Positions 1-64,000 of a stretch of 64,000 bases of DNA are shown here, in pieces (within the stretch, counting starts at the first letter, position 1; each line of letters starts with the position of its first letter). The position numbers were made by a program, and so were the translations under genes. The notes under the pieces are model-generated. The model was not told where the DNA came from and ran no database searches. It saw only the letters and a list, made by a program, of their open reading frames with translations. Source of the stretch: Bacteroidetes bacterium 43-16 (GTDB lineage Bacteria; Bacteroidota; Bacteroidia; Chitinophagales; Chitinophagaceae); assembly GCA_001897525.1 (NCBI GenBank), contig MKTB01000005.1, positions 1 through 64,000 of the forward strand. Direction: 5' to 3'.

Positions 1-201
1 CCGGCGCATGCCGGAAGGGTAAAAATTATTATCGTAAGCGGGTACGGGTGCACCGGCTCCGGGAGTAATGCTACCCGGAACTACGGACTGGGTGACATTA
101 GGAGTATTCTGACCATAGCCCGGAAGACAGGAAAACAATAAGCCTGCAAGCAGCAATCGCTGCAGCGCAGGAGGACATATAGAAATTGTTTTAAGTAACA
201 T
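1..201 (-). CDS. Start of a secreted protein, probably RHS/YD-repeat type (cut by window edge)
   Basis: An open frame of 67 codons runs from an ATG at 201 off the left edge of the window. It begins with a charged residue and a hydrophobic segment (about residues 12-30, LLLAGLLF then CLPGYGQ), which looks like a signal peptide or lipoprotein signal. The mature part starts NTPNVTQSVVPGS and ends FYPSGMRR at the edge. The start lies 17 bases after the stop of the 1156-residue YD-type protein, so the two are very likely co-transcribed. In Bacteroidota such a second gene is usually the long RHS-repeat partner, but no repeat is visible in the fragment, so that identity is inferred from position only. 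Confidence 0.6.
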   Translation of the reverse strand, partial: MLLKTISICPPALQRLLLAGLLFSCLPGYGQNTPNVTQSVVPGSITPGAGAPVPAYDNNFYPSGMRR

Positions 202-218
202 TGTTAAGGTTTTAGCGA

Positions 219-3200
219 TTAATTAGCATCGTAGATTTTCTTTTCCAGAATATTGCCGTCCTGGTCGCGCGTCAGCACCAGTCTGCCCAGTTTATCGTAT
301 TCAAAATAGGTCAGGCGGCCCAGCGCATCGGTAACTGAAGCTACGCCGGTAAGTGGCGCATAGAGCCAGTTTTGCATGAGCGCATTGGAAGGACAAATCC
401 TGATGTCTTCCAGGGCAATATTGGCCGGGCTGTTGATCCCGATGCGTACATTTTCCTGTCCCGGAGCCAGGGAGAAGATCACTTCATATTGCCTGAAGCG
501 ACCTTTAGTGGCAATATGCACCAGGCTGAACTGGCTGCCGCCTTCGATACCGAATTGTGGTGTAGCATGGTCTGAGGCCCAGAAGGTTGCCCGGTATTCT
601 TTACCGGTAGACAGGCCGGAGGTATAGACCTGCTTGGCTGTACTGGCAGAGGCATTAATCGTCAGATAGGCATTCCCGGAGATACAACGGCTGATACCGC
701 TCACGGCCGGTGGAGGAATCACGGGGCTGACCAGGGAACCGATCCGGTTAATATGATCAAGGTTATACACCATATTTCCTTCCAGCGTATGGTCAAAATC
801 TGCAAAAGCAACTTCGTTCTTCTTCGCATTGCTGACTTCAACAATTTTATTGAAATTGTTCGGATCAAAAATATTCACCTTGTACTCTTCTGTAGCAGGA
901 ATATAAGCCTGGCTCACATTGCCGCGGGCATCAAAAAGCTGGGCTTCGGTGCTCTGTACCAGGTAATCGGGCAAAGGTTGATTTTGCCATACTTTAGCCA
1001 CCTGGGAGTAGGCCGTATAGCCCGGTGCACTGCTTGTAAACATACCTTCCCGGTAGTCATTACCGGTAACCGGGGCTTCACTTTCCAGGCCATAGACAGC
1101 CTTCGTAGCCAGCACCTGGTTGGGTAAAAAATCAAATTTAAAGATTGCAGCATCCATCAAACGCTCGCTACTCGTTACAGGTGAAAGGTCTTCGGGCAGG
1201 TTGGCAGCAGCAGGGCTTTTCCATCTTTCTGTCCCGATCAGCAACTCACGACCCCTTGACTGCAGGGTGGATAATGTTGCATTGCCGGATACGGTAACCG
1301 GTGAAAGCTCATAGTTATAAATATTGGCATAGCGGATCAGCTCGCCGCGGCTGTTGCGCACATAACTGTATTTTTGGTTATCGCGCTCATCATAACGATA
1401 GATCACCGAGTCGGCCATAGACAGGCTGTTACTCTCGTATTTATAGTTTACGGTTTTAGCCAAGAGGCTTTTACCCCGGTAAGGAATATATGGATCTGTA
1501 CTTACGGTAAAATTGCGGATATTTTCGGGATAAGGAGTACCGGGATTGCTAATACTTTCCGGAGACTGGAACAGCCAACCATCTTCTATAGATATCCTGC
1601 GGTTATACTCGGTCAATTGCATGGCGATTGCTGTAGCGGTATCCAGCCGGCTGATGTATTCGTTGCGGGTCTCGGCCACCAGCAGGTTTTTGTTATCATA
1701 CTGTTTGATAGAAAGCGGCAGGCCGATCTCCCATTCCCTTACCCTTTGTTTGCCGGTAAAGAAAGGAGGTGTTATGGCTACCTGGCCACCTCCTGTCACC
1801 AATACTTTGGCCGGTGCAGTACCGTCTTTAAAATTACTAAACGTATACTCTGTACGGGACAAGAGCTCCTGGGCTTTATTACGGGTCACCATATTCACCA
1901 GGCCATAACCATGGTTAGAACCCTGGAACAATAAATTAGGACTGATAAAAGTTTCTGAAATATACCGGGCGCGACCTGTGGTAAATACCGACAAATCGTC
2001 TGAGCAGAAGCCCCCGGCAATAAACTGCTGCCCCTGGCTGTATTCAAAATGGGTGACATCGCGTTTTAAGGGATTGTGCTTGTCGGTACTGATGATGGAA
2101 TCAATACGTACCCCATCACTTAAGCCGGCAGGATTGATCAGCCCGGGATGCGCGGATTGTAAGGGGGAAGCTACAGCTGTCAGGCCGCTATGCTTGGCGT
2201 ATTTAAACTCTACTTTTCCCCCATAACCATTCTCTATACCGTTCAGTAAACCCCAGGCTGCGGCCTCGGTATTTATCTTGACAGGATATGTTCCGCTCGC
2301 TCCTATATATGCTACACCCGGAATAGAATGAGCATCATTGTTAAAACGGGCAGGATAACCATCATTATAATAGCCATAAAGATCCAGGTTAGCTCCAAAT
2401 CTTCTTTGTTTCTTATCAATATACTGGAAACGGTACATCGGGAAACTTTCTGTGCCATCGGCGCTGTATTGAGTGATGCCCTTCAGCTTAAGACTGTACA
2501 TATCTGCGGCATCGCCGGTGGTGCTGTAGTTCATGGCTACTTCATAGCCCGGTGGCAGGCCTGAATAATAGTAGGCATAATCGAAGCGATAGCGGATACT
2601 CTGATCTCCCTCCTGTAATTTCACTTCTTCCAGGAAAGGATAACGGTCTGCATTCGGATTCTTAGGATCAATGTCTTTTCTTTTGATCGTGGTATTATAG
2701 ACAAAATTTAATTTGATCCTGTTGGGATATTCTATGGACGCAACCTGGTAAAATTTTGATTTTTTTATTGTGGGTGCAACCCTTGGCATTGTATATCCAA
2801 TCAAGATTTCTCCTACCCAGGAGGAATCTTGTGCGGCCTCATTAGACAATTCAAATAATTCATAGGAGAATTTGGTAACCCGGTTGCCAACAGCTACCAC
2901 GGAATCCAGTTTCCATTGCTCGGGAAACAGGCTATTGATCTGTGAAAAGTACCAGCCACCCATGTTCATACTGAACAAGGTCAATCCCGGATCCAGGAAA
3001 TATTCTGTAACAGTAGCATCGGTACGCACAGAAGGGCTGAAATAATATTCTTTCTGCTCTTCCTGGTCCAGCACTTTTATATTATGGGAAGTACCCGGAT
3101 CTGTGTAATTGGCTAAAGAACTTACATCATCTGCTTTGCGATAACTGCCATCGCGAAAGAAATAAATTTCGAATTTATTTTTAGGATTGGTAAACACCTT

Positions 3201-3689
3201 TCCGTTCCGGCCAAAGTAAAAGTTAAAGGATTGATTACCTACGCTAAAGGTATATTCATCACTTTCGGGATCAGCAAAGACATTCGCTGCTGCCGGTACC
3301 AGGGGTTCATACAGACGGCCTATATAGTGCCTGTATTTACCGGCTACTGTCTCATGAGCAGCATTAATAAAAGGTCCATTGTAAGGGAAGAAGGCTTCGT
3401 AACGGAACTCATCCGGGATACCTTTGATCTTCCGGTAAATAGTACCACCGGCCTGCAGGTTCCAGTGCAAGCCCGCCACACCGGCCATCTCCCTCACGGG
3501 TATGCCTTTGGTGTTATAGCTAAGGCTGGCCCCGATACCATTCTGGTCATACAGGGGAATACGCACATCTACCGTACCTAAAAACAGGTTAGGTGTGTAC
3601 AGGGAGGACAGGTCCTGTGCTTCGGCCTGCAGTTTCCCTACTGCCAGTAAGGGAACTGAGCATAAGAGGCCTTTCGTGATTTTTTTCAT
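219..3689 (-). CDS. Large secreted YD/RHS-like protein
   Basis: A 1156-residue protein with an N-terminal signal peptide (about residues 1-24, ending QAEAQ). The body is typical of Bacteroidota giant surface proteins: the N-terminal part has LGTVDVRIPLY and MAGVAGLHWNLQAGG, patterns seen at the start of SpvB/RHS-like shells, and the far C-terminus carries a single YD-type repeat (DALGRLTYFEYDKLGRL). No toxin domain is recognisable. It sits between an upstream coiled-coil/barrel gene (16 bases away) and a downstream secreted start (17 bases), so the three probably form one operon and one surface or secreted assembly. RHS-like proteins can form encapsulating shells or act as adhesins; which applies here cannot be told. 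Confidence 0.7.
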   Translation of the reverse strand: MKKITKGLLCSVPLLAVGKLQAEAQDLSSLYTPNLFLGTVDVRIPLYDQNGIGASLSYNTKGIPVREMAGVAGLHWNLQAGGTIYRKIKGIPDEFRYEAFFPYNGPFINAAHETVAGKYRHYIGRLYEPLVPAAANVFADPESDEYTFSVGNQSFNFYFGRNGKVFTNPKNKFEIYFFRDGSYRKADDVSSLANYTDPGTSHNIKVLDQEEQKEYYFSPSVRTDATVTEYFLDPGLTLFSMNMGGWYFSQINSLFPEQWKLDSVVAVGNRVTKFSYELFELSNEAAQDSSWVGEILIGYTMPRVAPTIKKSKFYQVASIEYPNRIKLNFVYNTTIKRKDIDPKNPNADRYPFLEEVKLQEGDQSIRYRFDYAYYYSGLPPGYEVAMNYSTTGDAADMYSLKLKGITQYSADGTESFPMYRFQYIDKKQRRFGANLDLYGYYNDGYPARFNNDAHSIPGVAYIGASGTYPVKINTEAAAWGLLNGIENGYGGKVEFKYAKHSGLTAVASPLQSAHPGLINPAGLSDGVRIDSIISTDKHNPLKRDVTHFEYSQGQQFIAGGFCSDDLSVFTTGRARYISETFISPNLLFQGSNHGYGLVNMVTRNKAQELLSRTEYTFSNFKDGTAPAKVLVTGGGQVAITPPFFTGKQRVREWEIGLPLSIKQYDNKNLLVAETRNEYISRLDTATAIAMQLTEYNRRISIEDGWLFQSPESISNPGTPYPENIRNFTVSTDPYIPYRGKSLLAKTVNYKYESNSLSMADSVIYRYDERDNQKYSYVRNSRGELIRYANIYNYELSPVTVSGNATLSTLQSRGRELLIGTERWKSPAAANLPEDLSPVTSSERLMDAAIFKFDFLPNQVLATKAVYGLESEAPVTGNDYREGMFTSSAPGYTAYSQVAKVWQNQPLPDYLVQSTEAQLFDARGNVSQAYIPATEEYKVNIFDPNNFNKIVEVSNAKKNEVAFADFDHTLEGNMVYNLDHINRIGSLVSPVIPPPAVSGISRCISGNAYLTINASASTAKQVYTSGLSTGKEYRATFWASDHATPQFGIEGGSQFSLVHIATKGRFRQYEVIFSLAPGQENVRIGINSPANIALEDIRICPSNALMQNWLYAPLTGVASVTDALGRLTYFEYDKLGRLVLTRDQDGNILEKKIYDAN

Positions 3690-3705
3690 ATTGCAACGTC
3701 GCTAT

Positions 3706-5247
3706 TTATAGTTTCCAACCCAGCCTGATGATCCAGGGTGAGTTGATCTTTGTTTTATCATTTAAAAAATTGTAACCGACCAGGAAAGTGCCCTGCAGCT
3801 TACTGTTGATGCGATAGCTTTTCACCAGGCCCAGATAAGCGGCATCCTGTAGTAAGCCCATAGCGGTCTTCACATTGGAGCTATTGCCAAACTGTTCCTG
3901 AACCTGTGTATACGCCCGGTTCATGGGTCTCAGGCTCTTTTCATAACCGCCCTGCAGGCTGATGCCCCAGAGCAGCTTATAGTCCAGGAATACCCTGCCT
4001 ACAATGCCTTCATAACTCAGGCGCAGGTGTTGCCAGTTGCTCCCCAGGCCCAGGCTGCCATCCAGACCTATGCCCAGGCTCAATGCCGGGCTATGCCGGT
4101 AACTCAGGTTCAGCCCGGTCTGCAGCATCACGGGTTTGCTCCCGTCTGCAGAGGCCCTTTGGGTCTGGAAATTATACTGGGTCTCCCATCTTTGCCAGAA
4201 GGGAATACCCCGAATGGGGTTACGGAAACCGGTTGGTTTTAACTTGTTTAAGCTGTTTTTAGCGGATTGTATACCGTTCCGGGCTTCATCCAGTTTTTGT
4301 TTCCCTTCACCAATGGCTTGTTTTGCCTGGTTGATTTGTTTCAGGGGCTTGTCTAAGGCTTTGGTGTATTGCTTTAACTGCTCCCCGGCCTGCTGGCTGA
4401 TATTGCCCAACTGATCACCGAATTGCTGCTGCAACTGCTCGCCTACTTTCGCTTTGGTCTGGTAGCCCATAGCTTCCAGCTCTTCTGCCGATTTACCGGC
4501 CATCCCATTGCCTGCTGCTTGTTTGTTGCTGTTCAATTGTTCTTCAAAGCCTTTGATACCGCGCAGGTAGTCCAGGGCTTTGGTTTCCGCCTCATCGGGC
4601 TGGTCGAGGATCTTTTTCCAGTAGCCTGCCTGCTGCCGGTACTGCTTGCCGGTATTGCTCATGCGCCCGGCATAGCTTTCCAGTTTAGTGCCTTTCAGCA
4701 AGCGTTCCAGCGCAGCGGTACGGACGGCTACCTGCTTTTGGAGGTATTCCTGCAAAGCGGCTTTTTGCTCCAGTGCAGGCAGATCGAATGCACCTGATGC
4801 ATTAGCTCCCTTACCAAAGGTACCCATCATATTTTGTAAGCCCTGCAGGCTATCCAGGCTGGCCTTGCCCCTGCGGCCGGAGGCTGACAGCCTGTGCAGG
4901 AAAGTAGTATCCTTTGATTGCTTCAGCAGGCTGTCCATACCCGGGCTTTTCAGGGCCAGGTATTGCTGGTATTTAAGGGAGTCGCTGCTTAATTTTGCAG
5001 CAAGGTGTTTTTCCTGTCGCTGCAATCTTTTCAGGAACAGCTTATTGGTCGCTTCCAGCTTGCGGTAGTAGCGACGGTTCTTTACCGTCTTCTTGTGTAA
5101 TAAAGTTTGAGCGGCCTGCTCTATGGCGCTGCTATCGGTGGGAAATACGGGATCGAAAATTTGCTCCTGGGCTTTCACAGACCAGGGAGTACATAGGCAT
5201 ATAATCAATAGGCAGCTAAGGCTGCTTAAAAGGAGGGGTTTTAACAA
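3706..5247 (-). CDS. Secreted coiled-coil protein with C-terminal beta-barrel-like domain
   Basis: 513 residues with a signal peptide (about 1-26, ...WSVKAQ). Residues from roughly 55 to 330 are rich in Lys, Gln, Glu and Leu with long helical stretches (KLEATNKLFLKRLQRQEKHL region), suggesting coiled coils. From about 340 onward the pattern changes to alternating hydrophobic/polar strands with aromatic residues (LSYRHSPALSLGIGLDGSLGLG, YLGLVKSYRINSKLQGTFLVGYNF), as in outer-membrane barrels. The only in-frame start before the signal peptide is a TTG. It is the first gene of the YD-type locus and may anchor or export the neighbouring giant proteins. I do not recognise a named family. Confidence 0.6.
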   Translation of the reverse strand: MLKPLLLSSLSCLLIICLCTPWSVKAQEQIFDPVFPTDSSAIEQAAQTLLHKKTVKNRRYYRKLEATNKLFLKRLQRQEKHLAAKLSSDSLKYQQYLALKSPGMDSLLKQSKDTTFLHRLSASGRRGKASLDSLQGLQNMMGTFGKGANASGAFDLPALEQKAALQEYLQKQVAVRTAALERLLKGTKLESYAGRMSNTGKQYRQQAGYWKKILDQPDEAETKALDYLRGIKGFEEQLNSNKQAAGNGMAGKSAEELEAMGYQTKAKVGEQLQQQFGDQLGNISQQAGEQLKQYTKALDKPLKQINQAKQAIGEGKQKLDEARNGIQSAKNSLNKLKPTGFRNPIRGIPFWQRWETQYNFQTQRASADGSKPVMLQTGLNLSYRHSPALSLGIGLDGSLGLGSNWQHLRLSYEGIVGRVFLDYKLLWGISLQGGYEKSLRPMNRAYTQVQEQFGNSSNVKTAMGLLQDAAYLGLVKSYRINSKLQGTFLVGYNFLNDKTKINSPWIIRLGWKL

Positions 5248-5304
5248 GGGTAACAGTTATAGGTTATGCGGCGAAGATATATAAAAAACAACATTAAAAA
5301 ACAA

Positions 5305-5339
5305 AATAATGCCCGGCGTGTAGCACACCGGGCATTATT
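5305..5339 (-). terminator. Rho-independent terminator of the 1312-aa T9SS protein
   Basis: Perfect 12-bp stem (5305-5316 with 5328-5339, core GCCCGG/CCGGGC) and an 11-base loop. Read on the minus strand it is followed by a T-rich tract (5290-5304), placing it 40 bases after the T9SS gene's stop codon. Confidence 0.85.
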
Positions 5340-5378
5340 AAATTTTAAAATATTGATTATGCAGACAATAGAATAGTA

Positions 5379-8300
5379 TTAAAGTTTATTTATTTTCTGC
5401 ATCCATTTGTAGCCTGCCGGATCTTCAAATAAGATCAGGTAAGTACCGTTACTAAGCTTGTTCAGGTTCAATTCCTGTACCTGCGTATGCTCGATCTGGC
5501 CGCTGATCAGGATCCTGCCGAGTACATCTACCACCAGGTATTTGCTGCCTTTGCTTAATCCTTCCACTTTCAGCATACCACTCGTAGGGTTAGGATATAA
5601 CTTGAAGCCGGCAGGTACCGGTTTATCGGCAATACCTACAGTCACCTGCATTTCCAGGATGTTACTGGATACAGACTGTACTGCTGCACAGGAGTTAAAT
5701 CCTTCTGCCACTACGTGGATATTTTCACCGTTCAGGAAGTCGGTCCCTGCTACCCCGGTCCAGCTTGCATTAGTTGCACCCGGGATGATGGTACCGCTCT
5801 TATGCCATTGATAAGAAGGGCTGGAACCTGCTGCATCGGTCAATGTAGCGGTAAAGGTTACGGTTTGACCGGTACCTATTAAACCGGAAGGGTTAGCCGC
5901 TGCTACAACACCCGGATTGGTATTGGTAGTAACCGTTAAATTCAAAGTAGTGATACTGTCACAGGCATTTGCAGCCGGGACGATATAAGTTGCTGCATTA
6001 GCACCGCCTGCAGTAACGGTGATCCCGTTCCACACGATCGGCAACTCCTCAGAACAGATAGAATCATATACCGTTACTTCTGAAATTGGTTTTACGGTAA
6101 TGCTCATTGTAGCATTGCTCAGACAGCTGCTGGAAGTAGCCGGGGTAAAGGTATAAGTACCCGATGCGATATTGCTTACTGTAGCCGGTAGCCAGGTACC
6201 GCTGAACCCGTTCAGGGAAGTCGTCGGTAAAACCGGGGCGGTAGTACCATGACAGAATGGAGCGACCTGGGTAAATGTAGGCGTGATCTGACCGCTCACA
6301 TTGATCGTTACAGTAACCGGTAAGGCACAAGGGAAACTTGAAGAAGGGGTAAAGGTATAGGAACCGGTAGTGGTATTGCTCACTACAGCCGGCGACCAGG
6401 TACCTGTAACCGCATTATTGGAAGTGGTTGGTAAAACCGGGGCTGTTGAGCCGGAACAGATAGCTGAAGGTAAAGTAAAGGTTGGTGTAATGGTCGTACT
6501 TGGTAAAGTAACTTCCAATGGCCCTACCCAATCGGAATAGGAATTGGTACCACATACCGCCCGTACATATAATTGCAGAGATGCATTAGTACTGCCGTTC
6601 ACAAACTGGTGGGTATTGGCACCGGTAGCTCCTGTAACAGAAACAATGGTACCTGCATTTACTAAAGTACCGATCGGGCCATAGCTGATCTGGTAGTTGG
6701 TGCTTACACCATTACCCTGCCAGGACAACAGGCCGCCTATACAGTTAGGATTAGCAATAGTTAAATAACCCGGTAATTTACAAGTCTGGTTTACATTCGG
6801 CACAATACTTACTGCCATTACATTGCTGACACCGGCCGCAGTACCTGTTCTTTGGATCACAATACTGTCAATTTGCTTATTCCGGTTAGCCGTGCTGATC
6901 ACGATCGCGGAATCATGCATTCTCGGGCCACCAGTAGCGGAACCTTCCAGTACGTTGTTGGAAACATTGATCCGGCCCAGACCGCTCACCACAACATTGG
7001 TATTGCTGGTGTACCAGTCTGCTAAGTTCATCGCCTGAGTCTGAGTAGTGCCATCTGTAAAATAAACGATAGCATTAAAGTTGGATACTGCACTTCCGCT
7101 GATGCCCATTACATATACTTTATTGGCACGCTTAGGGGCCAGGAATCTTACTGCAGCGGTAGGGGTACTCAATAGCTGGCGCAAAGAGTTATTACCGGTA
7201 TAGTTAGCGAGGCGATATTTACGGATACCATTCTGGATGATCCGGTCATTAGGTACGCCATAAGTAGGGAAAGTAGCTGAAGAAGTCAATTGAAAATCTT
7301 TTGCTACCAGGGCAAAACTAGCGCCGTCCACATCATTGGTCGTTGAACTCAAAGCAGTACCGATGCCATTGGCAACAACGTCGGCATTAAACTGGCCCAG
7401 GGAAACCGGGGTAAGGGTATCGAAGGTAGTATTGAAAGGAATACTTACCCAGACACTCGTATCTCCTACCGAACAGAAGGTGCGGATATAGAATACATAG
7501 TTGGTAGCCGGGTCTAAAGTAGTAAAGTTAACCGGGGAAGCCGTTACGGTTCCGCTCGCGGAAAGGCCTGTAGCTCCGGAGCCGGGTAAAGTTCCGTCTG
7601 TTCTCAGTTGATAAATAAAATTGGTCGGGGTATTACCTACTGTAGGTGCAGTAAAGGAAACTGAAGCTGAAGTAGGTGTAACCGCACCGGCAATAGCCAG
7701 GTTAACCGGGTTAACACAAACACCAACAGGAGATACCACATTAAAGGTATAGTCTTCTGCCTCTCCTGCACTTAAGCTATTACAGGCATGCATTGTTGCC
7801 CCCAGGTAATAAGAAGAACGTACACGCATCCTGGTATTGCCAGGCATTGCAGTTAAAGGTACCAGGAAGCTTCCTGTTACGGTAGTTCCTGTTACGGTAC
7901 TATAATTGCCGGTATAGGCCTTTTCGGTAGTTTCGTCAAAAGCTCCGTCCTGGTTCCAGTCAATATAGATGGCACGATAAACAAGCTGGGAGTTAGTCGT
8001 CAGCGAAAAATTGACCGTTGATCCCATTAATGCTGAAGCTGACTGAGTAAGGTATTGATTATAAGAACCAGTACTCGTTCCGTTATTGGTAATATTAGTT
8101 AAACCTCCGGTTGTTGAAAAACTGGTAATGTAATAGGTCGTTCCTGATGTGGATGTTGGTGTACAATAACAGCTGGTAGGTGCATTGATACCTACACTGA
8201 TCACATTGGAAGTAGAAGTTAATGTACTACCTGTACAGGTTACAATACACCTGTAATAGGTTACTGCAGATTGGGAATGAGCATAGGTAGCTGTAGTCGC

Positions 8301-9317
8301 TCCTGTAATATTGGTAAACGGTCCACCTGCCGCACTGGAAGATTGCCATTGAAAGGTAATACCAGGAGCTGCAGTAACACCGGTAAGTACCAGGTTAAAA
8401 CTTACTGTAGGGCATACAGAGGCTACAGATGAAGAAGCTACGCCTGTAACCGGAGTACCGTCACAAAGGGTGGTAAAATTGCGCACCAGCGTCCATACAC
8501 TGCTATCAGAGGCACTACATAATGCTTTTACATAAGCATCATAAGAGGTAGCGGGTGTTAAGCCGGTCGCATTTGCGGTAACTGCTGCTGTAGTGCCGGT
8601 AGCCGTAGCAACTACTGCCGGAGCAGTAACCGGGTCAGCACCTGCTGCAACTACTTTCCAGCGATAGTTAGGCGGTGTGGAAGTAGAGGCCGTCCAGCTG
8701 ATGGCTGCTGTTGTTGCAGCCGCGGTCACCTGTACATTGGAAGGCGGTAAACAAGTAGCTGTATTGGTCACTACTAAAGTATAATCCAGGTAGCGGCCAT
8801 AACCGTAGCCTGTGCCACAAGGGATAACACCATTGTTAGCACCACCGGCATTTGCCGTACGGTTCCATATCCTCAGGCGATAGTTACCTGCAACCACATA
8901 GGGTGGTACCGTAACAGTGCCTGTAAATGCAGCTGTACCGCCGGGACCATCAAAATAGTTCGGTAAAAATAAGGTCTCTCCTGCGTCTTCAAAATCCAGG
9001 TCATTATTAAAATCTGCCGCCATACCCACTCCGGTATAACCCAATGCGGTTAAGCTTACATTGGTGCTGACACCAGCAGTCAATGGAATGTTCTGTGCAG
9101 TATAATCCTGGTATTTTGTCGAAGAATTACAAGCCGGGTTATGGGTAAATGTGCCCACGGTTACCTGGCTGGTTCCCCATGAGGAACAAGAGCTGGCATA
9201 AGTCATGGAACAATAAGGAGCCTGTGCTGATGACTGGCCCGCACTAAACCCCAGCAAACCCAAAGTAAGCGAAAGCAGTTTAGGTTTAAAAAAGTTGCGT
9301 AAAAGTTTCATTTTCAT
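5379..9317 (-). CDS. Multidomain T9SS cargo with GEVED and Fn3-like domains
   Basis: 1312 residues. Signal peptide at about 1-31 (ending QSSAQA). A first GEVED-type domain spans about 65-183 (MAADFNNDLDFEDAGETL), then a fibronectin type III-like segment (about 190-282), an Ig-like segment, a second GEVED domain (about 395-530, with IDWNQDGAFDE and the signature GEAEDYTF), another Fn3-like segment, and paired repeats around 980-1080 (GTWSPAVVSNTTTGSYTFTP and GTWLPATVSNIASGTYTFTP). The last ~75 residues form a type A T9SS sorting domain (FKLYPNPTSGMLKVEGL ... MQKINKL). It should cross the inner membrane by Sec and the outer membrane by the Por machinery, and end on the surface or outside. No catalytic domain is seen, so adhesin-like use is a guess. 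Confidence 0.85.
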   Translation of the reverse strand: MKMKLLRNFFKPKLLSLTLGLLGFSAGQSSAQAPYCSMTYASSCSSWGTSQVTVGTFTHNPACNSSTKYQDYTAQNIPLTAGVSTNVSLTALGYTGVGMAADFNNDLDFEDAGETLFLPNYFDGPGGTAAFTGTVTVPPYVVAGNYRLRIWNRTANAGGANNGVIPCGTGYGYGRYLDYTLVVTNTATCLPPSNVQVTAAATTAAISWTASTSTPPNYRWKVVAAGADPVTAPAVVATATGTTAAVTANATGLTPATSYDAYVKALCSASDSSVWTLVRNFTTLCDGTPVTGVASSSVASVCPTVSFNLVLTGVTAAPGITFQWQSSSAAGGPFTNITGATTATYAHSQSAVTYYRCIVTCTGSTLTSTSNVISVGINAPTSCYCTPTSTSGTTYYITSFSTTGGLTNITNNGTSTGSYNQYLTQSASALMGSTVNFSLTTNSQLVYRAIYIDWNQDGAFDETTEKAYTGNYSTVTGTTVTGSFLVPLTAMPGNTRMRVRSSYYLGATMHACNSLSAGEAEDYTFNVVSPVGVCVNPVNLAIAGAVTPTSASVSFTAPTVGNTPTNFIYQLRTDGTLPGSGATGLSASGTVTASPVNFTTLDPATNYVFYIRTFCSVGDTSVWVSIPFNTTFDTLTPVSLGQFNADVVANGIGTALSSTTNDVDGASFALVAKDFQLTSSATFPTYGVPNDRIIQNGIRKYRLANYTGNNSLRQLLSTPTAAVRFLAPKRANKVYVMGISGSAVSNFNAIVYFTDGTTQTQAMNLADWYTSNTNVVVSGLGRINVSNNVLEGSATGGPRMHDSAIVISTANRNKQIDSIVIQRTGTAAGVSNVMAVSIVPNVNQTCKLPGYLTIANPNCIGGLLSWQGNGVSTNYQISYGPIGTLVNAGTIVSVTGATGANTHQFVNGSTNASLQLYVRAVCGTNSYSDWVGPLEVTLPSTTITPTFTLPSAICSGSTAPVLPTTSNNAVTGTWSPAVVSNTTTGSYTFTPSSSFPCALPVTVTINVSGQITPTFTQVAPFCHGTTAPVLPTTSLNGFSGTWLPATVSNIASGTYTFTPATSSSCLSNATMSITVKPISEVTVYDSICSEELPIVWNGITVTAGGANAATYIVPAANACDSITTLNLTVTTNTNPGVVAAANPSGLIGTGQTVTFTATLTDAAGSSPSYQWHKSGTIIPGATNASWTGVAGTDFLNGENIHVVAEGFNSCAAVQSVSSNILEMQVTVGIADKPVPAGFKLYPNPTSGMLKVEGLSKGSKYLVVDVLGRILISGQIEHTQVQELNLNKLSNGTYLILFEDPAGYKWMQKINKL

Positions 9318-9532
9318 TGATTAGATGGATGATTCAAAAAGGTTGATACAAATCCTAGGGTAAGTTATCCAATTTGTTAATAAAAGTCAATATAATATAG
9401 ACGACAATTTAAAGCATTAAGTTGGTAAAATGCAAGAAATCACAAACTTCCTTTTACAAATTCCTCATTTTCAGGAATTTTATCTACAAAATAATTATTT
9501 ACAATAGATTAAACGCCATTTTTTAAAACAAT

Positions 9533-9566
9533 AAAAAGACCAGCTGAATAATCAGCTGGTCTTTTT
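9533..9566 (-). terminator. Terminator downstream of rplS
   Basis: Perfect 15-bp stem (9533-9547 with 9552-9566), 4-base loop ATAA, and A/T tracts on both sides, so it can work in both directions. It lies about 20 bases after the rplS stop on the minus strand. Confidence 0.85.
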
Positions 9567-9587
9567 ATGATCCAAAGTATTTGAAAT

Positions 9588-9953
9588 TTATTTTGCCACG
9601 ATAGCCATACGTTTTTCCTTGATACGTGCTGCCTTACCGAAACGCTCTCTTTGGTAGTACAATTTCGCACGACGAACCTGACCGCGCTTATTAACAACAA
9701 TAGAGTCGATATTTGGAGATAAAACAGGGAATAAACGCTCAACACCCACACCGTCAGAAATTTTACGAACAGTGAAAGTAGCTGTAGCTCCTGTGCCCTG
9801 ACGTTTAATAACGTCACCTTTAAATGACTGGATACGCTCTTTAGCGCCCTCGATGATTTTATAATTAACAGTGATATTATCACCGGCTTTAAAAGCAGGT
9901 AATTCTTTCTTTGTAGTTAATTGTTCGTGGATAAATGCAATTGCTGCTTCCAT
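9588..9953 (-). CDS. rplS: 50S ribosomal protein L19
   Basis: 121 residues, the normal length for L19, which sits at the 30S-50S interface. Family hallmarks are present: [15 protein letters not shown] near residue 20, [15 protein letters not shown] in the middle, [18 protein letters not shown], and the basic C-terminal [22 protein letters not shown]. It follows rplT on the same strand after 66 bases that contain a small terminator-like hairpin, so it may be partly separately expressed. In many other bacteria rplS sits beside trmD; here it follows the L35-L20 pair. Confidence 0.97.
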
Positions 9954-9995
9954 TTTAAATTAATTTTATTGATGTAAATCAAAAATATTGATACT

Positions 9996-10015
9996 AAAAA
10001 CCCTTACGGGTTTTT
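9996..10015 (-). terminator. Short hairpin terminator or attenuator between rplT and rplS
   Basis: Stem AAAAACCC / GGGTTTTT (9996-10003 with 10008-10015) with loop TTAC, starting only a few bases after the rplT stop on the minus strand. It could end most rpmI-rplT transcripts or limit read-through into rplS. Confidence 0.6.
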
Positions 10016-10019
10016 GAAT

Positions 10020-10364
10020 TTATTTTACTTCAGCAACAAGGCTTTTGAAGCTTTCAGGTTGGTTCATAGCCAGGTCAGCTAAAACCTTTCTGTTCAGGTT
10101 GATTCCTTTTTCATTCAACTTGTGCATGAAAACAGAATAGCTCAAACCTTCTTCACGAACCGCTGCATTGATACGCGCAATCCACAAACCGCGATAATCG
10201 CGTTTTTTCAATTTGCGTCCTACATATTTATAGCCTAAACCTTTTTCTAATACGTTTTTGGCAACGGTATATACGTTTTTACGCTTACCATAAAATCCTT
10301 TAGCTTGTTTAAGGATTTTCTTCCTTCTTGCACGTGATGCAACTGCATTTACTGAACGTGGCAT
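10020..10364 (-). CDS. rplT: 50S ribosomal protein L20
   Basis: 114 residues. Very clear L20: starts [20 protein letters not shown], contains [15 protein letters not shown] and [18 protein letters not shown], and ends with the globular domain ([20 protein letters not shown]). L20 binds 23S rRNA early in 50S assembly and in many bacteria represses its own operon. It follows rpmI by 75 bases on the same strand. Confidence 0.98.
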
Positions 10365-10439
10365 AGTTTATCTGAATTAAATACTATTTTAATAAAATTG
10401 TTTTCTTAAACGTACCTCTTTTACAGAGGGATCTATTGC

Positions 10440-10637
10440 TTAGCGCAATCTCAACATTCTCTTAACCAATGGCAGGTTTGCAGAGTGAATCTCTACACTA
10501 CCGCGCAAATGGCGCTTGCGTTTTGTAGACTTTTTAGTCAATAAGTGACTTTTATAAGCCTTAAAACGACGAATAGAACCATTACCGGTAATTTTAAAAG
10601 TCTTCTTAGCTCTTGAATGTGTCTTTAACTTTGGCAT
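10440..10637 (-). CDS. rpmI: 50S ribosomal protein L35
   Basis: 65 residues, normal for L35: [20 protein letters not shown], then [20 protein letters not shown] and the C-terminal [11 protein letters not shown]. It is the first gene of rpmI-rplT(-rplS). The usual upstream partner infC is absent; the next gene upstream encodes an MmcQ/YjbR-like protein, so the ancestral infC-rpmI-rplT order is broken here. A good promoter match lies just upstream. Confidence 0.97.
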
Positions 10638-10656
10638 AATTTCAAATTTCGGACTG

Positions 10657-10688
10657 CGAAGGTATATTAATATTTTTCTTCTACCAAA
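10657..10688 (-). promoter_or_regulatory. Predicted rpmI promoter
   Basis: Read on the minus strand: TTTG (forward 10685-10688), a 20-base spacer, then TACCTTCG (forward 10657-10664), close to the Bacteroidota TTTG-N19-21-TAnnTTTG consensus. It ends 19 bases before the rpmI start codon. Confidence 0.5.
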
Positions 10689-10726
10689 AAAATAAAGAAA
10701 TATTTTTCTAATTCCTTATTTAATGG

Positions 10727-11068
10727 CTAACGTTTTGATTTTGGCAGCTTAGCAGCAATCAATTCCAGGGAGTCAGCAATGAGTTCCTTTACTAAACGGA
10801 CAGGCACAGAACCATCCAAAATGAGTGTATTCCAGTGCTTTTTGTTCATATGATAACCGGGAATTATGGCAGCATATTCCTCCCGCAACTCAATTGCCCT
10901 GTCCGGGTCGCATTTCGCATTGATCCGAAGGGGAAATTCATCCAGGGACAGAAGCAGGAACACCTTTCCGCCATATTTAAAGACCAGGGTCTCCGGCCCG
11001 AAAGGAAAGCTCTCTTCTATACCCTCTTTAAGCGCTGTTACATATGCCCTTAATACTTCAATATCCAT
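10727..11068 (-). CDS. MmcQ/YjbR family protein
   Basis: 113 residues, the usual size of the MmcQ/YjbR family, which has a CyaY-like fold and has been described as DNA-binding without a settled role. Family features: ESFPFGPETLVFKYGGKVF at the N-terminus, LRINAKCDPDRAIELRE in the middle, and the signature MNKKHWNTLILDGSVP followed by a C-terminal helix. Its start is 2 bases from the stop of the YciH-like gene, so it is the last gene of a four-gene minus-strand operon. Confidence 0.85.
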   Translation of the reverse strand: MDIEVLRAYVTALKEGIEESFPFGPETLVFKYGGKVFLLLSLDEFPLRINAKCDPDRAIELREEYAAIIPGYHMNKKHWNTLILDGSVPVRLVKELIADSLELIAAKLPKSKR

Positions 11069-11070
11069 CT

Positions 11071-11421
11071 TTAAACGGCTTTTGTTTTACTGTAGCCCCA
11101 CTCTATCAGCCAGGCTGCAATTTTTTGCTTATAATCGCCCTGGATCAGGATGACGGCATCTTTGGCGCTGCCGCCGGTACCGCATTTTGTTTTTATTTTT
11201 TTACCCAAGGCCTGGAAGTCTTCCTCCTGGCCCACAAAACCTTCCACCAAAGTAACGATCTTCCCGGCTCTTTGCTTACGGTCCAGGATCACGCGGAGCT
11301 TTTGCTCCCTGGGTTCAGGTGTGCTTATCTCTTCTTCCGGCTCTTCCTTCATTGCATCTGGATTAGTAGAAAATACCAATCCTCCCAGTGAAGATAAGCC
11401 CGTTTTCTTTTGCTGGCTCAT
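11071..11421 (-). CDS. SUI1-domain translation factor, YciH/eIF1-like
   Basis: 116 residues. The N-terminal ~40 residues are charged and probably disordered (KEEPEEEISTPEPREQK). The rest is a SUI1/eIF1 domain with the family signature KIVTLVEGF, LGKKIKTKCGTGGSAKD and the ending KQKIAAWLIEWGYSKTK. Bacterial YciH proteins bind the 30S subunit and are thought to influence initiation fidelity. It sits between the FemAB-like and MmcQ genes with short gaps, so is operonic. Confidence 0.9.
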   Translation of the reverse strand: MSQQKKTGLSSLGGLVFSTNPDAMKEEPEEEISTPEPREQKLRVILDRKQRAGKIVTLVEGFVGQEEDFQALGKKIKTKCGTGGSAKDAVILIQGDYKQKIAAWLIEWGYSKTKAV

Positions 11422-11437
11422 GTGTCAATATCAATTT

Positions 11438-12364
11438 TTAACCGAATAATTTTTGTTTCATTTTCCAGATCCCCGAGCTATGCTGCCAATTGGCAAAATG
11501 CATAGGGACTGCACCAAATTTAGCAAAAAATCTGGCAATTCCAGGAATACTGCTCCCTTCAAAATCAAAGTGTTTATAGCCGCTCTCCTTAGCCATCAGG
11601 ATACTTTTCCAAAGCAGGCCGGTATTAGCGGCATTGTGCGGCTCATCAAAGCTATTGGCGGCAATTATATAGTAGGCATTCTTAGCGCCAGGGTCGAGCA
11701 AGACCAGCACCATTGACCGGGGGCTCCCCTTGCTGTCAAAAGCCGTCAGGGCAATACCCCCATTATTGGCTAAGACCGTATGGATATATTTCCCTACAAA
11801 CTCAGTGCTTATCCGCTGTTTTGACCCTCTTTTCTCATAAGCATGGTTCATCCATGAAGTGAGTAATTCAAGCTCAGGAATACCCTCTTTTATACTCAAT
11901 TCCTCCTGCGCCCTTATAATATTCCTGCTGTGCTTTTTCTCTACCTTGCTGAAAAGTGCTGCTTCCGAAGGTGCCAGGTCCAGCCTGTAGGTCACCCTTG
12001 GCTTAGCGAAAAAGCCCAGTTCTTTTAAAACACGCCAGTCAAAGTCAGGAAAGGGAGACAGTACCAGCTCAGCATTTTGCTTTACTAACTGCTTCAATCC
12101 CGGCAAAGCTGCTATACCGGGCTGCCGGGCATCTCCTGTTTTAGGGAGCGGGAAGGGACCATAATAAGGCATAAAAGCCTGCGGCCGGCAAAGGCTAAAT
12201 ATAAGTTTTCGTTCTTTAAAATAAGGGAATACCCAGCGTGCATCCGGGGTTTCCTCATACATCAGTTGCCATTCAACCCCATAGAGATCCAAATACCAGG
12301 GCTGATAAAACACCGGCAATTGCTGCAATAAAGCATCATTATTTATGTACTCAGCCTTCGTCAT
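11438..12364 (-). CDS. FemAB/GNAT-like acyltransferase
   Basis: 308 residues. The C-terminal half (about 140-285) fits the BioF2-like/FemAB acetyltransferase fold: KKHSRNIIRAQEE, then ALTAFDSKGSPRSMVLVLLD, AYYIIAANSF and LLWKSILMAKESGYKHFDFEG followed by GIARFFAKFGA, which resembles the end of FemX-type proteins. The N-terminal part has LYGVEWQL and PYYGPFPLP, common in this group. Such proteins transfer acyl or aminoacyl groups, but the substrate is unknown. It lies 3 bases after the LolC/E-like permease and 16 bases before the SUI1 gene. Confidence 0.75.
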   Translation of the reverse strand: MTKAEYINNDALLQQLPVFYQPWYLDLYGVEWQLMYEETPDARWVFPYFKERKLIFSLCRPQAFMPYYGPFPLPKTGDARQPGIAALPGLKQLVKQNAELVLSPFPDFDWRVLKELGFFAKPRVTYRLDLAPSEAALFSKVEKKHSRNIIRAQEELSIKEGIPELELLTSWMNHAYEKRGSKQRISTEFVGKYIHTVLANNGGIALTAFDSKGSPRSMVLVLLDPGAKNAYYIIAANSFDEPHNAANTGLLWKSILMAKESGYKHFDFEGSSIPGIARFFAKFGAVPMHFANWQHSSGIWKMKQKLFG

Positions 12365-12367
12365 CTA

Positions 12368-13603
12368 TTACCTGAATTTAAGTGCATTAATGATCTTTAT
12401 CTTTTTCACCATCAGTGCCGGTAACAGCATGATTAGGGAACAGAACAGCAATGTCCCCAGGGCTACCAGGAGTATATAGAACCCGTTAATAGAGACCGGG
12501 GCCGTTTTCATATAATAGACCGACTCATCAAGTTTTACCAGGGAAAACTGCAGTTGCAGCCAGCACAGCAATACACCAAAAAAAGTGCCCCATAATATGC
12601 CTTTGAGTGTCACCCTTGCGGCATGGTACAGGAACACCTGCCGGATCTGCCGGTTCTGCATACCCAGGGCCTTAAGCGTGCCCACCATTTGCGTTCTTTC
12701 CAGGATGTAGATCAGGAGTGCGGTAGCCATATTAATGGCGGCTACAACGGCCATGATCACCAGGATGAGTGCGGCATTGGTATTTTGAAAATCGAGCCAG
12801 GCAAAAATATAAGGATAGATCTCTTTTATCGTGGATACGGACATAGGTGGTTGCAGGTAATCCTGGTAAATGGTTGCACTCACCGCTTCTGACTGCCGGT
12901 AATCTTTCAGGCTGACCTGTAAGGCGCTGATATCGCGCTCTGACCAGCGGTTTACAGAACGCAGCAGCCTGATATCGCAGAGGCCAAAGCCCTGGTCTAC
13001 CTCTTCCATACCGGTATGGAAACTGCCGGCCACTGTAAGCTTTCTTACGGAAGGATTGCCCTGCTCGGGGTTAAAAAACACCAGGAAAACGGGGTCGCCA
13101 ATGTTCAGGTTGAGCCGCTGCATGGTAGACTGTGACAGGATCAGGTCGCTGCTGTAAGCCGAATCGGCAAAGCGGATCGGCTGACCTTCAAAGCGGATCG
13201 CATCTGAGCTGGTCAAAGGGTAGCCGGACTCTATACCTTTCAGTTTAATGCCTTCCAGGCCTTTTTCGGCCTTAACGATAGCGGGTTTTAAAATAAAGGG
13301 ATAAACGGCCTGCACTCCCTGTACCGATTTTATGTCCCGGATCAGTTGGTCATCCTTCAGGAAAGGAGCATCTCCTATGAGGCTGGTAGGACTGGCAGAG
13401 AACATGGTCACCTGCGCATGGCCCCAGAAAACGAACATTTTCTCCCTTATCTTGGTTTTAAAGCCATCTACGACGGAGATCGCAATGATCATTACCGTAA
13501 CGCTCAGGGCCGTGGCAATAGTAGCCAGGCGAAGGATGAACTTCGAAAAGGTAGACTGTTTATTGCCTGATATCTGTTTGGCTATGTAGTACGCGAGATT
13601 CAA
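12368..13603 (-). CDS. LolC/E-like (FtsX-type) ABC transporter permease
   Basis: 411 residues with the topology of the lipoprotein-releasing LolC/LolE family: a first membrane segment near residues 22-48 (FILRLATIATALSVTVMII), a large periplasmic domain (about 50-270), and three more segments near 277-300, 325-350 and 375-400. The N-terminal AYYIAKQ...FSKFILRLATI and SVVDGFK match the family start. In Bacteroidota one such protein probably works as a homodimer with LolD to release lipoproteins; no lolD is adjacent. The start is a TTG (13603): there is no upstream in-frame ATG and the N-terminus aligns with family starts. First gene of the operon running to 10727. Confidence 0.85.
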   Translation of the reverse strand: MNLAYYIAKQISGNKQSTFSKFILRLATIATALSVTVMIIAISVVDGFKTKIREKMFVFWGHAQVTMFSASPTSLIGDAPFLKDDQLIRDIKSVQGVQAVYPFILKPAIVKAEKGLEGIKLKGIESGYPLTSSDAIRFEGQPIRFADSAYSSDLILSQSTMQRLNLNIGDPVFLVFFNPEQGNPSVRKLTVAGSFHTGMEEVDQGFGLCDIRLLRSVNRWSERDISALQVSLKDYRQSEAVSATIYQDYLQPPMSVSTIKEIYPYIFAWLDFQNTNAALILVIMAVVAAINMATALLIYILERTQMVGTLKALGMQNRQIRQVFLYHAARVTLKGILWGTFFGVLLCWLQLQFSLVKLDESVYYMKTAPVSINGFYILLVALGTLLFCSLIMLLPALMVKKIKIINALKFR

Positions 13604-13825
13604 TGGTTCCTTGATTTTTACCAGGTATGCGCAAAAATAAGGTAAAGCAGGCTGAAATCTTCAATAAAGTAAGTATGTTATGCCGGTATTAATTCTTGTA
13701 AAAGTTTTTTCTAATTGGTTTCTTTTGATTTGCTTTGCAAAAATTATGGGACCCTGTCCGGCAGGGCTCGTAGATGAGTCGTGAAGATCCGGCTTGGATC
13801 TCTTATATTTTATTTAAAAAGAAGA

Positions 13826-14863
13826 ATGAAAAAACTATTTATTACAGCAGTACTGGGCTTAAGCACGCTCCACTATTCCTGGGCACAAAAAAAGGAATAC
13901 CAAATCAATGCCGTTGCCTTTTACAACCTGGAAAACCTGTTTGACCCGGCAGATGACCCGGAGAAGAACGATGAAGAATTCACCCCTGGTGGCAGTATGG
14001 GCTATACGGATGCTGTATATCGTAAAAAATTGCAGAACCTGGCCCGTGTACTTTCTGAAATAGCCACAGAAAAAGTACCGGACGGCCCGGCCCTCGTCGG
14101 TGTTGCTGAAATTGAAAACGAAAAAGTGTTGCAGGACCTGGTTAACCAGCCTAAACTGAAAGACCGTAAATGGAAAATAGTGCACTTTGAATCGCCTGAT
14201 TTTCGTGGTGTAGACGTAGGTATGCTGTACAATCCTAAATATTTTAAAGTATTGGATGCGGAGTCGATCAATGTAGACATCAGTGAAAACGGCCGTAAAG
14301 AGTACACCAGGGACATCCTGCATGTCACCGGTCTTTTGGGCAGCGATACGGTAGCTGTATTTGTCAATCACTGGCCTTCGCGCAGAGGTGGTGAAGCAGC
14401 AAGTGCCTGGAAACGTGTAAAAGCGGCCGGCATCTGTAAAGAGATCATTGCCAAAAAAGTAAAAGAAAACCCCAACTACAAGGTCATCTTAATGGGCGAC
14501 TTAAATGACGATCCTGTGAGCCCTTCTGTAGCGCAGACTTTAGGAGCTATCGGCGACAAAGAGAAACTGAAGCCCGGCGGCTTGTTCAACCCATGGTTAA
14601 CGTTCTATAAAAAAGGTATCGGCACTTTAGGTTATGGCGACTCCTGGAACCTTTTCGACCAGATCATCATCTCCCAGGGATTTTTAAATAAGAATGCAGG
14701 CGGATGGCAGTTTTACAAAGCAGAGATCTTTAAGCCTAATTACCTCATCAGCAACTTTGGCCGGTATAAGGGGTACCCGCACCGCTCTTTTTCCAACAAT
14801 ACCTGGATCGACGGTTATAGTGACCACTTTCCTACCTATATATATCTGATCAAGGAGCTATAA
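13826..14863 (+). CDS. Secreted endonuclease/exonuclease/phosphatase family protein
   Basis: 345 residues from the ATG at 13826, chosen because it begins a good signal peptide (MKKLFITAVLGLSTLHYSWAQ). A GTG 15 codons upstream is in frame but would spoil the signal. Family features: NAVAFYNLENLFDP at the mature N-terminus, VGVAEIENEKVL (metal-binding Glu), VFVNHWPSRRGGE, VILMGDLNDDPVSP and the final SDHFPTYI with the catalytic His. The protein should act in the periplasm or outside, cleaving nucleic acids or phosphodiesters. It is alone on the plus strand, facing away from the permease operon. Confidence 0.88.
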   Translation: MKKLFITAVLGLSTLHYSWAQKKEYQINAVAFYNLENLFDPADDPEKNDEEFTPGGSMGYTDAVYRKKLQNLARVLSEIATEKVPDGPALVGVAEIENEKVLQDLVNQPKLKDRKWKIVHFESPDFRGVDVGMLYNPKYFKVLDAESINVDISENGRKEYTRDILHVTGLLGSDTVAVFVNHWPSRRGGEAASAWKRVKAAGICKEIIAKKVKENPNYKVILMGDLNDDPVSPSVAQTLGAIGDKEKLKPGGLFNPWLTFYKKGIGTLGYGDSWNLFDQIIISQGFLNKNAGGWQFYKAEIFKPNYLISNFGRYKGYPHRSFSNNTWIDGYSDHFPTYIYLIKEL

Positions 14864-14887
14864 AGGCCTGTTTTCTGGAAAAAACAC

Positions 14888-14895
14888 TATATTTG
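14888..14895 (+). promoter_or_regulatory. -7 box upstream of the 210-aa lipoprotein
   Basis: TATATTTG matches TAnnTTTG and lies 47 bases before the start codon at 14943; no good -33 element is visible. Confidence 0.4.
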
Positions 14896-14942
14896 ACCGT
14901 AGTAATTTTTTCTATAATCACTTATAACACACATTACTAAAA

Positions 14943-15575
14943 ATGAAAAAACAAAACATTCTAATTTTAGGTATTGCTGCACTTTCCTCCTTTGCGGTGG
15001 CTTGCGGTGGCAATGACAGCAGTAAAGCAACAGATGGTCAAGGTACAGAACAGACAGCTTCTGACAAGAAGAAGGATGAGCCGGTAAAAACGGAGAACCT
15101 TTTTGCAGATGCAGCATTATTAGAAAAAGCGGAAGCCGAATTAAGGGCTATGCCAAAGTTCAGCGGCAAAACGGTCAAAGTATTTCAAAATGTAAGCTTC
15201 TATAAAGATGGTCGTATCACGATCGCTTTACAGGATCCGGCAAAGCCTGAAAACATTGATGAGTATCACTTTGCCGATGGCAAGTGGGGCGAGCCTCAGG
15301 CGGTACAGATCTCCGGAAGCGGAAAAATGGACGACAATACCTGGGATCTGGCCAAGATCAAGTTCAGCACGGCTGCTACGGTGTACAACAACTGGAACGA
15401 AAAAGCTAAATCTATAGAAGGTGGCACAGAAAAAGAATTAACGAGTATCTCTCTTTTATTCTGGGTACCTAAGCAAGAGGTACGCTGGAGCACTTCCAAT
15501 GTGGAAAGTGCAAGAGAAAAGTACAGCATTGAATATAACCTGGACGGTAGTGTCAAGGAGTTTAAGAAAAGCTAA
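14943..15575 (+). CDS. Lipoprotein of unknown function
   Basis: 210 residues. It starts with a lipoprotein signal (MKKQNILILGIAALSSFAVAC), with the acylated Cys at about residue 21 followed by a Gly/Asn/Ser/Lys linker rich in polar residues to about residue 50. The rest is a soluble domain with FYKDGRITIALQDP, EYHFADGKWGEPQAV and NWNEKAKSIEGG; I recognise no family. It likely sits on the periplasmic side of a membrane. It is flanked by its own -7 box and a strong terminator, so it is probably monocistronic. Confidence 0.8.
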   Translation: MKKQNILILGIAALSSFAVACGGNDSSKATDGQGTEQTASDKKKDEPVKTENLFADAALLEKAEAELRAMPKFSGKTVKVFQNVSFYKDGRITIALQDPAKPENIDEYHFADGKWGEPQAVQISGSGKMDDNTWDLAKIKFSTAATVYNNWNEKAKSIEGGTEKELTSISLLFWVPKQEVRWSTSNVESAREKYSIEYNLDGSVKEFKKS

Positions 15576-15593
15576 TACGCTCCAACAAGCATA

Positions 15594-15629
15594 AAAAAAT
15601 CCCGGGATAATGATATCCCGGGATTTTTT
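15594..15629 (+). terminator. Strong terminator after the lipoprotein gene
   Basis: Perfect 16-bp stem (15594-15609 with 15614-15629, core TCCCGGGATA) with loop ATGA, flanked by A and T runs. It begins 18 bases after the lipoprotein stop and could work in both directions. Confidence 0.9.
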
Positions 15630-15720
15630 ATGCCCAATAAAGTTTGTCCAGATAATAACCATTACTTCCTGCTCCAAACCAAAGGATTTAATGCTATAGT
15701 TCCTAAACCGCTTTAATGGG

Positions 15721-15765
15721 CAAATCCCTGTCACATTTCGAGCAACTCGACGTGACAGGGATTTG
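15721..15765. repeat. Extragenic palindrome (TGTCACATTTCGAG type)
   Basis: Perfect 14-bp outer arms (15721-15734 and 15752-15765, AAATCCCTGTCAC / GTGACAGGGATTT) enclose an inner TCGAG-CAA-CTCGA hairpin. It lies just downstream of pnp without a T-run, and resembles the two palindromes at 29773-29876, so it looks like a REP-type element more than a simple terminator. Confidence 0.6.
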
Positions 15766-15787
15766 ATATTTAAGCTAATGTTTAAGT

Positions 15788-18118
15788 TTACAGGCTCAGA
15801 TCGTCATCTGCAGCATCTGCTTTAGGAGCATTATCTACAGGTGCAGACTGAGGTGCATCATTGTTGTGCTCTGCTCTTGGCTCTCTGCGCTCAGGACGAG
15901 GTCCGCGACGGTCACCATTCCTGTTATCTCTGCGGTCACGATCGCCACCTTCACGACGCTCTCTGCGCTCTCCTTCCGGTCTTTCAGGTCTTTCAACATA
16001 ACCTTCAGGTTTTTCCATCAATACCTTGCGGCTCAGGCGGAATTTACCGGTTTTGGCATCTACGCCCAACAGTTTAACTTTGATGGCATCGCCTTCGTTC
16101 AGGATACCGTCCAGGTTTTCTAAACGCTTCCAGCTCACTTCAGAGATGTGCAGCAATCCTTGTTTACCCGGCATGAACTCTACAAATGCACCAAACGGCA
16201 TAATAGATTTCACCACAGATTCATATTCTGCGCCTACTTCAGGTATCGCCACAATGCCTTTGATCCAGTTCTTGGCAGCATTTAAGCTATCACCGTTATT
16301 AGAGAATATTTTGATCACACCCTGGTTACCTACTTCTTCAATATTGATTTCGGCACCGGTTGTTCTTTGAATTTCCTGGATGATCTTACCACCTGGTCCG
16401 ATCACCGCACCGATGAACTCACGATCGATGATCATTTGCTCAATACGTGGTGCATGAGGTTTAAGATCGTCACGTGTTTGCGGCAGTGCTGCATACATCG
16501 CATCCAGGATATGTAAACGGCCTTTATTGGCTTGTGCCAGTGCAGAACGCATTACATCCATGCTCAAGCCATCTACTTTGATATCCATCTGGATACCGCA
16601 GATACCTTCACGGGTACCTGTAACTTTAAAGTCCATGTCTCCCAGGTGATCTTCATCGCCTAAGATATCGGTCAATACAGCCCATTTACCATCTTCAGCA
16701 CGGCTGATAAGGCCCATGGCCACACCACCTACGTGTTTAGGGAAAGGCACACCTGCATCCATTAATGCCAATGATCCGGCACATACAGTAGCCATTGAGG
16801 AAGAACCGTTAGACTCCAGGATATCAGATACCACACGTACTGTGTAAGGATAATCTTTCGGCATCATTTGCCACAAAGAGCGTTTAGCCAGGTTACCATG
16901 ACCTACTTCTCTACGGCTTGGTCCGCGCATAGGCTTGGTCTCACCGGTAGAGAATGGCGGGAAGTTATAGTGTAACAGGAATTTTTGATAATTAGAGGTT
17001 CCTGCAGTTTCTACCAATAACTCATCATCTTTAGTACCTAAAGTAATGGTGGTTAATGATTGTGTTTCACCACGGGTAAACAATGCAGAACCATGGGGGC
17101 TTGGCAAATAATCTGTTTCGATGTATAAACCACGTACTTCATCCAGCTTACGGCCATCTAAGCGGCGGCTTTCGTCCAGGATCATATTACGTACCGTGTA
17201 GTATTGCAGATCATCATAATAACGCTTGGCGAAAGCGAGATCTGCTTCTTCCGGCTCTTCGCCGAAGCTTGCGATCAATTCATCTTTCAATGCTTTAAGC
17301 GCAGCAGAACGGTCGTGCTTGGCACTTCCGGCCCTGGAGATCTCTAACATTCTTGGCCCGGCAAAGGCTTCAACTTTTGCTTTGATCTCTGCACTTTCTT
17401 CAAATGCAGCTACTTCACGTTTTACCGGTGAGCCTACTTTAGCTCTTAATTCTTCCTGGGCTTTTACCTGGCGACGGATAGCAGTATGGGCGGTCTCAAT
17501 AGCCAGGATCAGGTCTTCTTCCTGACATTCTTTTGACTCACCTTCTACCATCATGATATTCTTCTCAGTAGCTGCAATGATGAAATCCATATCAGAATTT
17601 TCCATCTCGGCAGGAGAAGGGTTGATCACCATTTGTCCGTCAATACGGGCAACACGCACTTCAGAAATGATCTCCTGGATAGGCACATCAGACACTGCAA
17701 GGGCAGCAGATGCAGCCAGACAGGCTAATGCATCCGGCATTACTTCCGGATCATTGGAGATCAAAGAAACCAAAACCTGAACTTCACACAGGTAGCTTTC
17801 CGGGAATAATGGGCGTAAAGCTCTGTCGATCAAACGACAAATTAAAATCTCGTAATCGCTGATACGGCCTTCTCTTTTGAAGAAAGAACCGGGTATACGG
17901 CCTGCAGAAGCAAACTTTTCTTGATAATCTACTGTTAATGGGAAAAATGACTGGCCTGGTCTAGGCTCTTTACTGGCAACAACTGTTGCTAAAATAACAC
18001 AGTCACCGCATTTCACAGTTACTGCTCCATCAGCCTGACGGGCTAATTTTCCGGTTTCAATAATTACTTCTTTACCATTTTCTAAGGTAAAAGAAACCGA
18101 AGTTCCTTGTAAATTCAT
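15788..18118 (-). CDS. pnp: Polyribonucleotide nucleotidyltransferase (PNPase)
   Basis: 776 residues. Domains in order: first RNase PH core (about 10-140), helical linker (about 240-310), second RNase PH core (about 315-545, with FPPFSTGETKPMRGPSRRE and SNGSSSMATVCAGSLALMDAG), KH domain (about 560-620, GPGGK loop), S1 domain (about 625-700, MPFGAFVEFMPGKQGLLHISEV), and a long Arg/Glu/Asp-rich tail (about 705-776). It degrades RNA 3' to 5' with phosphate and is a degradosome partner in other bacteria. The tail is longer and more charged than in E. coli and probably disordered. Upstream, GAGAGG and CCTCTC (18134-18173) could pair in the leader. Monocistronic. Confidence 0.98.
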   Translation of the reverse strand: MNLQGTSVSFTLENGKEVIIETGKLARQADGAVTVKCGDCVILATVVASKEPRPGQSFFPLTVDYQEKFASAGRIPGSFFKREGRISDYEILICRLIDRALRPLFPESYLCEVQVLVSLISNDPEVMPDALACLAASAALAVSDVPIQEIISEVRVARIDGQMVINPSPAEMENSDMDFIIAATEKNIMMVEGESKECQEEDLILAIETAHTAIRRQVKAQEELRAKVGSPVKREVAAFEESAEIKAKVEAFAGPRMLEISRAGSAKHDRSAALKALKDELIASFGEEPEEADLAFAKRYYDDLQYYTVRNMILDESRRLDGRKLDEVRGLYIETDYLPSPHGSALFTRGETQSLTTITLGTKDDELLVETAGTSNYQKFLLHYNFPPFSTGETKPMRGPSRREVGHGNLAKRSLWQMMPKDYPYTVRVVSDILESNGSSSMATVCAGSLALMDAGVPFPKHVGGVAMGLISRAEDGKWAVLTDILGDEDHLGDMDFKVTGTREGICGIQMDIKVDGLSMDVMRSALAQANKGRLHILDAMYAALPQTRDDLKPHAPRIEQMIIDREFIGAVIGPGGKIIQEIQRTTGAEINIEEVGNQGVIKIFSNNGDSLNAAKNWIKGIVAIPEVGAEYESVVKSIMPFGAFVEFMPGKQGLLHISEVSWKRLENLDGILNEGDAIKVKLLGVDAKTGKFRLSRKVLMEKPEGYVERPERPEGERRERREGGDRDRRDNRNGDRRGPRPERREPRAEHNNDAPQSAPVDNAPKADAADDDLSL

Positions 18119-18291
18119 AAATCTAAAATTTGTGAGAGGTTTGTCCGCTATTGTGTTTTGAAATGTTCCTCTCGAATAAATATATTTTTTTCAACTGATG
18201 CGAAGTTAATATAAAAGATGTCAATATGGAATTAATTTATTTGAAGATGTTTCCTATTTAGCTTAAATTAGCTTCCTAAATCTGAAACATA

Positions 18292-19092
18292 ATGCTAAAA
18301 CAGCTTGGAGCCGCTATCTTGATCGTAGCAGCAACCACAGACACCGGGAATGCCCAGGTTTACGACTACAATTATGAAGGCAAAACAGACCATATAGGTA
18401 TTCAGTTTGACATCAACCAGAATATGGGACATAGCATGATGGAAAACGATGGAACAAAAAGTACTTTTGCTCCTTTCGCGCGCATTGGTGTTTATGCCAA
18501 AAGGCAAATCAGTAATACGTTTTATTTAAGGGCTGCGGTCTTGTTCGGCAATGGAAATTTCAGCTATAAATACCCGCAAAATTTCAATGCAACTTCCGAC
18601 ACTTCTTATCCTATGGGCATTTTAGGTAAGACAGGCATTTCTGTTCCTGTAATAGAGCCCGAAATAGCTATGGGCTATTTCTTCCGTTTTAACCGTAAAC
18701 ACCAGGTTGACCTGAGGCTGGGCATTTCAGCCCCCCTGTATATATCCAGGTACAATAACTTCTCTGATACTACTTACGCTAATGTGAATCTTAACAAAAG
18801 TACACAAATGGTAAGATTTGCCACAACCAATCAGTTCCAGACCAATTATCGCAACAATCAATGGGGCATGATCAATACAAATTTATATATCGGCTACAAG
18901 CGTATTCATTATAATGACTTTTCAGATCGCCTGGGTATCGGGCTTATCTTTGGGTTCACTGTTTACAATAAAGATGCCGGTGAGGCTACTTATCGCGGCT
19001 ATAACATTACCTACAATTACCAGATGTGGGAGCGTACCCATAAGATGGCTTACCTCTCTGCAGGCATCCGGCTGGAATATGATATTTTCTAA
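18292..19092 (+). CDS. Putative outer-membrane beta-barrel protein
   Basis: 266 residues with a signal peptide (about 1-22, ...GNA before QVYDYNY). The mature protein has repeated amphipathic strands (IGIQFDINQNMGHS, RIGVYAKRQISNTFYLRAAVLFGNGNFSY, HQVDLRLGISAPLYISRY, INTNLYIGYKRIHY, GIGLIFGFTVYN) and ends in an aromatic residue (LEYDIF), as outer-membrane barrels do. I recognise no named family. It is transcribed alone, between pnp (divergent) and a terminator shared with the tonB operon. Confidence 0.7.
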   Translation: MLKQLGAAILIVAATTDTGNAQVYDYNYEGKTDHIGIQFDINQNMGHSMMENDGTKSTFAPFARIGVYAKRQISNTFYLRAAVLFGNGNFSYKYPQNFNATSDTSYPMGILGKTGISVPVIEPEIAMGYFFRFNRKHQVDLRLGISAPLYISRYNNFSDTTYANVNLNKSTQMVRFATTNQFQTNYRNNQWGMINTNLYIGYKRIHYNDFSDRLGIGLIFGFTVYNKDAGEATYRGYNITYNYQMWERTHKMAYLSAGIRLEYDIF

Positions 19093-19118
19093 ATACTGCG
19101 GATACCATTCCCAAAAAC

Positions 19119-19154
19119 AAACATCCCGTTATCTGTTACGATAACGGGATGTTT
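19119..19154. terminator. Bidirectional terminator between barrel gene and tonB operon
   Basis: 15-bp perfect stem (19119-19133 with 19140-19154) and a 6-base loop, with A tract before and T tract after. It lies 26 bases after the plus-strand gene and 28 bases after the tonB stop on the minus strand. Confidence 0.88.
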
Positions 19155-19182
19155 TTATTAGCACTTATTCAGTTGAGCTGAA

Positions 19183-20028
19183 TTATTGCAATTTAAAGTC
19201 AATGGGTAAGGTAAAGTAAGAACGTACTACCTGGCCATTCTGTGTAGCCGGTTCCCATTTAGGACCAGCACTTACTACACGCACAGCTTCTTCAGGAATA
19301 CCATTACCCAAGTCTTTACCACGAATTACCCTTACATTGGTAATAGAACCGTCTTTTTCAACAACGAACTCTACGGTTACCCTTCCGGTTACTTCCGCTT
19401 CACGGGCAGCTTTAGGGTATTTCAGGTTATCTCCCAGATACCTGGCCCAGTTACCCGGTTGCTTGGCTTTGTTCTGCACCGCACGGAAGATCTCTGTAGA
19501 GCTTTTTCCGCCGCCGTCTCCGCCGGTCAATACAGGTTCTGGTTTACCTGTTCCGCTTGGAAGGTTACTCAAAGACGGATCGATCGCATTAGGATCGTCA
19601 GAACCGTCCTGTGTATTTTTACCAACAACCACTTTCTCATCTTTTGGTTTCTCTACCAGCTTCTCTTCTTTAGGTACCTCAGCATCCTTTTTGATCTCGG
19701 GCACTGTGAACTTCACAGAAGGCTTCACCGGTGGTGGTGCCGTAGGTGGTGGTGGTGGTGGTGGTTCATTTTCCTTTAATGGCGGTGGTGGCTCCAGGTT
19801 TTGCATCTCGGTCACTACCGGCACATTATTGGCCATATCTATATCTTTCGGCTTGGGCTTGATTAACATGGCACCGAATACGCCGCCCACAACAAGGATC
19901 GCCAATAATCCGGCTAAACCTGCTCTGCGGGGATATTTCTTACGCAGCTCGTATCCGCCATACTTTTTGTTTTTACCTTCAAAAAGTATATCCAGGTAAC
20001 TCGCATTTAAAATTTGTTTCGCATCCAT
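19183..20028 (-). CDS. tonB: TonB energy transducer
   Basis: 281 residues. A short cytoplasmic N-terminus (residues 1-35, SYLDILFEGKNKKYGGYELRK, the usual Bacteroidota TonB start) is followed by one membrane segment (about 37-57), a proline-rich stretch (about 75-110, runs of PPPPPP) and a C-terminal TonB domain (about 195-281: LKYPKAAREAEVTGRVTVEFVV and WEPATQNGQVVRSYF). It carries energy from ExbB-ExbD to outer-membrane receptors such as SusC or siderophore transporters. Last gene of the exbB-exbD-exbD-tonB operon, 33 bases after the second exbD. Confidence 0.95.
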   Translation of the reverse strand: MDAKQILNASYLDILFEGKNKKYGGYELRKKYPRRAGLAGLLAILVVGGVFGAMLIKPKPKDIDMANNVPVVTEMQNLEPPPPLKENEPPPPPPPTAPPPVKPSVKFTVPEIKKDAEVPKEEKLVEKPKDEKVVVGKNTQDGSDDPNAIDPSLSNLPSGTGKPEPVLTGGDGGGKSSTEIFRAVQNKAKQPGNWARYLGDNLKYPKAAREAEVTGRVTVEFVVEKDGSITNVRVIRGKDLGNGIPEEAVRVVSAGPKWEPATQNGQVVRSYFTLPIDFKLQ

Positions 20029-20061
20029 AAGAATTAATGTTTTTTGCTAATTGACAATAAA

Positions 20062-20613
20062 TTATTCTCCATTAGCATTTTCGGTAGCATTAATAAATTC
20101 CAGGTCAACCGGAGTAATATCAACTACTGCATAAATAGGCACTGCATTAATGGTCATTTCATCCAGGACATCGATCAGATCATCAGTCGTAGAGTTTTCT
20201 GCAGGCTTAATCATAATTGTGATCTTGTCATCAGGAGCTAAAGCACCGCTGGCTACCAAAGCCTGAACTTCTTTCTTTTTCGCGATAATAGCGTCCCTGA
20301 TACCACCCTGATCTTTGAAGCCGGTTATTTCAAGTTTTGGCGGGTTAGCAGCGTCAGATCCGATTCCGTAATAGTAATAGACACGGTGGTCTTTACTCAA
20401 CAGAATCGTCATAGCCGTGCTTTCTTTCACCTTGCTCTTATCCTTTTCTTCCATTTTATCCTCCTTAAACGGCATTTGGATCTGCATCGCTTTAGGTTTG
20501 GACATGGTGGTGGTGAACATAAAGAAGGTAATCAAAAGGAATCCCAAGTCTACCATTGGTGTTAAGTCAACCCGGGGGGAACCTTTCCCACCTTTCACTT
20601 CCATTTCTGCCAT
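20062..20613 (-). CDS. exbD: ExbD/TolR family protein (second copy)
   Basis: 183 residues. The N-terminal membrane segment carries the family pattern (RVDLTPMVDLGFLLITFFMF), with the proton-relay Asp in the PMVDLGF motif, then a periplasmic domain ending in DLIDVLDEMTINAVPIYAVVDITP. It forms the proton-driven motor with ExbB. Two consecutive ExbD genes are usual for this operon in Bacteroidota, and this one has a shorter periplasmic domain than its neighbour. Confidence 0.93.
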   Translation of the reverse strand: MAEMEVKGGKGSPRVDLTPMVDLGFLLITFFMFTTTMSKPKAMQIQMPFKEDKMEEKDKSKVKESTAMTILLSKDHRVYYYYGIGSDAANPPKLEITGFKDQGGIRDAIIAKKKEVQALVASGALAPDDKITIMIKPAENSTTDDLIDVLDEMTINAVPIYAVVDITPVDLEFINATENANGE

Positions 20614-20659
20614 TGTGATAATATTTTGAGGCTATCGGTACAGCCTAATTATTTAATGA

Positions 20660-21325
20660 TTAATTTGAACCCTGCATTTTTCCTGCTGCCAGTTCCTGGG
20701 CCAAGGCAGAACCCTGAGGTACGCCTTTGGTTTCGGTAATAAAGTTGAAGCGGAATACCTGCTGGTGGCCTAATGTTGCAATAATTTTTTGAACATGAGG
20801 GTAAGCAGACTCTCCATCAGCTTTAATGGCAATACGTAAATTAGGATTGCTCAAACGTGTTGTCCTGATCCAGTAAGCCAGCTCATTGGTATCAAAGGAC
20901 GAAGACGTATCTGTAGGGATTCCCGGAGCAGTCTTATCATATTTATTCCTGTCAGCGATAGGAAGTGCCAGATAAGAAGACAGCATATTGAAAGGAACGC
21001 CTATGGAACCACCTTCTTTAAAAGCCTGCATCTGTGCAGCATTCAGGTTCAAGCCTTTATTGCTGCTGATTTCGCCGATGATCTGCTCTCTTACATTTAA
21101 GTTATCGATAGAGAAAAACACTCTACCTTCTTTCGACACGGTAAGCAGCATATAATCATCAGGGATGGGCATGGTTGAAGTAGATGCCGGTGTACGTACT
21201 TCTACCGGTTCTGACGGTTTTATCTTGGTAGCCAGGATAAAGAACGTCAACAGTAGAAACGCCACATCACACATCGCCGTCATGTCCACATGCGTGCTCT
21301 TACGGGGCATTTTTGCTTTTGGCAT
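20660..21325 (-). CDS. exbD: ExbD/TolR family protein (first copy)
   Basis: 221 residues with the ExbD N-terminus (THVDMTAMCDVAFLLLTFFIL), including the conserved membrane Asp (MCDVAF), followed by a longer periplasmic domain that ends with ALGHQQVFRFNFITETKGVPQ. It follows exbB by 72 bases and precedes the second exbD by 46 bases. The two ExbD proteins probably form a heterodimer inside the ExbB pentamer, as inferred for other Bacteroidota. Confidence 0.93.
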   Translation of the reverse strand: MPKAKMPRKSTHVDMTAMCDVAFLLLTFFILATKIKPSEPVEVRTPASTSTMPIPDDYMLLTVSKEGRVFFSIDNLNVREQIIGEISSNKGLNLNAAQMQAFKEGGSIGVPFNMLSSYLALPIADRNKYDKTAPGIPTDTSSSFDTNELAYWIRTTRLSNPNLRIAIKADGESAYPHVQKIIATLGHQQVFRFNFITETKGVPQGSALAQELAAGKMQGSN

Positions 21326-21397
21326 TTTTCTATATTTTTATATTAGACGATAAGTGTTTCATAATTCCACAAAATTATTTTGTGAAAATTTCAAAAA

Positions 21398-22240
21398 CTA
21401 TTTGTGGTTTACTGCGAAACTTTGTGTTAAAGTAAACCCGCTTTCGTCAATATTATAGTTGATACCATCGATGATAGTAGTATAGAAGTTGTAGAAAATG
21501 ATCGCAAAGAATGAAGTAGTAATACCTAATGCAGTATTATACAGGGCCTCAGAGATACCCGCAGCAAGCGCTGTAGCATCAGGAGCACCTGCACTTGACA
21601 TTGCAGAGAATGACTTGATCATACCAATTACTGTACCGATCAGACCTAATAAGGTTGCAGCAGAAGCTAAGGTAGATAAGAATACCAGGTTTTTCTCCAA
21701 CATAGGAACTTCTAAAGCAGATGCTTCTTCAACTTCTTTCTGGATAGATAACAATTTCTCATCTGTAGACAGTTGTGTATTGTTAGCCATTTCTTTGTAT
21801 TTCAACAAACCGGCACGCATTACGTTTCCTACAGAACCTTTTTGTTTATCACACTCAGCGATAGCTGCATCGATGTTTCTGTTTGCTAAATGATATTGAA
21901 CTTTACGTACCAGTTCACCACCATTTGTGCTACCCTTAGCTTTAAGGATGGCAATTGCACGCTCAATAACGAAAGCCAGCATAACCATGAAACCTGCCAT
22001 CAACAAGGGTACGATGAAACCACCCAGATACATATTTCCTTTCCAGTTACCTGGTTTTGGCGTATGTTTCGCTGCGCCGTCTGTAAAGTTGTTCACATCA
22101 CCTAATACGAAGTGATAAATCAATTGCCCCACAATGATACATAAAGCTACGATTCCTACATTTACCCAAAATCCATTAGAGTTTTTAGTTTTACTGTTAG
22201 CTGCCTTGTTCGCGCTTGACGCACTCTTAACCTCTGCCAT
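21398..22240 (-). CDS. exbB: ExbB/TolQ/MotA family proton channel
   Basis: 280 residues. Membrane segments lie near residues 24-45, 72-95, 160-185 (ATLLGLIGTVIGMIKSF, the family core) and 208-235. Conserved MotA/TolQ/ExbB features are the Gly-rich GLIGTVIGMI and ALAAGISEALYNTALGITTSF. It is the first gene of the TonB motor operon, with a long (~70 base) gap to exbD that shows no terminator. A well-matched promoter is upstream. Confidence 0.95.
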   Translation of the reverse strand: MAEVKSASSANKAANSKTKNSNGFWVNVGIVALCIIVGQLIYHFVLGDVNNFTDGAAKHTPKPGNWKGNMYLGGFIVPLLMAGFMVMLAFVIERAIAILKAKGSTNGGELVRKVQYHLANRNIDAAIAECDKQKGSVGNVMRAGLLKYKEMANNTQLSTDEKLLSIQKEVEEASALEVPMLEKNLVFLSTLASAATLLGLIGTVIGMIKSFSAMSSAGAPDATALAAGISEALYNTALGITTSFFAIIFYNFYTTIIDGINYNIDESGFTLTQSFAVNHK

Positions 22241-22306
22241 AATTCAATGTTTTGTTGTTTTAGAATTTTTGTTGTTTTAAATTATTTTTTTCTAAAAAAG
22301 TATTAG

Positions 22307-22336
22307 CAAAGATATTGGTTCGTTTGAAAAAAACAA
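22307..22336 (-). promoter_or_regulatory. Predicted promoter of the exbB-exbD-exbD-tonB operon
   Basis: Read on the minus strand: TTG (forward CAA 22334-22336), 19-base spacer, TATCTTTG (forward CAAAGATA 22307-22314). This matches the Bacteroidota consensus. The predicted leader is about 60 bases. Confidence 0.7.
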
Positions 22337-22476
22337 TACCCTGTTAAAAAAAAACGGCTATCTGTACCTTTTTAGTATATCAAAAGTTATCATTATATTC
22401 ACAAATATATGATAATCAATACTTTGAGCATCATTCACACCCCTATATTTCCTTAAATTGCAATTTGGTTACAATT

Positions 22477-24324
22477 TCATAACAATGCAGAGAGATCATT
22501 TTGGCTTAATATACGGAAAATAAGCTTCCCGTCCGGAGTGTATTGAGGCTGGCTGCAAGCAAACAGTTCGTCCACCAGATTTTGCGCCTGCTCTGCAGAC
22601 AATGTCCTGGGGAGGGCCATTTTCCTGGACATAGTCCTGAGCAATATGGTACGTCGCTCATCTACCACCTGCCCCGATTCATTTTTTATCTGCTCCAGCA
22701 CCCATTCCAGCATTTGCTGCTCCTGTCCACCCTGTATATCGGAAGGCACCCCGGTAATTTCATAATCATGACTCCCCTGCCCCGGTTTAATATCATAGCC
22801 CAGCAGGTAAAGATCAGACAAGACCTCGTTCAGCAATACGGCATCAGAAGGGCTCAGCTCTATAAGGACGGGGAACAGTAATTGCTGGGAAACGTGCTCC
22901 CTGGCCTGCATACGCTCTTCCAGCTTCTCAAATATAATGCGCTCCAGGGCTCTCCGCTGGTGTAAAAGTACCACACCTGATTTCATGGTAGTGATCAGGT
23001 ATTCTTTCCATTGTATCACCGACTTAGAACCTGTTTCGTCCACCAGTTCTTCGCTCAAAAGCATGGGCTGAGCTACTGATGGGGTATCAAATACCATAGG
23101 TTTTTCGGCATTCAAGCCGGTACCCGGCATTTCCGGGAAGAAGGCTTTCTGCTGTTGCTGCCATTGCTTCCTATCCTCCTGCCGCTCTATGAAATGGGCC
23201 TGCCCGGCACTGGAAAATTTATCGTATAAATAACCTCCGCGCACTTCCTGTTCCCGATGTTGGGTCATCGGCATCTTCAGGGCATCCAGGTTTTGTATAG
23301 AGGCATCCAGGCTAAAATCTATTGATGGGGCAACATTGTACTTATTCAGGGCAAATTTGATGGCCGCCTGCAGATAAGCATACATGATCTTGTCGTCATC
23401 AAACTTCACTTCCTGCTTGGTGGGATGCACATTGACATCGACTTTCCGGGGGTCTATTTCCAGGAACAGGATATAGGTAGGAAAGGCATCTTTGGCAATA
23501 AGGCCCTCAAAAGCATTGGTTACCGCATGATTGAGGTAAGCACTTTTTATAAAACGGTTATTAATAAAGAAAAACTGGTTGCCCCGGGTCCTGTTGGCGG
23601 CTTCGGGCTTACCGATGAATCCGCGTATCTGCACCACATCTGTGAGCTCTTCTACAGGGATCAGGTTGCGGTCCATTCCTGAACCCAGCAGGGATAAGAT
23701 CCGCTGTTTCAGATTGCCTCCGGGCAGGTTATATTGTTCTATACCGTTATTGGTAAAGCGGAAGGCCACATCCGGATGGGCCAGGGCGATCCTGATGAAT
23801 TCATCCAGCACATGCTTCAACTCTGTGGTATTGGACTTGAGGAAATGCCTGCGTGCCGGAACGTTGAAAAATAAATTCTTGACAGAGATACTGGTGCCTC
23901 CTGCAAAGGCTACCGGCTCCTGGCTGGTGACCGCAGAAGAGGCGATCTCGATCTGCGTGCCTAAAGGGTCTTCCTCCTGCCGGGTCTTGAGCGACACCTG
24001 CGCTACAGCGGCTATAGAGGCCAGGGCCTCACCCCGGAAACCCTTTGTACGGATCTCAAATAAGTCTTCTATTTTTTTGATCTTTGAAGTAGCATGCCTT
24101 TCAAAACTCATCCTGGCATCCATGGCACTCATCCCCTTACCATTGTCCACTACCTGTATCAATTCTTTCCCTGCATCCTTCAGGATAAGGTGAATAGAAG
24201 TAGCCCCGGCATCTACTGCATTCTCGATTAATTCTTTAACCGCAGAAGCCGGTCTTTGTATCACTTCTCCGGCAGCAATCTGGTTGGCTAAATGATCGGG
24301 TAATAATTGGATAATATCAGACAT
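22477..24324 (-). CDS. mutL: DNA mismatch repair protein MutL
   Basis: 615 residues from the ATG at 24324; a TTG three codons upstream is less likely. The N-terminal GHKL ATPase has all motifs: ELIENAVDAGA (residues 31-41), VVDNGKGM (58-65), TKGFRGEALASIAAV (93-107), then NVHPTKQEVKF near 298-308. A variable linker (about 340-425) leads to the C-terminal dimer domain (SQQLLFPV and DELFACSQPQYTP). MutL couples mismatch recognition by MutS to strand incision. The endonuclease signature DQHAxxE is degenerate here (HQRRALER at 455-462), see findings. It follows the YCF48-like lipoprotein gene by 68 bases. Confidence 0.96.
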   Translation of the reverse strand: MSDIIQLLPDHLANQIAAGEVIQRPASAVKELIENAVDAGATSIHLILKDAGKELIQVVDNGKGMSAMDARMSFERHATSKIKKIEDLFEIRTKGFRGEALASIAAVAQVSLKTRQEEDPLGTQIEIASSAVTSQEPVAFAGGTSISVKNLFFNVPARRHFLKSNTTELKHVLDEFIRIALAHPDVAFRFTNNGIEQYNLPGGNLKQRILSLLGSGMDRNLIPVEELTDVVQIRGFIGKPEAANRTRGNQFFFINNRFIKSAYLNHAVTNAFEGLIAKDAFPTYILFLEIDPRKVDVNVHPTKQEVKFDDDKIMYAYLQAAIKFALNKYNVAPSIDFSLDASIQNLDALKMPMTQHREQEVRGGYLYDKFSSAGQAHFIERQEDRKQWQQQQKAFFPEMPGTGLNAEKPMVFDTPSVAQPMLLSEELVDETGSKSVIQWKEYLITTMKSGVVLLHQRRALERIIFEKLEERMQAREHVSQQLLFPVLIELSPSDAVLLNEVLSDLYLLGYDIKPGQGSHDYEITGVPSDIQGGQEQQMLEWVLEQIKNESGQVVDERRTILLRTMSRKMALPRTLSAEQAQNLVDELFACSQPQYTPDGKLIFRILSQNDLSALL

Positions 24325-24392
24325 CGGTATCAAAAAATAGCAAGCAATAAAATTAGGCGTTCAAGCCTCAAAATTAAGATTATTGAACGGAA

Positions 24393-25397
24393 TTACGGTC
24401 TATATCTGAATGCGGCATGGTTATTACCTACAAAGAAAACCGTATGATCGAGGGGATTAAAAGCAACAGCGTGCAAATCTTCACGGGTAAATTTTTTCAT
24501 TTTCTTCCAGTTTTTACCGGAATCAACCGTGGATAAGACTACACCTTTTTCTCCTACAATATAGCCCTGCCCGCCCAGGAAAGTGATATCAATATACCGG
24601 TCGGTATTGCTCAAAGGGTTCTGCCCGTTTTTCACTTTCTTAAATGCCGTACCGTCTTTGGTAATATGTGCAATCGTACCATTGAAGCCTACGGTCCATA
24701 TATTATCCTGGTCGATCACGAAGAGGGCACGATAATTATCGTCGGTAAGGTTTAGCTGCTGCCAGGTATTACCGGCATCCCTGGTCTGCAATAATGCTCC
24801 ATAACCCACCGCATAGCCTACCTGCTCATTGACAAAAGCGACATCGTTGATGGCAAAAGGAAAGGAGTCTACCTGCTGTAGTTGCAGGTCCTGTGAAAAC
24901 TTAACAATAATGCCCAGCTCAAATCCCCTGTTACCGGCTGCAAAACCTGTACCGGAGGGTGTGAAGCCAATCCCGGTGAAAGAATACCACCAGGAGTCGC
25001 CCAGCCCCAGTTGCCAGTCATTGTTGGACATACCGGTTTGTTTAAACATTTTACCGTCAAAGCTGCCGCAATAGACTTTGTTGTCATAAGCGGCAATGGA
25101 ATAAATTGCTTTATTGGAATACAGCTCGGCATTATAGTGAAATAACTGCCAGCTAAGCCCGTTATCATCACTTTGGTAAAAGTCGTTGCGCTCATGCCGG
25201 TCTCCCCCTACAATATGTATCCGGCCGGCCTGGTCGACTAAAACGCCATCCAGGCGGCCTTTACCTGCATAGGGAAGTGTAATCTGTTCCACTTCGGTCT
25301 CCCATTTCTTCCGGGAGCAACTTGTACCCAGGCTGGCCAGGAGGGCCAGGAGTAGGCAATTCAATATATAGTTACGGAGCAATCTTCTGACTTTCAT
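24393..25397 (-). CDS. BNR/YCF48-like lipoprotein
   Basis: 334 residues from the ATG at 25397, which lies inside the end of the upstream AI-2E gene (26-base overlap, suggesting coupling). A basic N-terminus and hydrophobic stretch end in SLGTSC, a relaxed lipobox with Cys near residue 27. The rest is a beta-propeller-like array of BNR/YCF48 repeats: DNGLSWQLF, SWWYSFTGIGFTPSG, QTRDAGNTWQQL, STVDSGKNWKKM, each with the D-x-G-x-x-W core. Such lipoproteins are common in Bacteroidota; the photosystem assembly name of the family does not apply. Function unknown. Confidence 0.8.
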   Translation of the reverse strand: MKVRRLLRNYILNCLLLALLASLGTSCSRKKWETEVEQITLPYAGKGRLDGVLVDQAGRIHIVGGDRHERNDFYQSDDNGLSWQLFHYNAELYSNKAIYSIAAYDNKVYCGSFDGKMFKQTGMSNNDWQLGLGDSWWYSFTGIGFTPSGTGFAAGNRGFELGIIVKFSQDLQLQQVDSFPFAINDVAFVNEQVGYAVGYGALLQTRDAGNTWQQLNLTDDNYRALFVIDQDNIWTVGFNGTIAHITKDGTAFKKVKNGQNPLSNTDRYIDITFLGGQGYIVGEKGVVLSTVDSGKNWKKMKKFTREDLHAVAFNPLDHTVFFVGNNHAAFRYRP

Positions 25398-26400
25398 TAC
25401 CAAACTCTACCTGATAAATTTTTACCAACATGATGAAATAAGACAATAATAAAGGGCCGAAGATCAAACCGATCACCCCGAAAACATTGAGTCCCAGGAT
25501 CACCCCGAAAACAGTAATTAAAGGATGCACGTCCCCGAATTTCTTCAAAAACAGGAAGCGGATCACATTATCAGAAAAGCCTACTACGATCAGGCAGTAA
25601 ATTGTGAGGAATATGCCATAACCGGTCTCTCCCTGGGCAAATAAATAAATACATACCGGCACCCATACGGCCATAGTCCCGATGACGGGGATCACAGAAA
25701 CAAATGCTGTAAGCAGTCCCCATAATAAGGCTCCGGGCACTCCGCAGATCCAATAGCCCAGTAAAGCAATAAGCCCTTGTGCAATAGCCAAAGCCGGGAT
25801 CCCTACCGCATTGGAAACAACCAGGTTCTTGGTTTCGTCCCAAACCTGCTTCCGGCTGTCGCGCGCAATAGGCAGGTAGCTTTTCACGCTTTGCTCAAAC
25901 TTGCGGCCGCCGACAAAGAAAAAGTAAGCGATGAATAAGGCTGTGAAGAGGTTAGCGACAAGATTGGTCATTGCATTGAACAAAGTAGGCAGGATGCCAA
26001 TCCCTTTCTGGGCAAAACCAAGGATTTGCTCCCTGGAAATATTGAGTTGTGGAAATTTTTCCTGTACATAATTGTACATCGACAGTATCTGGGATTTGAT
26101 CTCCTCCGAATTAGCGATTAAGTCATTGATCTTAGGTGCCAGTACCTCTCCCATAAGAAACAAGGGGAGAATCATCGTAATCAGCAGACCGATGATCATC
26201 GTCAGGGCAGCTACCCAGGGTTTCCAGCCCCTTCGGGTTAATAATTTAAAGTACCAGGACCGGAACATAATATAAATTGCCGTGGCCCCTAAAAATCCGG
26301 GGATGAAGTAAGCCAGTTTCCAGATGATCACGATCCCGAGAAAGGCTATCAAGAGCATGATCACGATCTGCTTGATAACATTATTATTAATTGCGCCCAT
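25372..26400 (-). CDS. AI-2E family (PerM/TqsA-like) membrane permease
   Basis: 342 residues with about eight membrane segments: two pairs at the N-terminus (about 8-50 and 62-88), a soluble region (about 90-150, ISREQILGFAQ), and a cluster of helices from 155 to 330. Family features include ALFIAYFFFVGGRKFEQSV and GLLTAFVSVIPVIGTMAVWVP, and the final LIFGPLLLSYFIMLVKIYQ. Members have been linked to AI-2 export or ion exchange; no substrate can be assigned. First gene of a likely operon with the YCF48-like lipoprotein and perhaps mutL. Confidence 0.88.
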   Translation of the reverse strand: MGAINNNVIKQIVIMLLIAFLGIVIIWKLAYFIPGFLGATAIYIMFRSWYFKLLTRRGWKPWVAALTMIIGLLITMILPLFLMGEVLAPKINDLIANSEEIKSQILSMYNYVQEKFPQLNISREQILGFAQKGIGILPTLFNAMTNLVANLFTALFIAYFFFVGGRKFEQSVKSYLPIARDSRKQVWDETKNLVVSNAVGIPALAIAQGLIALLGYWICGVPGALLWGLLTAFVSVIPVIGTMAVWVPVCIYLFAQGETGYGIFLTIYCLIVVGFSDNVIRFLFLKKFGDVHPLITVFGVILGLNVFGVIGLIFGPLLLSYFIMLVKIYQVEFGNESQKIAP

Positions 26401-26497
26401 AGTTTTGATTTTGTTGTATTATTTTATTCAAATTATAATCTTTTTAAGAAAAATTATTAAAAAAATATTAAGATTATCGTAAATTTAGAACATAAAG

Positions 26498-26527
26498 TTG
26501 AATAGCAACAAAAGTAGTATAGATTTG
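26498..26527 (+). promoter_or_regulatory. Predicted promoter of the YtxH-like operon
   Basis: TTG (26498-26500), 19-base spacer, TAGATTTG (26520-26527), an exact fit to the Bacteroidota consensus. Transcription would start about 30 bases before the ATG at 26566. Confidence 0.7.
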
Positions 26528-26565
26528 TAGTAAATACATCTTTAACCTATAAAATTCAAAACATT

Positions 26566-26763
26566 ATGGCAAACAACGCAGGAAAAACAGTAGCAACATT
26601 ATTATTAGGAACAGTAGTAGGCGCAGCGATCGGCTACATCCTGGGAACTGATAAAGAAAAACGTGACGAGCAAATTGACAAATTGAAAGACACGGTGAAT
26701 AAGTTAAAAGATAAAGTGACTAAGAAAGCGAAAGATTTAGAGCAAGAAATCTTCGAAAACTAA
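26566..26763 (+). CDS. YtxH-domain small membrane protein
   Basis: 65 residues: one membrane segment (about 8-26, VATLLLGTVVGAAIGYIL, Gly-rich) followed by a highly charged helix (KEKRDEQIDKLKDTVNKLKDK...) that can form a coiled coil. This is the YtxH layout, a group often tied to general stress in other phyla. It has a good promoter and is followed 74 bases later by a holin-like membrane gene, with which it probably forms an operon. Confidence 0.85.
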   Translation: MANNAGKTVATLLLGTVVGAAIGYILGTDKEKRDEQIDKLKDTVNKLKDKVTKKAKDLEQEIFEN

Positions 26764-26837
26764 GATCAGCATCTCACTTTTGTTTGGCTTTTCGGCTTTG
26801 AAAAAGTATTTTTGTTTCATCATCAAAATAAGATCCT

Positions 26838-27206
26838 TTGGAAAATCCCATAAAAGCACTTAGACAATATATAACCCATTACCTTAATCTTCGATTCCAG
26901 GAATTCCGTTTGGAGGCCCTTGAGCGAATAGTTAACGTGATGGGTTATTTGATTATGGGTGCTGTAGCTTTCTTTCTGATCATGGTCATGTTTGGCTTTG
27001 CTGCCTTCGGCCTTGCAGAATGGCTTTGTTATGTATTTAATAGCAGAACTTTAGGTTATTTCACCGTTTCGGCTGTGATCTTACTGCTACTCATCCTGCT
27101 GTTCCTTTTCAGAAGGAACCTTTTCAGAATGCTTGGCGGCAAGATACTATGGATATTAACCAAGTCCAGAAACGACGATAAGGAAGAAGAGAAGCGCGGG
27201 TACTAA
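26838..27206 (+). CDS. Phage-holin-like (Phage_holin_3_6 type) membrane protein
   Basis: 122 residues from a TTG at 26838 (MENPIKALRQYI...); the next ATG is 39 codons downstream and would remove the N-terminal helix, so the TTG is preferred. An amphipathic N-terminal helix (about 5-35) is followed by two membrane segments (about 38-65 and 72-93) and a basic tail (RRNLFRMLGG...). This matches the small 'phage holin family' proteins that accompany YtxH genes in Bacteroidota; no phage genes are near, so the name is only structural. It overlaps the next gene (TAATG). Confidence 0.75.
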   Translation: MENPIKALRQYITHYLNLRFQEFRLEALERIVNVMGYLIMGAVAFFLIMVMFGFAAFGLAEWLCYVFNSRTLGYFTVSAVILLLLILLFLFRRNLFRMLGGKILWILTKSRNDDKEEEKRGY

Positions 27207-27697
27207 TGACCGCTCCATACTTTAACACCTCCAGCAAGGACTTCTATCAACGCTCTAAAACAAGGAACGCAATGGCTAAAACGATACATAGAAAATACGG
27301 TAGTTTCAAATCACTCCAAAGCCTGGAAGATGCCCAGGACCGTGTCAAGCGGGAATACCGGGATATAGAAGACAATGCGATCAGCAATATCTTTGACCCG
27401 GTAAAGATCGGGATGGACCTGGTACCTTCTGTATTCAGCTTCTTCACATCCAGGAAAAATAAACGTAAGAAAACAAAACCGTCCCCACTCAGCGGCCTGA
27501 GCTTATACCCGGCTAATCCTTTACAACCTATAAACCCTTCTGATCCTGGCATTAACGGCAAAAAGAAGGGCCTCAATATTATCAACATTTCCAAAAACCA
27601 GGGCCTGGGCAGGAAAGTTGTGGCTTCCCTCATCAGGTGGCAATTGATAGAATTAGGGATTTGGGGTATCCGGAAGATAGTTAGCAAAAAGAAATAA
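27206..27697 (+). CDS. Conserved-type hypothetical protein coupled to the holin-like gene
   Basis: 163 residues starting at an ATG that overlaps the preceding stop codon (TAATG), so translational coupling is likely. The protein is basic, without signal peptide, with a central region DPVKIGMDLVPSVFSFF and a weakly hydrophobic C-terminus (WQLIELGIWGIRKIVSKKK). An internal Met at residue 23 (MAKTIHRKYG) is an alternative start. I do not recognise a family. The context (YtxH, holin-like) suggests a membrane-associated or stress-related role. Confidence 0.7.
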   Translation: MTAPYFNTSSKDFYQRSKTRNAMAKTIHRKYGSFKSLQSLEDAQDRVKREYRDIEDNAISNIFDPVKIGMDLVPSVFSFFTSRKNKRKKTKPSPLSGLSLYPANPLQPINPSDPGINGKKKGLNIINISKNQGLGRKVVASLIRWQLIELGIWGIRKIVSKKK

Positions 27698-27703
27698 ATA
27701 AAA

Positions 27704-27724
27704 AATCCGGCCATGAGCCGGATT
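27704..27724. terminator. Terminator between the YtxH operon and yajC
   Basis: Stem AATCCGGC / GCCGGATT (27704-27711 with 27717-27724), loop CATGA, A tract before and TCTTTTAT after. It serves the plus-strand operon and perhaps yajC on the minus strand. Confidence 0.75.
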
Positions 27725-27754
27725 CTTTTATCAATATGCTAAATGCTGCAATAA

Positions 27755-28099
27755 TTAAGCAATAACTTTTGCTGTTGTAGCAGCTCCTGTTCTTTTATTG
27801 AAAGCTTGTGTCATTTCCATGCTGATCGCCTGGCGCTCAACCACTACAGTAGTGCTTCTGTCAATCTCTAAAGAGATAGTACCATCTTCATTGGTACGGG
27901 TAATTTTACCATGAATACCAGAAGTAGTTACTACTTTTTCACCCACTGCAATAGTCTCTGCAAAAGCTTTTTGTTCTTTTGCCTTTTTTTGTTGAGGACG
28001 AATCATAAAGAAATACATTACAACGATCATACCGACCATCATAAATATTCCCATTCCTCCACCACCTGGCGCTGCTTGCAACAAAACGTTTGTCAACAT
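27755..28099 (-). CDS. yajC: Sec translocase accessory subunit YajC
   Basis: 114 residues: short N-terminus, one membrane segment (about 15-33, GIFMMVGMIVVMYFFMI), then the YajC signature RPQQKKAKEQKAFAETIAVGEKVVTTSGIHGKI and a small beta-rich domain (SLEIDRSTTVVVERQAI). YajC associates with SecDF-YidC. It stands alone on the minus strand with its own -7 box (TATCTTTG, forward 28120-28127). Confidence 0.95.
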   Translation of the reverse strand: MLTNVLLQAAPGGGGMGIFMMVGMIVVMYFFMIRPQQKKAKEQKAFAETIAVGEKVVTTSGIHGKITRTNEDGTISLEIDRSTTVVVERQAISMEMTQAFNKRTGAATTAKVIA

Positions 28100-28119
28100 A
28101 ATTTTATTTTTTTAAGCCG

Positions 28120-28127
28120 CAAAGATA
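28120..28127 (-). promoter_or_regulatory. -7 box of yajC
   Basis: TATCTTTG on the minus strand, extended to TATCTTTGCGG, 20 bases before the start codon. Confidence 0.5.
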
Positions 28128-28165
28128 GTCAAAAAAACACTTAAGAAAACATTAAATACCTCTTA

Positions 28166-28624
28166 TTATTTCCACTGAACCTCTTCCGGCAGGAACTGGC
28201 GCACATCGCCATTATAACGGATCACGTCGCGCACCAAAGTGGAAGATACGGTTGAGTATTGGGGGGAACTGGTGAGGAATATGGTTTCAATATGCTTACT
28301 CAGCATACGGTTCATATCTGCAATTCCTTTCTCATACTCAAAGTCGCTTACATACCGTATACCCCTCAAAATAAAACGGGCGCTGATCTTTTCACAATAG
28401 TCAATGGTCAGGCCCTCATAAGATTGGGCTTCTACCTTATCGGTATCTCTAAAGATCTCGTCGATCCAGCCCAGCCTTTGCTCTATCGTAAACATCGGTT
28501 GTTTGGAAGAATTCAAGCCTACCCCGATCACTATTTTATCGAACAGGGGAATGGCCCTCCTGATCACATCAACATGTCCCAGGGTGATGGGGTCAAAAGT
28601 GCCGGGAAACAAAGCTATGCGCAT
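28166..28624 (-). CDS. coaD: Phosphopantetheine adenylyltransferase
   Basis: 152 residues, slightly shorter than E. coli CoaD. It has the nucleotidyltransferase N-terminus FPGTFDPITLGHVDVIRRA with the TxGH motif, the substrate loop RFILRGIRYVSDFEYE, and VSSTLVRDVIRYNGDVRQFLP. The enzyme makes dephospho-CoA from 4'-phosphopantetheine and ATP. The next CoA step, coaE, is also in this window (48280) but unlinked. coaD is 18 bases from the stop of the epimerase gene, so the two may be co-transcribed. Confidence 0.96.
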   Translation of the reverse strand: MRIALFPGTFDPITLGHVDVIRRAIPLFDKIVIGVGLNSSKQPMFTIEQRLGWIDEIFRDTDKVEAQSYEGLTIDYCEKISARFILRGIRYVSDFEYEKGIADMNRMLSKHIETIFLTSSPQYSTVSSTLVRDVIRYNGDVRQFLPEEVQWK

Positions 28625-28642
28625 AAATAATTAATTAAAAAT

Positions 28643-29182
28643 TTAAAAAGGGCTTTTAAAATCAGGGAAAAGTTCAAAGGCCTGGTCCCTTGCTGAAAGT
28701 ACAGGTTGCTCCAGCTCCCAGTCCATGCCGAAGCTGTCCCACCTGATACCGGTATCGCTTGCCTGGTGGTAACCGGAGGAGACTAAATAGTAGGTAATGG
28801 AATCATCTTCCAGCGCTTTAAACCCATGAGCAAAGCCTTTAGGAATATAGTAGGCCTGGTGGTTGGCAGCGGATAGCACACGGGCCTCAAACCGACCATA
28901 GGCAGGCGATGCGGTTCTCAGATCAACGATCACATCCAGTATAGCACCCTGCGGACAAAAGACAATTTTGGCATGGTCATGCGGAGGCAGCTGAAAGTGC
29001 ATACCCCGGATCACGCCGGCCTTAGAATAGGAAAAATAACTCTCTTTCAGTTCAAAATCTATCCCGGCCTCTTGCTGAAAAAGTGCCTCATTAAAGGTTT
29101 TGACAAAGGCACCTCTTTCATCCGAAAAAAAGGGTAAAGTGATCAATTGAGCACCGGGTAAACTCAGGTTTGTAAACTCCAT
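28643..29182 (-). CDS. rfbC: dTDP-4-dehydrorhamnose 3,5-epimerase family protein
   Basis: 179 residues from the ATG at 29182; an in-frame TTG seven codons upstream is less likely. A cupin-type epimerase: DERGAFVKTFNEALF near residue 22, the catalytic His in VIRGMHFQLPP, ILDVIVDLRTASPAYGRF and YIPKGFAHGFKALED, then the conserved Tyr in TYYLVSSGYHQ. It would epimerise dTDP-4-keto-6-deoxyglucose at C3 and C5 for rhamnose or related sugars, but no rfbA, B or D gene is adjacent, so the exact substrate is uncertain. Confidence 0.88.
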   Translation of the reverse strand: MEFTNLSLPGAQLITLPFFSDERGAFVKTFNEALFQQEAGIDFELKESYFSYSKAGVIRGMHFQLPPHDHAKIVFCPQGAILDVIVDLRTASPAYGRFEARVLSAANHQAYYIPKGFAHGFKALEDDSITYYLVSSGYHQASDTGIRWDSFGMDWELEQPVLSARDQAFELFPDFKSPF

Positions 29183-29394
29183 AAATATTTCAATCCGTTT
29201 CAATCAGGAAGTTCAAAAATAAGGATTAAAATGTATCGAAGGCTTAATTCGGAAAATTATAAAGAAATCAAAAAATGAAGTGCTTAATAAACCTTTTCGC
29301 CGGATGCCAGTCTACTATTACGTGCTAAGATTGAAAAAAGTGTTGCAACAATAAAATAGTACAATCATCATTTAACTCATTAAATAAATATATT

Positions 29395-29718
29395 ATGAAA
29401 GGTAAGTTTTTGGGAATTATTGCAGTATTGACGATTTTGTTTTCTTTGGGATTTAATGATGCTCAGGCACAACGCTATGATGGTCGTCACAAGTCGCACC
29501 GCAGTGCATACAAGCACAAAAAGAAAATATATCATCACCCGAGACACGTACGCCCGGGCAGACCTCATCATGTGAGGAGACATCATATGACTTTAAGGGA
29601 AAGACGCGCAGTGGAAAGACATCATAAAATGGCAATCCGCGAGCACAAAAGGGCTTTAAAGCACAGCAAGAACATACGCAGAGTACATACTTATGGCTTT
29701 GGCAGTATCCATAATTAA
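29395..29718 (+). CDS. Small secreted His/Arg/Lys-rich protein
   Basis: 107 residues with a good signal peptide (about 1-25, ending NDAQA). The mature ~80 residues are extremely basic and His-rich (about 19 His, with HHPRHVRPGRPHHVRRHH and ERRAVERHHKMAIREHKRALKH) and have almost no acidic residues until the end. I know no named family; possible roles are metal (Ni, Zn, Cu, haem) binding, or binding to anionic surface polymers or nucleic acid. It is isolated between divergent or parallel operons, and followed by palindromic repeats. Confidence 0.7.
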   Translation: MKGKFLGIIAVLTILFSLGFNDAQAQRYDGRHKSHRSAYKHKKKIYHHPRHVRPGRPHHVRRHHMTLRERRAVERHHKMAIREHKRALKHSKNIRRVHTYGFGSIHN

Positions 29719-29772
29719 TTCAGCAGATCAAATACTTGTATCCATAAGATAGAGGGTTTCCAAAAAGCCAAG

Positions 29773-29826
29773 ATTCTTGTCACATTGAGCTTGTCGATAC
29801 TTCGACAGGCTCAGTACGGCAAGAAT
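29773..29826. repeat. Extragenic imperfect palindrome (TTGTCACATTGAGC type), copy 1
   Basis: Arms ATTCTTG / CAAGAAT at the ends and an inner GAGCTTGTCGA-TACT-TCGACAGGCTC hairpin. Shares TTGTCACATTGAGC...GTCGA with the next palindrome and resembles the one at 15721. Confidence 0.6.
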
Positions 29827-29833
29827 TGAGCAT

Positions 29834-29876
29834 CAAATTTGTCTATATCTCGACGGAGCTCAATATGACAAATTTG
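29834..29876. repeat. Extragenic imperfect palindrome, copy 2
   Basis: Arms CAAATTTGTC / GACAAATTTG enclose a CGACGGAGCTC centre. Read on the minus strand (TTTGTCATATTGAGCTCCGTCGA) it aligns with copy 1, so the two form an inverted pair of the same element between the His-rich gene and the YifB gene. Confidence 0.6.
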
Positions 29877-29928
29877 GGAGTCTTTTTAGACACCGCCTAT
29901 CTTATTTTCGGCACTGGACGGCAACCTG

Positions 29929-31467
29929 CTAACCGGCCCAGCCTTCCCGGTCCAGGCTCCTGTACTGTATCGCCTCGGCTATGTGTTCTCCTTTGATGTC
30001 TTTGCTTGCAGCAAGATCCGCAATCGTTCTGCTCACTTTTAAGATCCGGTCATAGGCCCGTGCAGAGAGATTTAATCTTTGCATCGCTACTTTAAGTAAT
30101 TTACTGCCTACCATGTCCAGCTGGCAATATTCCTGGAGCATCTTGCTGTTCATCATGGCATTGCAATAAATGCCTTCGTTAGCTGCATAGCGCTCTGTTT
30201 GTATATTACGCGCCCTGATCACCCGCTCGCGGATAGCCGCACTGGGTTCTGCGTTACTTTTTTCAGAGAGTTCATGAAAAGCCACCGGTGTTACTTCTAC
30301 ATGCAAATCTATCCGGTCCAGTAAGGGACCTGATATGCGATTCAGGTATTTTTGTACGACTTGCGGGGAACAGGTACATTCTTTTTCCGGGTGATTGTAA
30401 TGGCCGCAGGGGCAAGGATTCATGGAAGCCAGCAGCATAAAGCTGGCGGGGTAATCCAGGCTTACCTTTGCCCTGGAGATGGTTACTTTTCGTTCCTCCA
30501 TAGGTTGGCGCATCACTTCCAGTACGGTACGCTTAAATTCGGGCAATTCATCGAGGAACAATATCCCGTTATGAGCCAGGGAGATCTCGCCCGGCTGGGG
30601 AAAGCCTCCTCCGCCTATCAGACCGGCATCGGAAATGGTATGATGCGGACTTCTGAATGGGCGATGCGCAATCAGTGAGGCATGATCGGCCAGCTTACCA
30701 GCTACGGAATGAATTTTAGTGGTTTCCAAAGCTTCCTGCAGGCTTATGGGTGGGAGTATGGTCGGCAAACGTTTTGCCAGCATCGTCTTCCCGGCACCCG
30801 GAGGGCCTATGAGGATTGCATTATGTCCGCCGGCAGCAGCGATCTCCAGCGCGCGTTTAATATTTTCCTGCCCCTTCACTTCATCAAAGTCCAGGCCCAG
30901 TTGTTCCTGTGCTGATGCAAATTCTGCCCGGGTATCTACCTGTGTCGGCTGTATAAGTGAACGCCCTTCCAGTAAATCGATGACTTCACTGAGGTGATGC
31001 ACGCCGTAAACCTCGAGATTATTGACCATCGCGGCTTCCCGTGCATTCTGTGCCGGAATGATCATGCCTTTAAATCCTTCTTTCCTGGCCTGTATCGCGA
31101 TGGGCAGGCAGCCTTTTACCGGCCTGAGGGCACCGTCCAGCTGCAATTCTCCCATGATCACATAATCGGCCAGCAAATGAGCCTTGATCTGCTCTGTAGC
31201 GGCCAGCATACCTATGGCAATCGGCAGATCGTAGGCCGAACCCGCCTTGCGTATGTCTGCCGGGGCCATATTGACCACCATTTTAAACCTCGGGCTCTTG
31301 AACCCGTTGTTTTTGTAGGCAGAAAGTATCCTGTCCACACTCTCTTTTACGGCATTATCGGGCAGGCCAACGATAAAATAACCAGAGCCGGGTACGGTAT
31401 CCACTTCTACAGTAATCGTCATCGCCTCTACTCCATGTACCGCGCTCCCGAATACTTTAACTAACAT
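29929..31467 (-). CDS. YifB/ComM-family Mg-chelatase-like AAA+ ATPase
   Basis: 512 residues, normal for YifB/ComM. Domains: N-terminal ChlI-like domain (about 20-142, with VGLPDNAVKESVDRI and KMVVNMAPADIRKAGSAYDLPIAIG), AAA+ core (about 190-395; Walker A GPPGAGKTML, Walker B ILFLDELPEF, and zinc-type Cys cluster CPCGHYNHPEKECTC), and C-terminal domain (about 400-500, RAYDRILKVSRTIADL). ComM helicases promote branch migration of incoming DNA in natural transformation. Monocistronic here, so competence linkage is inferred only from the family. Confidence 0.95.
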   Translation of the reverse strand: MLVKVFGSAVHGVEAMTITVEVDTVPGSGYFIVGLPDNAVKESVDRILSAYKNNGFKSPRFKMVVNMAPADIRKAGSAYDLPIAIGMLAATEQIKAHLLADYVIMGELQLDGALRPVKGCLPIAIQARKEGFKGMIIPAQNAREAAMVNNLEVYGVHHLSEVIDLLEGRSLIQPTQVDTRAEFASAQEQLGLDFDEVKGQENIKRALEIAAAGGHNAILIGPPGAGKTMLAKRLPTILPPISLQEALETTKIHSVAGKLADHASLIAHRPFRSPHHTISDAGLIGGGGFPQPGEISLAHNGILFLDELPEFKRTVLEVMRQPMEERKVTISRAKVSLDYPASFMLLASMNPCPCGHYNHPEKECTCSPQVVQKYLNRISGPLLDRIDLHVEVTPVAFHELSEKSNAEPSAAIRERVIRARNIQTERYAANEGIYCNAMMNSKMLQEYCQLDMVGSKLLKVAMQRLNLSARAYDRILKVSRTIADLAASKDIKGEHIAEAIQYRSLDREGWAG

Positions 31468-31603
31468 ATTGCTCTTAATTTAATCCTGCAATTTAACTAT
31501 TTTTATAAGCTTAAATTATACCCGGCTAAGTAATCGAAGCAATTATCCGTCTATATAAGTAAAATAATTGCTGTAAGTATTTTCTTATCCAATGAAAAGC
31601 GAT

Positions 31604-31611
31604 TAGCTTTG
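31604..31611 (+). promoter_or_regulatory. -7 box of the 239-aa lipoprotein
   Basis: TAGCTTTG (extended TAGCTTTGCT) 24 bases before the start codon at 31636. Confidence 0.45.
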
Positions 31612-31635
31612 CTTTAGTTTATTTAACATTATAAT

Positions 31636-32355
31636 ATGAATTTCAAAAGTATTCAAATTCTTGCTTTCCTGGCTCTGGTTGCCTTGTTTACCTCTTGTAA
31701 GAAACCTGAAGATAAAGGTGGTGGTGCGATCAAAGGCAGTTGTAAAATAAGTGCCGTTACGGGTTACTTTGGTTCACCGGTCAGTTTCCTGTATGATTCT
31801 ACCGGGAGGGTAGATACTATGGTTGCAGCAGGCTTCTTCAGGACTTATAAGTATGAAGCAGAAAAGGTAACGATCTCTACCTCAAAGAACAATAAATTTG
31901 ATACCAGAGCTATCTTAACTTACAACAAGGATACTAAACTACTGGATAGTGTTTCTGTAATGGATAAAGATGGCAATTATGAACACAGGACTTATGTTTA
32001 TAAGAACAATAATACCGTCATGGAGTATATTTTCACCAATTCCAGTATAGATAGTATCACCTACATCTGGACCGGTGGCAATATGACCAATATGCATCCC
32101 TCAAATGGTGTCAGCCCAGCGGGAAGCATTAAATATTATTCCAGTATGGCCTTCCAGGAGGGCGATTTCAATTATATGAATAAGTTTATTGAAAAAGGAT
32201 ATGTACCGGTAGGCAAAACGGCCAACCTGGTACAGGCTAACTATTCCGGCAATATCAATTATAAGTTTAACAGTAACGGGTATATCAAACAGGTTTCCTC
32301 TGTTTTTGAAGGCTACCCGACCGTTAATTATACTTACGAATATTCCTGCAAATAG
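31636..32355 (+). CDS. Lipoprotein with YD/DUF4595-like repeats
   Basis: 239 residues with a lipoprotein signal (MNFKSIQILAFLALVALFTSC, Cys about residue 21) and a Lys/Gly linker. The body is made of short beta-hairpin repeats: SFLYDSTGRVDTMV, YKYEAEKVTISTS, ILTYNKDTKLLDSVSVMDKDGN, YVYKNNNTVMEY, KFNSNGYIKQVSSV, ending YTYEYSCK. This is the pattern of DUF4595-type or degenerate YD-repeat lipoproteins frequent in Bacteroidota. Location is probably the outer membrane; function unknown. Confidence 0.75.
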   Translation: MNFKSIQILAFLALVALFTSCKKPEDKGGGAIKGSCKISAVTGYFGSPVSFLYDSTGRVDTMVAAGFFRTYKYEAEKVTISTSKNNKFDTRAILTYNKDTKLLDSVSVMDKDGNYEHRTYVYKNNNTVMEYIFTNSSIDSITYIWTGGNMTNMHPSNGVSPAGSIKYYSSMAFQEGDFNYMNKFIEKGYVPVGKTANLVQANYSGNINYKFNSNGYIKQVSSVFEGYPTVNYTYEYSCK

Positions 32356-32373
32356 CGTCTCCTATTTGCTCAG

Positions 32374-32406
32374 AGAAAGCGCATTGAACCTACTCAATGC
32401 GCTTTC
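32374..32406 (+). terminator. Terminator of the 239-aa lipoprotein gene
   Basis: Perfect 13-14 bp stem (32374-32387 with 32394-32406, AGAAAGCGCATTGA core) and a T-rich run after 32406, 19 bases beyond the stop. Confidence 0.85.
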
Positions 32407-32441
32407 TTTTTTTATTTTTTTTCAGAATTTTAAAGAAATAT

Positions 32442-32471
32442 TTTGCAGGAACAAAAAAACGATTATCTTTG
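32442..32471 (+). promoter_or_regulatory. Predicted promoter of the tRNA-Asp pair
   Basis: TTTG (32442-32445), 18-base spacer, TATCTTTG (32464-32471, extended TATCTTTGCA), 39 bases before the first tRNA. Confidence 0.65.
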
Positions 32472-32510
32472 CAATCCCAAAGCGAAAGAGCCTAGGTTCA
32501 AATAGCGAAA

Positions 32511-32584
32511 GGATTGGTAGTTCAGTTGGTTAGAATGCCGCCCTGTCACGGCGGAGGTCGCGGGTTCGAGTCCCGTCCAGTCCG
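32511..32584 (+). tRNA. tRNA-Asp (GTC), copy 1
   Basis: 74-nt cloverleaf without encoded CCA. Acceptor stem GGATTGG / CCAGTCC with one G-U pair, D-arm GTTCAGTTGGTTAGAAT, anticodon stem CCGCC / GGCGG with loop CTGTCAC (anticodon GTC), T-arm CGGGTTCGAGTCCCG, discriminator G. Identical to copy 2. Confidence 0.97.
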
Positions 32585-32654
32585 CAAAACAATTTTAGTA
32601 TTGTTTGCAATTTTCGAAGTGAGATCGAAATAAAATATTTTCACACCAACGAAA

Positions 32655-32728
32655 GGATTGGTAGTTCAGTTGGTTAGAATGCCGCCCTGTCACGGCGGAG
32701 GTCGCGGGTTCGAGTCCCGTCCAGTCCG
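32655..32728 (+). tRNA. tRNA-Asp (GTC), copy 2
   Basis: Exact duplicate of the tRNA at 32511, with the same preceding CGAAA and following CGC. The two are 70 bases apart and are followed by one shared terminator. Confidence 0.97.
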
Positions 32729-32730
32729 CG

Positions 32731-32758
32731 AAAGAGCTTTACATTTGTAAAGCTCTTT
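32731..32758 (+). terminator. Terminator of the tRNA-Asp pair
   Basis: 13-bp perfect stem (32731-32743 with 32746-32758, AAAGAGCTTTACA) with a 2-base loop (TT) and a T-rich tail; it begins 2 bases after copy 2. Confidence 0.9.
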
Positions 32759-32790
32759 TTTGCTTTTATTAAATTACTACATACCGGAAC

Positions 32791-32815
32791 GGATAGCATA
32801 CCGCCCTGTCATCGG
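32791..32815 (+). pseudogene. Decayed tRNA-Asp fragment
   Basis: GGATAGCATACCGCCCTGTCATCGG matches most of GGTTAGAATGCCGCCCTGTCACGGCGG in the two intact tRNAs (D-arm end and anticodon arm with GTC), but the right half of the stem is damaged and no T-arm follows. Confidence 0.45.
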
Positions 32816-32956
32816 ATCAATTAAAAACTTGTGGAGTAAGTAAACATTACCCATAAAGTTTAGCAAGTCTGAACAAGAAAAATCAATAGATCTTACGCCC
32901 GCTGAATTACAGATCTGAAGCAGCTCATATCGGGGATTTTAAATCCCCTATTATCG

Positions 32957-32993
32957 GCTGTTCGACATGCGCTCCGCTAACATGTCGAACAGC
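32957..32993. repeat. Extragenic palindrome with GCTGTTCGACATG arms
   Basis: 13-bp perfect arms (32957-32969 and 32981-32993) around an 11-base centre. A related half (ACCGAACAGC with GCGCTAACCT) follows at about 33001-33020, so the unit looks repeated. Confidence 0.6.
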
Positions 32994-33153
32994 ACAAGCT
33001 GCGCTAACCTACCGAACAGCACGTTTCATACCTCTTTTTACTCAAACCTCTTTTTATTTCGGCAATGTGCCTGTTGGCAATAATGCAATGAAGAACAATA
33101 GAGTTATTTAATATTAAAATAACTAATATAAATGTAGCTAATGTTAATTATTT

Positions 33154-33161
33154 TACTTTTG
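33154..33161 (+). promoter_or_regulatory. -7 box of the 402-aa T9SS protein
   Basis: TACTTTTG 16 bases before the start codon at 33178. Confidence 0.45.
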
Positions 33162-33177
33162 GGATTAAAAGATAAGT

Positions 33178-34386
33178 ATGAAATTAAATTTACGTTCCTT
33201 AGCTCTTCTCCTTGCTTTACCCCAGCTATCATTTGGGCAAACTTTGGAAACTTTCGAATCGGCAACCCAGACTACCGTTAATGAAAGACCCACAACATTT
33301 ACCAGCAATGGACAATCGTTTACAACTACATCTGATGATTGCGGAACAGGAGGTATTTTCGGGGTGTGGATTCCGGGACAACAATATGCCAACTGCAATG
33401 GCACAAACTCTACGAATTCTACAAATAGTTATTATGGAGTAGGAACAACCTGCACCGGAACAGGCAACTGCACAGACTATTCTGCTCAATTTATAGACAA
33501 CGGTTTAGTACCCCCTGCGGTGGCCACAGCGGGCCATGTGTATGGTCTGCAAACAACTAATGGCGCTCTGTTTACGGTTAAATCTCTTTTTATCTACCTG
33601 TCTACTGATAATGGAACAAATCCATCCAGCGCCGGGGGTGTCACTATTACAGGTAAACTTGCAGGCAATACAGTATTTACCTATATAAAAACTACAGGTT
33701 TTACAACTGATTTCGTCAACAATAGCGGCTTTACATTTATAGATTTCTCCGCAGGCACTAACTACACCAATTCTAATATTGATCAATTACTCATCCAAAG
33801 CCCCAATGCCAACTACGTAGCTTTAGATAATTTTAAATGGGGCGTAAGTGTTCCTTTACCCTTAGGCCTTTTATCATTCGACCTGAAGAGAAATGGCAAT
33901 ACGGTCTATTTAAACTGGAAGACATCTTCAAATGCAACTATCGTGGATTATCAAATTGAGCGAAGTGCTGATGGAATCTTATTTTCCCGTCTGGGTAACA
34001 GGACCGTGAATGATTCGGGAAACTATGAATTTACAGATTTGAGCCCACTTACAGGTGATAATTTTTACCGGTTAGCTATTACATCAAAAGATGGCAATGT
34101 GACCTATTCTGAGGTGAAACGTTCATTTATGCCTACCCCGGAAAAGGCGAACAACCTGCTCTATCCGAATCCGACAACAGGCATGTTATTTGCAAATGTT
34201 CCGGAAGCCGCGGTATGGAACCTTCAACTAACAGATATAAGCGGCAGAATGGTATTTACCTCTAAATTTTCTGCTCAAACCAATAGTTTAAGCATCGCAT
34301 CTTTGCCAAATAGCATTTATTTCTACAGATTAAGAGATACAAATACAGGAGCTATACTGGAAGAAGGAAAAATCAATAAATTATAA
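33178..34386 (+). CDS. T9SS cargo protein of unknown function
   Basis: 402 residues. Signal peptide at about 1-20 (ending LSFGQ); a mature domain rich in Thr, Asn, Ser and Gly with short tandem NSTNSTNS; then LPLGLLSFDLKRNGNTVYLNWKT, the Fn3-like strand pattern often found before T9SS tails; and a type A sorting domain (about 325-402, LLYPNPTTGMLFANV ... EEGKINKL). It should be exported to the surface or outside through the Por system. The N-terminal domain is not recognised. The gene is AT-richer than the housekeeping neighbours. Confidence 0.82.
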   Translation: MKLNLRSLALLLALPQLSFGQTLETFESATQTTVNERPTTFTSNGQSFTTTSDDCGTGGIFGVWIPGQQYANCNGTNSTNSTNSYYGVGTTCTGTGNCTDYSAQFIDNGLVPPAVATAGHVYGLQTTNGALFTVKSLFIYLSTDNGTNPSSAGGVTITGKLAGNTVFTYIKTTGFTTDFVNNSGFTFIDFSAGTNYTNSNIDQLLIQSPNANYVALDNFKWGVSVPLPLGLLSFDLKRNGNTVYLNWKTSSNATIVDYQIERSADGILFSRLGNRTVNDSGNYEFTDLSPLTGDNFYRLAITSKDGNVTYSEVKRSFMPTPEKANNLLYPNPTTGMLFANVPEAAVWNLQLTDISGRMVFTSKFSAQTNSLSIASLPNSIYFYRLRDTNTGAILEEGKINKL

Positions 34387-34462
34387 TTTCATATCCCAAT
34401 AAGCCCACTTATCTCGCACCAAGCTAAGCAGTAGCGAGGTTTGATGAAGATTACTTACGTCA

Positions 34463-34486
34463 GGAAAGCCAATAAAATGGCTTTCC
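34463..34486 (+). terminator. Terminator of the 402-aa T9SS gene
   Basis: Stem GGAAAGCCA / TGGCTTTCC (34463-34471 with 34478-34486) followed by nine or more T, 77 bases after the stop. Confidence 0.85.
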
Positions 34487-34565
34487 TTTTTTTTTATATC
34501 TACCGTATGAAAATATTAAAAACATTCGGGCCGTTTATCATCAAATTGCTTAACTTTTTCAGGGT

Positions 34566-35426
34566 TTATTCGTCTTCCCAAAACTCTTGTCCTTGCTGAT
34601 CAATATAGCCCCATTTTGAATTTCCAGGGATATAATAATCAACGCCCCATCGTTCATGAACGAATGGGTTAACGTCCGGCATATCGCTTACTACATTTGC
34701 AATTCCGTATGCGTAATTAAAACCGTAGTAATATTCTTTGCTATATAGTCTTTGCCCGCTGCTATCTATATGGTAAAACGCTTTGGAATGCCTGGCCACC
34801 ATAGCCGTTCCTTCATGAAACTCGCTGGCAAAAAAGTAGCTTGCTTTAAAAATCACATTGCCCTCCCTGTCCTTAAAGCCAAAGTACCGGTCTTCTTCAA
34901 ATTTTATCAATTCCCGGTCTTGCGCAGGTTTTTTATTGCTATCATGAATACCGGGTCGCCCTATTTCATTCCAGACTGCATTAAGATCCTCAAATATTGG
35001 CGCAACAACAATTGCTCCTGTTATATCTACCGCACCATATTTATGACTGGGAAAGCAAACGATGCACCGGTCATTTTGAAAGCCGTCTGCAGAGAGCGCC
35101 TGAAGCTTAAAGACGTTTTCACCAAAGCTGTTGATGAATAAACAATTCTCGGTCGATTGTTTCCCTTCCACATTTTTATCATCAATAACGATGACGGATA
35201 TTTCATGCCGGGTAAATGAAAATACCTGGTCGGCAAGTGGCGATATTTGCTCCCCCTTTGTGTTGATCCAGCAGCGCTTGCCGGAAATTTCCACAAGGGC
35301 GAGGTCAAAATTTTCTTCGCTGAATGGATAGATCACATCATCATAAATGCAGTCAATAAGTATAGACTTCTGAGCATCTGAAAAGCCCCATTTGTCGACC
35401 TTTCTATACGGTATCGGATATTTCAT
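34566..35426 (-). CDS. WG (KWG) repeat protein
   Basis: 286 residues, no signal peptide. It contains several degenerate WG repeats: KVDKWGFSDAQKSILID (about 8-25), GKRCWINTKGEQI, HKYGAVDITGAIVVAPIFEDL, RYFGFKDREGNVIFK and SKWGYIDQQGQEFW at the end. WG-repeat proteins form beta-rich folds and occur in effector and immunity contexts as well as in many uncharacterised loci. No partner gene shares its transcript clearly. Function unknown. Confidence 0.8.
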   Translation of the reverse strand: MKYPIPYRKVDKWGFSDAQKSILIDCIYDDVIYPFSEENFDLALVEISGKRCWINTKGEQISPLADQVFSFTRHEISVIVIDDKNVEGKQSTENCLFINSFGENVFKLQALSADGFQNDRCIVCFPSHKYGAVDITGAIVVAPIFEDLNAVWNEIGRPGIHDSNKKPAQDRELIKFEEDRYFGFKDREGNVIFKASYFFASEFHEGTAMVARHSKAFYHIDSSGQRLYSKEYYYGFNYAYGIANVVSDMPDVNPFVHERWGVDYYIPGNSKWGYIDQQGQEFWEDE

Positions 35427-35505
35427 GATTTATAATTATGGCTGTATTATGTTACCCTGTTTTATTGTCTTCCTGCTTTCCCGGCATGAGAAAGTTTTCC
35501 TGGCA

Positions 35506-36225
35506 TTAATAGTATTTATAGGCTTTATAAAGTACTTGTTCCACTTTTTGCTTGTTGCTATCATTGTATCCATAAATTACGGTTGGATTGCCGTATTGGT
35601 CATATGCCTGTACTTCTTGTACCTGATACGTGACCTTTGTTTCGCCATCTGTGTTGCTGGTTAACCGGGTTTTAATTTCCTGTATTTTATTGTCTTTGTA
35701 AATCGTCTCCACGTCTTCCATTGATTGAACCCTATCTTTTTCCCGGAACACACTTTTGATTAAGCGATACTGTTTATCTAATGTAATAAGGCTTGTATAG
35801 ACACTATTATCGGGGCATACAATTGTATAATTGTAATCGTCGGACCAAAGGTATTTGTAGCTGATTTCCTGGGCTTCTCCATCATTAAAACGGGAGGTTT
35901 CGGTGAAGGATATGTCTTTGCCTGTTCCTAAAAACCTGCTCAAATAAGATGATTTCCCGGCTGCACCAAAATCCCAGGCTTTATTTACGACCAAAGCATT
36001 ACCTGAGCTATCAAAGGTCATGACTATTTTCCCGATATAGCCAGCTGTATCTATGGGTATTTCACCCTCTTTTACCGGGCATATATAAGTGCTCACTTCT
36101 TTGACGGCTCCTTTAAGTCCAAATTCCAGTTTCTGAACGTAGTCCGTTCCGTTAGCTTTAGGGCTCTGCCCCTTGCAGGAAAGAAATGCCTGAAGGAGTA
36201 AAAGTAATGTTACTGCTTTTTTCAT
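35506..36225 (-). CDS. Lipoprotein of unknown function
   Basis: 239 residues from the ATG at 36225, chosen over an upstream in-frame start because it begins a lipoprotein signal (MKKAVTLLLLLQAFLSC, Cys about residue 17). The body has YD-like beta hairpins: KIVMTFDSSGNALVVN, ITLDKQYRLIKSVFREKDR, VQEVQAYDQYGNPTVIYGYND. It resembles the degenerate-repeat lipoprotein at 31636 in style. Located between the WG-repeat gene and the biotin regulator, in AT-rich accessory-like DNA. Confidence 0.72.
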   Translation of the reverse strand: MKKAVTLLLLLQAFLSCKGQSPKANGTDYVQKLEFGLKGAVKEVSTYICPVKEGEIPIDTAGYIGKIVMTFDSSGNALVVNKAWDFGAAGKSSYLSRFLGTGKDISFTETSRFNDGEAQEISYKYLWSDDYNYTIVCPDNSVYTSLITLDKQYRLIKSVFREKDRVQSMEDVETIYKDNKIQEIKTRLTSNTDGETKVTYQVQEVQAYDQYGNPTVIYGYNDSNKQKVEQVLYKAYKYY

Positions 36226-36275
36226 TTCTAAAAATTTAAGCGTTTCGAAAATAATCATATTTCAAGATATAAAAA

Positions 36276-37787
36276 CTAAAACCCGTATTCTTCCATTTCC
36301 TCTAATGATCGCTTCAGGATACTGATACATACTTCCAGTTCCTGTTCCTCCAAATGCCCGAAGCCCAGCCTCATGGCAGTAGTATGACGATCCTGGTAAA
36401 GGATATTACGGGGCAGGAATAAATTGTTTGCAGCACATTGCTCCCTGAGCCGGATGAGATTGATCTTCTTTTTGAAGACTACCCAGAAAGCCAGGCCGCC
36501 GCTTGGGGGCAAAAAGGATATCCATGCAGCAAGATGGCTATGCAGCAACCCGGTCATCTTGTCGCGCCGCTCTTTATAGGCTTTGATCGACTTTTTAATA
36601 TGCCGCTGTATGCCGCCATCTTCAATCATTTCGCCTAATGCCTGCTCCATCAAAACATCGCCCTGCCGGTCTATTATACCCAGGAATTTCCTCATTTCTT
36701 TCATCAGGTTTTGAGGGGCGACAATGAAGCCTGTTCTAAAGCCGGGCACCAGGGATTTACCAAAGGAACCAATATAGATCACCATACCTGAAGTATCTAC
36801 GGTCGCCAAAGGAAGCACTTGCTGATGCTCATAATGAAAATCATAATCATGATCATCTTCCACAATAATAAAGCCGTATCGCTGCGACAATTGCAAGAGG
36901 GACATCCTTCTTGCCGCACTAAGGTTAACGGTGGTAGGATAATGATTCTGTGGTATGACATAGACCAGGCGTATAGGATATGTTTTACACAAGGCCTCCA
37001 GCTCTCTTACATTTAAACCTTCCTCATCTACAGGAACGGTAAGGATATTTTTGGTCTGTTTATGAAAGGCCATATTAGCCGCAAAATAACCGGGATTAGA
37101 AACGACCACATAATCCTCCTGCTGCAACAGGATCTCCGAGATAATGAACAGGTTCATTTCAATACTCCGGGTGATGAGTATGTTTTCTTCCGCTATCTTT
37201 AAGCCCCGTGTAGCGTTCAGGTAATTACATAAATGCTGTTTAAAGTACCTGCTCCCCTCCTGGAAATAATAACTCATCTTTTTACGGTTACTCTTCCGCT
37301 TCATGTTGGATGTGTAGAGCCGCGACAGGTCTGTTATCTGCGTCAGCCTGATATCGGGTGTGCCTTCTGTAAACAGGTAGTCGCAGGTACTGTGCTCATA
37401 AAAACTATCCAGGATGATCGAGGTTTTAAATGAAAAACCAGTTTGAGCAGGATAAGCCGGCAATTCTTCTTTATGCTTATTTACCAGGGGCAGTTCCGGA
37501 ATGACAAAAGCCCCTTTATTGGGCCTGATCTGCAACCAACCGAGCGCATACAGTTCCTCATAAGCGGCAGTGACCGTATTCCGGTGCACCTTAAGCACAT
37601 CGGCCAAGGCGCGTGTACCGGGCATTTTCTGGCCGGGAACCAAAAGGCCCTGCTGTATGGCATGAGTGACCTGGTTAGCGATCTGAATAAAAATCGCCAG
37701 GCTACTTTCTCTTTGCAATAAGATGATGCGTTGCAGCAGATTACAAACCGGACTAGCTGATATTTTAAAACCGGCACCTTTACCCAT
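36276..37787 (-). CDS. MocR-family regulator (GntR HTH + aminotransferase-like domain)
   Basis: 503 residues. N-terminal winged helix (about 31-100: PGTRALADVLKVHRNTVTAAYEEL is the GntR recognition region), then a fold-type I aminotransferase-like domain (about 150-495) with ILITRSIEMNL, VYVIPQNHYPTTVNL, VEDDHDYDF and the PLP-binding Lys in GSFGKSL. MocR proteins (GabR, PdxR) sense PLP or its adducts. It is divergent from the biotin operon, whose BioF and BioA use PLP, so it is a candidate biotin-operon regulator; this is inference. Its -7 box (TAGCTTTG, forward 37792-37799) ends 4 bases before the ATG, so the mRNA may be leaderless. Confidence 0.9.
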   Translation of the reverse strand: MGKGAGFKISASPVCNLLQRIILLQRESSLAIFIQIANQVTHAIQQGLLVPGQKMPGTRALADVLKVHRNTVTAAYEELYALGWLQIRPNKGAFVIPELPLVNKHKEELPAYPAQTGFSFKTSIILDSFYEHSTCDYLFTEGTPDIRLTQITDLSRLYTSNMKRKSNRKKMSYYFQEGSRYFKQHLCNYLNATRGLKIAEENILITRSIEMNLFIISEILLQQEDYVVVSNPGYFAANMAFHKQTKNILTVPVDEEGLNVRELEALCKTYPIRLVYVIPQNHYPTTVNLSAARRMSLLQLSQRYGFIIVEDDHDYDFHYEHQQVLPLATVDTSGMVIYIGSFGKSLVPGFRTGFIVAPQNLMKEMRKFLGIIDRQGDVLMEQALGEMIEDGGIQRHIKKSIKAYKERRDKMTGLLHSHLAAWISFLPPSGGLAFWVVFKKKINLIRLREQCAANNLFLPRNILYQDRHTTAMRLGFGHLEEQELEVCISILKRSLEEMEEYGF

Positions 37788-37791
37788 CCGG

Positions 37792-37799
37792 CAAAGCTA
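37792..37799 (-). promoter_or_regulatory. -7 box of the MocR regulator gene
   Basis: TAGCTTTG on the minus strand (extended TAGCTTTGC), 4 bases before the start codon and one base away from the opposite-facing biotin operon box. Confidence 0.55.
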
Positions 37800-37800
37800 A

Positions 37801-37808
37801 TACATTTG
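37801..37808 (+). promoter_or_regulatory. -7 box of the biotin operon
   Basis: TACATTTG fits TAnnTTTG; a TTTA at 37779-37782 with an 18-base spacer could be the -33 element. Transcription would start near 37814, giving a leader of about 110 bases. TAATACATTT (37798-37807) and TTAGTCATTT (37816-37825) are weak direct repeats that could be operator half-sites. Confidence 0.5.
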
Positions 37809-37922
37809 TCTAAAATTAGTCATTTATGGAATGAACCTATATTTTTTGAAGCAACTTCAATACTAAGCAAAGAAAGTATCCATCTTCATTCCACGGGATT
37901 ATTAAAAACAAAAAGCACTTAT

Positions 37923-38555
37923 ATGAAAGAGGCACTTCTGACGATTGTCGGCAACGACAGGCTTCATGCCAAATGGCTCAACACTTTATCTTACCTGGAG
38001 AATACGGGTGCCCGGAAGATTTCGGCCTGTGAAAATGATCACACGACCGATATCGTCCAACTGAAACATGCGGCTGAAGAACACCGCCATGCCTATTATC
38101 TAAAGAAGCAAATCACCAAACTTGAAGCAGGTACATTGGCCCATTATGAAAATAAGGACCTGCTGGCCCCTGTCTTTACCAAACAGTACCTGCAGCGACT
38201 AGACCTTGCCTGCTCCCGCTACCTTGGCGAACGCTACCACATTTCCGGCAACAAATTGAAGTACGCCGCTTACCTCTTTGTCACTTATGCGATAGAGGTA
38301 CGGGCAGATGAATTATACCCTGTTTACCAGGAGGTATTAACAGAGCTGCAATCCAAGGTAATGGTCAAGTCGATCATTCTCGAGGAGGAAGGGCACCTGG
38401 AAGAGATGACACATATGTTGCAGCTCTTTGATGCAGACTGGAATGATCCTGCAAAGGCCATCCTGGAGATAGAAAAAGAGTTGTTCAACAATTGGTTCAG
38501 CGCAGTAGCAGCAGAAACGTTTACTTATGCAGGCATTAAAGCAGCAATGGATTAA
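37923..38555 (+). CDS. Ferritin-like, probable di-iron protein heading the biotin operon
   Basis: 210 residues from the ATG at 37923. A longer in-frame reading from TTG 37806 overlaps the predicted -7 box, so it is rejected. The protein is all-helical by composition, without signal peptide, and shows the di-iron carboxylate pattern of ferritin-like enzymes: Glu26 (SYLENTGARKI), Glu53-x-x-His56 (AAEEHRHAYYL), Glu124 (YAIEVRADEL), Glu155-x-x-His158 (LEEEGHLEEM). Order and spacing resemble ribonucleotide reductase R2 and acyl-ACP desaturases. I do not recognise it as a named biotin gene. Its end overlaps bioF by 29 bases. Because bioC, bioH, bioI, bioW and bioZ are missing here, I infer a role in making pimeloyl-ACP or -CoA; iron handling for BioB is an alternative. 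Confidence 0.8.
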   Translation: MKEALLTIVGNDRLHAKWLNTLSYLENTGARKISACENDHTTDIVQLKHAAEEHRHAYYLKKQITKLEAGTLAHYENKDLLAPVFTKQYLQRLDLACSRYLGERYHISGNKLKYAAYLFVTYAIEVRADELYPVYQEVLTELQSKVMVKSIILEEEGHLEEMTHMLQLFDADWNDPAKAILEIEKELFNNWFSAVAAETFTYAGIKAAMD

Positions 38556-39645
38556 TCAACTGGCTTCCAGGAAAGCGCAGCATACTTACCGCAGCTTAAC
38601 ACCGTACAGCCCGGGTATTGATTTCCGGAGCAATGATTACCTGGGCCTGGCAAAAGATATACAGTTCAGCGAGCTGCTTTTAGAACAGATCAGCAGCCAG
38701 GCGGATTGCTTACAGGGCTCCACCGGATCAAGATTGATCAGCGGCAATTCTGCTTTAGCAGAAGATATAGAATCCTTTATTGCCCGGGAGCATGAGGCAG
38801 CAGCAGCTTTGTTCTTTTCTTCCGGATATAAGGCCAACCTGGCGCTCTTTTCCTGTATGTTAAGCAGGGCCGATACCCTTATTGTGGATGAGTACATCCA
38901 CAGGTCGGTGCATGACGGTTGTCAATTATCAGCAGCCAGGAAATGGAAGTTCCGGCATAATGATGTAGATCACCTGGAGTCTCTATTGCAAAAAGCTTCC
39001 GGCAATGTAGTGGTGGCCATAGAAAGCCTGTATTCTGTTGACGGCAACTTTGCTCCATTAACAGCAATTGTCCGGCTTACCCAAAAATATAATGCCGGCT
39101 TAATTGTTGATGAGGCCCATGCTATGGGTGTCTTCGGGAAAGGCCTGGTCCACCAATACGGGTTGCAGCAGGAAGTGCTGGCCACTGTGGTGACTTATGG
39201 CAAAGCGATGGGACTGGAAGGTGCAGTCGTACTGGGAGATCAAGTCCTGAAAGATTACCTGGTCAACTATGCAAGCCCCTTTATCTATTCAACAGCGCCC
39301 TCGGCCCTCCACCTGCTGCGTATTCAATGTGCCTATCAGTACATCGCAGCGCAGCAGCACTTAGCCATCACCTTAAGCAGCCGTATAGAATTTTTCAGCA
39401 CCTTCAGGCTACATAAAGGTTCTGAGCCGGGAAGTCCCATACAAATCATCCGTTTTTCCAATACGCATGCATTACTGAACCTGCACCTTGAATTAAAAAA
39501 ACACGGACTATTAACCTACCCTCTTTTTTCGCCTACTGTCGCTGAAGGACAGGAGCGCTTAAGGATATGCCTGCATTCATTTAATACAGAAGAGGAGATC
39601 AACGCTCTCTGTAGTATCATCAAAAAATATGCCTATGTCACGTAG
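38527..39645 (+). CDS. bioF: 8-amino-7-oxononanoate synthase
   Basis: 372 residues, a little short for BioF. PLP-dependent alpha-oxoamine synthase features: FRSNDYLGLA (34-42), GSTGSRLISGNS (64-75), ESLYSVDGNFAPL (166-178), VDEAHAMGVFG (194-204, with Asp195 and His198 for the cofactor) and Lys226 in TYGKAMG as the Schiff-base Lys. It condenses L-alanine with pimeloyl thioester to KAPA. The ATG lies 29 bases inside the preceding di-iron gene, and the end overlaps bioD, so translation is coupled. Other alpha-oxoamine synthases (KBL, SPT) are excluded by the biotin context. Confidence 0.95.
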   Translation: MQALKQQWINQLASRKAQHTYRSLTPYSPGIDFRSNDYLGLAKDIQFSELLLEQISSQADCLQGSTGSRLISGNSALAEDIESFIAREHEAAAALFFSSGYKANLALFSCMLSRADTLIVDEYIHRSVHDGCQLSAARKWKFRHNDVDHLESLLQKASGNVVVAIESLYSVDGNFAPLTAIVRLTQKYNAGLIVDEAHAMGVFGKGLVHQYGLQQEVLATVVTYGKAMGLEGAVVLGDQVLKDYLVNYASPFIYSTAPSALHLLRIQCAYQYIAAQQHLAITLSSRIEFFSTFRLHKGSEPGSPIQIIRFSNTHALLNLHLELKKHGLLTYPLFSPTVAEGQERLRICLHSFNTEEEINALCSIIKKYAYVT

Positions 39646-40255
39646 CTATTTCATCAGCGGGATCGGTACCGGTGTCGGTAAAACGATCACTGCAGCGGTA
39701 CTCACGCAACTGTGGGCAGCCGAGTACTGGAAACCGATACAGGCCGGCGACCTGCAGCAGACCGACAGCGATACGGTTCGCAGTTTATCTGATAAAGTAA
39801 AACAGATTCATCCAGAACGGTTCAGGCTAAATCTACCGGCTTCACCACATGAGGCGGCTGCACAAGACGGCTTGTCTATAGCATTGGAGGATTTCGAGCT
39901 GCCGGTAACCAAGCAGCCGCTCATCGTAGAGGGTGCAGGCGGATTATTTGTCCCGATCAATGAGCAGCATTTTATCATTGACCTGATCTCCAGGTTGCAA
40001 TTGCCGGTTATACTGGTGATCAAAGATTACCTGGGCTGCATTAATCATTCGCTGCTCTCCATCAATGCGCTGAGGACACAAGCTATTCCTTTGGCTTATG
40101 TGGTGTTCAATGGAAATTTCAAGCCGGCCACCAGGAGTATTATCCACACACATTTACCGGCACATACGCTGAGCATAGATATCCCGGAAATGGAAATGCC
40201 GGAAGCAGCGGCTATCGAGCGGGTAAGTGAACACATTAAACAACAATTAAACTAA
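39635..40255 (+). CDS. bioD: Dethiobiotin synthetase
   Basis: 206 residues from the ATG at 39635; an ATG two codons upstream (39629) is equally in frame. P-loop GTGVGKT at residues 11-17, KPIQAGDLQQTDSDT, the substrate loop and VEGAGGLFVPIN around residue 98, as in BioD. It closes the ureido ring of DAPA with CO2 and ATP. The first motif reads SGIGTGVGKT where E. coli has TDTGVGKT, a change I regard as acceptable in this phylum. It overlaps bioF by 11 bases and is 10 bases before bioB. Confidence 0.95.
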   Translation: MSRSYFISGIGTGVGKTITAAVLTQLWAAEYWKPIQAGDLQQTDSDTVRSLSDKVKQIHPERFRLNLPASPHEAAAQDGLSIALEDFELPVTKQPLIVEGAGGLFVPINEQHFIIDLISRLQLPVILVIKDYLGCINHSLLSINALRTQAIPLAYVVFNGNFKPATRSIIHTHLPAHTLSIDIPEMEMPEAAAIERVSEHIKQQLN

Positions 40256-40265
40256 ATAACGCATC

Positions 40266-41261
40266 ATGAAACATACCGATGAGCTTCGTCACGACTGGAC
40301 GAAAGCAGAACTGAACGATATCTATAACAGCCCGCTGATGGAACTGGTATACCGTGCCGCAAGCGTGCACCGGGAATGGCATCCGGCGGATGAAGTGCAA
40401 ATTTCTACACTACTTTCTGTAAAGACCGGTGGCTGCCCGGAGGATTGCTCCTATTGCGGACAGGCAGCGCGTTACCATACCGATATTAAAGTGCAGGCAT
40501 TACTGCCGGTAGACACCGTGATCGCTCATGCACAGAAAGCAAAGGACTCGGGTTCTTCCAGGTTCTGCATGGCCGCAGCCTGGCGGGAGGTAAGGGACAA
40601 CAGGGATTTTGACCGGATCATAGAAATGGTGAAAGGGGTGAATGAGCTGGGCCTGGAAGTCTGTTGCACTTTAGGTATGTTGACCGAATCGCAGGCACAA
40701 CGATTGCAGGAGGCCGGTGTCTATGCTTATAACCACAACCTGGACACTTCTGAAGATTACTACAATGCCATTATCTCTACCCGGAATTTTGACAACAGGA
40801 TCAATACGATCAATAATGTCCGGAAAGCGGGTATGACGGTTTGTTCGGGTGGCATTATCGGTTTGGGAGAAAGTACCGCAGACCGTGTAGCTATGTTACT
40901 GACCCTGGCCAATATGGAAAAACACCCGGAATCGGTTCCTATTAATGCATTGGCAAGGGTAAAAGGAACGCCACTGGAAAATAACCCGAAGGTGGACATC
41001 TGGGAAATGGTCCGGATGATCGCTACTGCGCGCATTGCTATGCCTGCTTCTATGGTACGCTTAAGTGCCGGGCGCATAGAAATGACGGAAACAGAGCAGG
41101 CCTGGTGCTTTATGGCCGGGGCTAACTCTATATTTACGGGGGAAAGGGAGACTTTACTGGTGACCCCGAATCCCGGCGTTACAGAAGATATGCAAATGCT
41201 GCACAATCTCGGACTAAAACCTATGTCTGTTCAAAAAGAATCCTCATGTCCGACAACCTGA
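40266..41261 (+). CDS. bioB: Biotin synthase
   Basis: 331 residues. Radical SAM motif Cys57-x3-Cys61-x2-Cys64 ([12 protein letters not shown]), preceded by [12 protein letters not shown] and followed by [35 protein letters not shown] and GGIIGLGES, all standard for BioB. Asn/Arg residues around SMVRLSAGR ligate the [2Fe-2S] cluster that supplies sulfur. It inserts sulfur in dethiobiotin. The C-terminus ([11 protein letters not shown]) overlaps the bioA start by 16 bases. Confidence 0.98.
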
Positions 41262-42511
41262 TCTTACAGGAAAGGGATACTGCCGTTAACTGGCACCCCT
41301 ATACGCAAATGAAAACAGCGGCTACAATCCCTATCGTTTCTGGCCGGGGTAGTTATTTATATGATGCAGACGGTAAGCAGTATATTGATGCGATCTCTTC
41401 CTGGTGGGTCACGCTTCACGGGCATGCACACCCTTATATTGCTCAAAAAGTTTCGGAACAGTTGCAGACGCTCGAGCAGGTGATCTTTGCGGGCTTTACT
41501 CATCCTCAAGCGATAGAACTTTCGGAGCGCCTGCTGGCCTTATTACCCGAGCAGCAAGAGAAGGTATTCTACTCCGACAATGGTTCTACGGCGGTAGAGG
41601 TGGCGGTAAAAATGTGCATCCAGTATTATGCCAACCTCAATATACCCAAGTCTAAGATCTTAGCCTTTAAGAACGGCTATCATGGAGACACTTTCGGGGC
41701 TATGTCGATCAGTGAACGGAATACCTGGACGGCCCCTTTCCGGGAACAACTGTTTGAGGTCATTTATATAGAGGTGCCGGACGAAAGTAATATGGAACAG
41801 GTTAAAGCAACAATAGACCTCCATGCGGCTGATGTGATCTGTTTTATTTACGAACCCCTGGTACAGGGAGCCGGGGGTATGCTGATGCATGAAGCTAAGC
41901 ACCTCTCGGCATTACTCAACCATTGCCGCGCCCAAAACATCCTGCTGATACAGGATGAGATCTTTGTGGGCTTTGGCAGAACGGGCACTTTATTTGCGGC
42001 CGATCAACTGGACTGTGCGCCTGATCTTATGTGTTTTTCTAAAGGCCTTACGGGGGGCACGATGCCCATGGGCATCACTACCGCTAGCCGGGCCATCTAC
42101 CAGGCTTTCTTTTCTGATGATAAATCAAGGTCTTTTTTCCACGGGCATTCTTTTACGGCAAATCCACTCGCCTGTACAGCGGCCCTGGCCAGCCTGGACC
42201 TTTTATTAGCAACAGATACCCGGGAAAGTATCCAGAATATCTGTGATCGGCACCAAGAGTTTATCCGGGAGTTTACAACTGATAAAGCGCGGGTAAGACA
42301 ATGCGGCACGATCCTGGCGATAGAGATCCTTTCAGAGCAAAGTTCTTATTTTAATGCCCTGCAGCCTTATTTATACCAGTATTTTATTGATCGCAATATA
42401 ATTATCCGGCCACTGGGCAATATCATCTACCTGGTGCCGCCTTATTGCATCAGTAAAGCAGACCTGGACTACATTTATGCAACGATTATGGAACTGATCG
42501 ATAAAATATAG
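41246..42511 (+). CDS. bioA: Adenosylmethionine-8-amino-7-oxononanoate aminotransferase
   Basis: 421 residues, usual for BioA. Features: NWHPYTQMK at residues 15-23, [13 protein letters not shown] (51-63), [24 protein letters not shown] with Asp237, and Lys266 in FSKGLTGG as the PLP Lys. It converts KAPA to DAPA with SAM as amino donor. Last gene of the operon: a terminator-like hairpin overlaps its stop codon. Confidence 0.97.
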
Positions 42512-42530
42512 CCCGTCCCGGCTGTATTTT
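42503..42530 (+). terminator. Terminator of the biotin operon
   Basis: Stem AAAATATAGCC / GGCTGTATTTT (42503-42513 with 42520-42530, one G-U pair), loop CGTCCC, then a T-rich stretch. It spans the bioA stop codon. Confidence 0.6.
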
Positions 42531-42558
42531 CTTCCTGCCTGCTAATCTTAATTAATTT

Positions 42559-42566
42559 TATCTTTG
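42559..42566 (+). promoter_or_regulatory. -7 box of the ketosynthase operon
   Basis: TATCTTTG (extended TATCTTTGCA) 20 bases before the ketosynthase start, showing that this gene is expressed apart from the biotin operon. Confidence 0.5.
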
Positions 42567-42586
42567 CAGCAAATCAGTCAGCATTC

Positions 42587-43810
42587 ATGAGCAATCGTGT
42601 CGTAATAACCGGCCTGGGCATTTACTCTTGCCTGGGTGTGAACAAGGAAGAGGTCAGGGATTCATTATTTAAAGGTAAGTCAGGCATTGTGTATATCCCT
42701 GAAAGAAAAGCTATAGGTTACCGTTCTGCTTTGGGTGGACTGGTACCTAAGCCTGAGTTAAAAAAACTACTGGACCGCCGCTCCAGGATCATGATGCCGG
42801 AGCAGGCAGAGTTTGCCTACATGGCGACCCTGGAAGCCCTGGAACAAGCCGGATTAGACCCGGACTTTATTCACAAAAATGAAACGGGTATTATCTATGG
42901 TAATGACAGCACAGCGCAGCCTACTATTGAGGGTTTTGATATTGTAAGAGAAAAGAAGGATACCATGATGCTGGGTTCGGGATCGGTCTTCCAGGTACTG
43001 AACTCTACGGTGACCATGAACCTGTCTACGATCTTCAAGCTTACGGGTATTAATTTCTCCCTGAGTGCGGCCTGTGCCAGCGGCTCGCATTCCATTGGTA
43101 TGGGCTACTTATTCATTAAAAATGGCCTGCAGGACCGTGTGATCTGCGGCGGTGCGCAGGAAATCAATAATTATTCTATGGCTAATTTCGATGCCTTAGG
43201 CACCTTTTCCAGCAGGGAATCGGAGCCGGCAAAGGCATCCCGGCCTTTTGACCGCGATCGTGACGGCCTGGTACCGGGCGGTGGCGCTGCTACGGTCATT
43301 ATCGAAAGCCTGGAATCGGCCCAGGCAAGAGGAGCCCATATACTGGCCGAAATTGTGGGTTATGGTTTTTCCTCCAACGGAGAGCATATCTCTAACCCAA
43401 GTGTCAACGGGCAGGTGGTCTCTATCAACAAGGCGCTCAAAGATGCGGGCCTCAGGGCTGATGATATCCAATATGTGAATGCACATGCTACCTCTACTCC
43501 TGCAGGTGATGGTGTGGAGGCAGAAGCCATCTATAATGTCTTCGGGTCTAAAGTCCCCGTAAGCTCTACCAAGTCTATGACGGGGCATGAGTGCTGGATG
43601 GCTGGGGCCAGTGAAATTGTGTACAGCACATTGATGATGCAAAATGATTTTATGGCACCGAATATCAATTTTGAAAACCCGGATGAGCATTCTGCGAAAA
43701 TCAATATCATACCGGAAACCCTGCAGGGAAGCATAGATACGTTCCTGTCCAACTCTTTTGGCTTTGGCGGTACCAACTCTTCTTTGATCGTTACCCGGTT
43801 TATCCCTTAA
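42587..43810 (+). CDS. FabB-like beta-ketoacyl-ACP synthase
   Basis: 407 residues, closest in pattern to E. coli FabB (KAS I): VVITGLGIYSCLG at the start, KGKSGI, catalytic Cys163 in AACASGSHSIG, His300 in NAHATSTPAGD, Lys329 and His334 in STKSMTGHECW, and the closing SNSFGFGGTNSSLIV. It extends acyl-ACP chains with malonyl-ACP. The motif around His300 has Ala where most FabB have Gly. An LpxL-like acyltransferase follows 8 bases later, so the pair may supply a special acyl chain (lipid A, aryl polyene or flexirubin-like product). It could also be the general KAS of this organism. Confidence 0.88.
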   Translation: MSNRVVITGLGIYSCLGVNKEEVRDSLFKGKSGIVYIPERKAIGYRSALGGLVPKPELKKLLDRRSRIMMPEQAEFAYMATLEALEQAGLDPDFIHKNETGIIYGNDSTAQPTIEGFDIVREKKDTMMLGSGSVFQVLNSTVTMNLSTIFKLTGINFSLSAACASGSHSIGMGYLFIKNGLQDRVICGGAQEINNYSMANFDALGTFSSRESEPAKASRPFDRDRDGLVPGGGAATVIIESLESAQARGAHILAEIVGYGFSSNGEHISNPSVNGQVVSINKALKDAGLRADDIQYVNAHATSTPAGDGVEAEAIYNVFGSKVPVSSTKSMTGHECWMAGASEIVYSTLMMQNDFMAPNINFENPDEHSAKINIIPETLQGSIDTFLSNSFGFGGTNSSLIVTRFIP

Positions 43811-43818
43811 ACAAACAG

Positions 43819-44715
43819 ATGCTATCTTATTACCTATTTTACCCGATCTTATATTTACTATCTCTGCTTCCCCTGAGGATACTGTACCTGTTTGCCAGCT
43901 TTTTTAAGTTTGTCTTATTTGACTGCATCGGCTACCGGAAGAAGGTAATCTTAACTAATCTGCGTAATTCTTTCCCGGAGAAGAGCGAAAAAGAGATCCA
44001 GGTGATTGCACAAAAATTTTACCTGTATTTCTGTGATCTTATATTCGAGATCATCAAGAGCCTTTCTATGTCTTACAAAGAACTGGAAAGAAGATTCCAT
44101 ATCCCTGAAGAACTCTGGAATATACTACAAGGCTTTGCAGACAAAAACCAGCCTGTTCTTGTGGCGATCGGGCATCATGGCAACTGGGAATGGGCAGGGA
44201 ATGCCTATAGCGTTAAAGCGCAACATACTTTTTATGCCATCTTCAGACCGCTGCATAATAAAGGGTTCAATAAGATCGTGGAGAAGGTGCGCACCCGGTT
44301 CAAAACAAAACTGATCACTGACCGGGATGTCATAGGCGCTATGAGAAAAATAAGGGAGCAGAATGTATTAAGTGCTACTGTTTTCCTTACAGATCAGACC
44401 CCTTCTGGTAAAAATATGTACTGGACTAAGTTCCTGAACCAGGATACACCGGTCTTCTGGGGCGTGGAGCGTATTGCGCATAAGTTTAATTACCCTATTA
44501 TCTATGCCACTTTCATAAGGGAAAAAAGGGGTTATTACAAGGCCAAGGCTTATGTATTGGTGGACGATCCTAAAAAGTACCCGGAAGAAGGCGCTATATC
44601 TGAGCTGCATACCCGGGCTATAGAAGCGGCTATTCTAAACCAGCCGGAAACATGGCTGTGGACACACAGAAGATGGAAAAGAAAAAAGCCCGGCAATATG
44701 CCGGGCCAGTCTTAG
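43819..44715 (+). CDS. LpxL/HtrB-like lysophospholipid or lipid A acyltransferase
   Basis: 298 residues. N-terminal membrane anchor (about 3-35, FYPILYLLSLLPLRILYLFASFFKF), then the lipid A acyltransferase fold with the HxxxxE-type active-site motif in IGHHGNWEWAG (about residue 113) and FLTDQTPSGKNMYWTKFL followed by DTPVFWGVERIA. It transfers an acyl chain from ACP to a lipid A or lysolipid acceptor at the inner face of the membrane. The last codons (KKPGNMPGQS) also encode a hairpin that terminates the opposite gene. Confidence 0.88.
   Translation: MLSYYLFYPILYLLSLLPLRILYLFASFFKFVLFDCIGYRKKVILTNLRNSFPEKSEKEIQVIAQKFYLYFCDLIFEIIKSLSMSYKELERRFHIPEELWNILQGFADKNQPVLVAIGHHGNWEWAGNAYSVKAQHTFYAIFRPLHNKGFNKIVEKVRTRFKTKLITDRDVIGAMRKIREQNVLSATVFLTDQTPSGKNMYWTKFLNQDTPVFWGVERIAHKFNYPIIYATFIREKRGYYKAKAYVLVDDPKKYPEEGAISELHTRAIEAAILNQPETWLWTHRRWKRKKPGNMPGQS
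44688..44706 (-). terminator. Terminator of the methyltransferase gene, inside the acyltransferase CDS
   Basis: Stem GCCCGGCA / TGCCGGGC (44688-44695 with 44699-44706) followed on the minus strand by TTTTTTCTTTTCC. It lies 33 bases after the methyltransferase stop and within the last ten codons of the convergent acyltransferase gene. Confidence 0.75.
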
Positions 44716-44739
44716 TAAAGTCTTTAAAAGTAAGGCTGC

Positions 44740-45480
44740 TTAATGCTTTTCAAAGATCATGATGAGCCTTGGAGATACCTCAACATTAAAGGGATTAAGC
44801 TCATAATCACCGAAGGTGGTGATGAGCTGTAAGCCGCATCGCTCAAACAGTTCTTTAAAATCGGGCAGGCGGAATTCTGACACCACTTCTTCGAAGCTGT
44901 AGGGCTTGCCGGAGGCATCCTTAAACTGGATGGTCTTAATGATCTTCCCGTTCTCTGATTTGCGGTGTATATTAAAGCATATCCCCTCTACTTCCACTAC
45001 TTCCTCAGCCACCAACTGATCTTTCACCCTGTCTACATTCATGTAATCGATCATCAGCCGGCCGCCTGGTTTCAGGCTCTTGGCAAAGGAATCTGCTGCG
45101 ATCACATTGTCCCGGTAGTGTTGAAAATAACCAAAACTGGTAAAAAAGTTGAAGGCATAATCAAAGTAGTTCAGGCGGAATACGTTACGCATATCCTGTT
45201 TATAGAAGGCCAGGTTTTCCTTAGCCAGCTTCTGGGCTTTCTGTATACGCTGCTCAGAGAGATCGATACCGATCACTTCGTGCACATAATTTTTCATGTA
45301 AGCGGCATGCCTGCCATCGCCACAGGCGATATCCAGTACGCTGGATGCTGCTGCAGGTTGCAGCCAGGCAAATAATTTATCAATAAAAGCGCTAGCTTCA
45401 TGCTCATCTCTGCGCTGGTAAAGCATCCCATGATAAGGGGAATCAAACCAGCTTTCAAACCATTCTTTTGTCTCGGTCAT
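44740..45480 (-). CDS. Class I SAM-dependent methyltransferase
   Basis: 246 residues. Motif I VLDIACGDGRHAAYM at about residues 48-62, then VIGIDLSEQRIQKAQKLA, a middle acidic turn, and KPGGRLMIDYMNV (motif post-III). The N-terminal KEWFESWFDSPYHGMLYQ is frequent in a widespread Bacteroidota group of unknown substrate. I considered BioC because of the nearby biotin genes, but the gene faces the other way, is separated by two genes, and shows no specific BioC feature. Monocistronic, with its own terminator. Confidence 0.85.
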   Translation of the reverse strand: MTETKEWFESWFDSPYHGMLYQRRDEHEASAFIDKLFAWLQPAAASSVLDIACGDGRHAAYMKNYVHEVIGIDLSEQRIQKAQKLAKENLAFYKQDMRNVFRLNYFDYAFNFFTSFGYFQHYRDNVIAADSFAKSLKPGGRLMIDYMNVDRVKDQLVAEEVVEVEGICFNIHRKSENGKIIKTIQFKDASGKPYSFEEVVSEFRLPDFKELFERCGLQLITTFGDYELNPFNVEVSPRLIMIFEKH

Positions 45481-45585
45481 TGTTTGGAATTATATTCAGA
45501 CCGACAAAAGTAAACCCAATTTCCAACAAAAAAACTTAAAGAATGTTAAGTCATAAAATAACTATGCCAGCCTGTCTTTTTAAAT

Positions 45586-45593
45586 TAAATTTG
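45586..45593 (+). promoter_or_regulatory. -7 box of glmM
   Basis: TAAATTTG (extended TAAATTTGCA), 20 bases before the start codon. Confidence 0.5.
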
Positions 45594-45613
45594 CAGTTCA
45601 AAACAAAGAACAA

Positions 45614-46996
45614 ATGGCTCTGATCAAATCTATCTCTGGCATAAGAGGCACAATCGGTGGTACACCCGGCACCGGGCTTACTCCTGTTGACATCGTAAAA
45701 TATACGGCTGCTTTCGGTGTGCTGATCAAAAAAAGAAATACTGCTAACAAAAAGATCATTATTGGTCGGGACGGCAGGATCTCTGGTGCTATGGTCGCAC
45801 AACTGGTAGGCGCTACCCTGGTTTCTATGGGCTTCGAGGTGATCGATCTGGGCTTAAGCACTACCCCTACGGTAGAAGTGGCGGTAACGATGGCTGAGGC
45901 CGCAGGCGGCATTATCCTGACGGCGAGCCATAATCCTAAAGAATGGAATGCACTCAAATTACTCAATGAAAAAGGGGAATTTATCAGTGCTGCCGAGGGG
46001 GAAGCATTGTTGCAATTAGCAGAAGCAGATGATTATGCCTTTGAAACGGTCAATAATCTGGGGAGTATCAAAGAGGATAACAGTTATATGGACAAACATA
46101 TAGCGGCTATTTTAGCGCATCCCCTGGTAGATGCTGCAGCGATAAAGAATGCAAATTTTAAAATTGTTGTTGATGCAATCAATTCTACCGGCGCAATCTT
46201 TGTACCGGCATTACTGGAAGCATTGGGCGTGACTCAAATAAATGTATTAAACGGGGAGGTGAACGGTCAGTTTGCCCATAACCCGGAACCTTTGCCGGAG
46301 CACCTGAGCGAGCTCTGCAGTGTGGTGGAAAAGACCAATGCCAGCCTGGGTATTGCCGTAGACCCTGATGTAGATCGTCTTTGTTTCGTGAACGAAGATG
46401 GTAGCCTCTTTGGGGAGGAATATACACTGGTTGCGGTTGCAGATTATGTATTGCAACATAAAAAAGGCAATACGGTTTCTAATATGTCTTCCACAAGGGC
46501 ATTGAGAGATGTTACCGAAAAGCATGGCGGCACCTATTACCCGAGTGCTGTAGGTGAAGTGAATGTGGTGACTAAAATGAAAGCAGTAGATGCAGTGATC
46601 GGTGGTGAAGGTAATGGCGGCATCATTGATCCGCAATCGCATTATGGCCGTGATGCCCTGATCGGTATTGCGCTTTTCCTGAGCCACCTGGCGAAATTCG
46701 GTAAAAGCATTAAAGCTTTGCGCAACACGTACCCGCAATATTACATCTCCAAGAATAAAATGGAGCTGAATGATGCAATTGATGTAAAAGCATTGTTTGC
46801 CCGTATACAGGATAAATACAAGAATCAGCCGATCAATACAGAAGACGGACTGAAGATTGAATTTGATAAAGACTGGGTGCATTTACGTACTTCTAATACG
46901 GAACCGATCATCAGGATCTACAGTGAAAGTAATTCTGAAACCACGGCAGATAATATTGCCAGGCGTATGATTGAAGATATTAAGGAGCTGATATAG
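45614..46996 (+). CDS. glmM: Phosphoglucosamine mutase / phosphohexomutase
   Basis: 460 residues, the usual size for GlmM. Alpha-D-phosphohexomutase features: SGIRGTIGGTPGTGLTP at the start, catalytic Ser in TASHNPKEWNALK (about 102-114), metal-binding DPDVDRL, substrate GEGNGG, and phosphate-binding RTSNTEPIIRIY near the end. It probably interconverts glucosamine-6-P and -1-P for cell wall synthesis, though phosphomannomutase activity cannot be excluded. Alone, with a -7 box and a strong terminator. Confidence 0.93.
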   Translation: MALIKSISGIRGTIGGTPGTGLTPVDIVKYTAAFGVLIKKRNTANKKIIIGRDGRISGAMVAQLVGATLVSMGFEVIDLGLSTTPTVEVAVTMAEAAGGIILTASHNPKEWNALKLLNEKGEFISAAEGEALLQLAEADDYAFETVNNLGSIKEDNSYMDKHIAAILAHPLVDAAAIKNANFKIVVDAINSTGAIFVPALLEALGVTQINVLNGEVNGQFAHNPEPLPEHLSELCSVVEKTNASLGIAVDPDVDRLCFVNEDGSLFGEEYTLVAVADYVLQHKKGNTVSNMSSTRALRDVTEKHGGTYYPSAVGEVNVVTKMKAVDAVIGGEGNGGIIDPQSHYGRDALIGIALFLSHLAKFGKSIKALRNTYPQYYISKNKMELNDAIDVKALFARIQDKYKNQPINTEDGLKIEFDKDWVHLRTSNTEPIIRIYSESNSETTADNIARRMIEDIKELI

Positions 46997-47004
46997 CAGG
47001 ACAA

Positions 47005-47040
47005 AATAAAGGGCAGATGATTTTTCATCTGCCCTTTATT
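47005..47040. terminator. Bidirectional terminator between glmM and the desaturase gene
   Basis: 16-bp perfect stem (47005-47020 with 47025-47040, AAAGGGCAGATGA core), loop TTTT, 9 bases after glmM and 21 bases after the desaturase stop on the minus strand. Confidence 0.9.
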
Positions 47041-47060
47041 ATTATGCGTTTTTGTAGCTA

Positions 47061-48137
47061 TTAATCTTCGTTACCTACTACCCTCAGGTATCCCAGGTGA
47101 GATCCGATGGCTTTTGCTAAGGTAGGGTATTCATGATAAGGAATATCGTATTTGGCACATACCTGCTGTACAATTTTACTGATCGCGGGGTAGTGCACAT
47201 GGCTTACTCTGGGGAACAAATGGTGCTCTACCTGGAAATTCAGCCCGCCGGTCATCCAGGAGACAAATTTACTTTTGGTAGAGAAGTTAGCGGTAGTCTG
47301 CAATTGGTGTACAAACCAGTTTTCTTCAATTTTAAGCGTTTCTGCATCAGGAGTCGGGAAGTCTACATCTTCTACCACGTGTGCCAGCTGGAACACAATA
47401 CTGATGATCATCCCGGTAACACCTGAAACGATCAGGTAGCCGATCAGGGCATTTTTCCAACCTACTACCAGGATAGGCAATACGATGAATACGGCAATAT
47501 GAATTACTTTGGTCAACCAGAAGCCGATATGTTCTTTGGTCTTCATTTCCGGGATCTTCTTTTCTAAAATTTTACCGGAAAAATACTTTACAAAATCATT
47601 GTAGGCCCACCAGAACAGGTAGGTGATGGAATAAAGGAAGAGGGCATAAACGTGTTGGAATTTATGAAACACATAGCGCTTCTGGTCTTTATTGGTCCGG
47701 ATGAAGGGTTTGATATCTATATCGTCATCATGCCCTTCAATATTGGTATAGGTATGGTGTACGATATTGTGCTTGAACTTCCAGAAATAGGTACTCGCTC
47801 CCATTACGTTCAGCGAATGGCCCATGACCTCATTAAGCCACTTCTTATCGGAATAGCTGCCGTGGCCGCCATCATGCATCACATTAAACCCGATGAAGGC
47901 AAAGGTAAAGCCCATCAGGACACACATAATCACATTTGCCCATACCGGTAAGGTACCGAACAACAAAAGGACATATAAAATGATGAGTGCAATAAACAAA
48001 ACCAGGGTTTTGTGAAAAATACGCCAGTCTCCTGTTTGCTTTTTCAGGCTGGACTTAAAATAATTATCAACTTCACGCTTCAATTCTTTGGAAAAGTCAG
48101 CATTGATGCTATTTACGAATGAAATGTTCTTGGCCAC
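47061..48137 (-). CDS. Front-end type fatty acid desaturase
   Basis: 358 residues beginning at a GTG (48137); a stop lies in frame just upstream. Four membrane helices in two pairs surround three His boxes: HDGGH (88-92), HNIVHH (123-128) and QVEHH near residue 305, where Gln replaces the first His as in front-end (delta-5/delta-6, linoleoyl-CoA type) desaturases. No cytochrome b5 domain is fused. It introduces a double bond in membrane acyl chains, probably in response to cold, as in other Bacteroidota. A -7 box TAAATTTG (forward 48163-48170) lies 25 bases upstream. Confidence 0.92.
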   Translation of the reverse strand: MAKNISFVNSINADFSKELKREVDNYFKSSLKKQTGDWRIFHKTLVLFIALIILYVLLLFGTLPVWANVIMCVLMGFTFAFIGFNVMHDGGHGSYSDKKWLNEVMGHSLNVMGASTYFWKFKHNIVHHTYTNIEGHDDDIDIKPFIRTNKDQKRYVFHKFQHVYALFLYSITYLFWWAYNDFVKYFSGKILEKKIPEMKTKEHIGFWLTKVIHIAVFIVLPILVVGWKNALIGYLIVSGVTGMIISIVFQLAHVVEDVDFPTPDAETLKIEENWFVHQLQTTANFSTKSKFVSWMTGGLNFQVEHHLFPRVSHVHYPAISKIVQQVCAKYDIPYHEYPTLAKAIGSHLGYLRVVGNED

Positions 48138-48162
48138 TAAAAATTATTTGAAAATATAAATG

Positions 48163-48170
48163 CAAATTTA
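48163..48170 (-). promoter_or_regulatory. -7 box of the desaturase gene
   Basis: TAAATTTG on the minus strand, extended TAAATTTGCA, 25 bases before the GTG start. Confidence 0.45.
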
Positions 48171-48267
48171 GTACTTAATTGTTGCAATTTTTATGATAAA
48201 TATCATAATAGGACGAAATTAACGTATAGGGTATCCCCGTCTTTTATGCCTAAAGGGTAAAAAATCA

Positions 48268-48275
48268 TAGTTTTG
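48268..48275 (+). promoter_or_regulatory. -7 box of coaE, abutting the start codon
   Basis: TAGTTTTG (extended TAGTTTTGCA) ends 4 bases before the coaE ATG at 48280; transcription would begin at or next to the A of the start codon. Confidence 0.55.
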
Positions 48276-48279
48276 CAGC

Positions 48280-48864
48280 ATGTTAAAAATAGGTATCACA
48301 GGCGGCATAGGCTCCGGGAAAAGTGTAGTGACCCGGATCTTCAAAACATTGGGCATCCCCACTCTGGATGCGGATAGTTTTGCCAAAGAACTGATGGAAA
48401 GCAATCCTGAAGTAAGGGAGCAGCTTACGGAGGCATTCGGCGCTTCGATTTTCAAGGAGGGGAAGCTGGACCGGGCCGCTTTATCTAAACTGGTATTTAA
48501 CGACAAGGCACTGCTGGAAAAACTGAATGGTATTGTGCATCCTGCGGTCAAAAAATACGGCAACCTATGGATGGAGCAGCAAAGCTCAGCCTATGTGGTG
48601 AAAGAAGCCGCACTTTTTTTCGAAAGCGGATCTGCCAAAGATATGGATATCATGATCGGTGTTTCGGCACCGGAAGCGCTGCGCCTTAAGCGTGCCATGG
48701 ACCGGGATAATTCCGGCGAAGCTGATGTGCGCAAAAGAATGAGCAACCAGATGGATGAAGCCGAGAAGATGTCACGCTGCGATTATATTGTCTATAACGA
48801 TGAGCAGCACTCCCTAATCGAACAAATAGTACATTTGCATAAAATATTTTTAAAACAAGCATAA
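48280..48864 (+). CDS. coaE: Dephospho-CoA kinase
   Basis: 194 residues. P-loop GGIGSGKS at residues 7-14, VFKTLGIPTLDAD in the CoA site, REALFFESG-like segment (KEAALFFESG), and the lid DRDNSGEADVRKRMSNQM. It phosphorylates dephospho-CoA to CoA. It is 3 bases from ribH and probably co-transcribed with it. Its predicted -7 box leaves almost no 5' leader. Confidence 0.96.
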   Translation: MLKIGITGGIGSGKSVVTRIFKTLGIPTLDADSFAKELMESNPEVREQLTEAFGASIFKEGKLDRAALSKLVFNDKALLEKLNGIVHPAVKKYGNLWMEQQSSAYVVKEAALFFESGSAKDMDIMIGVSAPEALRLKRAMDRDNSGEADVRKRMSNQMDEAEKMSRCDYIVYNDEQHSLIEQIVHLHKIFLKQA

Positions 48865-48867
48865 AAT

Positions 48868-49365
48868 ATGGCACTTTCATCGGACAGCAACAGCTTATTG
48901 AGTTTAGAAGAGATTATGAACCTCCGGAATGGCAAAGTAGGTATTGTATACACAGAATGGAATGATAAGATCATAGAAGCGCAGATTGCCGGAGCAAAAC
49001 GCATCGCTGAGCAAACCGGGAATGAGATCTGTAAACTGATCAAAGTACCCGGCTGTTTCGAGATTCCTTTTGCCTGCAAAGCCATGTATGAAGCCTCTAT
49101 CCATGATACCGAAGGGCCTAATGCCATTATTGCTTTCGGAGCGGTGATCAGGGGTGGCACGCCACATTTTGATTATGTCTGTAAAGCGGTAACAGAAGGT
49201 ATCGGTCAATTGAACTTAAGCTTACCGATCCCGGTAATATTCGGCGTACTTACTTTAGACAATGAAGCTCAGGCCTGGGAAAGACTCGGTGGTGTGCATG
49301 GACACAAAGGAGAAGAAGCGATGATCGCTGCATTGAAGATGATCGATATGAAAAATAAAATATAA
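48868..49365 (+). CDS. ribH: 6,7-dimethyl-8-ribityllumazine synthase
   Basis: 165 residues, usual length. Features: VGIVYTEWNDKIIEAQIAGA, IKVPGCFEIPFACKAM, FGAVIRGGTPHFDYVCKAVTEGI with the conserved His, PVIFGVLTLDNEAQAWERLGG and HGHKGEEA. It condenses the pyrimidine and butanone phosphate to lumazine in riboflavin synthesis. No other rib gene is adjacent; it rides behind coaE. Confidence 0.96.
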   Translation: MALSSDSNSLLSLEEIMNLRNGKVGIVYTEWNDKIIEAQIAGAKRIAEQTGNEICKLIKVPGCFEIPFACKAMYEASIHDTEGPNAIIAFGAVIRGGTPHFDYVCKAVTEGIGQLNLSLPIPVIFGVLTLDNEAQAWERLGGVHGHKGEEAMIAALKMIDMKNKI

Positions 49366-49384
49366 GCACTTCTTTCTATTACAT

Positions 49385-49420
49385 ATAACAAGAGCAATGT
49401 CTATCCATTGCTCTTGTTAT
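49385..49420 (+). terminator. Terminator of coaE-ribH
   Basis: 15-bp stem (49385-49399 with 49406-49420, ATAACAAGAGCAATG) followed by TTTTATT, 20 bases after ribH. Could also serve the convergent SIP gene. Confidence 0.85.
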
Positions 49421-49445
49421 TTTATTCTATGATATTAACCTCAGC

Positions 49446-50258
49446 TTATTCCTCTCCCGATCGCTTTTCGGCCTGCCTGTCCGATACAGACTGATCTTCT
49501 GCCATACCGGCCTTCCAATAAGAATAAGCATAGAATCTTTTTGCATCCCATCCCAGTTCTTCCCGGAAATACCAGCGCAGCTCTTTTACCGTTCTATACT
49601 CTGCCGCTACATAGGCAAAGGTGTCTGTGCCTGCAGCTAAGACTACTTTTTTAGCTTCGGCAGCCAGCATGCTCCCTTGCTCCGGGTGCGGATTGATCAG
49701 CCACTCGATCTCTATCCCTTCATGCTTCATATCGGTGTGAATATCCGCTACTGTAGCCACTTCCAGGATACATTTCCCTTTGGCAGTTACCGGTAAAGAC
49801 TCCAGGATACAAGACAGCACGGGTATTGCCGTCGCATCCCCGATCAATAAATAGCTATCCGATTCAGGTACCAGCGGAGCTGATTTCAGCTTCATCGCAA
49901 CACCCAGCAGATCTCCGGGAGCAGCTTTATGCGCCCAATGAGCAGCGGGACCTTCATCCCCGTGAAAGACAAAATCTATCGTGATCAGGTTACGGGCCAC
50001 ATCTATAGCCCGGTGGGTATAAGTACGCACTACAGGCTTTTCATCTCCATAAAAAGCAAGCCAGTCAGGCATTACCTCCGCTGTAATCCTGTGCCTATCC
50101 AGGTCCGGGTGGAGGAATATCTTATTATTGGCTCCCAAGGTACACTGAGCAAACTCACCCGCTCCTGCTCCTTCCAGTTGTATGCTGATATAGTGAGGTG
50201 TTTTATAAGTTTTCGCAACTACCCTAAACAGGTGTCTGCCTACTTTTAGCGCTTCCAT
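49446..50258 (-). CDS. Siderophore-interacting FAD protein (ferric-siderophore reductase)
   Basis: 270 residues from the ATG at 50258 (MEALKVGRH); an upstream in-frame start adds 16 non-conserved residues. SIP family: FAD-binding RTYTHRAID (typical RxYTxR), the HGDEGPAAHWA loop, then the NAD(P)H-binding half with YLLIGDATAIPVLSCIL and a C-terminal KELRWYFREELGW. It reduces Fe(III)-siderophores in the cytoplasm. The esterase upstream (84 bases between) probably belongs to the same iron-acquisition unit. Confidence 0.9.
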   Translation of the reverse strand: MEALKVGRHLFRVVAKTYKTPHYISIQLEGAGAGEFAQCTLGANNKIFLHPDLDRHRITAEVMPDWLAFYGDEKPVVRTYTHRAIDVARNLITIDFVFHGDEGPAAHWAHKAAPGDLLGVAMKLKSAPLVPESDSYLLIGDATAIPVLSCILESLPVTAKGKCILEVATVADIHTDMKHEGIEIEWLINPHPEQGSMLAAEAKKVVLAAGTDTFAYVAAEYRTVKELRWYFREELGWDAKRFYAYSYWKAGMAEDQSVSDRQAEKRSGEE

Positions 50259-50342
50259 AATTTTATTGTTTAAACAGTTTCTGAATATCGTCCCTGCCGT
50301 CTTCACAGAGGGTATTGTCTAAGTCTTCTACCACTACCTACT

Positions 50343-51473
50343 TCACTGCATCTGTTGCCACCACCATTCATAAAAGGCAGGAAAGGCCTGTTGCCAGTAT
50401 AAGGTTCCATGCTTTCCTGCGGGGTTTATGTTAATAGCTACGTTCGCTTGCAGCACTCCGGATAAGATCCCGCCGATTTGTTCTATATCTTTATCCATTT
50501 CAACAGGAGCCCGGTCCTTTATCTTCCGGTTTTCTAATCCGCCACCGTATAGATAATAGCTTTGCTGCTGCTGCAACGCCTGTTCAGTAGCTTGCAGGGT
50601 GTCCATAAATGCATCGACCTGCTTGTCGTCCAGCCAGAGTGAAGGGGAGAAAACGCCCAGGCAGGCAAACTGATCAGGATGCATTAATCCGGCATATAAG
50701 CTGAGTAAGCCTCCAAGCGAGCTACCGGCCATAGCAGTATATTTCCAATCGGAGTGTGTACGGTACTGGCTATCCACAAAGGGTTTCAGTGCCTGTACAA
50801 TATCTTGCAGGTATTGCTTTCCTGCCGGATGCGGCATCCCTTCCACCGGTGCTACTATATAATCATGCAGTCGATCCTTTTCTTCGCCGCCATGTGCAAT
50901 AGCTACGATGATCGCTTCATCAGAAGATTGATTGACCACTTTATCTACCTGCCATTCTACAGGACCTTTACGCCCTACTGCAGCAGCATTATCAAACAAA
51001 TGCTGCCCGTCATGCATATATAATACCGGGTAGCGTTTTATGTTTGAATATATATAGCTTTCCGGTAAATAGATCCATACTTTACGAAAAGCATTCAGCT
51101 CAGGAAAAAAGAAAGCTTCGCTTAAATAATGTACACGTTCAGGTGCTGCAGCAAGAGAAAAATCATCGCTCCAGGCGGCCACTGTTACCTCTGATGAGGC
51201 ATCCGCTTTAATATCAAAAGCAAATGGCGGTATCATTGTTCCATCTGTAGCACAAGAAATGGCCGACCATCCGCCCCTGCTCAACCGGAATTCCAGCAAG
51301 CCTTCGGGAACTTTTTCCAAAAGAACAGTTAGCACACCCCCATCTTCCGGGATATGTCCCAGGAATACTCCTCCCTCTTGCCAGTCATTCAGACTGCCGA
51401 TCAGGTAGACTGCATCACCGGTATGTCCGGGACACTCAAAACGGATATTTAATTCAAGGTCAAAAATGTGCAT
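50343..51473 (-). CDS. Enterochelin-esterase-like hydrolase
   Basis: 376 residues. N-terminal Ig-like/CBM48-like sandwich (about 1-110, PGHTGDAVYLIGSLNDW), then an alpha/beta hydrolase of the esterase D/Fes type: PVLYMHDGQHLFDN, IIVAIAHGGEEKDR, nucleophile Ser in AGSSLGGLLSLYAG, and the C-terminal His in NPAGKHGTLYWQQAFP. It would open catecholate siderophores or hydrolyse related esters in the cytoplasm (no signal peptide). With the SIP gene downstream it suggests use of siderophores; no TonB receptor is adjacent. Confidence 0.85.
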   Translation of the reverse strand: MHIFDLELNIRFECPGHTGDAVYLIGSLNDWQEGGVFLGHIPEDGGVLTVLLEKVPEGLLEFRLSRGGWSAISCATDGTMIPPFAFDIKADASSEVTVAAWSDDFSLAAAPERVHYLSEAFFFPELNAFRKVWIYLPESYIYSNIKRYPVLYMHDGQHLFDNAAAVGRKGPVEWQVDKVVNQSSDEAIIVAIAHGGEEKDRLHDYIVAPVEGMPHPAGKQYLQDIVQALKPFVDSQYRTHSDWKYTAMAGSSLGGLLSLYAGLMHPDQFACLGVFSPSLWLDDKQVDAFMDTLQATEQALQQQQSYYLYGGGLENRKIKDRAPVEMDKDIEQIGGILSGVLQANVAININPAGKHGTLYWQQAFPAFYEWWWQQMQ

Positions 51474-51723
51474 CTTCTAAATTAACAAGGCAAAAATATT
51501 TAAAGAATACAGTGCTTTTTCATTTTCACATTTCGCTAAGCATATTCAGACACCGGCATGACAAATATAAGCACTTTCAAGAGCTATTGTTTCGCCTGCA
51601 GCTTCATGACCTTTAAGCGGAAACAAAGGCAGAAAGACCTTCCGGGAAGATCATAGCATTAACATCATCAACAGAATCAGTACGCCAATACCTGGCGTAT
51701 AACAATTAACTGTACAATGAACT
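51474..51723. other. Non-coding stretch between icd and the esterase gene
   Basis: About 250 bases without a plausible gene. I see no repeat, no tRNA and no convincing promoter for the esterase gene. Confidence 0.5.
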
Positions 51724-51758
51724 AAAAATCCCCTGCTCTTCTGGAACAGGGGATTTTT
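51724..51758 (-). terminator. Terminator of icd
   Basis: 12-bp stem (51724-51735 with 51747-51758, AAAAATCCCCTG) with A and T runs, 17 bases after the icd stop on the minus strand. Confidence 0.85.
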
Positions 51759-51774
51759 TATATTTTCAGAAAAA

Positions 51775-53007
51775 CTATTTAGCTAATTTAGCTTTCAGGT
51801 TTTGATCTAAAGCGTCTAAGAACTCTTCTGTGTACAGATAATCCTTACCATGCTCTACCTTATTTCCGTGGATACATACCGCTAAGTCTTTGGTCATTTT
51901 ACCAGACTCTACCGTCTCGATACATACCGCTTCCAAAGCGTGACAGAAATCGATCAACTCCTGGTTATTGTCCAGTTTACCTCTGAACTCCAGGCCGCGT
52001 GTCCATGCAAAGATAGAAGCGATCGGGTTAGTAGAAGTTGGTCTGCCCTGCTGGTGCTCACGATAGTGACGGGTTACCGTACCATGTGCTGCTTCAGCTT
52101 CCATAGTTTTACCATCCGGTGTCACTAAAGTTGAAGTCATTAAGCCTAATGAACCGAAGCCTTGCGCTACCGTATCAGACTGCACATCACCATCATAGTT
52201 TTTACAAGCCCATACGAAGTTACCGTTCCATTTTAAAGCAGAAGCCACCATATCATCGATCAGGCGGTGCTCATAAGTGATACCCGCTTCAGTGAACTGA
52301 GTCTTGAATTCATTTTGATAGATCTCTTCAAAGATATCTTTGAAGCGGCCATCATATTTTTTCAAAATGGTATTTTTAGTAGACAGGTATAAAGGCCATT
52401 TTTTGCTTAAAGCCTGGTTGAAGCAAGAGCGGGCAAAACCTTTAATACTCTCATCAGTATTGTACATCGCTAAAGCAACGCCATCCCCTTTAAAGTTGTA
52501 CACTTCAAATTCCTGGACCGTACCATCTTCACCTTCAAATTTCACGGTCAATTTACCCGGGCCTTTTGTAACGAAGTCCGTAGCGCGGTATTGGTCACCG
52601 AAAGCGTGACGGCCGATACAGATCGGGGCAGTCCAGTTAGGCACTAAGCGCGGTACATTTTCACAAACGATCGGCTCACGGAATACAGTACCATCCAATA
52701 TATTACGGATCGTCCCGTTAGGAGACTTCCACATTTGTTTCAGTTTGAATTCTTCTACACGTTGCTCATCAGGAGTAATAGTGGCACATTTGATACCTAC
52801 ACCATGCTCTTTAATAGCATGAGCAGCATCAACAGTTACCTGGTCATCAGTAGCATCACGATGTTCCATACCCAAATCAAAGTATTTGATATCTACATCG
52901 ATATAAGGAAGGATCAGTTTATCCTTGATAAATTTCCAGATGATACGGGTCATCTCATCTCCATCCAATTCCACTACAGGATTTGCTACCTTAATTTTTG
53001 AACTCAT
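51775..53007 (-). CDS. icd: NADP-dependent isocitrate dehydrogenase (eukaryotic-like type)
   Basis: 410 residues. Starts [21 protein letters not shown], followed by [41 protein letters not shown] (substrate loop with Ser and Arg residues), the metal-binding [28 protein letters not shown] region and [14 protein letters not shown]. This is the dimeric NADP type found in eukaryotes and several Bacteroidota, not the E. coli type. It makes 2-oxoglutarate and NADPH in the TCA cycle. Monocistronic. Confidence 0.96.
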
Positions 53008-53101
53008 ATAAAATTTGATTTTATGTTTTTAAATGAATATAGATCAGCAACAGGCTAATCTTGGCGAAAATAGGAAAATCAATCGAAAAAAAATTTCCAC
53101 A

Positions 53102-53995
53102 CTATTTTTTAGGCCAAAAATTTACAAAAGCTTGTTCTAAAGTACCGAATCTGAATGAATACCCGGTTTGTTCCAATACTTTGCTCACTACATTATAACT
53201 GTCCAGTGCCAGCGATGCTTCGGTACCGATCACCTGGGCACCGATCTTTACGGCAAACTCAGGAGCCGGCAGACCGAATGGAACGCCCAAGGCTTTGCGC
53301 AGTGCTTTCATGAAATGCTTATTAGATACGGGATTGGGAGCAGCTACATTTACGGGCGCGCTTATCTCCTTATGCGTGATGATCCAAAGCAGGATCTGGA
53401 AATAATCTTCCAGGTGCACCCAGGACATCATTTGCTTACCGGAACCCACCGTACCGCCAAGTCCCAGCTTGCTCAGTCTTTTTAACTCTGCCAGCGAGCC
53501 ACCTTCCTTTGCCAGTACCACACTGGTGCGCAAAGCGACACGCCTTGTTTTCGGCAGATCATTTTGATACAAGGCCGCTTCCCATTGCTTACTCACCTCG
53601 GCCATAAAAATCCCTTCCTTATCGGTATCACTTTCTTCTGTACACACCTGGTCAATGGAACGGGGATAAATAGACATTCCACTGGCATTCAACCAGAGCT
53701 CAGGTGGCTTGCTGCACTGACGAATGCATTCGTTCATCGTAGTCGTCGTCTTTACCCGGCTTTCCAGGATTTCCTTTTTATTGGCCTCGGTATGGCGGCA
53801 ATTGACCGATTTCCCGGCGAGATTGATGACCACTGCCGATTTATCCAGCGCAGCCACAATACCTTCCTGGTCATCCCAGCTCAGGTCGTCAGAGCGGCCG
53901 ATGGTTTTTATGGTCCACCCTTCTTCTTTGAATCGTTTACTGATGTATTGCCCGATAAAACCCGAAGCCCCTGCAATAAGAATTTGTTTTGCCAT
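53102..53995 (-). CDS. TIGR01777-type NAD-dependent epimerase-like protein
   Basis: 297 residues. Rossmann motif GASGFIGQYISKRF at residues 8-21, then VVINLAGKSVNCR, the central GMSIYP, RTSVVLAKEGGSL, MSWVHLEDYFQIL and the C-terminal DUF1731 part (ALGVPFGLPAPEFAVKIGAQVIG). This is the YfcH/SulA-like extended SDR group of unknown substrate. Single gene. Confidence 0.9.
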   Translation of the reverse strand: MAKQILIAGASGFIGQYISKRFKEEGWTIKTIGRSDDLSWDDQEGIVAALDKSAVVINLAGKSVNCRHTEANKKEILESRVKTTTTMNECIRQCSKPPELWLNASGMSIYPRSIDQVCTEESDTDKEGIFMAEVSKQWEAALYQNDLPKTRRVALRTSVVLAKEGGSLAELKRLSKLGLGGTVGSGKQMMSWVHLEDYFQILLWIITHKEISAPVNVAAPNPVSNKHFMKALRKALGVPFGLPAPEFAVKIGAQVIGTEASLALDSYNVVSKVLEQTGYSFRFGTLEQAFVNFWPKK

Positions 53996-54144
53996 ATGCT
54001 GCTGTTAAATATGTGGTCCAAAAAGCTGTTAGTCCTGTAAAATACGAACCCGCTTTCATTTTAAAGATAAAATTAAGGGTATAATTTATAGCAGGAATAT
54101 AAAATACCCCTAAATCTAACCCATTAACGATAGCCGTTTTTTCC

Positions 54145-54152
54145 TAACTTTG
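54145..54152 (+). promoter_or_regulatory. -7 box of the C1 peptidase gene
   Basis: TAACTTTG, 41 bases before the start codon at 54194. Confidence 0.45.
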
Positions 54153-54193
54153 GCTGGTCCAAGTACAAAAATTAATAAAAATAAAATATAGAA

Positions 54194-55390
54194 ATGAAAA
54201 AAATCACGTTGAGCATAATCGCAGGTATGTTTGTTTTTAGCGCTGCCATGGCCCAGGACAACCTGGTAAAAGCGACCAGCAACACTAAAGTAGACACTGC
54301 GAAGAAAGCATACCGTTTTACCGAAGTGATCAATATTGATCGTACATCTGTAGAGAATCAAGGTAGTTCAGGTACATGCTGGAGTTATGCCACAGGTTCT
54401 TTTTTAGAATCTGAAATGATCAAAGCAGGCCGCAAGCCGATCCATTTATCCAAGATCTTCCATGCCCGCAAACAATATGAAGACAAGTCTGATGTATATG
54501 TACGTATGGGCGGCAATATCGGCTGGGGTGATGGCGGTGAAGCACATGATGTGATCAACAGCTACCGTAAATATGGTACCGTGCCTCAGGAAGTCTATAG
54601 CGGACTGACGGGAGGTGCTACCCGTAATAACTTTGGCGAAATGCAGGCCGTACTGGAAGGTATGCTGAAAGGCGTTACCGCTAATAAAAACGGCTCTATC
54701 AACCCGGTTTGGAAATCACTGGTGACCACAACTTTAGATGCTTACCTGGGCAAAGTGCCGGAAAACTTCACTTACAATGGTAAAAACTATACCCCTAAAT
54801 CCTTTGCCAAAGAAGTGGTAGGCCTGAATCCTGATGACTATATCGAATTCATGTCTCAAACCAATACTCCTTATTGGGAAAAAGCCATGATGATGGTGCC
54901 GGACAACTGGTCTTTTGAATGGGTGAACAATATCCCGATGAACGAAATGACCAATATCATTGACTATGCTTTAAAACAAGGCTATACCGTAACCTGGGCA
55001 ACAGACGTTTCAGAACCTTATTTCTCCTGGCCTAATGGCGTAGCTTATGTACCGGAAAATGCACTGAGCCTGGATGCCAAAAGAATGAAGAAAGAAGAGC
55101 GTGATGCCCTGTTTACAGAAGTTAAAAAAGAAATGGTCGTTACTCCTGAACTGCGCCAGGTAGGACTGGACAACCAGACTACTACCGATGATCATGGTAT
55201 GCACATCGTAGGATTGTCTAAAGACCAGAATGGTAAAGAATACTATATAGTTAAGAACTCCTGGGGTGAAGACAATGATTACAAAGGTTATTTGAACGTA
55301 TCAAAAGCCTATGTTCAGTTAAAAACAACAGGTATCTTATTGAATAAAAAAGGTGTACCTGCTGCTGTTATGAGCAAGATCCAGAAATAA
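54194..55390 (+). CDS. Secreted C1 (bleomycin hydrolase/aminopeptidase C-like) cysteine peptidase
   Basis: 398 residues with a signal peptide (1-20, ...SAAMA). Papain-family triad: Gln56 and Cys62 in ENQGSSGTCWSYATGSF, His near 336 in DDHGMHIVGLSKD and Asn near 358 in VKNSWGE. The overall length, the ARKQYEDKSDVYVRMGGNIGWGDGGEAHD region and the end (PAAVMSKIQK) match aminopeptidase C/bleomycin hydrolase (C1B). Export to the periplasm is unlike the classical cytosolic enzyme but is seen in Bacteroidota. Monocistronic with a terminator. Confidence 0.93.
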   Translation: MKKITLSIIAGMFVFSAAMAQDNLVKATSNTKVDTAKKAYRFTEVINIDRTSVENQGSSGTCWSYATGSFLESEMIKAGRKPIHLSKIFHARKQYEDKSDVYVRMGGNIGWGDGGEAHDVINSYRKYGTVPQEVYSGLTGGATRNNFGEMQAVLEGMLKGVTANKNGSINPVWKSLVTTTLDAYLGKVPENFTYNGKNYTPKSFAKEVVGLNPDDYIEFMSQTNTPYWEKAMMMVPDNWSFEWVNNIPMNEMTNIIDYALKQGYTVTWATDVSEPYFSWPNGVAYVPENALSLDAKRMKKEERDALFTEVKKEMVVTPELRQVGLDNQTTTDDHGMHIVGLSKDQNGKEYYIVKNSWGEDNDYKGYLNVSKAYVQLKTTGILLNKKGVPAAVMSKIQK

Positions 55391-55414
55391 ATTCAAGCAA
55401 TTAAGCATTAAAAA

Positions 55415-55439
55415 GCCTGGCAGATCAATACTGCCAGGC
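55415..55439 (+). terminator. Terminator of the C1 peptidase gene
   Basis: Stem GCCTGGCAG / CTGCCAGGC (55415-55423 with 55431-55439), A run before and ATTTTC after. Confidence 0.8.
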
Positions 55440-55512
55440 ATTTTCAATAAGATAGGAATTTGCTAACTTCGTTTTATTTTGCGTGCAAAGACGCAGTGTG
55501 TGCGGGGCTAAA

Positions 55513-55677
55513 CCGTCCAACAAGCTAAGAGGGACAGAAGAGTTATTAATTGTTAATGGTGAATTATTGATTGTGAATGATGATTGTAATCAGCGATTAA
55601 CCATTAACCATTAACAACTAACAATTAATAATTAACCCAGCCGTCCTGTTGACCGGGCTCAAGGGGGACAGAAGAAG
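55513..55677. repeat. Composite repeat element between C1 peptidase and the OMP trio
   Basis: Two imperfect direct repeats (CCGTCC ... GGGACAGAAG at 55513-55540 and CCGTCC ... GGGACAGAAG at 55641-55674) bracket an AT-rich stretch with inverted TTAATTGTTAATGGT / ACCATTAACAA-type arms (55542-55636). No gene is visible in the 55440-55712 interval. Confidence 0.5.
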
Positions 55678-55712
55678 TAAATAATTCACTATATCAGGGT
55701 AGTTACTTAAAT

Positions 55713-56345
55713 TTAAAAGCGCCAATAAACACCACCGTTAAGAATACCTTTAGAGCCGAAGGCTATTTCGCAGAAACCACCTACCTGCTTGCCGAAGTTA
55801 GCACCTATGGCCGTCAACTGTGCAGAAGGATAAGCCCAATTCGTGCGGTCTGCATTAAAATTCGGATCTACCACATCATCTTTTGCCACAGCATATCGCC
55901 CTACTCCGCCACCGATCAGCAACCCGCTGTACAGCGTTATATATTTCTGCTGCCACCATTTATAATTCACCCCTATGAGTAAGCTGGCAAAATTACGTGT
56001 GTGATCAGACTGATTGGGATTGCTTTTACTGTAGTACTTTACTTGTTCAAAACCGGCATGTACCAAAAACTCTGTATTCACATTACTGCTCCAGGCATAT
56101 TGCAAGGTTGCAGGAATCGTATTCCCCGTTCCCGAAATCGAAGGATCCAGTTTACGGGTATACCATACATTCTTCCGCGCAGGCATCGTGCCGGGCAGCA
56201 ATACACCTGCCTGCAGTTTATGATAGATCGAGCGGTTGCGCTCTCCCCTCGCGTTCCTGATAGAAACACCGCCCTCATTATATCGCTGCGCAAATGATCC
56301 GAGACTTAAAGCCAGGCCGGTAATCGTTAATATTAAGTTTTTCAT
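55713..56345 (-). CDS. Outer-membrane-type protein, paralogue 1 of a tandem trio
   Basis: 210 residues with a signal peptide (about 1-19, GSFAQ). Mature start QRYNEGGVSIRNARGER, then amphipathic strands (LQAGVLLPG, ASLLIGVNYKWWQQKYITLYSGLLIGGGVGRYA, LTAIGANFGKQVGGFCEIAFGSKGILNGGVYWRF). The C-terminal Phe and the strand pattern fit an outer-membrane barrel. Related by pattern to the next two genes, and directly adjacent to paralogue 2 (no gap). Function unknown. Confidence 0.72.
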   Translation of the reverse strand: MKNLILTITGLALSLGSFAQRYNEGGVSIRNARGERNRSIYHKLQAGVLLPGTMPARKNVWYTRKLDPSISGTGNTIPATLQYAWSSNVNTEFLVHAGFEQVKYYSKSNPNQSDHTRNFASLLIGVNYKWWQQKYITLYSGLLIGGGVGRYAVAKDDVVDPNFNADRTNWAYPSAQLTAIGANFGKQVGGFCEIAFGSKGILNGGVYWRF

Positions 56346-56966
56346 TTAGATGGTATAAAATGCTCCGGCATAAATTAATCCTTTCTTCCCATAACCCACT
56401 TCACCGAATAGTCCAAAATTCGAGAATTTATAGTTAATTCCCAAAGCAATTAGCTGAATACTTCCATATCCGCTCTTCGATCCAAAATTATTATTGTAAT
56501 CCGGCCCCCTTACCCATTGAATAGAAGAACCCAAAGTAATACCTGAATATAATCGTAACCGGGCCCGATACAGCCATTTATAGTGCATGCCGATTCCATA
56601 CGTATTCTGATCAAAATCACTGATCAATATTTCATTCCCTTTTACCAGCCGCTCTTCCACCCTTTCATACATAAAACGGAAATGTATGGCAATCCTTTGC
56701 CAGTTATATGCATACTCACCTTGGATACCGGGAACAAGTACCTTATAACGATATCCCTTTGCAGGCTTCAGTGCCCAGGCCACATCGCCGCTATAGTTCA
56801 AGCTCCGTGGCAGATTAATACCTAAAGAAAACTGGTGGTATGACTCAAATTCTGTGGCTCCTTTATAAGTTCTGCCTTTGATACGGTTTACATTTACTCC
56901 GCTGTATTGCTGCGCAAAAAGCAGTTTACCAGAACAGAAAAATAAAATGATCAATATTAATCTCAT
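56346..56966 (-). CDS. Outer-membrane-type protein, paralogue 2 of a tandem trio
   Basis: 206 residues, signal peptide about 1-18 (KLLFAQ). Mature N-terminus QYSGVNVNRIKGRTYKGATEF, then strands such as FSLGINLPRSLNYSGD, IAIHFRFMYERVEERLVKG, YGIGMHYKWLYRARLRLYSGITLGSSIQW and LIALGINYKFSNFGLFGEVGYGKKGLIYAGAFYTI. The layout (YKW-YSG...GLGINYKF-GLFGEVGYGKKGLI) parallels paralogues 1 and 3. Overlaps paralogue 3 by four bases (ATGA). Confidence 0.72.
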   Translation of the reverse strand: MRLILIILFFCSGKLLFAQQYSGVNVNRIKGRTYKGATEFESYHQFSLGINLPRSLNYSGDVAWALKPAKGYRYKVLVPGIQGEYAYNWQRIAIHFRFMYERVEERLVKGNEILISDFDQNTYGIGMHYKWLYRARLRLYSGITLGSSIQWVRGPDYNNNFGSKSGYGSIQLIALGINYKFSNFGLFGEVGYGKKGLIYAGAFYTI

Positions 56967-57631
56967 ACTTTGTTTAATTGATAAGAAAAACCAAGTTGTC
57001 CCCAGCCCATGGTACCGTAAGACAACTCTAAAAATCCACCGAAACGCTTATGGCAGTAAGCGATACCCAATCCGGTCAACTGGTAATCGATGAGCCGGTA
57101 CCTTAATGTGATATAACTACCATTTAGCGGATAAACAGGTTTCACCCTCCCATAACTAATGCCGCCGGAAAGCCCGGAATACAAAGACCAATGTTCTTTT
57201 TTAGACCAATGATAATTTACCGCTGCTCCAAACCCATTCAGGTAAAGACAATCATTATTCAGGCCTTTCTTTTCGGAATAAGCATCACCGGCATCAAAAT
57301 GTTGTTTTAAATAATAAAACTGAGCATGCCATTTTTCCCGCTCATATTTTATGGTAAGCTGTGTACCGATACTGTAATATTCAAAATCAGGATTTAACTG
57401 TGGCAGATGTTCCAGACTACGTTCAAATACACCTGCAGAGTGCTTAAGGCCAAACATAATCGAAAAACGCCCCGGCACCACTTTCCCTTTATAACTTTTC
57501 TGGTGTACCCTTCTTACATTCACACCTTCATAACGCTGCGCCGGCAACATTACCGGGACGAATACCGCGAAGAGCGCAGTAAATACAAGCAGTTTCAACA
57601 TTAAACTTAAAATTATAATTACATAACGCAT
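56963..57631 (-). CDS. Outer-membrane-type protein, paralogue 3 of a tandem trio
   Basis: 222 residues from the ATG at 57631, chosen because AGGAAAAG precedes it and a signal peptide starts there; an ATG at 57664 is in frame. After the signal (...VMLPAQ) the mature start is RYEGVNVRRVHQKSYKGK, matching paralogue 2 (YSGVNVNRIKGRTYKG). Strand-rich body with AAVNYHWSKKEHWSLYSGLSGGISYG and LTGLGIAYCHKRFGGFLELSYGTMGWGQLGFSY. First gene of the trio; divergent from methylmalonyl-CoA mutase. Confidence 0.72.
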   Translation of the reverse strand: MRYVIIILSLMLKLLVFTALFAVFVPVMLPAQRYEGVNVRRVHQKSYKGKVVPGRFSIMFGLKHSAGVFERSLEHLPQLNPDFEYYSIGTQLTIKYEREKWHAQFYYLKQHFDAGDAYSEKKGLNNDCLYLNGFGAAVNYHWSKKEHWSLYSGLSGGISYGRVKPVYPLNGSYITLRYRLIDYQLTGLGIAYCHKRFGGFLELSYGTMGWGQLGFSYQLNKV

Positions 57632-57721
57632 CTTTTCCTGATTTGTTATACACCCTTTGGCCATAATGCAGGTTCATAAGCGGCCGGATCATTTGTCATT
57701 ATAGTTTTGACGATTAATCTT

Positions 57722-57729
57722 TACCTTTG
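57722..57729 (+). promoter_or_regulatory. -7 box of the methylmalonyl-CoA mutase gene
   Basis: TACCTTTG, 26 bases before the start at 57756. Confidence 0.45.
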
Positions 57730-57755
57730 TTTGCTAAAAAATTACATTTTTTCGG

Positions 57756-59885
57756 ATGCGAAAAGATTTTTCCAATATACCATTCACCAATGTGCTTAGG
57801 GAAAGTAGCGGCCATACAGCCAATACCTTTACCACCGCAGAGGGAATCCCGGTAAAAAGTAACTTCAGCCTGGCTGATATAAAGCATAAAAAACAATTGC
57901 AGCTGGCTGCAGGTATCGCTCCCTTCCTGAGAGGTCCCTACAGCAGTATGTATGTGCAGAAGCCCTGGACAGTGCGCCAGTATGCCGGTTTCAGTACTGC
58001 AGAAGAAAGTAATGCTTTCTACCGCAGGAACCTGGCAGCCGGGCAGAAAGGCCTTTCGGTAGCTTTTGACCTGGCCACGCACCGGGGCTATGACAGCGAT
58101 CATGAACGTGTAGTGGGCGATGTAGGTAAAGCAGGTGTCGCCATCGACTCTATCCTCGACATGAAGATCCTTTTTGACCAGATCCCACTGGACGAAATGA
58201 GCGTTTCCATGACCATGAACGGGGCCGTATTGCCCATCCTGGCCTTCTATGTAGTCGCAGCCGAAGAGCAGGGCGTATCTATGGATAAACTTTCCGGTAC
58301 CATCCAGAATGATATCCTGAAAGAGTTCATGGTGCGCAATACCTATGTGTATCCTCCGGAGCATTCCATGAAGATCATTGCAGACATATTTGAGTTCACC
58401 TCAAGGAATATGCCTAAATTCAATTCTATCTCCATCAGCGGCTACCATATGCAGGAAGCAGGTGCCACTGCAGATATAGAGCTGGCCTATACTTTGGCCG
58501 ACGGGTTGGAATATATCCGTACCGGTATCAAAGCCGGGCTGAAAATTGACGATTTCGCACCGCGCTTGTCCTTCTTCTGGGCCATAGGCATGAACCATTT
58601 TATGGAGATCGCCAAAATGCGCGCGGCACGTATGCTTTGGGCAAAAATTGTAAAGCAATTTGATCCCACCAAAGAAAAAAGTATGGCCCTGCGTACCCAC
58701 TGCCAGACCAGTGGCTGGAGCCTTACCGAGCAAGATCCATTCAATAATGTGGCACGTACCGCCATTGAAGCATTGGCCGCAGCCATGGGCCACACCCAGA
58801 GCCTGCATACCAATGCCCTGGATGAAGCCATTGCCCTGCCTACCGATTTCAGTGCCCGTATCGCAAGGAACACACAGATCATTTTACAAACCGAAACAGA
58901 TATCTGCCGCACGGTAGACCCATGGGGCGGTTCTTACTATGTAGAATACCTCACCGAGCAGATCGCAGAAAAAGCCTGGACACTGATAGAAGAAGTAGAA
59001 GCTTTAGGCGGTATGGCTAAGGCCATAGAGACCGGCGTACCGAAAATGCGTATTGAAGAAGCTGCTGCAAAAAAACAAGCCCGTATTGATGGCGGTCTCG
59101 ACACCATTGTCGGGGTCAACAATTACATTACTGATGAAAAATCTGATATCGAGATCCTCGAAGTAGATAATACCAAAGTAAGGGAACAACAACTGTCCCG
59201 GCTGAAACAACTCAAAGAAGAGAGAGATCCTGAAGCCGTGCAGGCAGCCCTGGAAGCGCTTACAGAAGCGGCAAAAACCGGGCAGGGCAACTTAATGGCC
59301 CTGGCGATAGATGCAGCTAAGAAGAGGGCGACATTGGGAGAGATCTCCTATGCCTTAGAGAAAATATTCGGCCGTTACCAGGCACGTATCCGGAGCATTT
59401 CCGGGGTATATTCAAAAGAAATTGCCATGGATGAAAATTTCAAAAAAGCCCGTGACCTGGCCGATCAGTTTGCGCTGGAAGAAGGCCGTCGCCCCAGGAT
59501 CATGGTGGCCAAGATGGGACAGGACGGTCATGACCGCGGAGCTAAGGTAATCGCCACCAGCTTTGCCGACCTGGGTTTTGATGTGGACATTGGCCCTTTA
59601 TTCCAGACCCCTGCTGAAGCAGCCAAACAAGCAGTAGAAAACGATGTGCATATTCTCGGTGTGTCCAGTCTCGCAGCCGGACATAAGACCCTGGTACCGC
59701 AAGTGATCGAAGAATTAAGAAAATATGGCCGTGAAGATATTATGGTCGTTGCAGGAGGCGTGATTCCGCAACAGGATTATGACTTCCTCTTCCAGGCAGG
59801 CGTAAGCTTTGTGTTCGGTCCGGGAACCATCATCGCAAAGTCAGCGATTGACATCCTGAACAAATTACTTGGCACTACAGCATAA
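57756..59885 (+). CDS. Methylmalonyl-CoA mutase, large subunit type
   Basis: 709 residues. N-terminal TIM barrel (about 50-400) with [48 protein letters not shown] and [13 protein letters not shown] (substrate and radical site); C-terminal B12 domain (about 575-709) with the cobalt-binding His in [13 protein letters not shown] (DxHxxG) and [16 protein letters not shown]. It interconverts succinyl-CoA and methylmalonyl-CoA. The small subunit gene usually found next to it is absent, so it may act as a homodimer or pair with an unlinked subunit. Confidence 0.95.
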
Positions 59886-59908
59886 GGAATTAGAATTGAT
59901 CATTCAAC

Positions 59909-59942
59909 AAAAAAGCAATTGTGGTATCACAATTGCTTTTTT
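59909..59942 (+). terminator. Terminator of the mutase gene
   Basis: 15-bp stem (59909-59923 with 59928-59942, AAGCAATTGTG core), loop GTAT, flanked by A and T runs. Confidence 0.85.
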
Positions 59943-60150
59943 ATATCCTATACCCTACTCCTTGTTGTAAAGTTCCAGCCATGATCTGTGCTGGCATCAG
60001 GAACGGGTTATAACACATTATAAGATAATCACATACAATATATTAACGTTCATGTGAGGTACAAAAACTGTTTGATTTTTGTATATGCAAAAAAATAAAG
60101 GAACACGAAAATCCGTATTCCTTTATCCTGATTACTTTTTGCCGGTACGA

Positions 60151-60561
60151 CTATGCCCAGACATATTGTTTTTTGTTCATTAAAGTAGCTTCCCCGGTAA
60201 TCATCAATTCCCCTGCAGCATCAAATACTTCACAAACATAAGTTGCACGATGCTTTTCTACATGGATTTCTTTCACCGTGATCACACCGGTATAGGTCTG
60301 ATCCGTAAACATAGGCCTCATCCACTTCATGCTTTGCGCCATATATACTGTGCCATCTGCATACCAGAGGGTGCCGAATATACGTGTGAAGATGCTGGCT
60401 CCTAAGAACCCGTGAATGATCCTTCGGCCGAACATAGAATTTTTACCCGCCTCTTCATCTATATGTAAAGGATTCGTATCTCCGCTTACTTTGGCATACA
60501 TATCCACCTCTTCCTGTGTGTAACTAAACTCCTGCTTGAATTGGTCTCCGACTTTAAACAT
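60151..60561 (-). CDS. MaoC-like hotdog hydratase
   Basis: 136 residues from the ATG at 60561 (MFKVGDQFKQ). Hotdog fold with the (R)-hydratase signature around SGDTNPLHIDEEAGKNSMFGRRIIHG (catalytic Asp and His), then QSMKWMRPMFTDQTYTGVITV. It probably hydrates trans-2-enoyl-CoA. No fatty-acid operon surrounds it; single gene. Confidence 0.9.
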   Translation of the reverse strand: MFKVGDQFKQEFSYTQEEVDMYAKVSGDTNPLHIDEEAGKNSMFGRRIIHGFLGASIFTRIFGTLWYADGTVYMAQSMKWMRPMFTDQTYTGVITVKEIHVEKHRATYVCEVFDAAGELMITGEATLMNKKQYVWA

Positions 60562-60728
60562 AAGTACGCATTTTTTAATGTTTGAAAAAAATTGGTTTAT
60601 AGCCACCTAAGTAAAGAAATATTCGGGAATATTCAAAAAAATGATAAAATATAAAAAAAGCTGTTTACTACGTCACCCTTTGGCGTAGCCCTGCACTTTC
60701 TTTGCACTTGAATAAAACATCAATAATC

Positions 60729-61019
60729 ATGGAAGCTCAATTAAAAAACATCCCGGCACGCTTACATATTGCTCCATCCATAGGAGAACAAAACCAAAGC
60801 ATCAGCTTTTTGCCTTACCAGGATCTGCTGGTTGAAGCTCTAAGCGATTTCAGCAATGATGTATTATCCTATGCAGCCATGCTGAACATAGCAAAAGAGG
60901 AAGTAGAACTGCTACTGATCGCAAAGGCCAATAACCCCGGTAAGATCAATATAGAAAGACTGATACCACGAAATGTGCGCCTGGCAGTACTCAACAAATT
61001 AAACAAACTGATGGTATAG
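60729..61019 (+). CDS. Small protein of unknown function (96 aa)
   Basis: 96 residues from the ATG at 60729; a TTG nine codons upstream is in frame but less likely. No signal peptide; predicted helical, with a Leu-rich core (YQDLLVEALSDFSNDVLSY, AKEEVELLLIAKANN, NVRLAVLNKLNKLMV). I recognise no family. It has its own terminator 6 bases after the stop and an imperfect -7 box (TTTCTTTG), so it looks like a genuine monocistronic gene. Confidence 0.65.
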   Translation: MEAQLKNIPARLHIAPSIGEQNQSISFLPYQDLLVEALSDFSNDVLSYAAMLNIAKEEVELLLIAKANNPGKINIERLIPRNVRLAVLNKLNKLMV

Positions 61020-61025
61020 ATAAAA

Positions 61026-61058
61026 AAATAACGACAGGCTTAAATCCTGTCGTTATTT
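61026..61058 (+). terminator. Terminator of the 96-aa protein gene
   Basis: 13-bp stem (61026-61038 with 61046-61058, AAATAACGACAGG), 7-base loop, and T-rich sequence after. Confidence 0.8.
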
Positions 61059-61095
61059 CAAAATATATAATTTTTTCGCAATAAAAAAAGATAGA

Positions 61096-61725
61096 TTATT
61101 GCATCCATTCGCTTGGATTAGCCCTCCAGTCACTGAGCGCCGCTACCTGGTTTTCAGAGATAATTCCCTGTTTCAAGCCTACTTCCACCAGGGCATTATA
61201 ATTACTGATGGTGAAGAAAGGTACACCGACTTCCTCAAAAGCTTTTTCTGCCGCATCAAAACCATAGGTAAACAAAGCCACAAGACCGATCACCTCTGCA
61301 CCGGCAGCCCTTAAGGCATTAATGGCCGCAATACTGCTTTTCCCGGTAGAGATCAGATCTTCTACCACAACAACCTTTTGACCCGGCTCCAGCGCACCTT
61401 CGATCTGGTTGCCCAATCCATGACCTTTCGGTTTATCCCTTACATAGATAAAAGGCAAACGCAATAAGTCTGAAGCCAGGGCACCATGAGGAATACCTGC
61501 AGTAGCCACGCCTGCAATCACTTCTGCATCACCAAATTGATCCAGGATCAGGTTGGCCAGTTCGCTTTTTACATAATCCCTTACATGTGGAAAAGATAAC
61601 AATTTACGATTGTCACAGTACACAGGCGACCTCCATCCGGATGTCCAGGTAAAGGGTTCATCGGCATTCAGTTTTAATGCCTTGATCTGTAATAATTTTT
61701 CGGCGAAAATATTTGCATTGCTCAT
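61096..61725 (-). CDS. pyrE: Orotate phosphoribosyltransferase
   Basis: 209 residues, the normal size. PRPP-binding motif VVVVEDLISTGKSSIAA near residues 118-134, preceded by FTWTSGWRSPVYCDNR and the flexible loop YVRDKPKGHGLGNQIEG. It makes OMP from orotate and PRPP. Its -7 box (TATTTTTG, forward 61731-61738) ends five bases before the ATG, so the transcript is probably leaderless. Single gene. Confidence 0.97.
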   Translation of the reverse strand: MSNANIFAEKLLQIKALKLNADEPFTWTSGWRSPVYCDNRKLLSFPHVRDYVKSELANLILDQFGDAEVIAGVATAGIPHGALASDLLRLPFIYVRDKPKGHGLGNQIEGALEPGQKVVVVEDLISTGKSSIAAINALRAAGAEVIGLVALFTYGFDAAEKAFEEVGVPFFTISNYNALVEVGLKQGIISENQVAALSDWRANPSEWMQ

Positions 61726-61730
61726 GGCTG

Positions 61731-61738
61731 CAAAAATA
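61731..61738 (-). promoter_or_regulatory. -7 box of pyrE, abutting the start codon
   Basis: TATTTTTG on the minus strand (extended TATTTTTGCA), with five bases between its end and the ATG. Confidence 0.5.
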
Positions 61739-62125
61739 ATCTTTTTTGACTATCTGCCTACAGTAAACTATTACCCGGTACCCGATCCTTCCGCGCTGTT
61801 TCCGGAGGAGTCTTTAAACCTATAAGGTTTTTGAAACCTTATAGGTTTTGTTGTCCCCTTTCTTGCTTCTACAGAGCTCAGCCTGATACCGGGGCGATGT
61901 CAACTTAAGGCACGGTCAATGGGTGGAGCATCAACTGCTATTTCGACCGCAATGAAATGAAGCCGAGCCCTCTTAAAGACACTTAAATAAATGACTCCAT
62001 CAGCTTCCATCATTAACCATTTACAATTAACCATTAATAATTTATCATTCAGCAAGCTTCAGCCTTCGACAATATTAATTTCAGTATAATAATCGCTCAA
62101 AACAAATCAGCTTTTAAACAATATC
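61739..62125. other. Non-coding stretch between pyrE and the NUDIX gene
   Basis: About 390 bases without a plausible gene. It holds the 33-bp palindrome at 61816-61848 and an AT-rich ACCATTTACAATTAACCATTAATAAT motif (about 62014-62042) like the one in the repeat at 55542-55636. Confidence 0.5.
61816..61848. repeat. 33-bp palindrome, copy 1
   Basis: AAACCTATAAGGTTT - TTG - AAACCTTATAGGTTT; perfect 15-bp arms. Identical to the copy at 63329-63361, with the TTG loop in the same orientation. Confidence 0.85.
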
Positions 62126-62128
62126 ATG

Positions 62129-62136
62129 TATCTTCG
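62129..62136 (+). promoter_or_regulatory. -7 box of the NUDIX gene
   Basis: TATCTTCG, four bases before the ATG at 62141; supports that ATG over the one at 62126. Confidence 0.45.
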
Positions 62137-62140
62137 TATT

Positions 62141-62773
62141 ATGCATTTTGTACAAAAAATATATATTAATGATAAACCATTAATATTAACTAATTCCGCC
62201 GAAAGTTTTTTGCACCAAAACCCCTTAAGCAAGGGCTTTGAGCTGTTTGTAGGCGCTTTTCACCGTAATTTCCGGATGGCGAAAAAGCACCTTGAAAAAC
62301 CCTTTACCCAAGGGGTGATCATAGAAGATATTGATGTTGATGTGCTCCAGAAAGAGATCAGCAGCTACTTTAAACCCATCAGTGCCGGTGGCGGTGTAGT
62401 CCACAATGAAGACGGAGATATATTAATGATCTACCGCAGGGGGAAATGGGACCTGCCCAAAGGAAAATTAGATGAAGGCGAATCCATTGAAGCTTGTGCG
62501 GTAAGAGAGGTGCAGGAAGAAACCGGCCTGAATAAACTCCATCTTGAAAACAAAATTGCAGACACTTTTCATATCTATTCAGAAAACAAAAAGGACATCA
62601 TAAAAACTACCGTCTGGTTCCGGATGAATGTAAACGGCATACCGGCATTGATCCCGCAGGCCGAGGAGAACATAGCCGAAGCTAAATGGGTGCCGGTGGC
62701 GCAACTGCCCGAATACATCAAGTATTCTTACCAGGGCATCAAAGACGTACTTACCCTGGCCAAACTGTTATAA
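62141..62773 (+). CDS. NUDIX hydrolase
   Basis: 210 residues from the ATG at 62141; the in-frame ATG at 62126 lies just before the -7 box and would not be transcribed. The N-terminal ~75 residues are specific to this type (VQKIYINDKPLILTN). The NUDIX domain (about 80-205) has GGGVVHNEDGDILMIYRRG, LPKG and the box GKLDEGESIEACAVREVQEETGL (split at 20 residues when quoted; key GxxxxxE...REVxEExG). It hydrolyses a nucleoside diphosphate-linked compound; the substrate is unknown. An ElaA-like GNAT follows 68 bases later. Confidence 0.9.
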   Translation: MHFVQKIYINDKPLILTNSAESFLHQNPLSKGFELFVGAFHRNFRMAKKHLEKPFTQGVIIEDIDVDVLQKEISSYFKPISAGGGVVHNEDGDILMIYRRGKWDLPKGKLDEGESIEACAVREVQEETGLNKLHLENKIADTFHIYSENKKDIIKTTVWFRMNVNGIPALIPQAEENIAEAKWVPVAQLPEYIKYSYQGIKDVLTLAKLL

Positions 62774-62841
62774 TATTTATGGGCACAGGTATAAACAGCA
62801 CTGCAACTTATATCCTGGCGACTAATTAAAGCATTCCATCT

Positions 62842-63300
62842 ATGTCCTGGCATTTAAAACCTTTTCAAGAGCTCAGCAATCATGAGCTGTACAGCATCCT
62901 GCAGATCAGGAATGCCGTGTTCATTGTAGAGCAGGCCTGCTACTACCAGGACGTAGACAATAAAGACCTCAATGCATTACACCTGTTCTATATCAAGGAT
63001 AATGCTATGCTGGCCTATTGCAGGATACTGCCTGCAGGGATCTCTTACAAAGAAGCCAGTATCGGCAGGTTCCTCACCGTACAGTCTGCCCGCAACCAGG
63101 GCTTAGGAAAGGTATTGATCGAGCAGGCCATTTATCATATCAAGGAACGCTGGCCCAAGACCAGTATCCGCATCAGCGCACAACAGTACCTGGAAGCTTT
63201 CTACCAAAGTTTTGGGTTCAAAACCCAGGGCGATATGTACCTCGAAGATGACATTCCACATATAGAAATGCTCCTCGACCTGAATATGCCTACCCTCTAA
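62842..63300 (+). CDS. ElaA-like GNAT acetyltransferase
   Basis: 152 residues, usual for ElaA. GNAT core with IGRFLTVQSARNQGLGKVLIEQAI (acetyl-CoA loop RNQGLGK) and the start MSWHLKPFQELSNHELYSILQIRNAVFIVEQ, diagnostic of ElaA. Followed by YYQDVDNKDLNALH. The acceptor is not known. It forms a two-gene unit with the NUDIX gene, and both lie between the two 33-bp palindromes. Confidence 0.93.
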   Translation: MSWHLKPFQELSNHELYSILQIRNAVFIVEQACYYQDVDNKDLNALHLFYIKDNAMLAYCRILPAGISYKEASIGRFLTVQSARNQGLGKVLIEQAIYHIKERWPKTSIRISAQQYLEAFYQSFGFKTQGDMYLEDDIPHIEMLLDLNMPTL

Positions 63301-63328
63301 ATAAAACGTATTACTGGTAAACGCATAA

Positions 63329-63361
63329 AAACCTATAAGGTTTTTGAAACCTTATAGGTTT
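63329..63361. repeat. 33-bp palindrome, copy 2
   Basis: Same 33 bases as 61816-61848, same loop orientation, 29 bases after the ElaA-like gene; it could also act as its terminator although no T-run follows. Confidence 0.85.
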
Positions 63362-63507
63362 ACAAAACAGCGATTAAATAGCCTGTTAACAGGCATAAGA
63401 AATAAGCAGCGCCACATCAAATCCTGTTATTTGTTCACGCCTCCTTTATTATTGCCCTCCAGGCCTAATCAAATAAGGCTTTAGCGATATCCATGGCATA
63501 ATTTCTT

Positions 63508-63515
63508 TATCTTTG
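63508..63515 (+). promoter_or_regulatory. -7 box of prfB
   Basis: TATCTTTG (extended TATCTTTGCA), 22 bases before the prfB ATG. Confidence 0.5.
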
Positions 63516-63537
63516 CACTCCTAACTTTCCACAGGAA

Positions 63538-64000
63538 ATGACTGCTGAACAATTAAAATCAATGCGTGAGCGCCTGGCTCATTTATACCAATTTTTGAAC
63601 GTTGAAGAAAGAACGGCTAAAGCCGAAAGCGATTTTCAACTGTCCACCTCCCCGGGATTCTGGGACGATGATACCCGGGCTACCGGTATCTTAAAAGAAA
63701 TAAAGATCAATAAATACTGGACCGGCCTGTACAACCAGACCCGGAATGCCGTAGAAGATTTTGCCATCCTGTTTGACTTCTGGAAAGATGGAGAAGCGGA
63801 GGAAGAAGAGGTAAAAGCAGCTTATGAACTGGCGATTAAAAACCTGGACGAAGTTGAATTCAAATCCACCCTGAACGAACCGGAAGATGAGTTAACGGCC
63901 ATCATCCAGATCAATGCCGGTGCCGGTGGTACCGAAAGCCAGGACTGGGCAGAGATGCTAGCGCGTATGTACCGTATGTATGGCCAAAAGCAAGGCTGGA
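63538..64000 (+). CDS. prfB: Peptide chain release factor 2 (5' part, cut by window edge)
   Basis: 154 codons are visible from the ATG at 63538. The start (LKSMRERLAHLYQFL), STSPGFWDDD, and INAGAGGTESQDWAEMLARMYR near residues 125-145 identify RF2, which releases peptides at UGA and UAA. The reading frame is open throughout, so this copy has no in-frame UGA and no programmed +1 frameshift, unlike many prfB genes. The SPF/GGQ parts are beyond the window. Confidence 0.93.
   Translation, partial: MTAEQLKSMRERLAHLYQFLNVEERTAKAESDFQLSTSPGFWDDDTRATGILKEIKINKYWTGLYNQTRNAVEDFAILFDFWKDGEAEEEEVKAAYELAIKNLDEVEFKSTLNEPEDELTAIIQINAGAGGTESQDWAEMLARMYRMYGQKQGW

What the first reader, a model, noticed from the sequence alone, without database searches (positions are those of the whole stretch)
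37923..38555. Unrecognised ferritin-like di-iron protein is the first gene of a biotin operon
Seen: a 210-residue helical protein with Glu26, Glu53-xx-His56, Glu124 and Glu155-xx-His158, the six-ligand order of R2-like di-iron carboxylate proteins and acyl-ACP desaturases, overlapping bioF by 29 bases in a five-gene operon that ends with bioA. Known: BioF, BioA, BioD and BioB cover all steps from pimeloyl thioester to biotin; pimeloyl thioester is made by BioC-BioH (or BioH substitutes), by BioI (P450 cleavage of acyl-ACP) with BioW, or by BioZ. None of those is in the cluster. Inference: this protein could use O2 and a di-iron centre to cut or oxidise an acyl-ACP to pimeloyl-ACP, a non-haem counterpart of BioI. 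Alternative: iron or redox support for BioB. Whether the family has since been described I cannot check.
Basis: partly seen in the sequence, partly recalled or inferred. Interest (0 to 1): 0.88.

Follow-up and report, generated by a model that had tools for sequence, protein, structure and literature searches.

The report
BioE biotin gene, already published

Summary
ORF 37923-38555 (+) encodes a 210-residue helical protein with the six ligands E26, E53xxH56, E125 (not Glu124) and E155xxH158. It overlaps bioF by 29 bases and starts a bioE-F-D-B-A gene row.

The proposed function is supported, but it is not new. The family is BioE, a di-iron oxygenase that cleaves long-chain acyl-ACP or acyl-CoA at C7-C8 to pimeloyl thioester (PMC12915131, Dec 2025; primary report doi 10.1073/pnas.2501226122, not held here). 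The six ligands have the residue numbers printed for Elizabethkingia meningoseptica BioE and the spacing of Chlamydia psittaci BioE. Three Elizabethkingia homologues are 57% identical. A conserved CCGG-rich putative operator lies at 37748-37794.

The genome has no BioW or P450 match, and no BioC or BioH match over the (strict) curated cut-offs. All 10 BioE-positive genomes of 59 relatives carry BioA and BioB. Added here: the operator, alternative gene orders, and BioE-less relatives whose pimelate source I could not find.

The parts
37923..38555 (+). bioE: di-iron oxygenase, 210 aa; ligands E26, E53, H56, E125, E155, H158
   Evidence: model mean pLDDT 93.3, all helical
36276..37787 (-). bioL orthologue: MocR-type repressor (GntR HTH + aminotransferase-like domain), divergent from bioE
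   Evidence: Pfam GntR and Aminotran_1_2; 54-55% identical to the divergent gene of three Elizabethkingia loci; published R50 and K340 of BioL fall on R50 and K340 of the E. miricola gene and align with R59 and K344 here
37748..37794 (+). putative BioL operator: CCGGACTA-N15-CCGGCACC-N9-CCGGCAA; overlaps the first codons of the bioL frame
   Evidence: only match (up to 3 mismatches) in the own genome; a looser form of it upstream of bioE in 61 of 61 loci with divergent bioL and 6 of 19 without
37801..37808 (+). possible -7 element TACATTTG just after the operator (consensus TAnnTTTG recalled, not from a call)
   Evidence: sequence; TAnnTTTG lies within 25 bases after the operator in 67 of 67 loci that have the operator, at one same offset in 62; the window's offset is one base longer
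38527..39645 (+). bioF: 8-amino-7-oxononanoate synthase-like
   Evidence: TIGR00858 294 bits, below its equivalog cut-off of 426; overlaps bioE by 29 bases
39629..40255 (+). bioD: dethiobiotin synthase
   Evidence: TIGR00347 111.5 bits, cut-off 83.3
40266..41261 (+). bioB: biotin synthase
   Evidence: TIGR00433 399.5 bits, cut-off 225
41246..42511 (+). bioA: adenosylmethionine-8-amino-7-oxononanoate transaminase
   Evidence: TIGR00508 522.4 bits, cut-off 405

Best explanation
The gene is bioE. Its product is a non-haem di-iron oxygenase that uses O2 and reducing equivalents to cleave a long-chain acyl-ACP and/or acyl-CoA between C7 and C8. This gives pimeloyl-ACP or pimeloyl-CoA, the substrate of BioF in the same gene row. 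The divergent MocR-type gene is the repressor BioL, which most likely acts at the conserved operator between the two genes. Shown here: homology, ligand identity and spacing, gene context, the conserved operator, and no BioW or P450 match and no BioC or BioH match over curated cut-offs in this genome. Shown in print (PMC12915131): cleavage of C14-C18 acyl-ACP to pimeloyl-ACP by the E. meningoseptica and C. psittaci proteins, about two Fe per monomer and loss of complementation on mutation of the six ligands (C. psittaci protein), O2 dependence, and repression by BioL (Elizabethkingia). Inferred for this organism: the reaction, the substrate preference (ACP or CoA), operon transcription and the operator's function.
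For: Ligand residue numbers are those printed for E. meningoseptica BioE and the spacing is that of C. psittaci BioE. Identity is 57% to three Elizabethkingia loci, 75% to L026 and 56-65% to the other 76 loci. The four published inhibitor-contact residues and 10 of 11 published channel residues (C. psittaci position minus 15) are the same residue in the window protein. Of 80 loci, 74 have at least one of bioA/B/D/F or bioL nearby and 61 have divergent bioL. All 10 genomes with bioE among 59 relatives (own genome included) have both BioA and BioB over cut-off; 0 of the 34 lacking either has bioE (Fisher p 5e-5, kinship not corrected). The own genome has no BioW and no P450 match, and no BioC (best 66 of 185 bits) or BioH (best 62 of 207 bits) over cut-off.
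Against: No activity test exists for this protein. The structure search found no match at E <= 0.001; the best is AetD (E 0.013), with cyanobacterial aldehyde deformylating oxygenase further down (E 0.19), so the fold alone does not name the reaction. Four of seven positions of the published CoA-binding face differ from the printed residues (Y24, Q46, K87, Q91), so substrate choice may differ. In 6 of 80 loci no bio gene was found in the DNA held around bioE (one of these, L096, is cut off by a contig end). The BioC and BioH cut-offs are strict (each reached in 1 of 14 control genomes), so a divergent BioC or BioH is not excluded; one bioE carrier, G019, has a BioC-like match at E 9.6e-22 below the cut-off. 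BioZ and the BioH substitutes were not searched for. 15 of 25 relatives with BioA and BioB lack bioE.
Confidence: 0.94

Rival explanations
1. BioE homologue whose substrate or cleavage position has shifted (for example strict ACP specificity, or another acyl chain), still feeding the bio pathway. Partly nested in the best explanation, so the odds are not exclusive.
For: Four of seven positions of the published CoA-binding face differ from the printed E. meningoseptica residues (Y24, Q46, K87, Q91); position 46 is Gln in E. miricola too, so three differ from E. miricola. Published BioEs already differ in ACP and CoA use (PMC12915131).
Against: All six ligands and 10 of 11 channel residues are the same.
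Confidence: 0.15
2. Iron or redox support protein for the iron-sulfur enzyme BioB.
For: In 11 of 80 loci bioE stands between bioL and bioB with no other bio gene found. Weak sub-threshold similarity to encapsulin ferritin-like cargo proteins.
Against: Published complementation of E. coli delta-bioH and in vitro cleavage by two BioEs. 18 of 28 relatives with BioB over cut-off have no bioE match, so BioB does not need it in general.
Confidence: 0.02
3. Unrelated di-iron enzyme (aldehyde deformylase, haem-oxygenase-like oxidase or iron store) that merely sits beside bio genes.
For: Weak structural matches to AetD, UndA, aldehyde deformylating oxygenase and Dps-like proteins.
Against: Recurrent linkage to bio genes and bioL in many genera, residue-level agreement with functionally tested BioEs, and a shared operator.
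Confidence: 0.02

Closest known systems
BioE (Elizabethkingia meningoseptica, Chlamydia psittaci), PMC12915131
   Same: Six di-iron ligands with the same numbers (E. meningoseptica) or spacing (both), 10 of 11 channel residues, place in front of bioF, divergent MocR regulator as in Elizabethkingia; the paper lists Chitinophagaceae among BioE carriers.
   Different: Four of seven published CoA-facing residues differ. All five bio genes here lie in one row with overlaps or a short gap; the paper describes separate bioEFD and bioBA promoters for Elizabethkingia.
BioI (cytochrome P450, Bacillus subtilis)
   Same: Same overall job as published for BioE: oxidative cleavage of acyl-ACP to pimeloyl-ACP.
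   Different: Haem P450, a distinct enzyme family; no P450 match in this genome.
Cyanobacterial aldehyde deformylating oxygenase (5ux2, 5k53)
   Same: Helical di-iron enzyme to which the paper compares BioE; E/ExxH/E/ExxH ligand order (recalled).
   Different: Weak structural match only (5ux2_B: E 0.19, TM 0.43); different reaction.
AetD and UndA (haem-oxygenase-like di-iron oxidases; class name recalled)
   Same: AetD is the best structural match (E 0.013), UndA a weaker one (E 0.69); UndA is solved with Fe and lauric acid.
   Different: 14% identity and rmsd 11.4 (best AetD row) and 7.6 (UndA), i.e. poor superposition; ligand order differs (recalled).

Membership tests
BioE | Six ligands E26, E53, H56, E125, E155, H158 (E. 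meningoseptica numbering) | tested here: met
   invariant in 27 sequences
BioE | >40% identity and >85% coverage to E. meningoseptica BioE (the published search rule) | tested here: met
   Tested by proxy: 57% to E. miricola L032 and Elizabethkingia sp. L039 (window residues 1-207 of 210) and E. occulta L045 (1-202); E. meningoseptica itself was not among the 80 loci kept
BioE | Acyl-channel residues needed by C. psittaci BioE | tested here: met
   10 of 11 identical at position minus 15; the eleventh (L205) is Asn here and variable in the family
BioE | Linkage to bioF/D/B/A and, in many species, bioL | tested here: met
BioE | Replaces BioC-BioH in E. coli; C7-C8 cleavage; O2 and two Fe | not testable with these tools
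   Published for other members (PMC12915131)
BioL (MocR-type regulator) | GntR HTH + aminotransferase-like domain, R50 and K340 | tested here: met
BioL (MocR-type regulator) | Binds the bioE promoter and represses | not testable with these tools
   Only a conserved putative operator was found
Haem-oxygenase-like or ferritin-like superfamily | Significant fold match | tested here: inconclusive
   397 matches at E <= 10 (50 shown), none at E <= 0.001; both kinds of fold appear among the best

The most novel reading that the evidence does not exclude
BioE in this Taibaiella-like lineage may differ in carrier preference from the tested Elizabethkingia enzyme (changed CoA-facing residues). The BioL regulon is wired through a three-part CCGG operator that overlaps the start of bioL, so that repressor and pathway are controlled from one site. 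Separately, the BioA+/BioB+ relatives that have neither a BioE match nor a BioC over cut-off (15 of 25 here) may use a further, still undescribed pimelate source.
Probability: 0.3. Interest if true: 0.45.

Novelty: already known. Interest (0 to 1): 0.25.

Why it matters
The BioE route is a recent addition to the known ways of making pimelate for biotin and a proposed antibacterial target (PMC12915131). This locus shows that the route and its BioL control are present in a Taibaiella-like Chitinophagaceae genome. It adds a conserved candidate operator and several gene orders that could be tested. It also shows that the Pfam and NCBIfam copies scanned here do not yet name the family, so it will keep being 'rediscovered'.

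Tried and rejected
Rejected: iron or redox helper of BioB (18 of 28 BioB-positive relatives lack a bioE match); chance motif; using the fold match as the deciding argument (structural search inconclusive).

Led nowhere: curated family searches for the protein and PDB sequence searches gave nothing over a curated cut-off or at E <= 0.001. Looking beside bioB and bioA in BioE-less relatives for a replacement gene gave no recurrent candidate that I could recognise (by shared neighbours only, not a full pathway search). A short inverted repeat in the intergenic region (37827-37835 / 37885-37893) was not pursued, since the conserved operator lies elsewhere. A first motif script had a wrong pattern and returned 0 of 80; one search corrects it.

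Limits: 80 of 510 related loci were kept by the tool and examined. In the phylum sample 14 of 395 genomes (own genome included) had a match. BioE absence in relatives rests on the single-protein search; of the 15 BioA+/BioB+ genomes without it, three (G018, G025, G033) are listed as without a match in the profile search too, the others were not shown there. Some relatives are incomplete (for example G049, 57%). BioZ and the BioH substitutes BioG, BioJ, BioK and BioV were not searched for. Co-occurrence counts are not corrected for kinship. The primary BioE paper (PNAS 2025) was not held and is cited from the reference list of PMC12915131; the supplements were not read.

Full report
OBSERVATION. 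The ORF at 37923-38555 (+) encodes 210 residues. The next gene, bioF, starts at 38527, inside the ORF, giving the 29-base overlap. bioD, bioB and bioA follow with overlaps or a short gap, and each passes its curated NCBIfam cut-off. For the bioF gene the bioF model is the best match but the score is below its equivalog cut-off.

SURROUNDINGS. Downstream of bioA lie a beta-ketoacyl synthase and a lipid A acyltransferase-like gene, which I take to be unrelated; this was not followed up.

RELATIVES. Among 59 related genomes (own genome included), 10 have the gene; in an even sample of the phylum, 14 of 395. A scan of the collection of 84,980 species genomes found 510 related places; the best 80 were kept. 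The closest named one is a Taibaiella sp. MAG (75%). The four genomes placed in the same genus as the own genome (G001-G004) all have the gene, with bioB within about 3 kb. Elizabethkingia miricola, E. occulta and an Elizabethkingia sp. are 57% identical; the other 76 loci are 56-65%. Across the 80 loci the gene orders found are: divergent bioL with bioE-F-D-B-A in 49; the same without bioA in 1 (L056, a short contig piece); divergent bioL with bioE-bioB in 11; bioE-F-D-B-A without adjacent bioL in 6; bioE-F-D-A in 3; bioA-bioE in 4; no bio gene in 6. In relatives G005, G029 and G030 bioE directly follows bioA.

LIGANDS AND STRUCTURE. All six ligands are invariant in 27 aligned sequences. The exact spacing 27-3-69-30-3 is found in 79 of 80 loci; the eightieth (L069) misses only because of a neighbouring Ala-to-Ser change. 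The AlphaFold2 model is all-helical with mean pLDDT 93.3. Foldseek against the PDB gave no match at E <= 0.001. The best is AetD (0.013); further down come cyanobacterial aldehyde deformylating oxygenase (0.19), Dps-like proteins, TenA and UndA, mixed with unrelated helical proteins. So the structure says 'helical, like di-iron enzymes' but does not settle ferritin-like versus haem-oxygenase-like. A second structural aligner was not available.

LITERATURE. Full-text searches found PMC12915131 (Adv Sci, 12 Dec 2025), of which I read the abstract, the introduction, results 2.1-2.4, the first part of the discussion, some passages and the first part of the reference list. It describes BioE as a di-iron oxygenase that turns long-chain acyl-ACP or acyl-CoA into pimeloyl thioester. 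The ligands given are E26, E53, H56, E125, E155, H158 in E. meningoseptica and E41, E68, H71, E140, E170, H173 in C. psittaci. It reports complementation of E. coli lacking bioH, bioC or both, O2 dependence, and repression by the MocR regulator BioL (R50, K340), and it lists Chitinophagaceae among carriers. The primary report is Xu et al., PNAS 2025 (doi 10.1073/pnas.2501226122), known to me only through that paper; it is not held.

MEMBERSHIP. The window protein has the same six residue numbers, the four published inhibitor-contact residues and 10 of 11 channel residues; four of seven CoA-face residues differ from those printed. The regulator aligns with the E. miricola gene, whose residues 50 and 340 (counted from the ATG I chose for it) are the published Arg and Lys; the window equivalents are R59 and K344. 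I therefore file the pair as BioE and BioL. Activity itself was not testable.

OPERATOR. A 47-base element, CCGGACTA-N15-CCGGCACC-N9-CCGGCAA, lies at 37748-37794. It overlaps the first codons of the bioL frame and is followed by TACATTTG, which fits the Bacteroidetes -7 consensus TAnnTTTG (recalled). It is the only match with up to 3 mismatches in the 4.7 Mb genome. A looser form stands within 260 bases upstream of bioE in 61 of 61 loci with divergent bioL and in 6 of 19 without; TAnnTTTG follows within 25 bases in 67 of these 67, at the same offset in 62. Shuffled whole loci gave 27 hits in 400, counting any position and both strands. Against this: the looser pattern also had 19 other hits in the bioL-bearing loci and 1 in the rest, and it found no second site upstream of bioB or bioA in any locus, although the paper reports BioL binding at the bioBA promoter of Elizabethkingia. 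The paper speaks of a palindromic probe of about 50 bp in the bioEFD promoter, possibly the same element; I did not see its sequence.

PATHWAY LOGIC. This genome has no BioW match and no P450 match. Its best BioC match is 66 bits against a cut-off of 185 and its best BioH match 62 against 207; these look like general methyltransferases and hydrolases. Each of these two cut-offs is reached in only 1 of 14 control genomes, so divergent forms are not excluded. Among 59 relatives, 28 have BioB over cut-off, 28 have BioA and 25 have both. All 10 bioE carriers are among the 25, and none among the 34 others (Fisher p 5e-5, kinship not corrected). No relative has BioC over cut-off; 7 of 59 have a weaker BioC match at E <= 1e-20, one of them the bioE carrier G019. 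That leaves 15 apparent biotin makers without a BioE match or curated BioC; I found no recurrent neighbour of their bioB or bioA that would replace it.

VERDICT. Interest is reduced to the modest additions: the operator, the gene-order variety, the CoA-face differences, and the open question of the BioE-less relatives.

Noticed in passing
relatives G006, G010, G011, G013, G017, G018, G020, G025, G033, G042, G043, G045, G047, G053, G055: 15 genomes with BioA and BioB over cut-off but no BioE match and no BioC over cut-off; no recurrent neighbour of bioB or bioA suggests a replacement.
   Followed up: partly
L054, L079, L082, L092, L096, L097 (Pedobacter): bioE without a bio gene in the DNA held (about 7 kb each side; L096 is cut short downstream). 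In L054, L079 and L097 it lies between a gene that looks like a lipoyl-bearing 2-oxoacid dehydrogenase E2 and a thioredoxin-like gene (read by eye).
   Followed up: partly
Chitinophaga loci such as L028, L033, L035, L037, L043: Short cluster bioL / bioE-bioB with no bioF, bioD or bioA found in the same locus (L028 is cut short by a contig end).
   Followed up: no
42587-44715 (+): Beta-ketoacyl synthase and lipid A acyltransferase-like genes start about 75 bases after bioA on the same strand; probably a separate lipid or pigment cluster.
   Followed up: no
44740-45480 (-): Class I methyltransferase that matches the BioC model weakly (32 bits, cut-off 185); not taken as BioC.
   Followed up: partly
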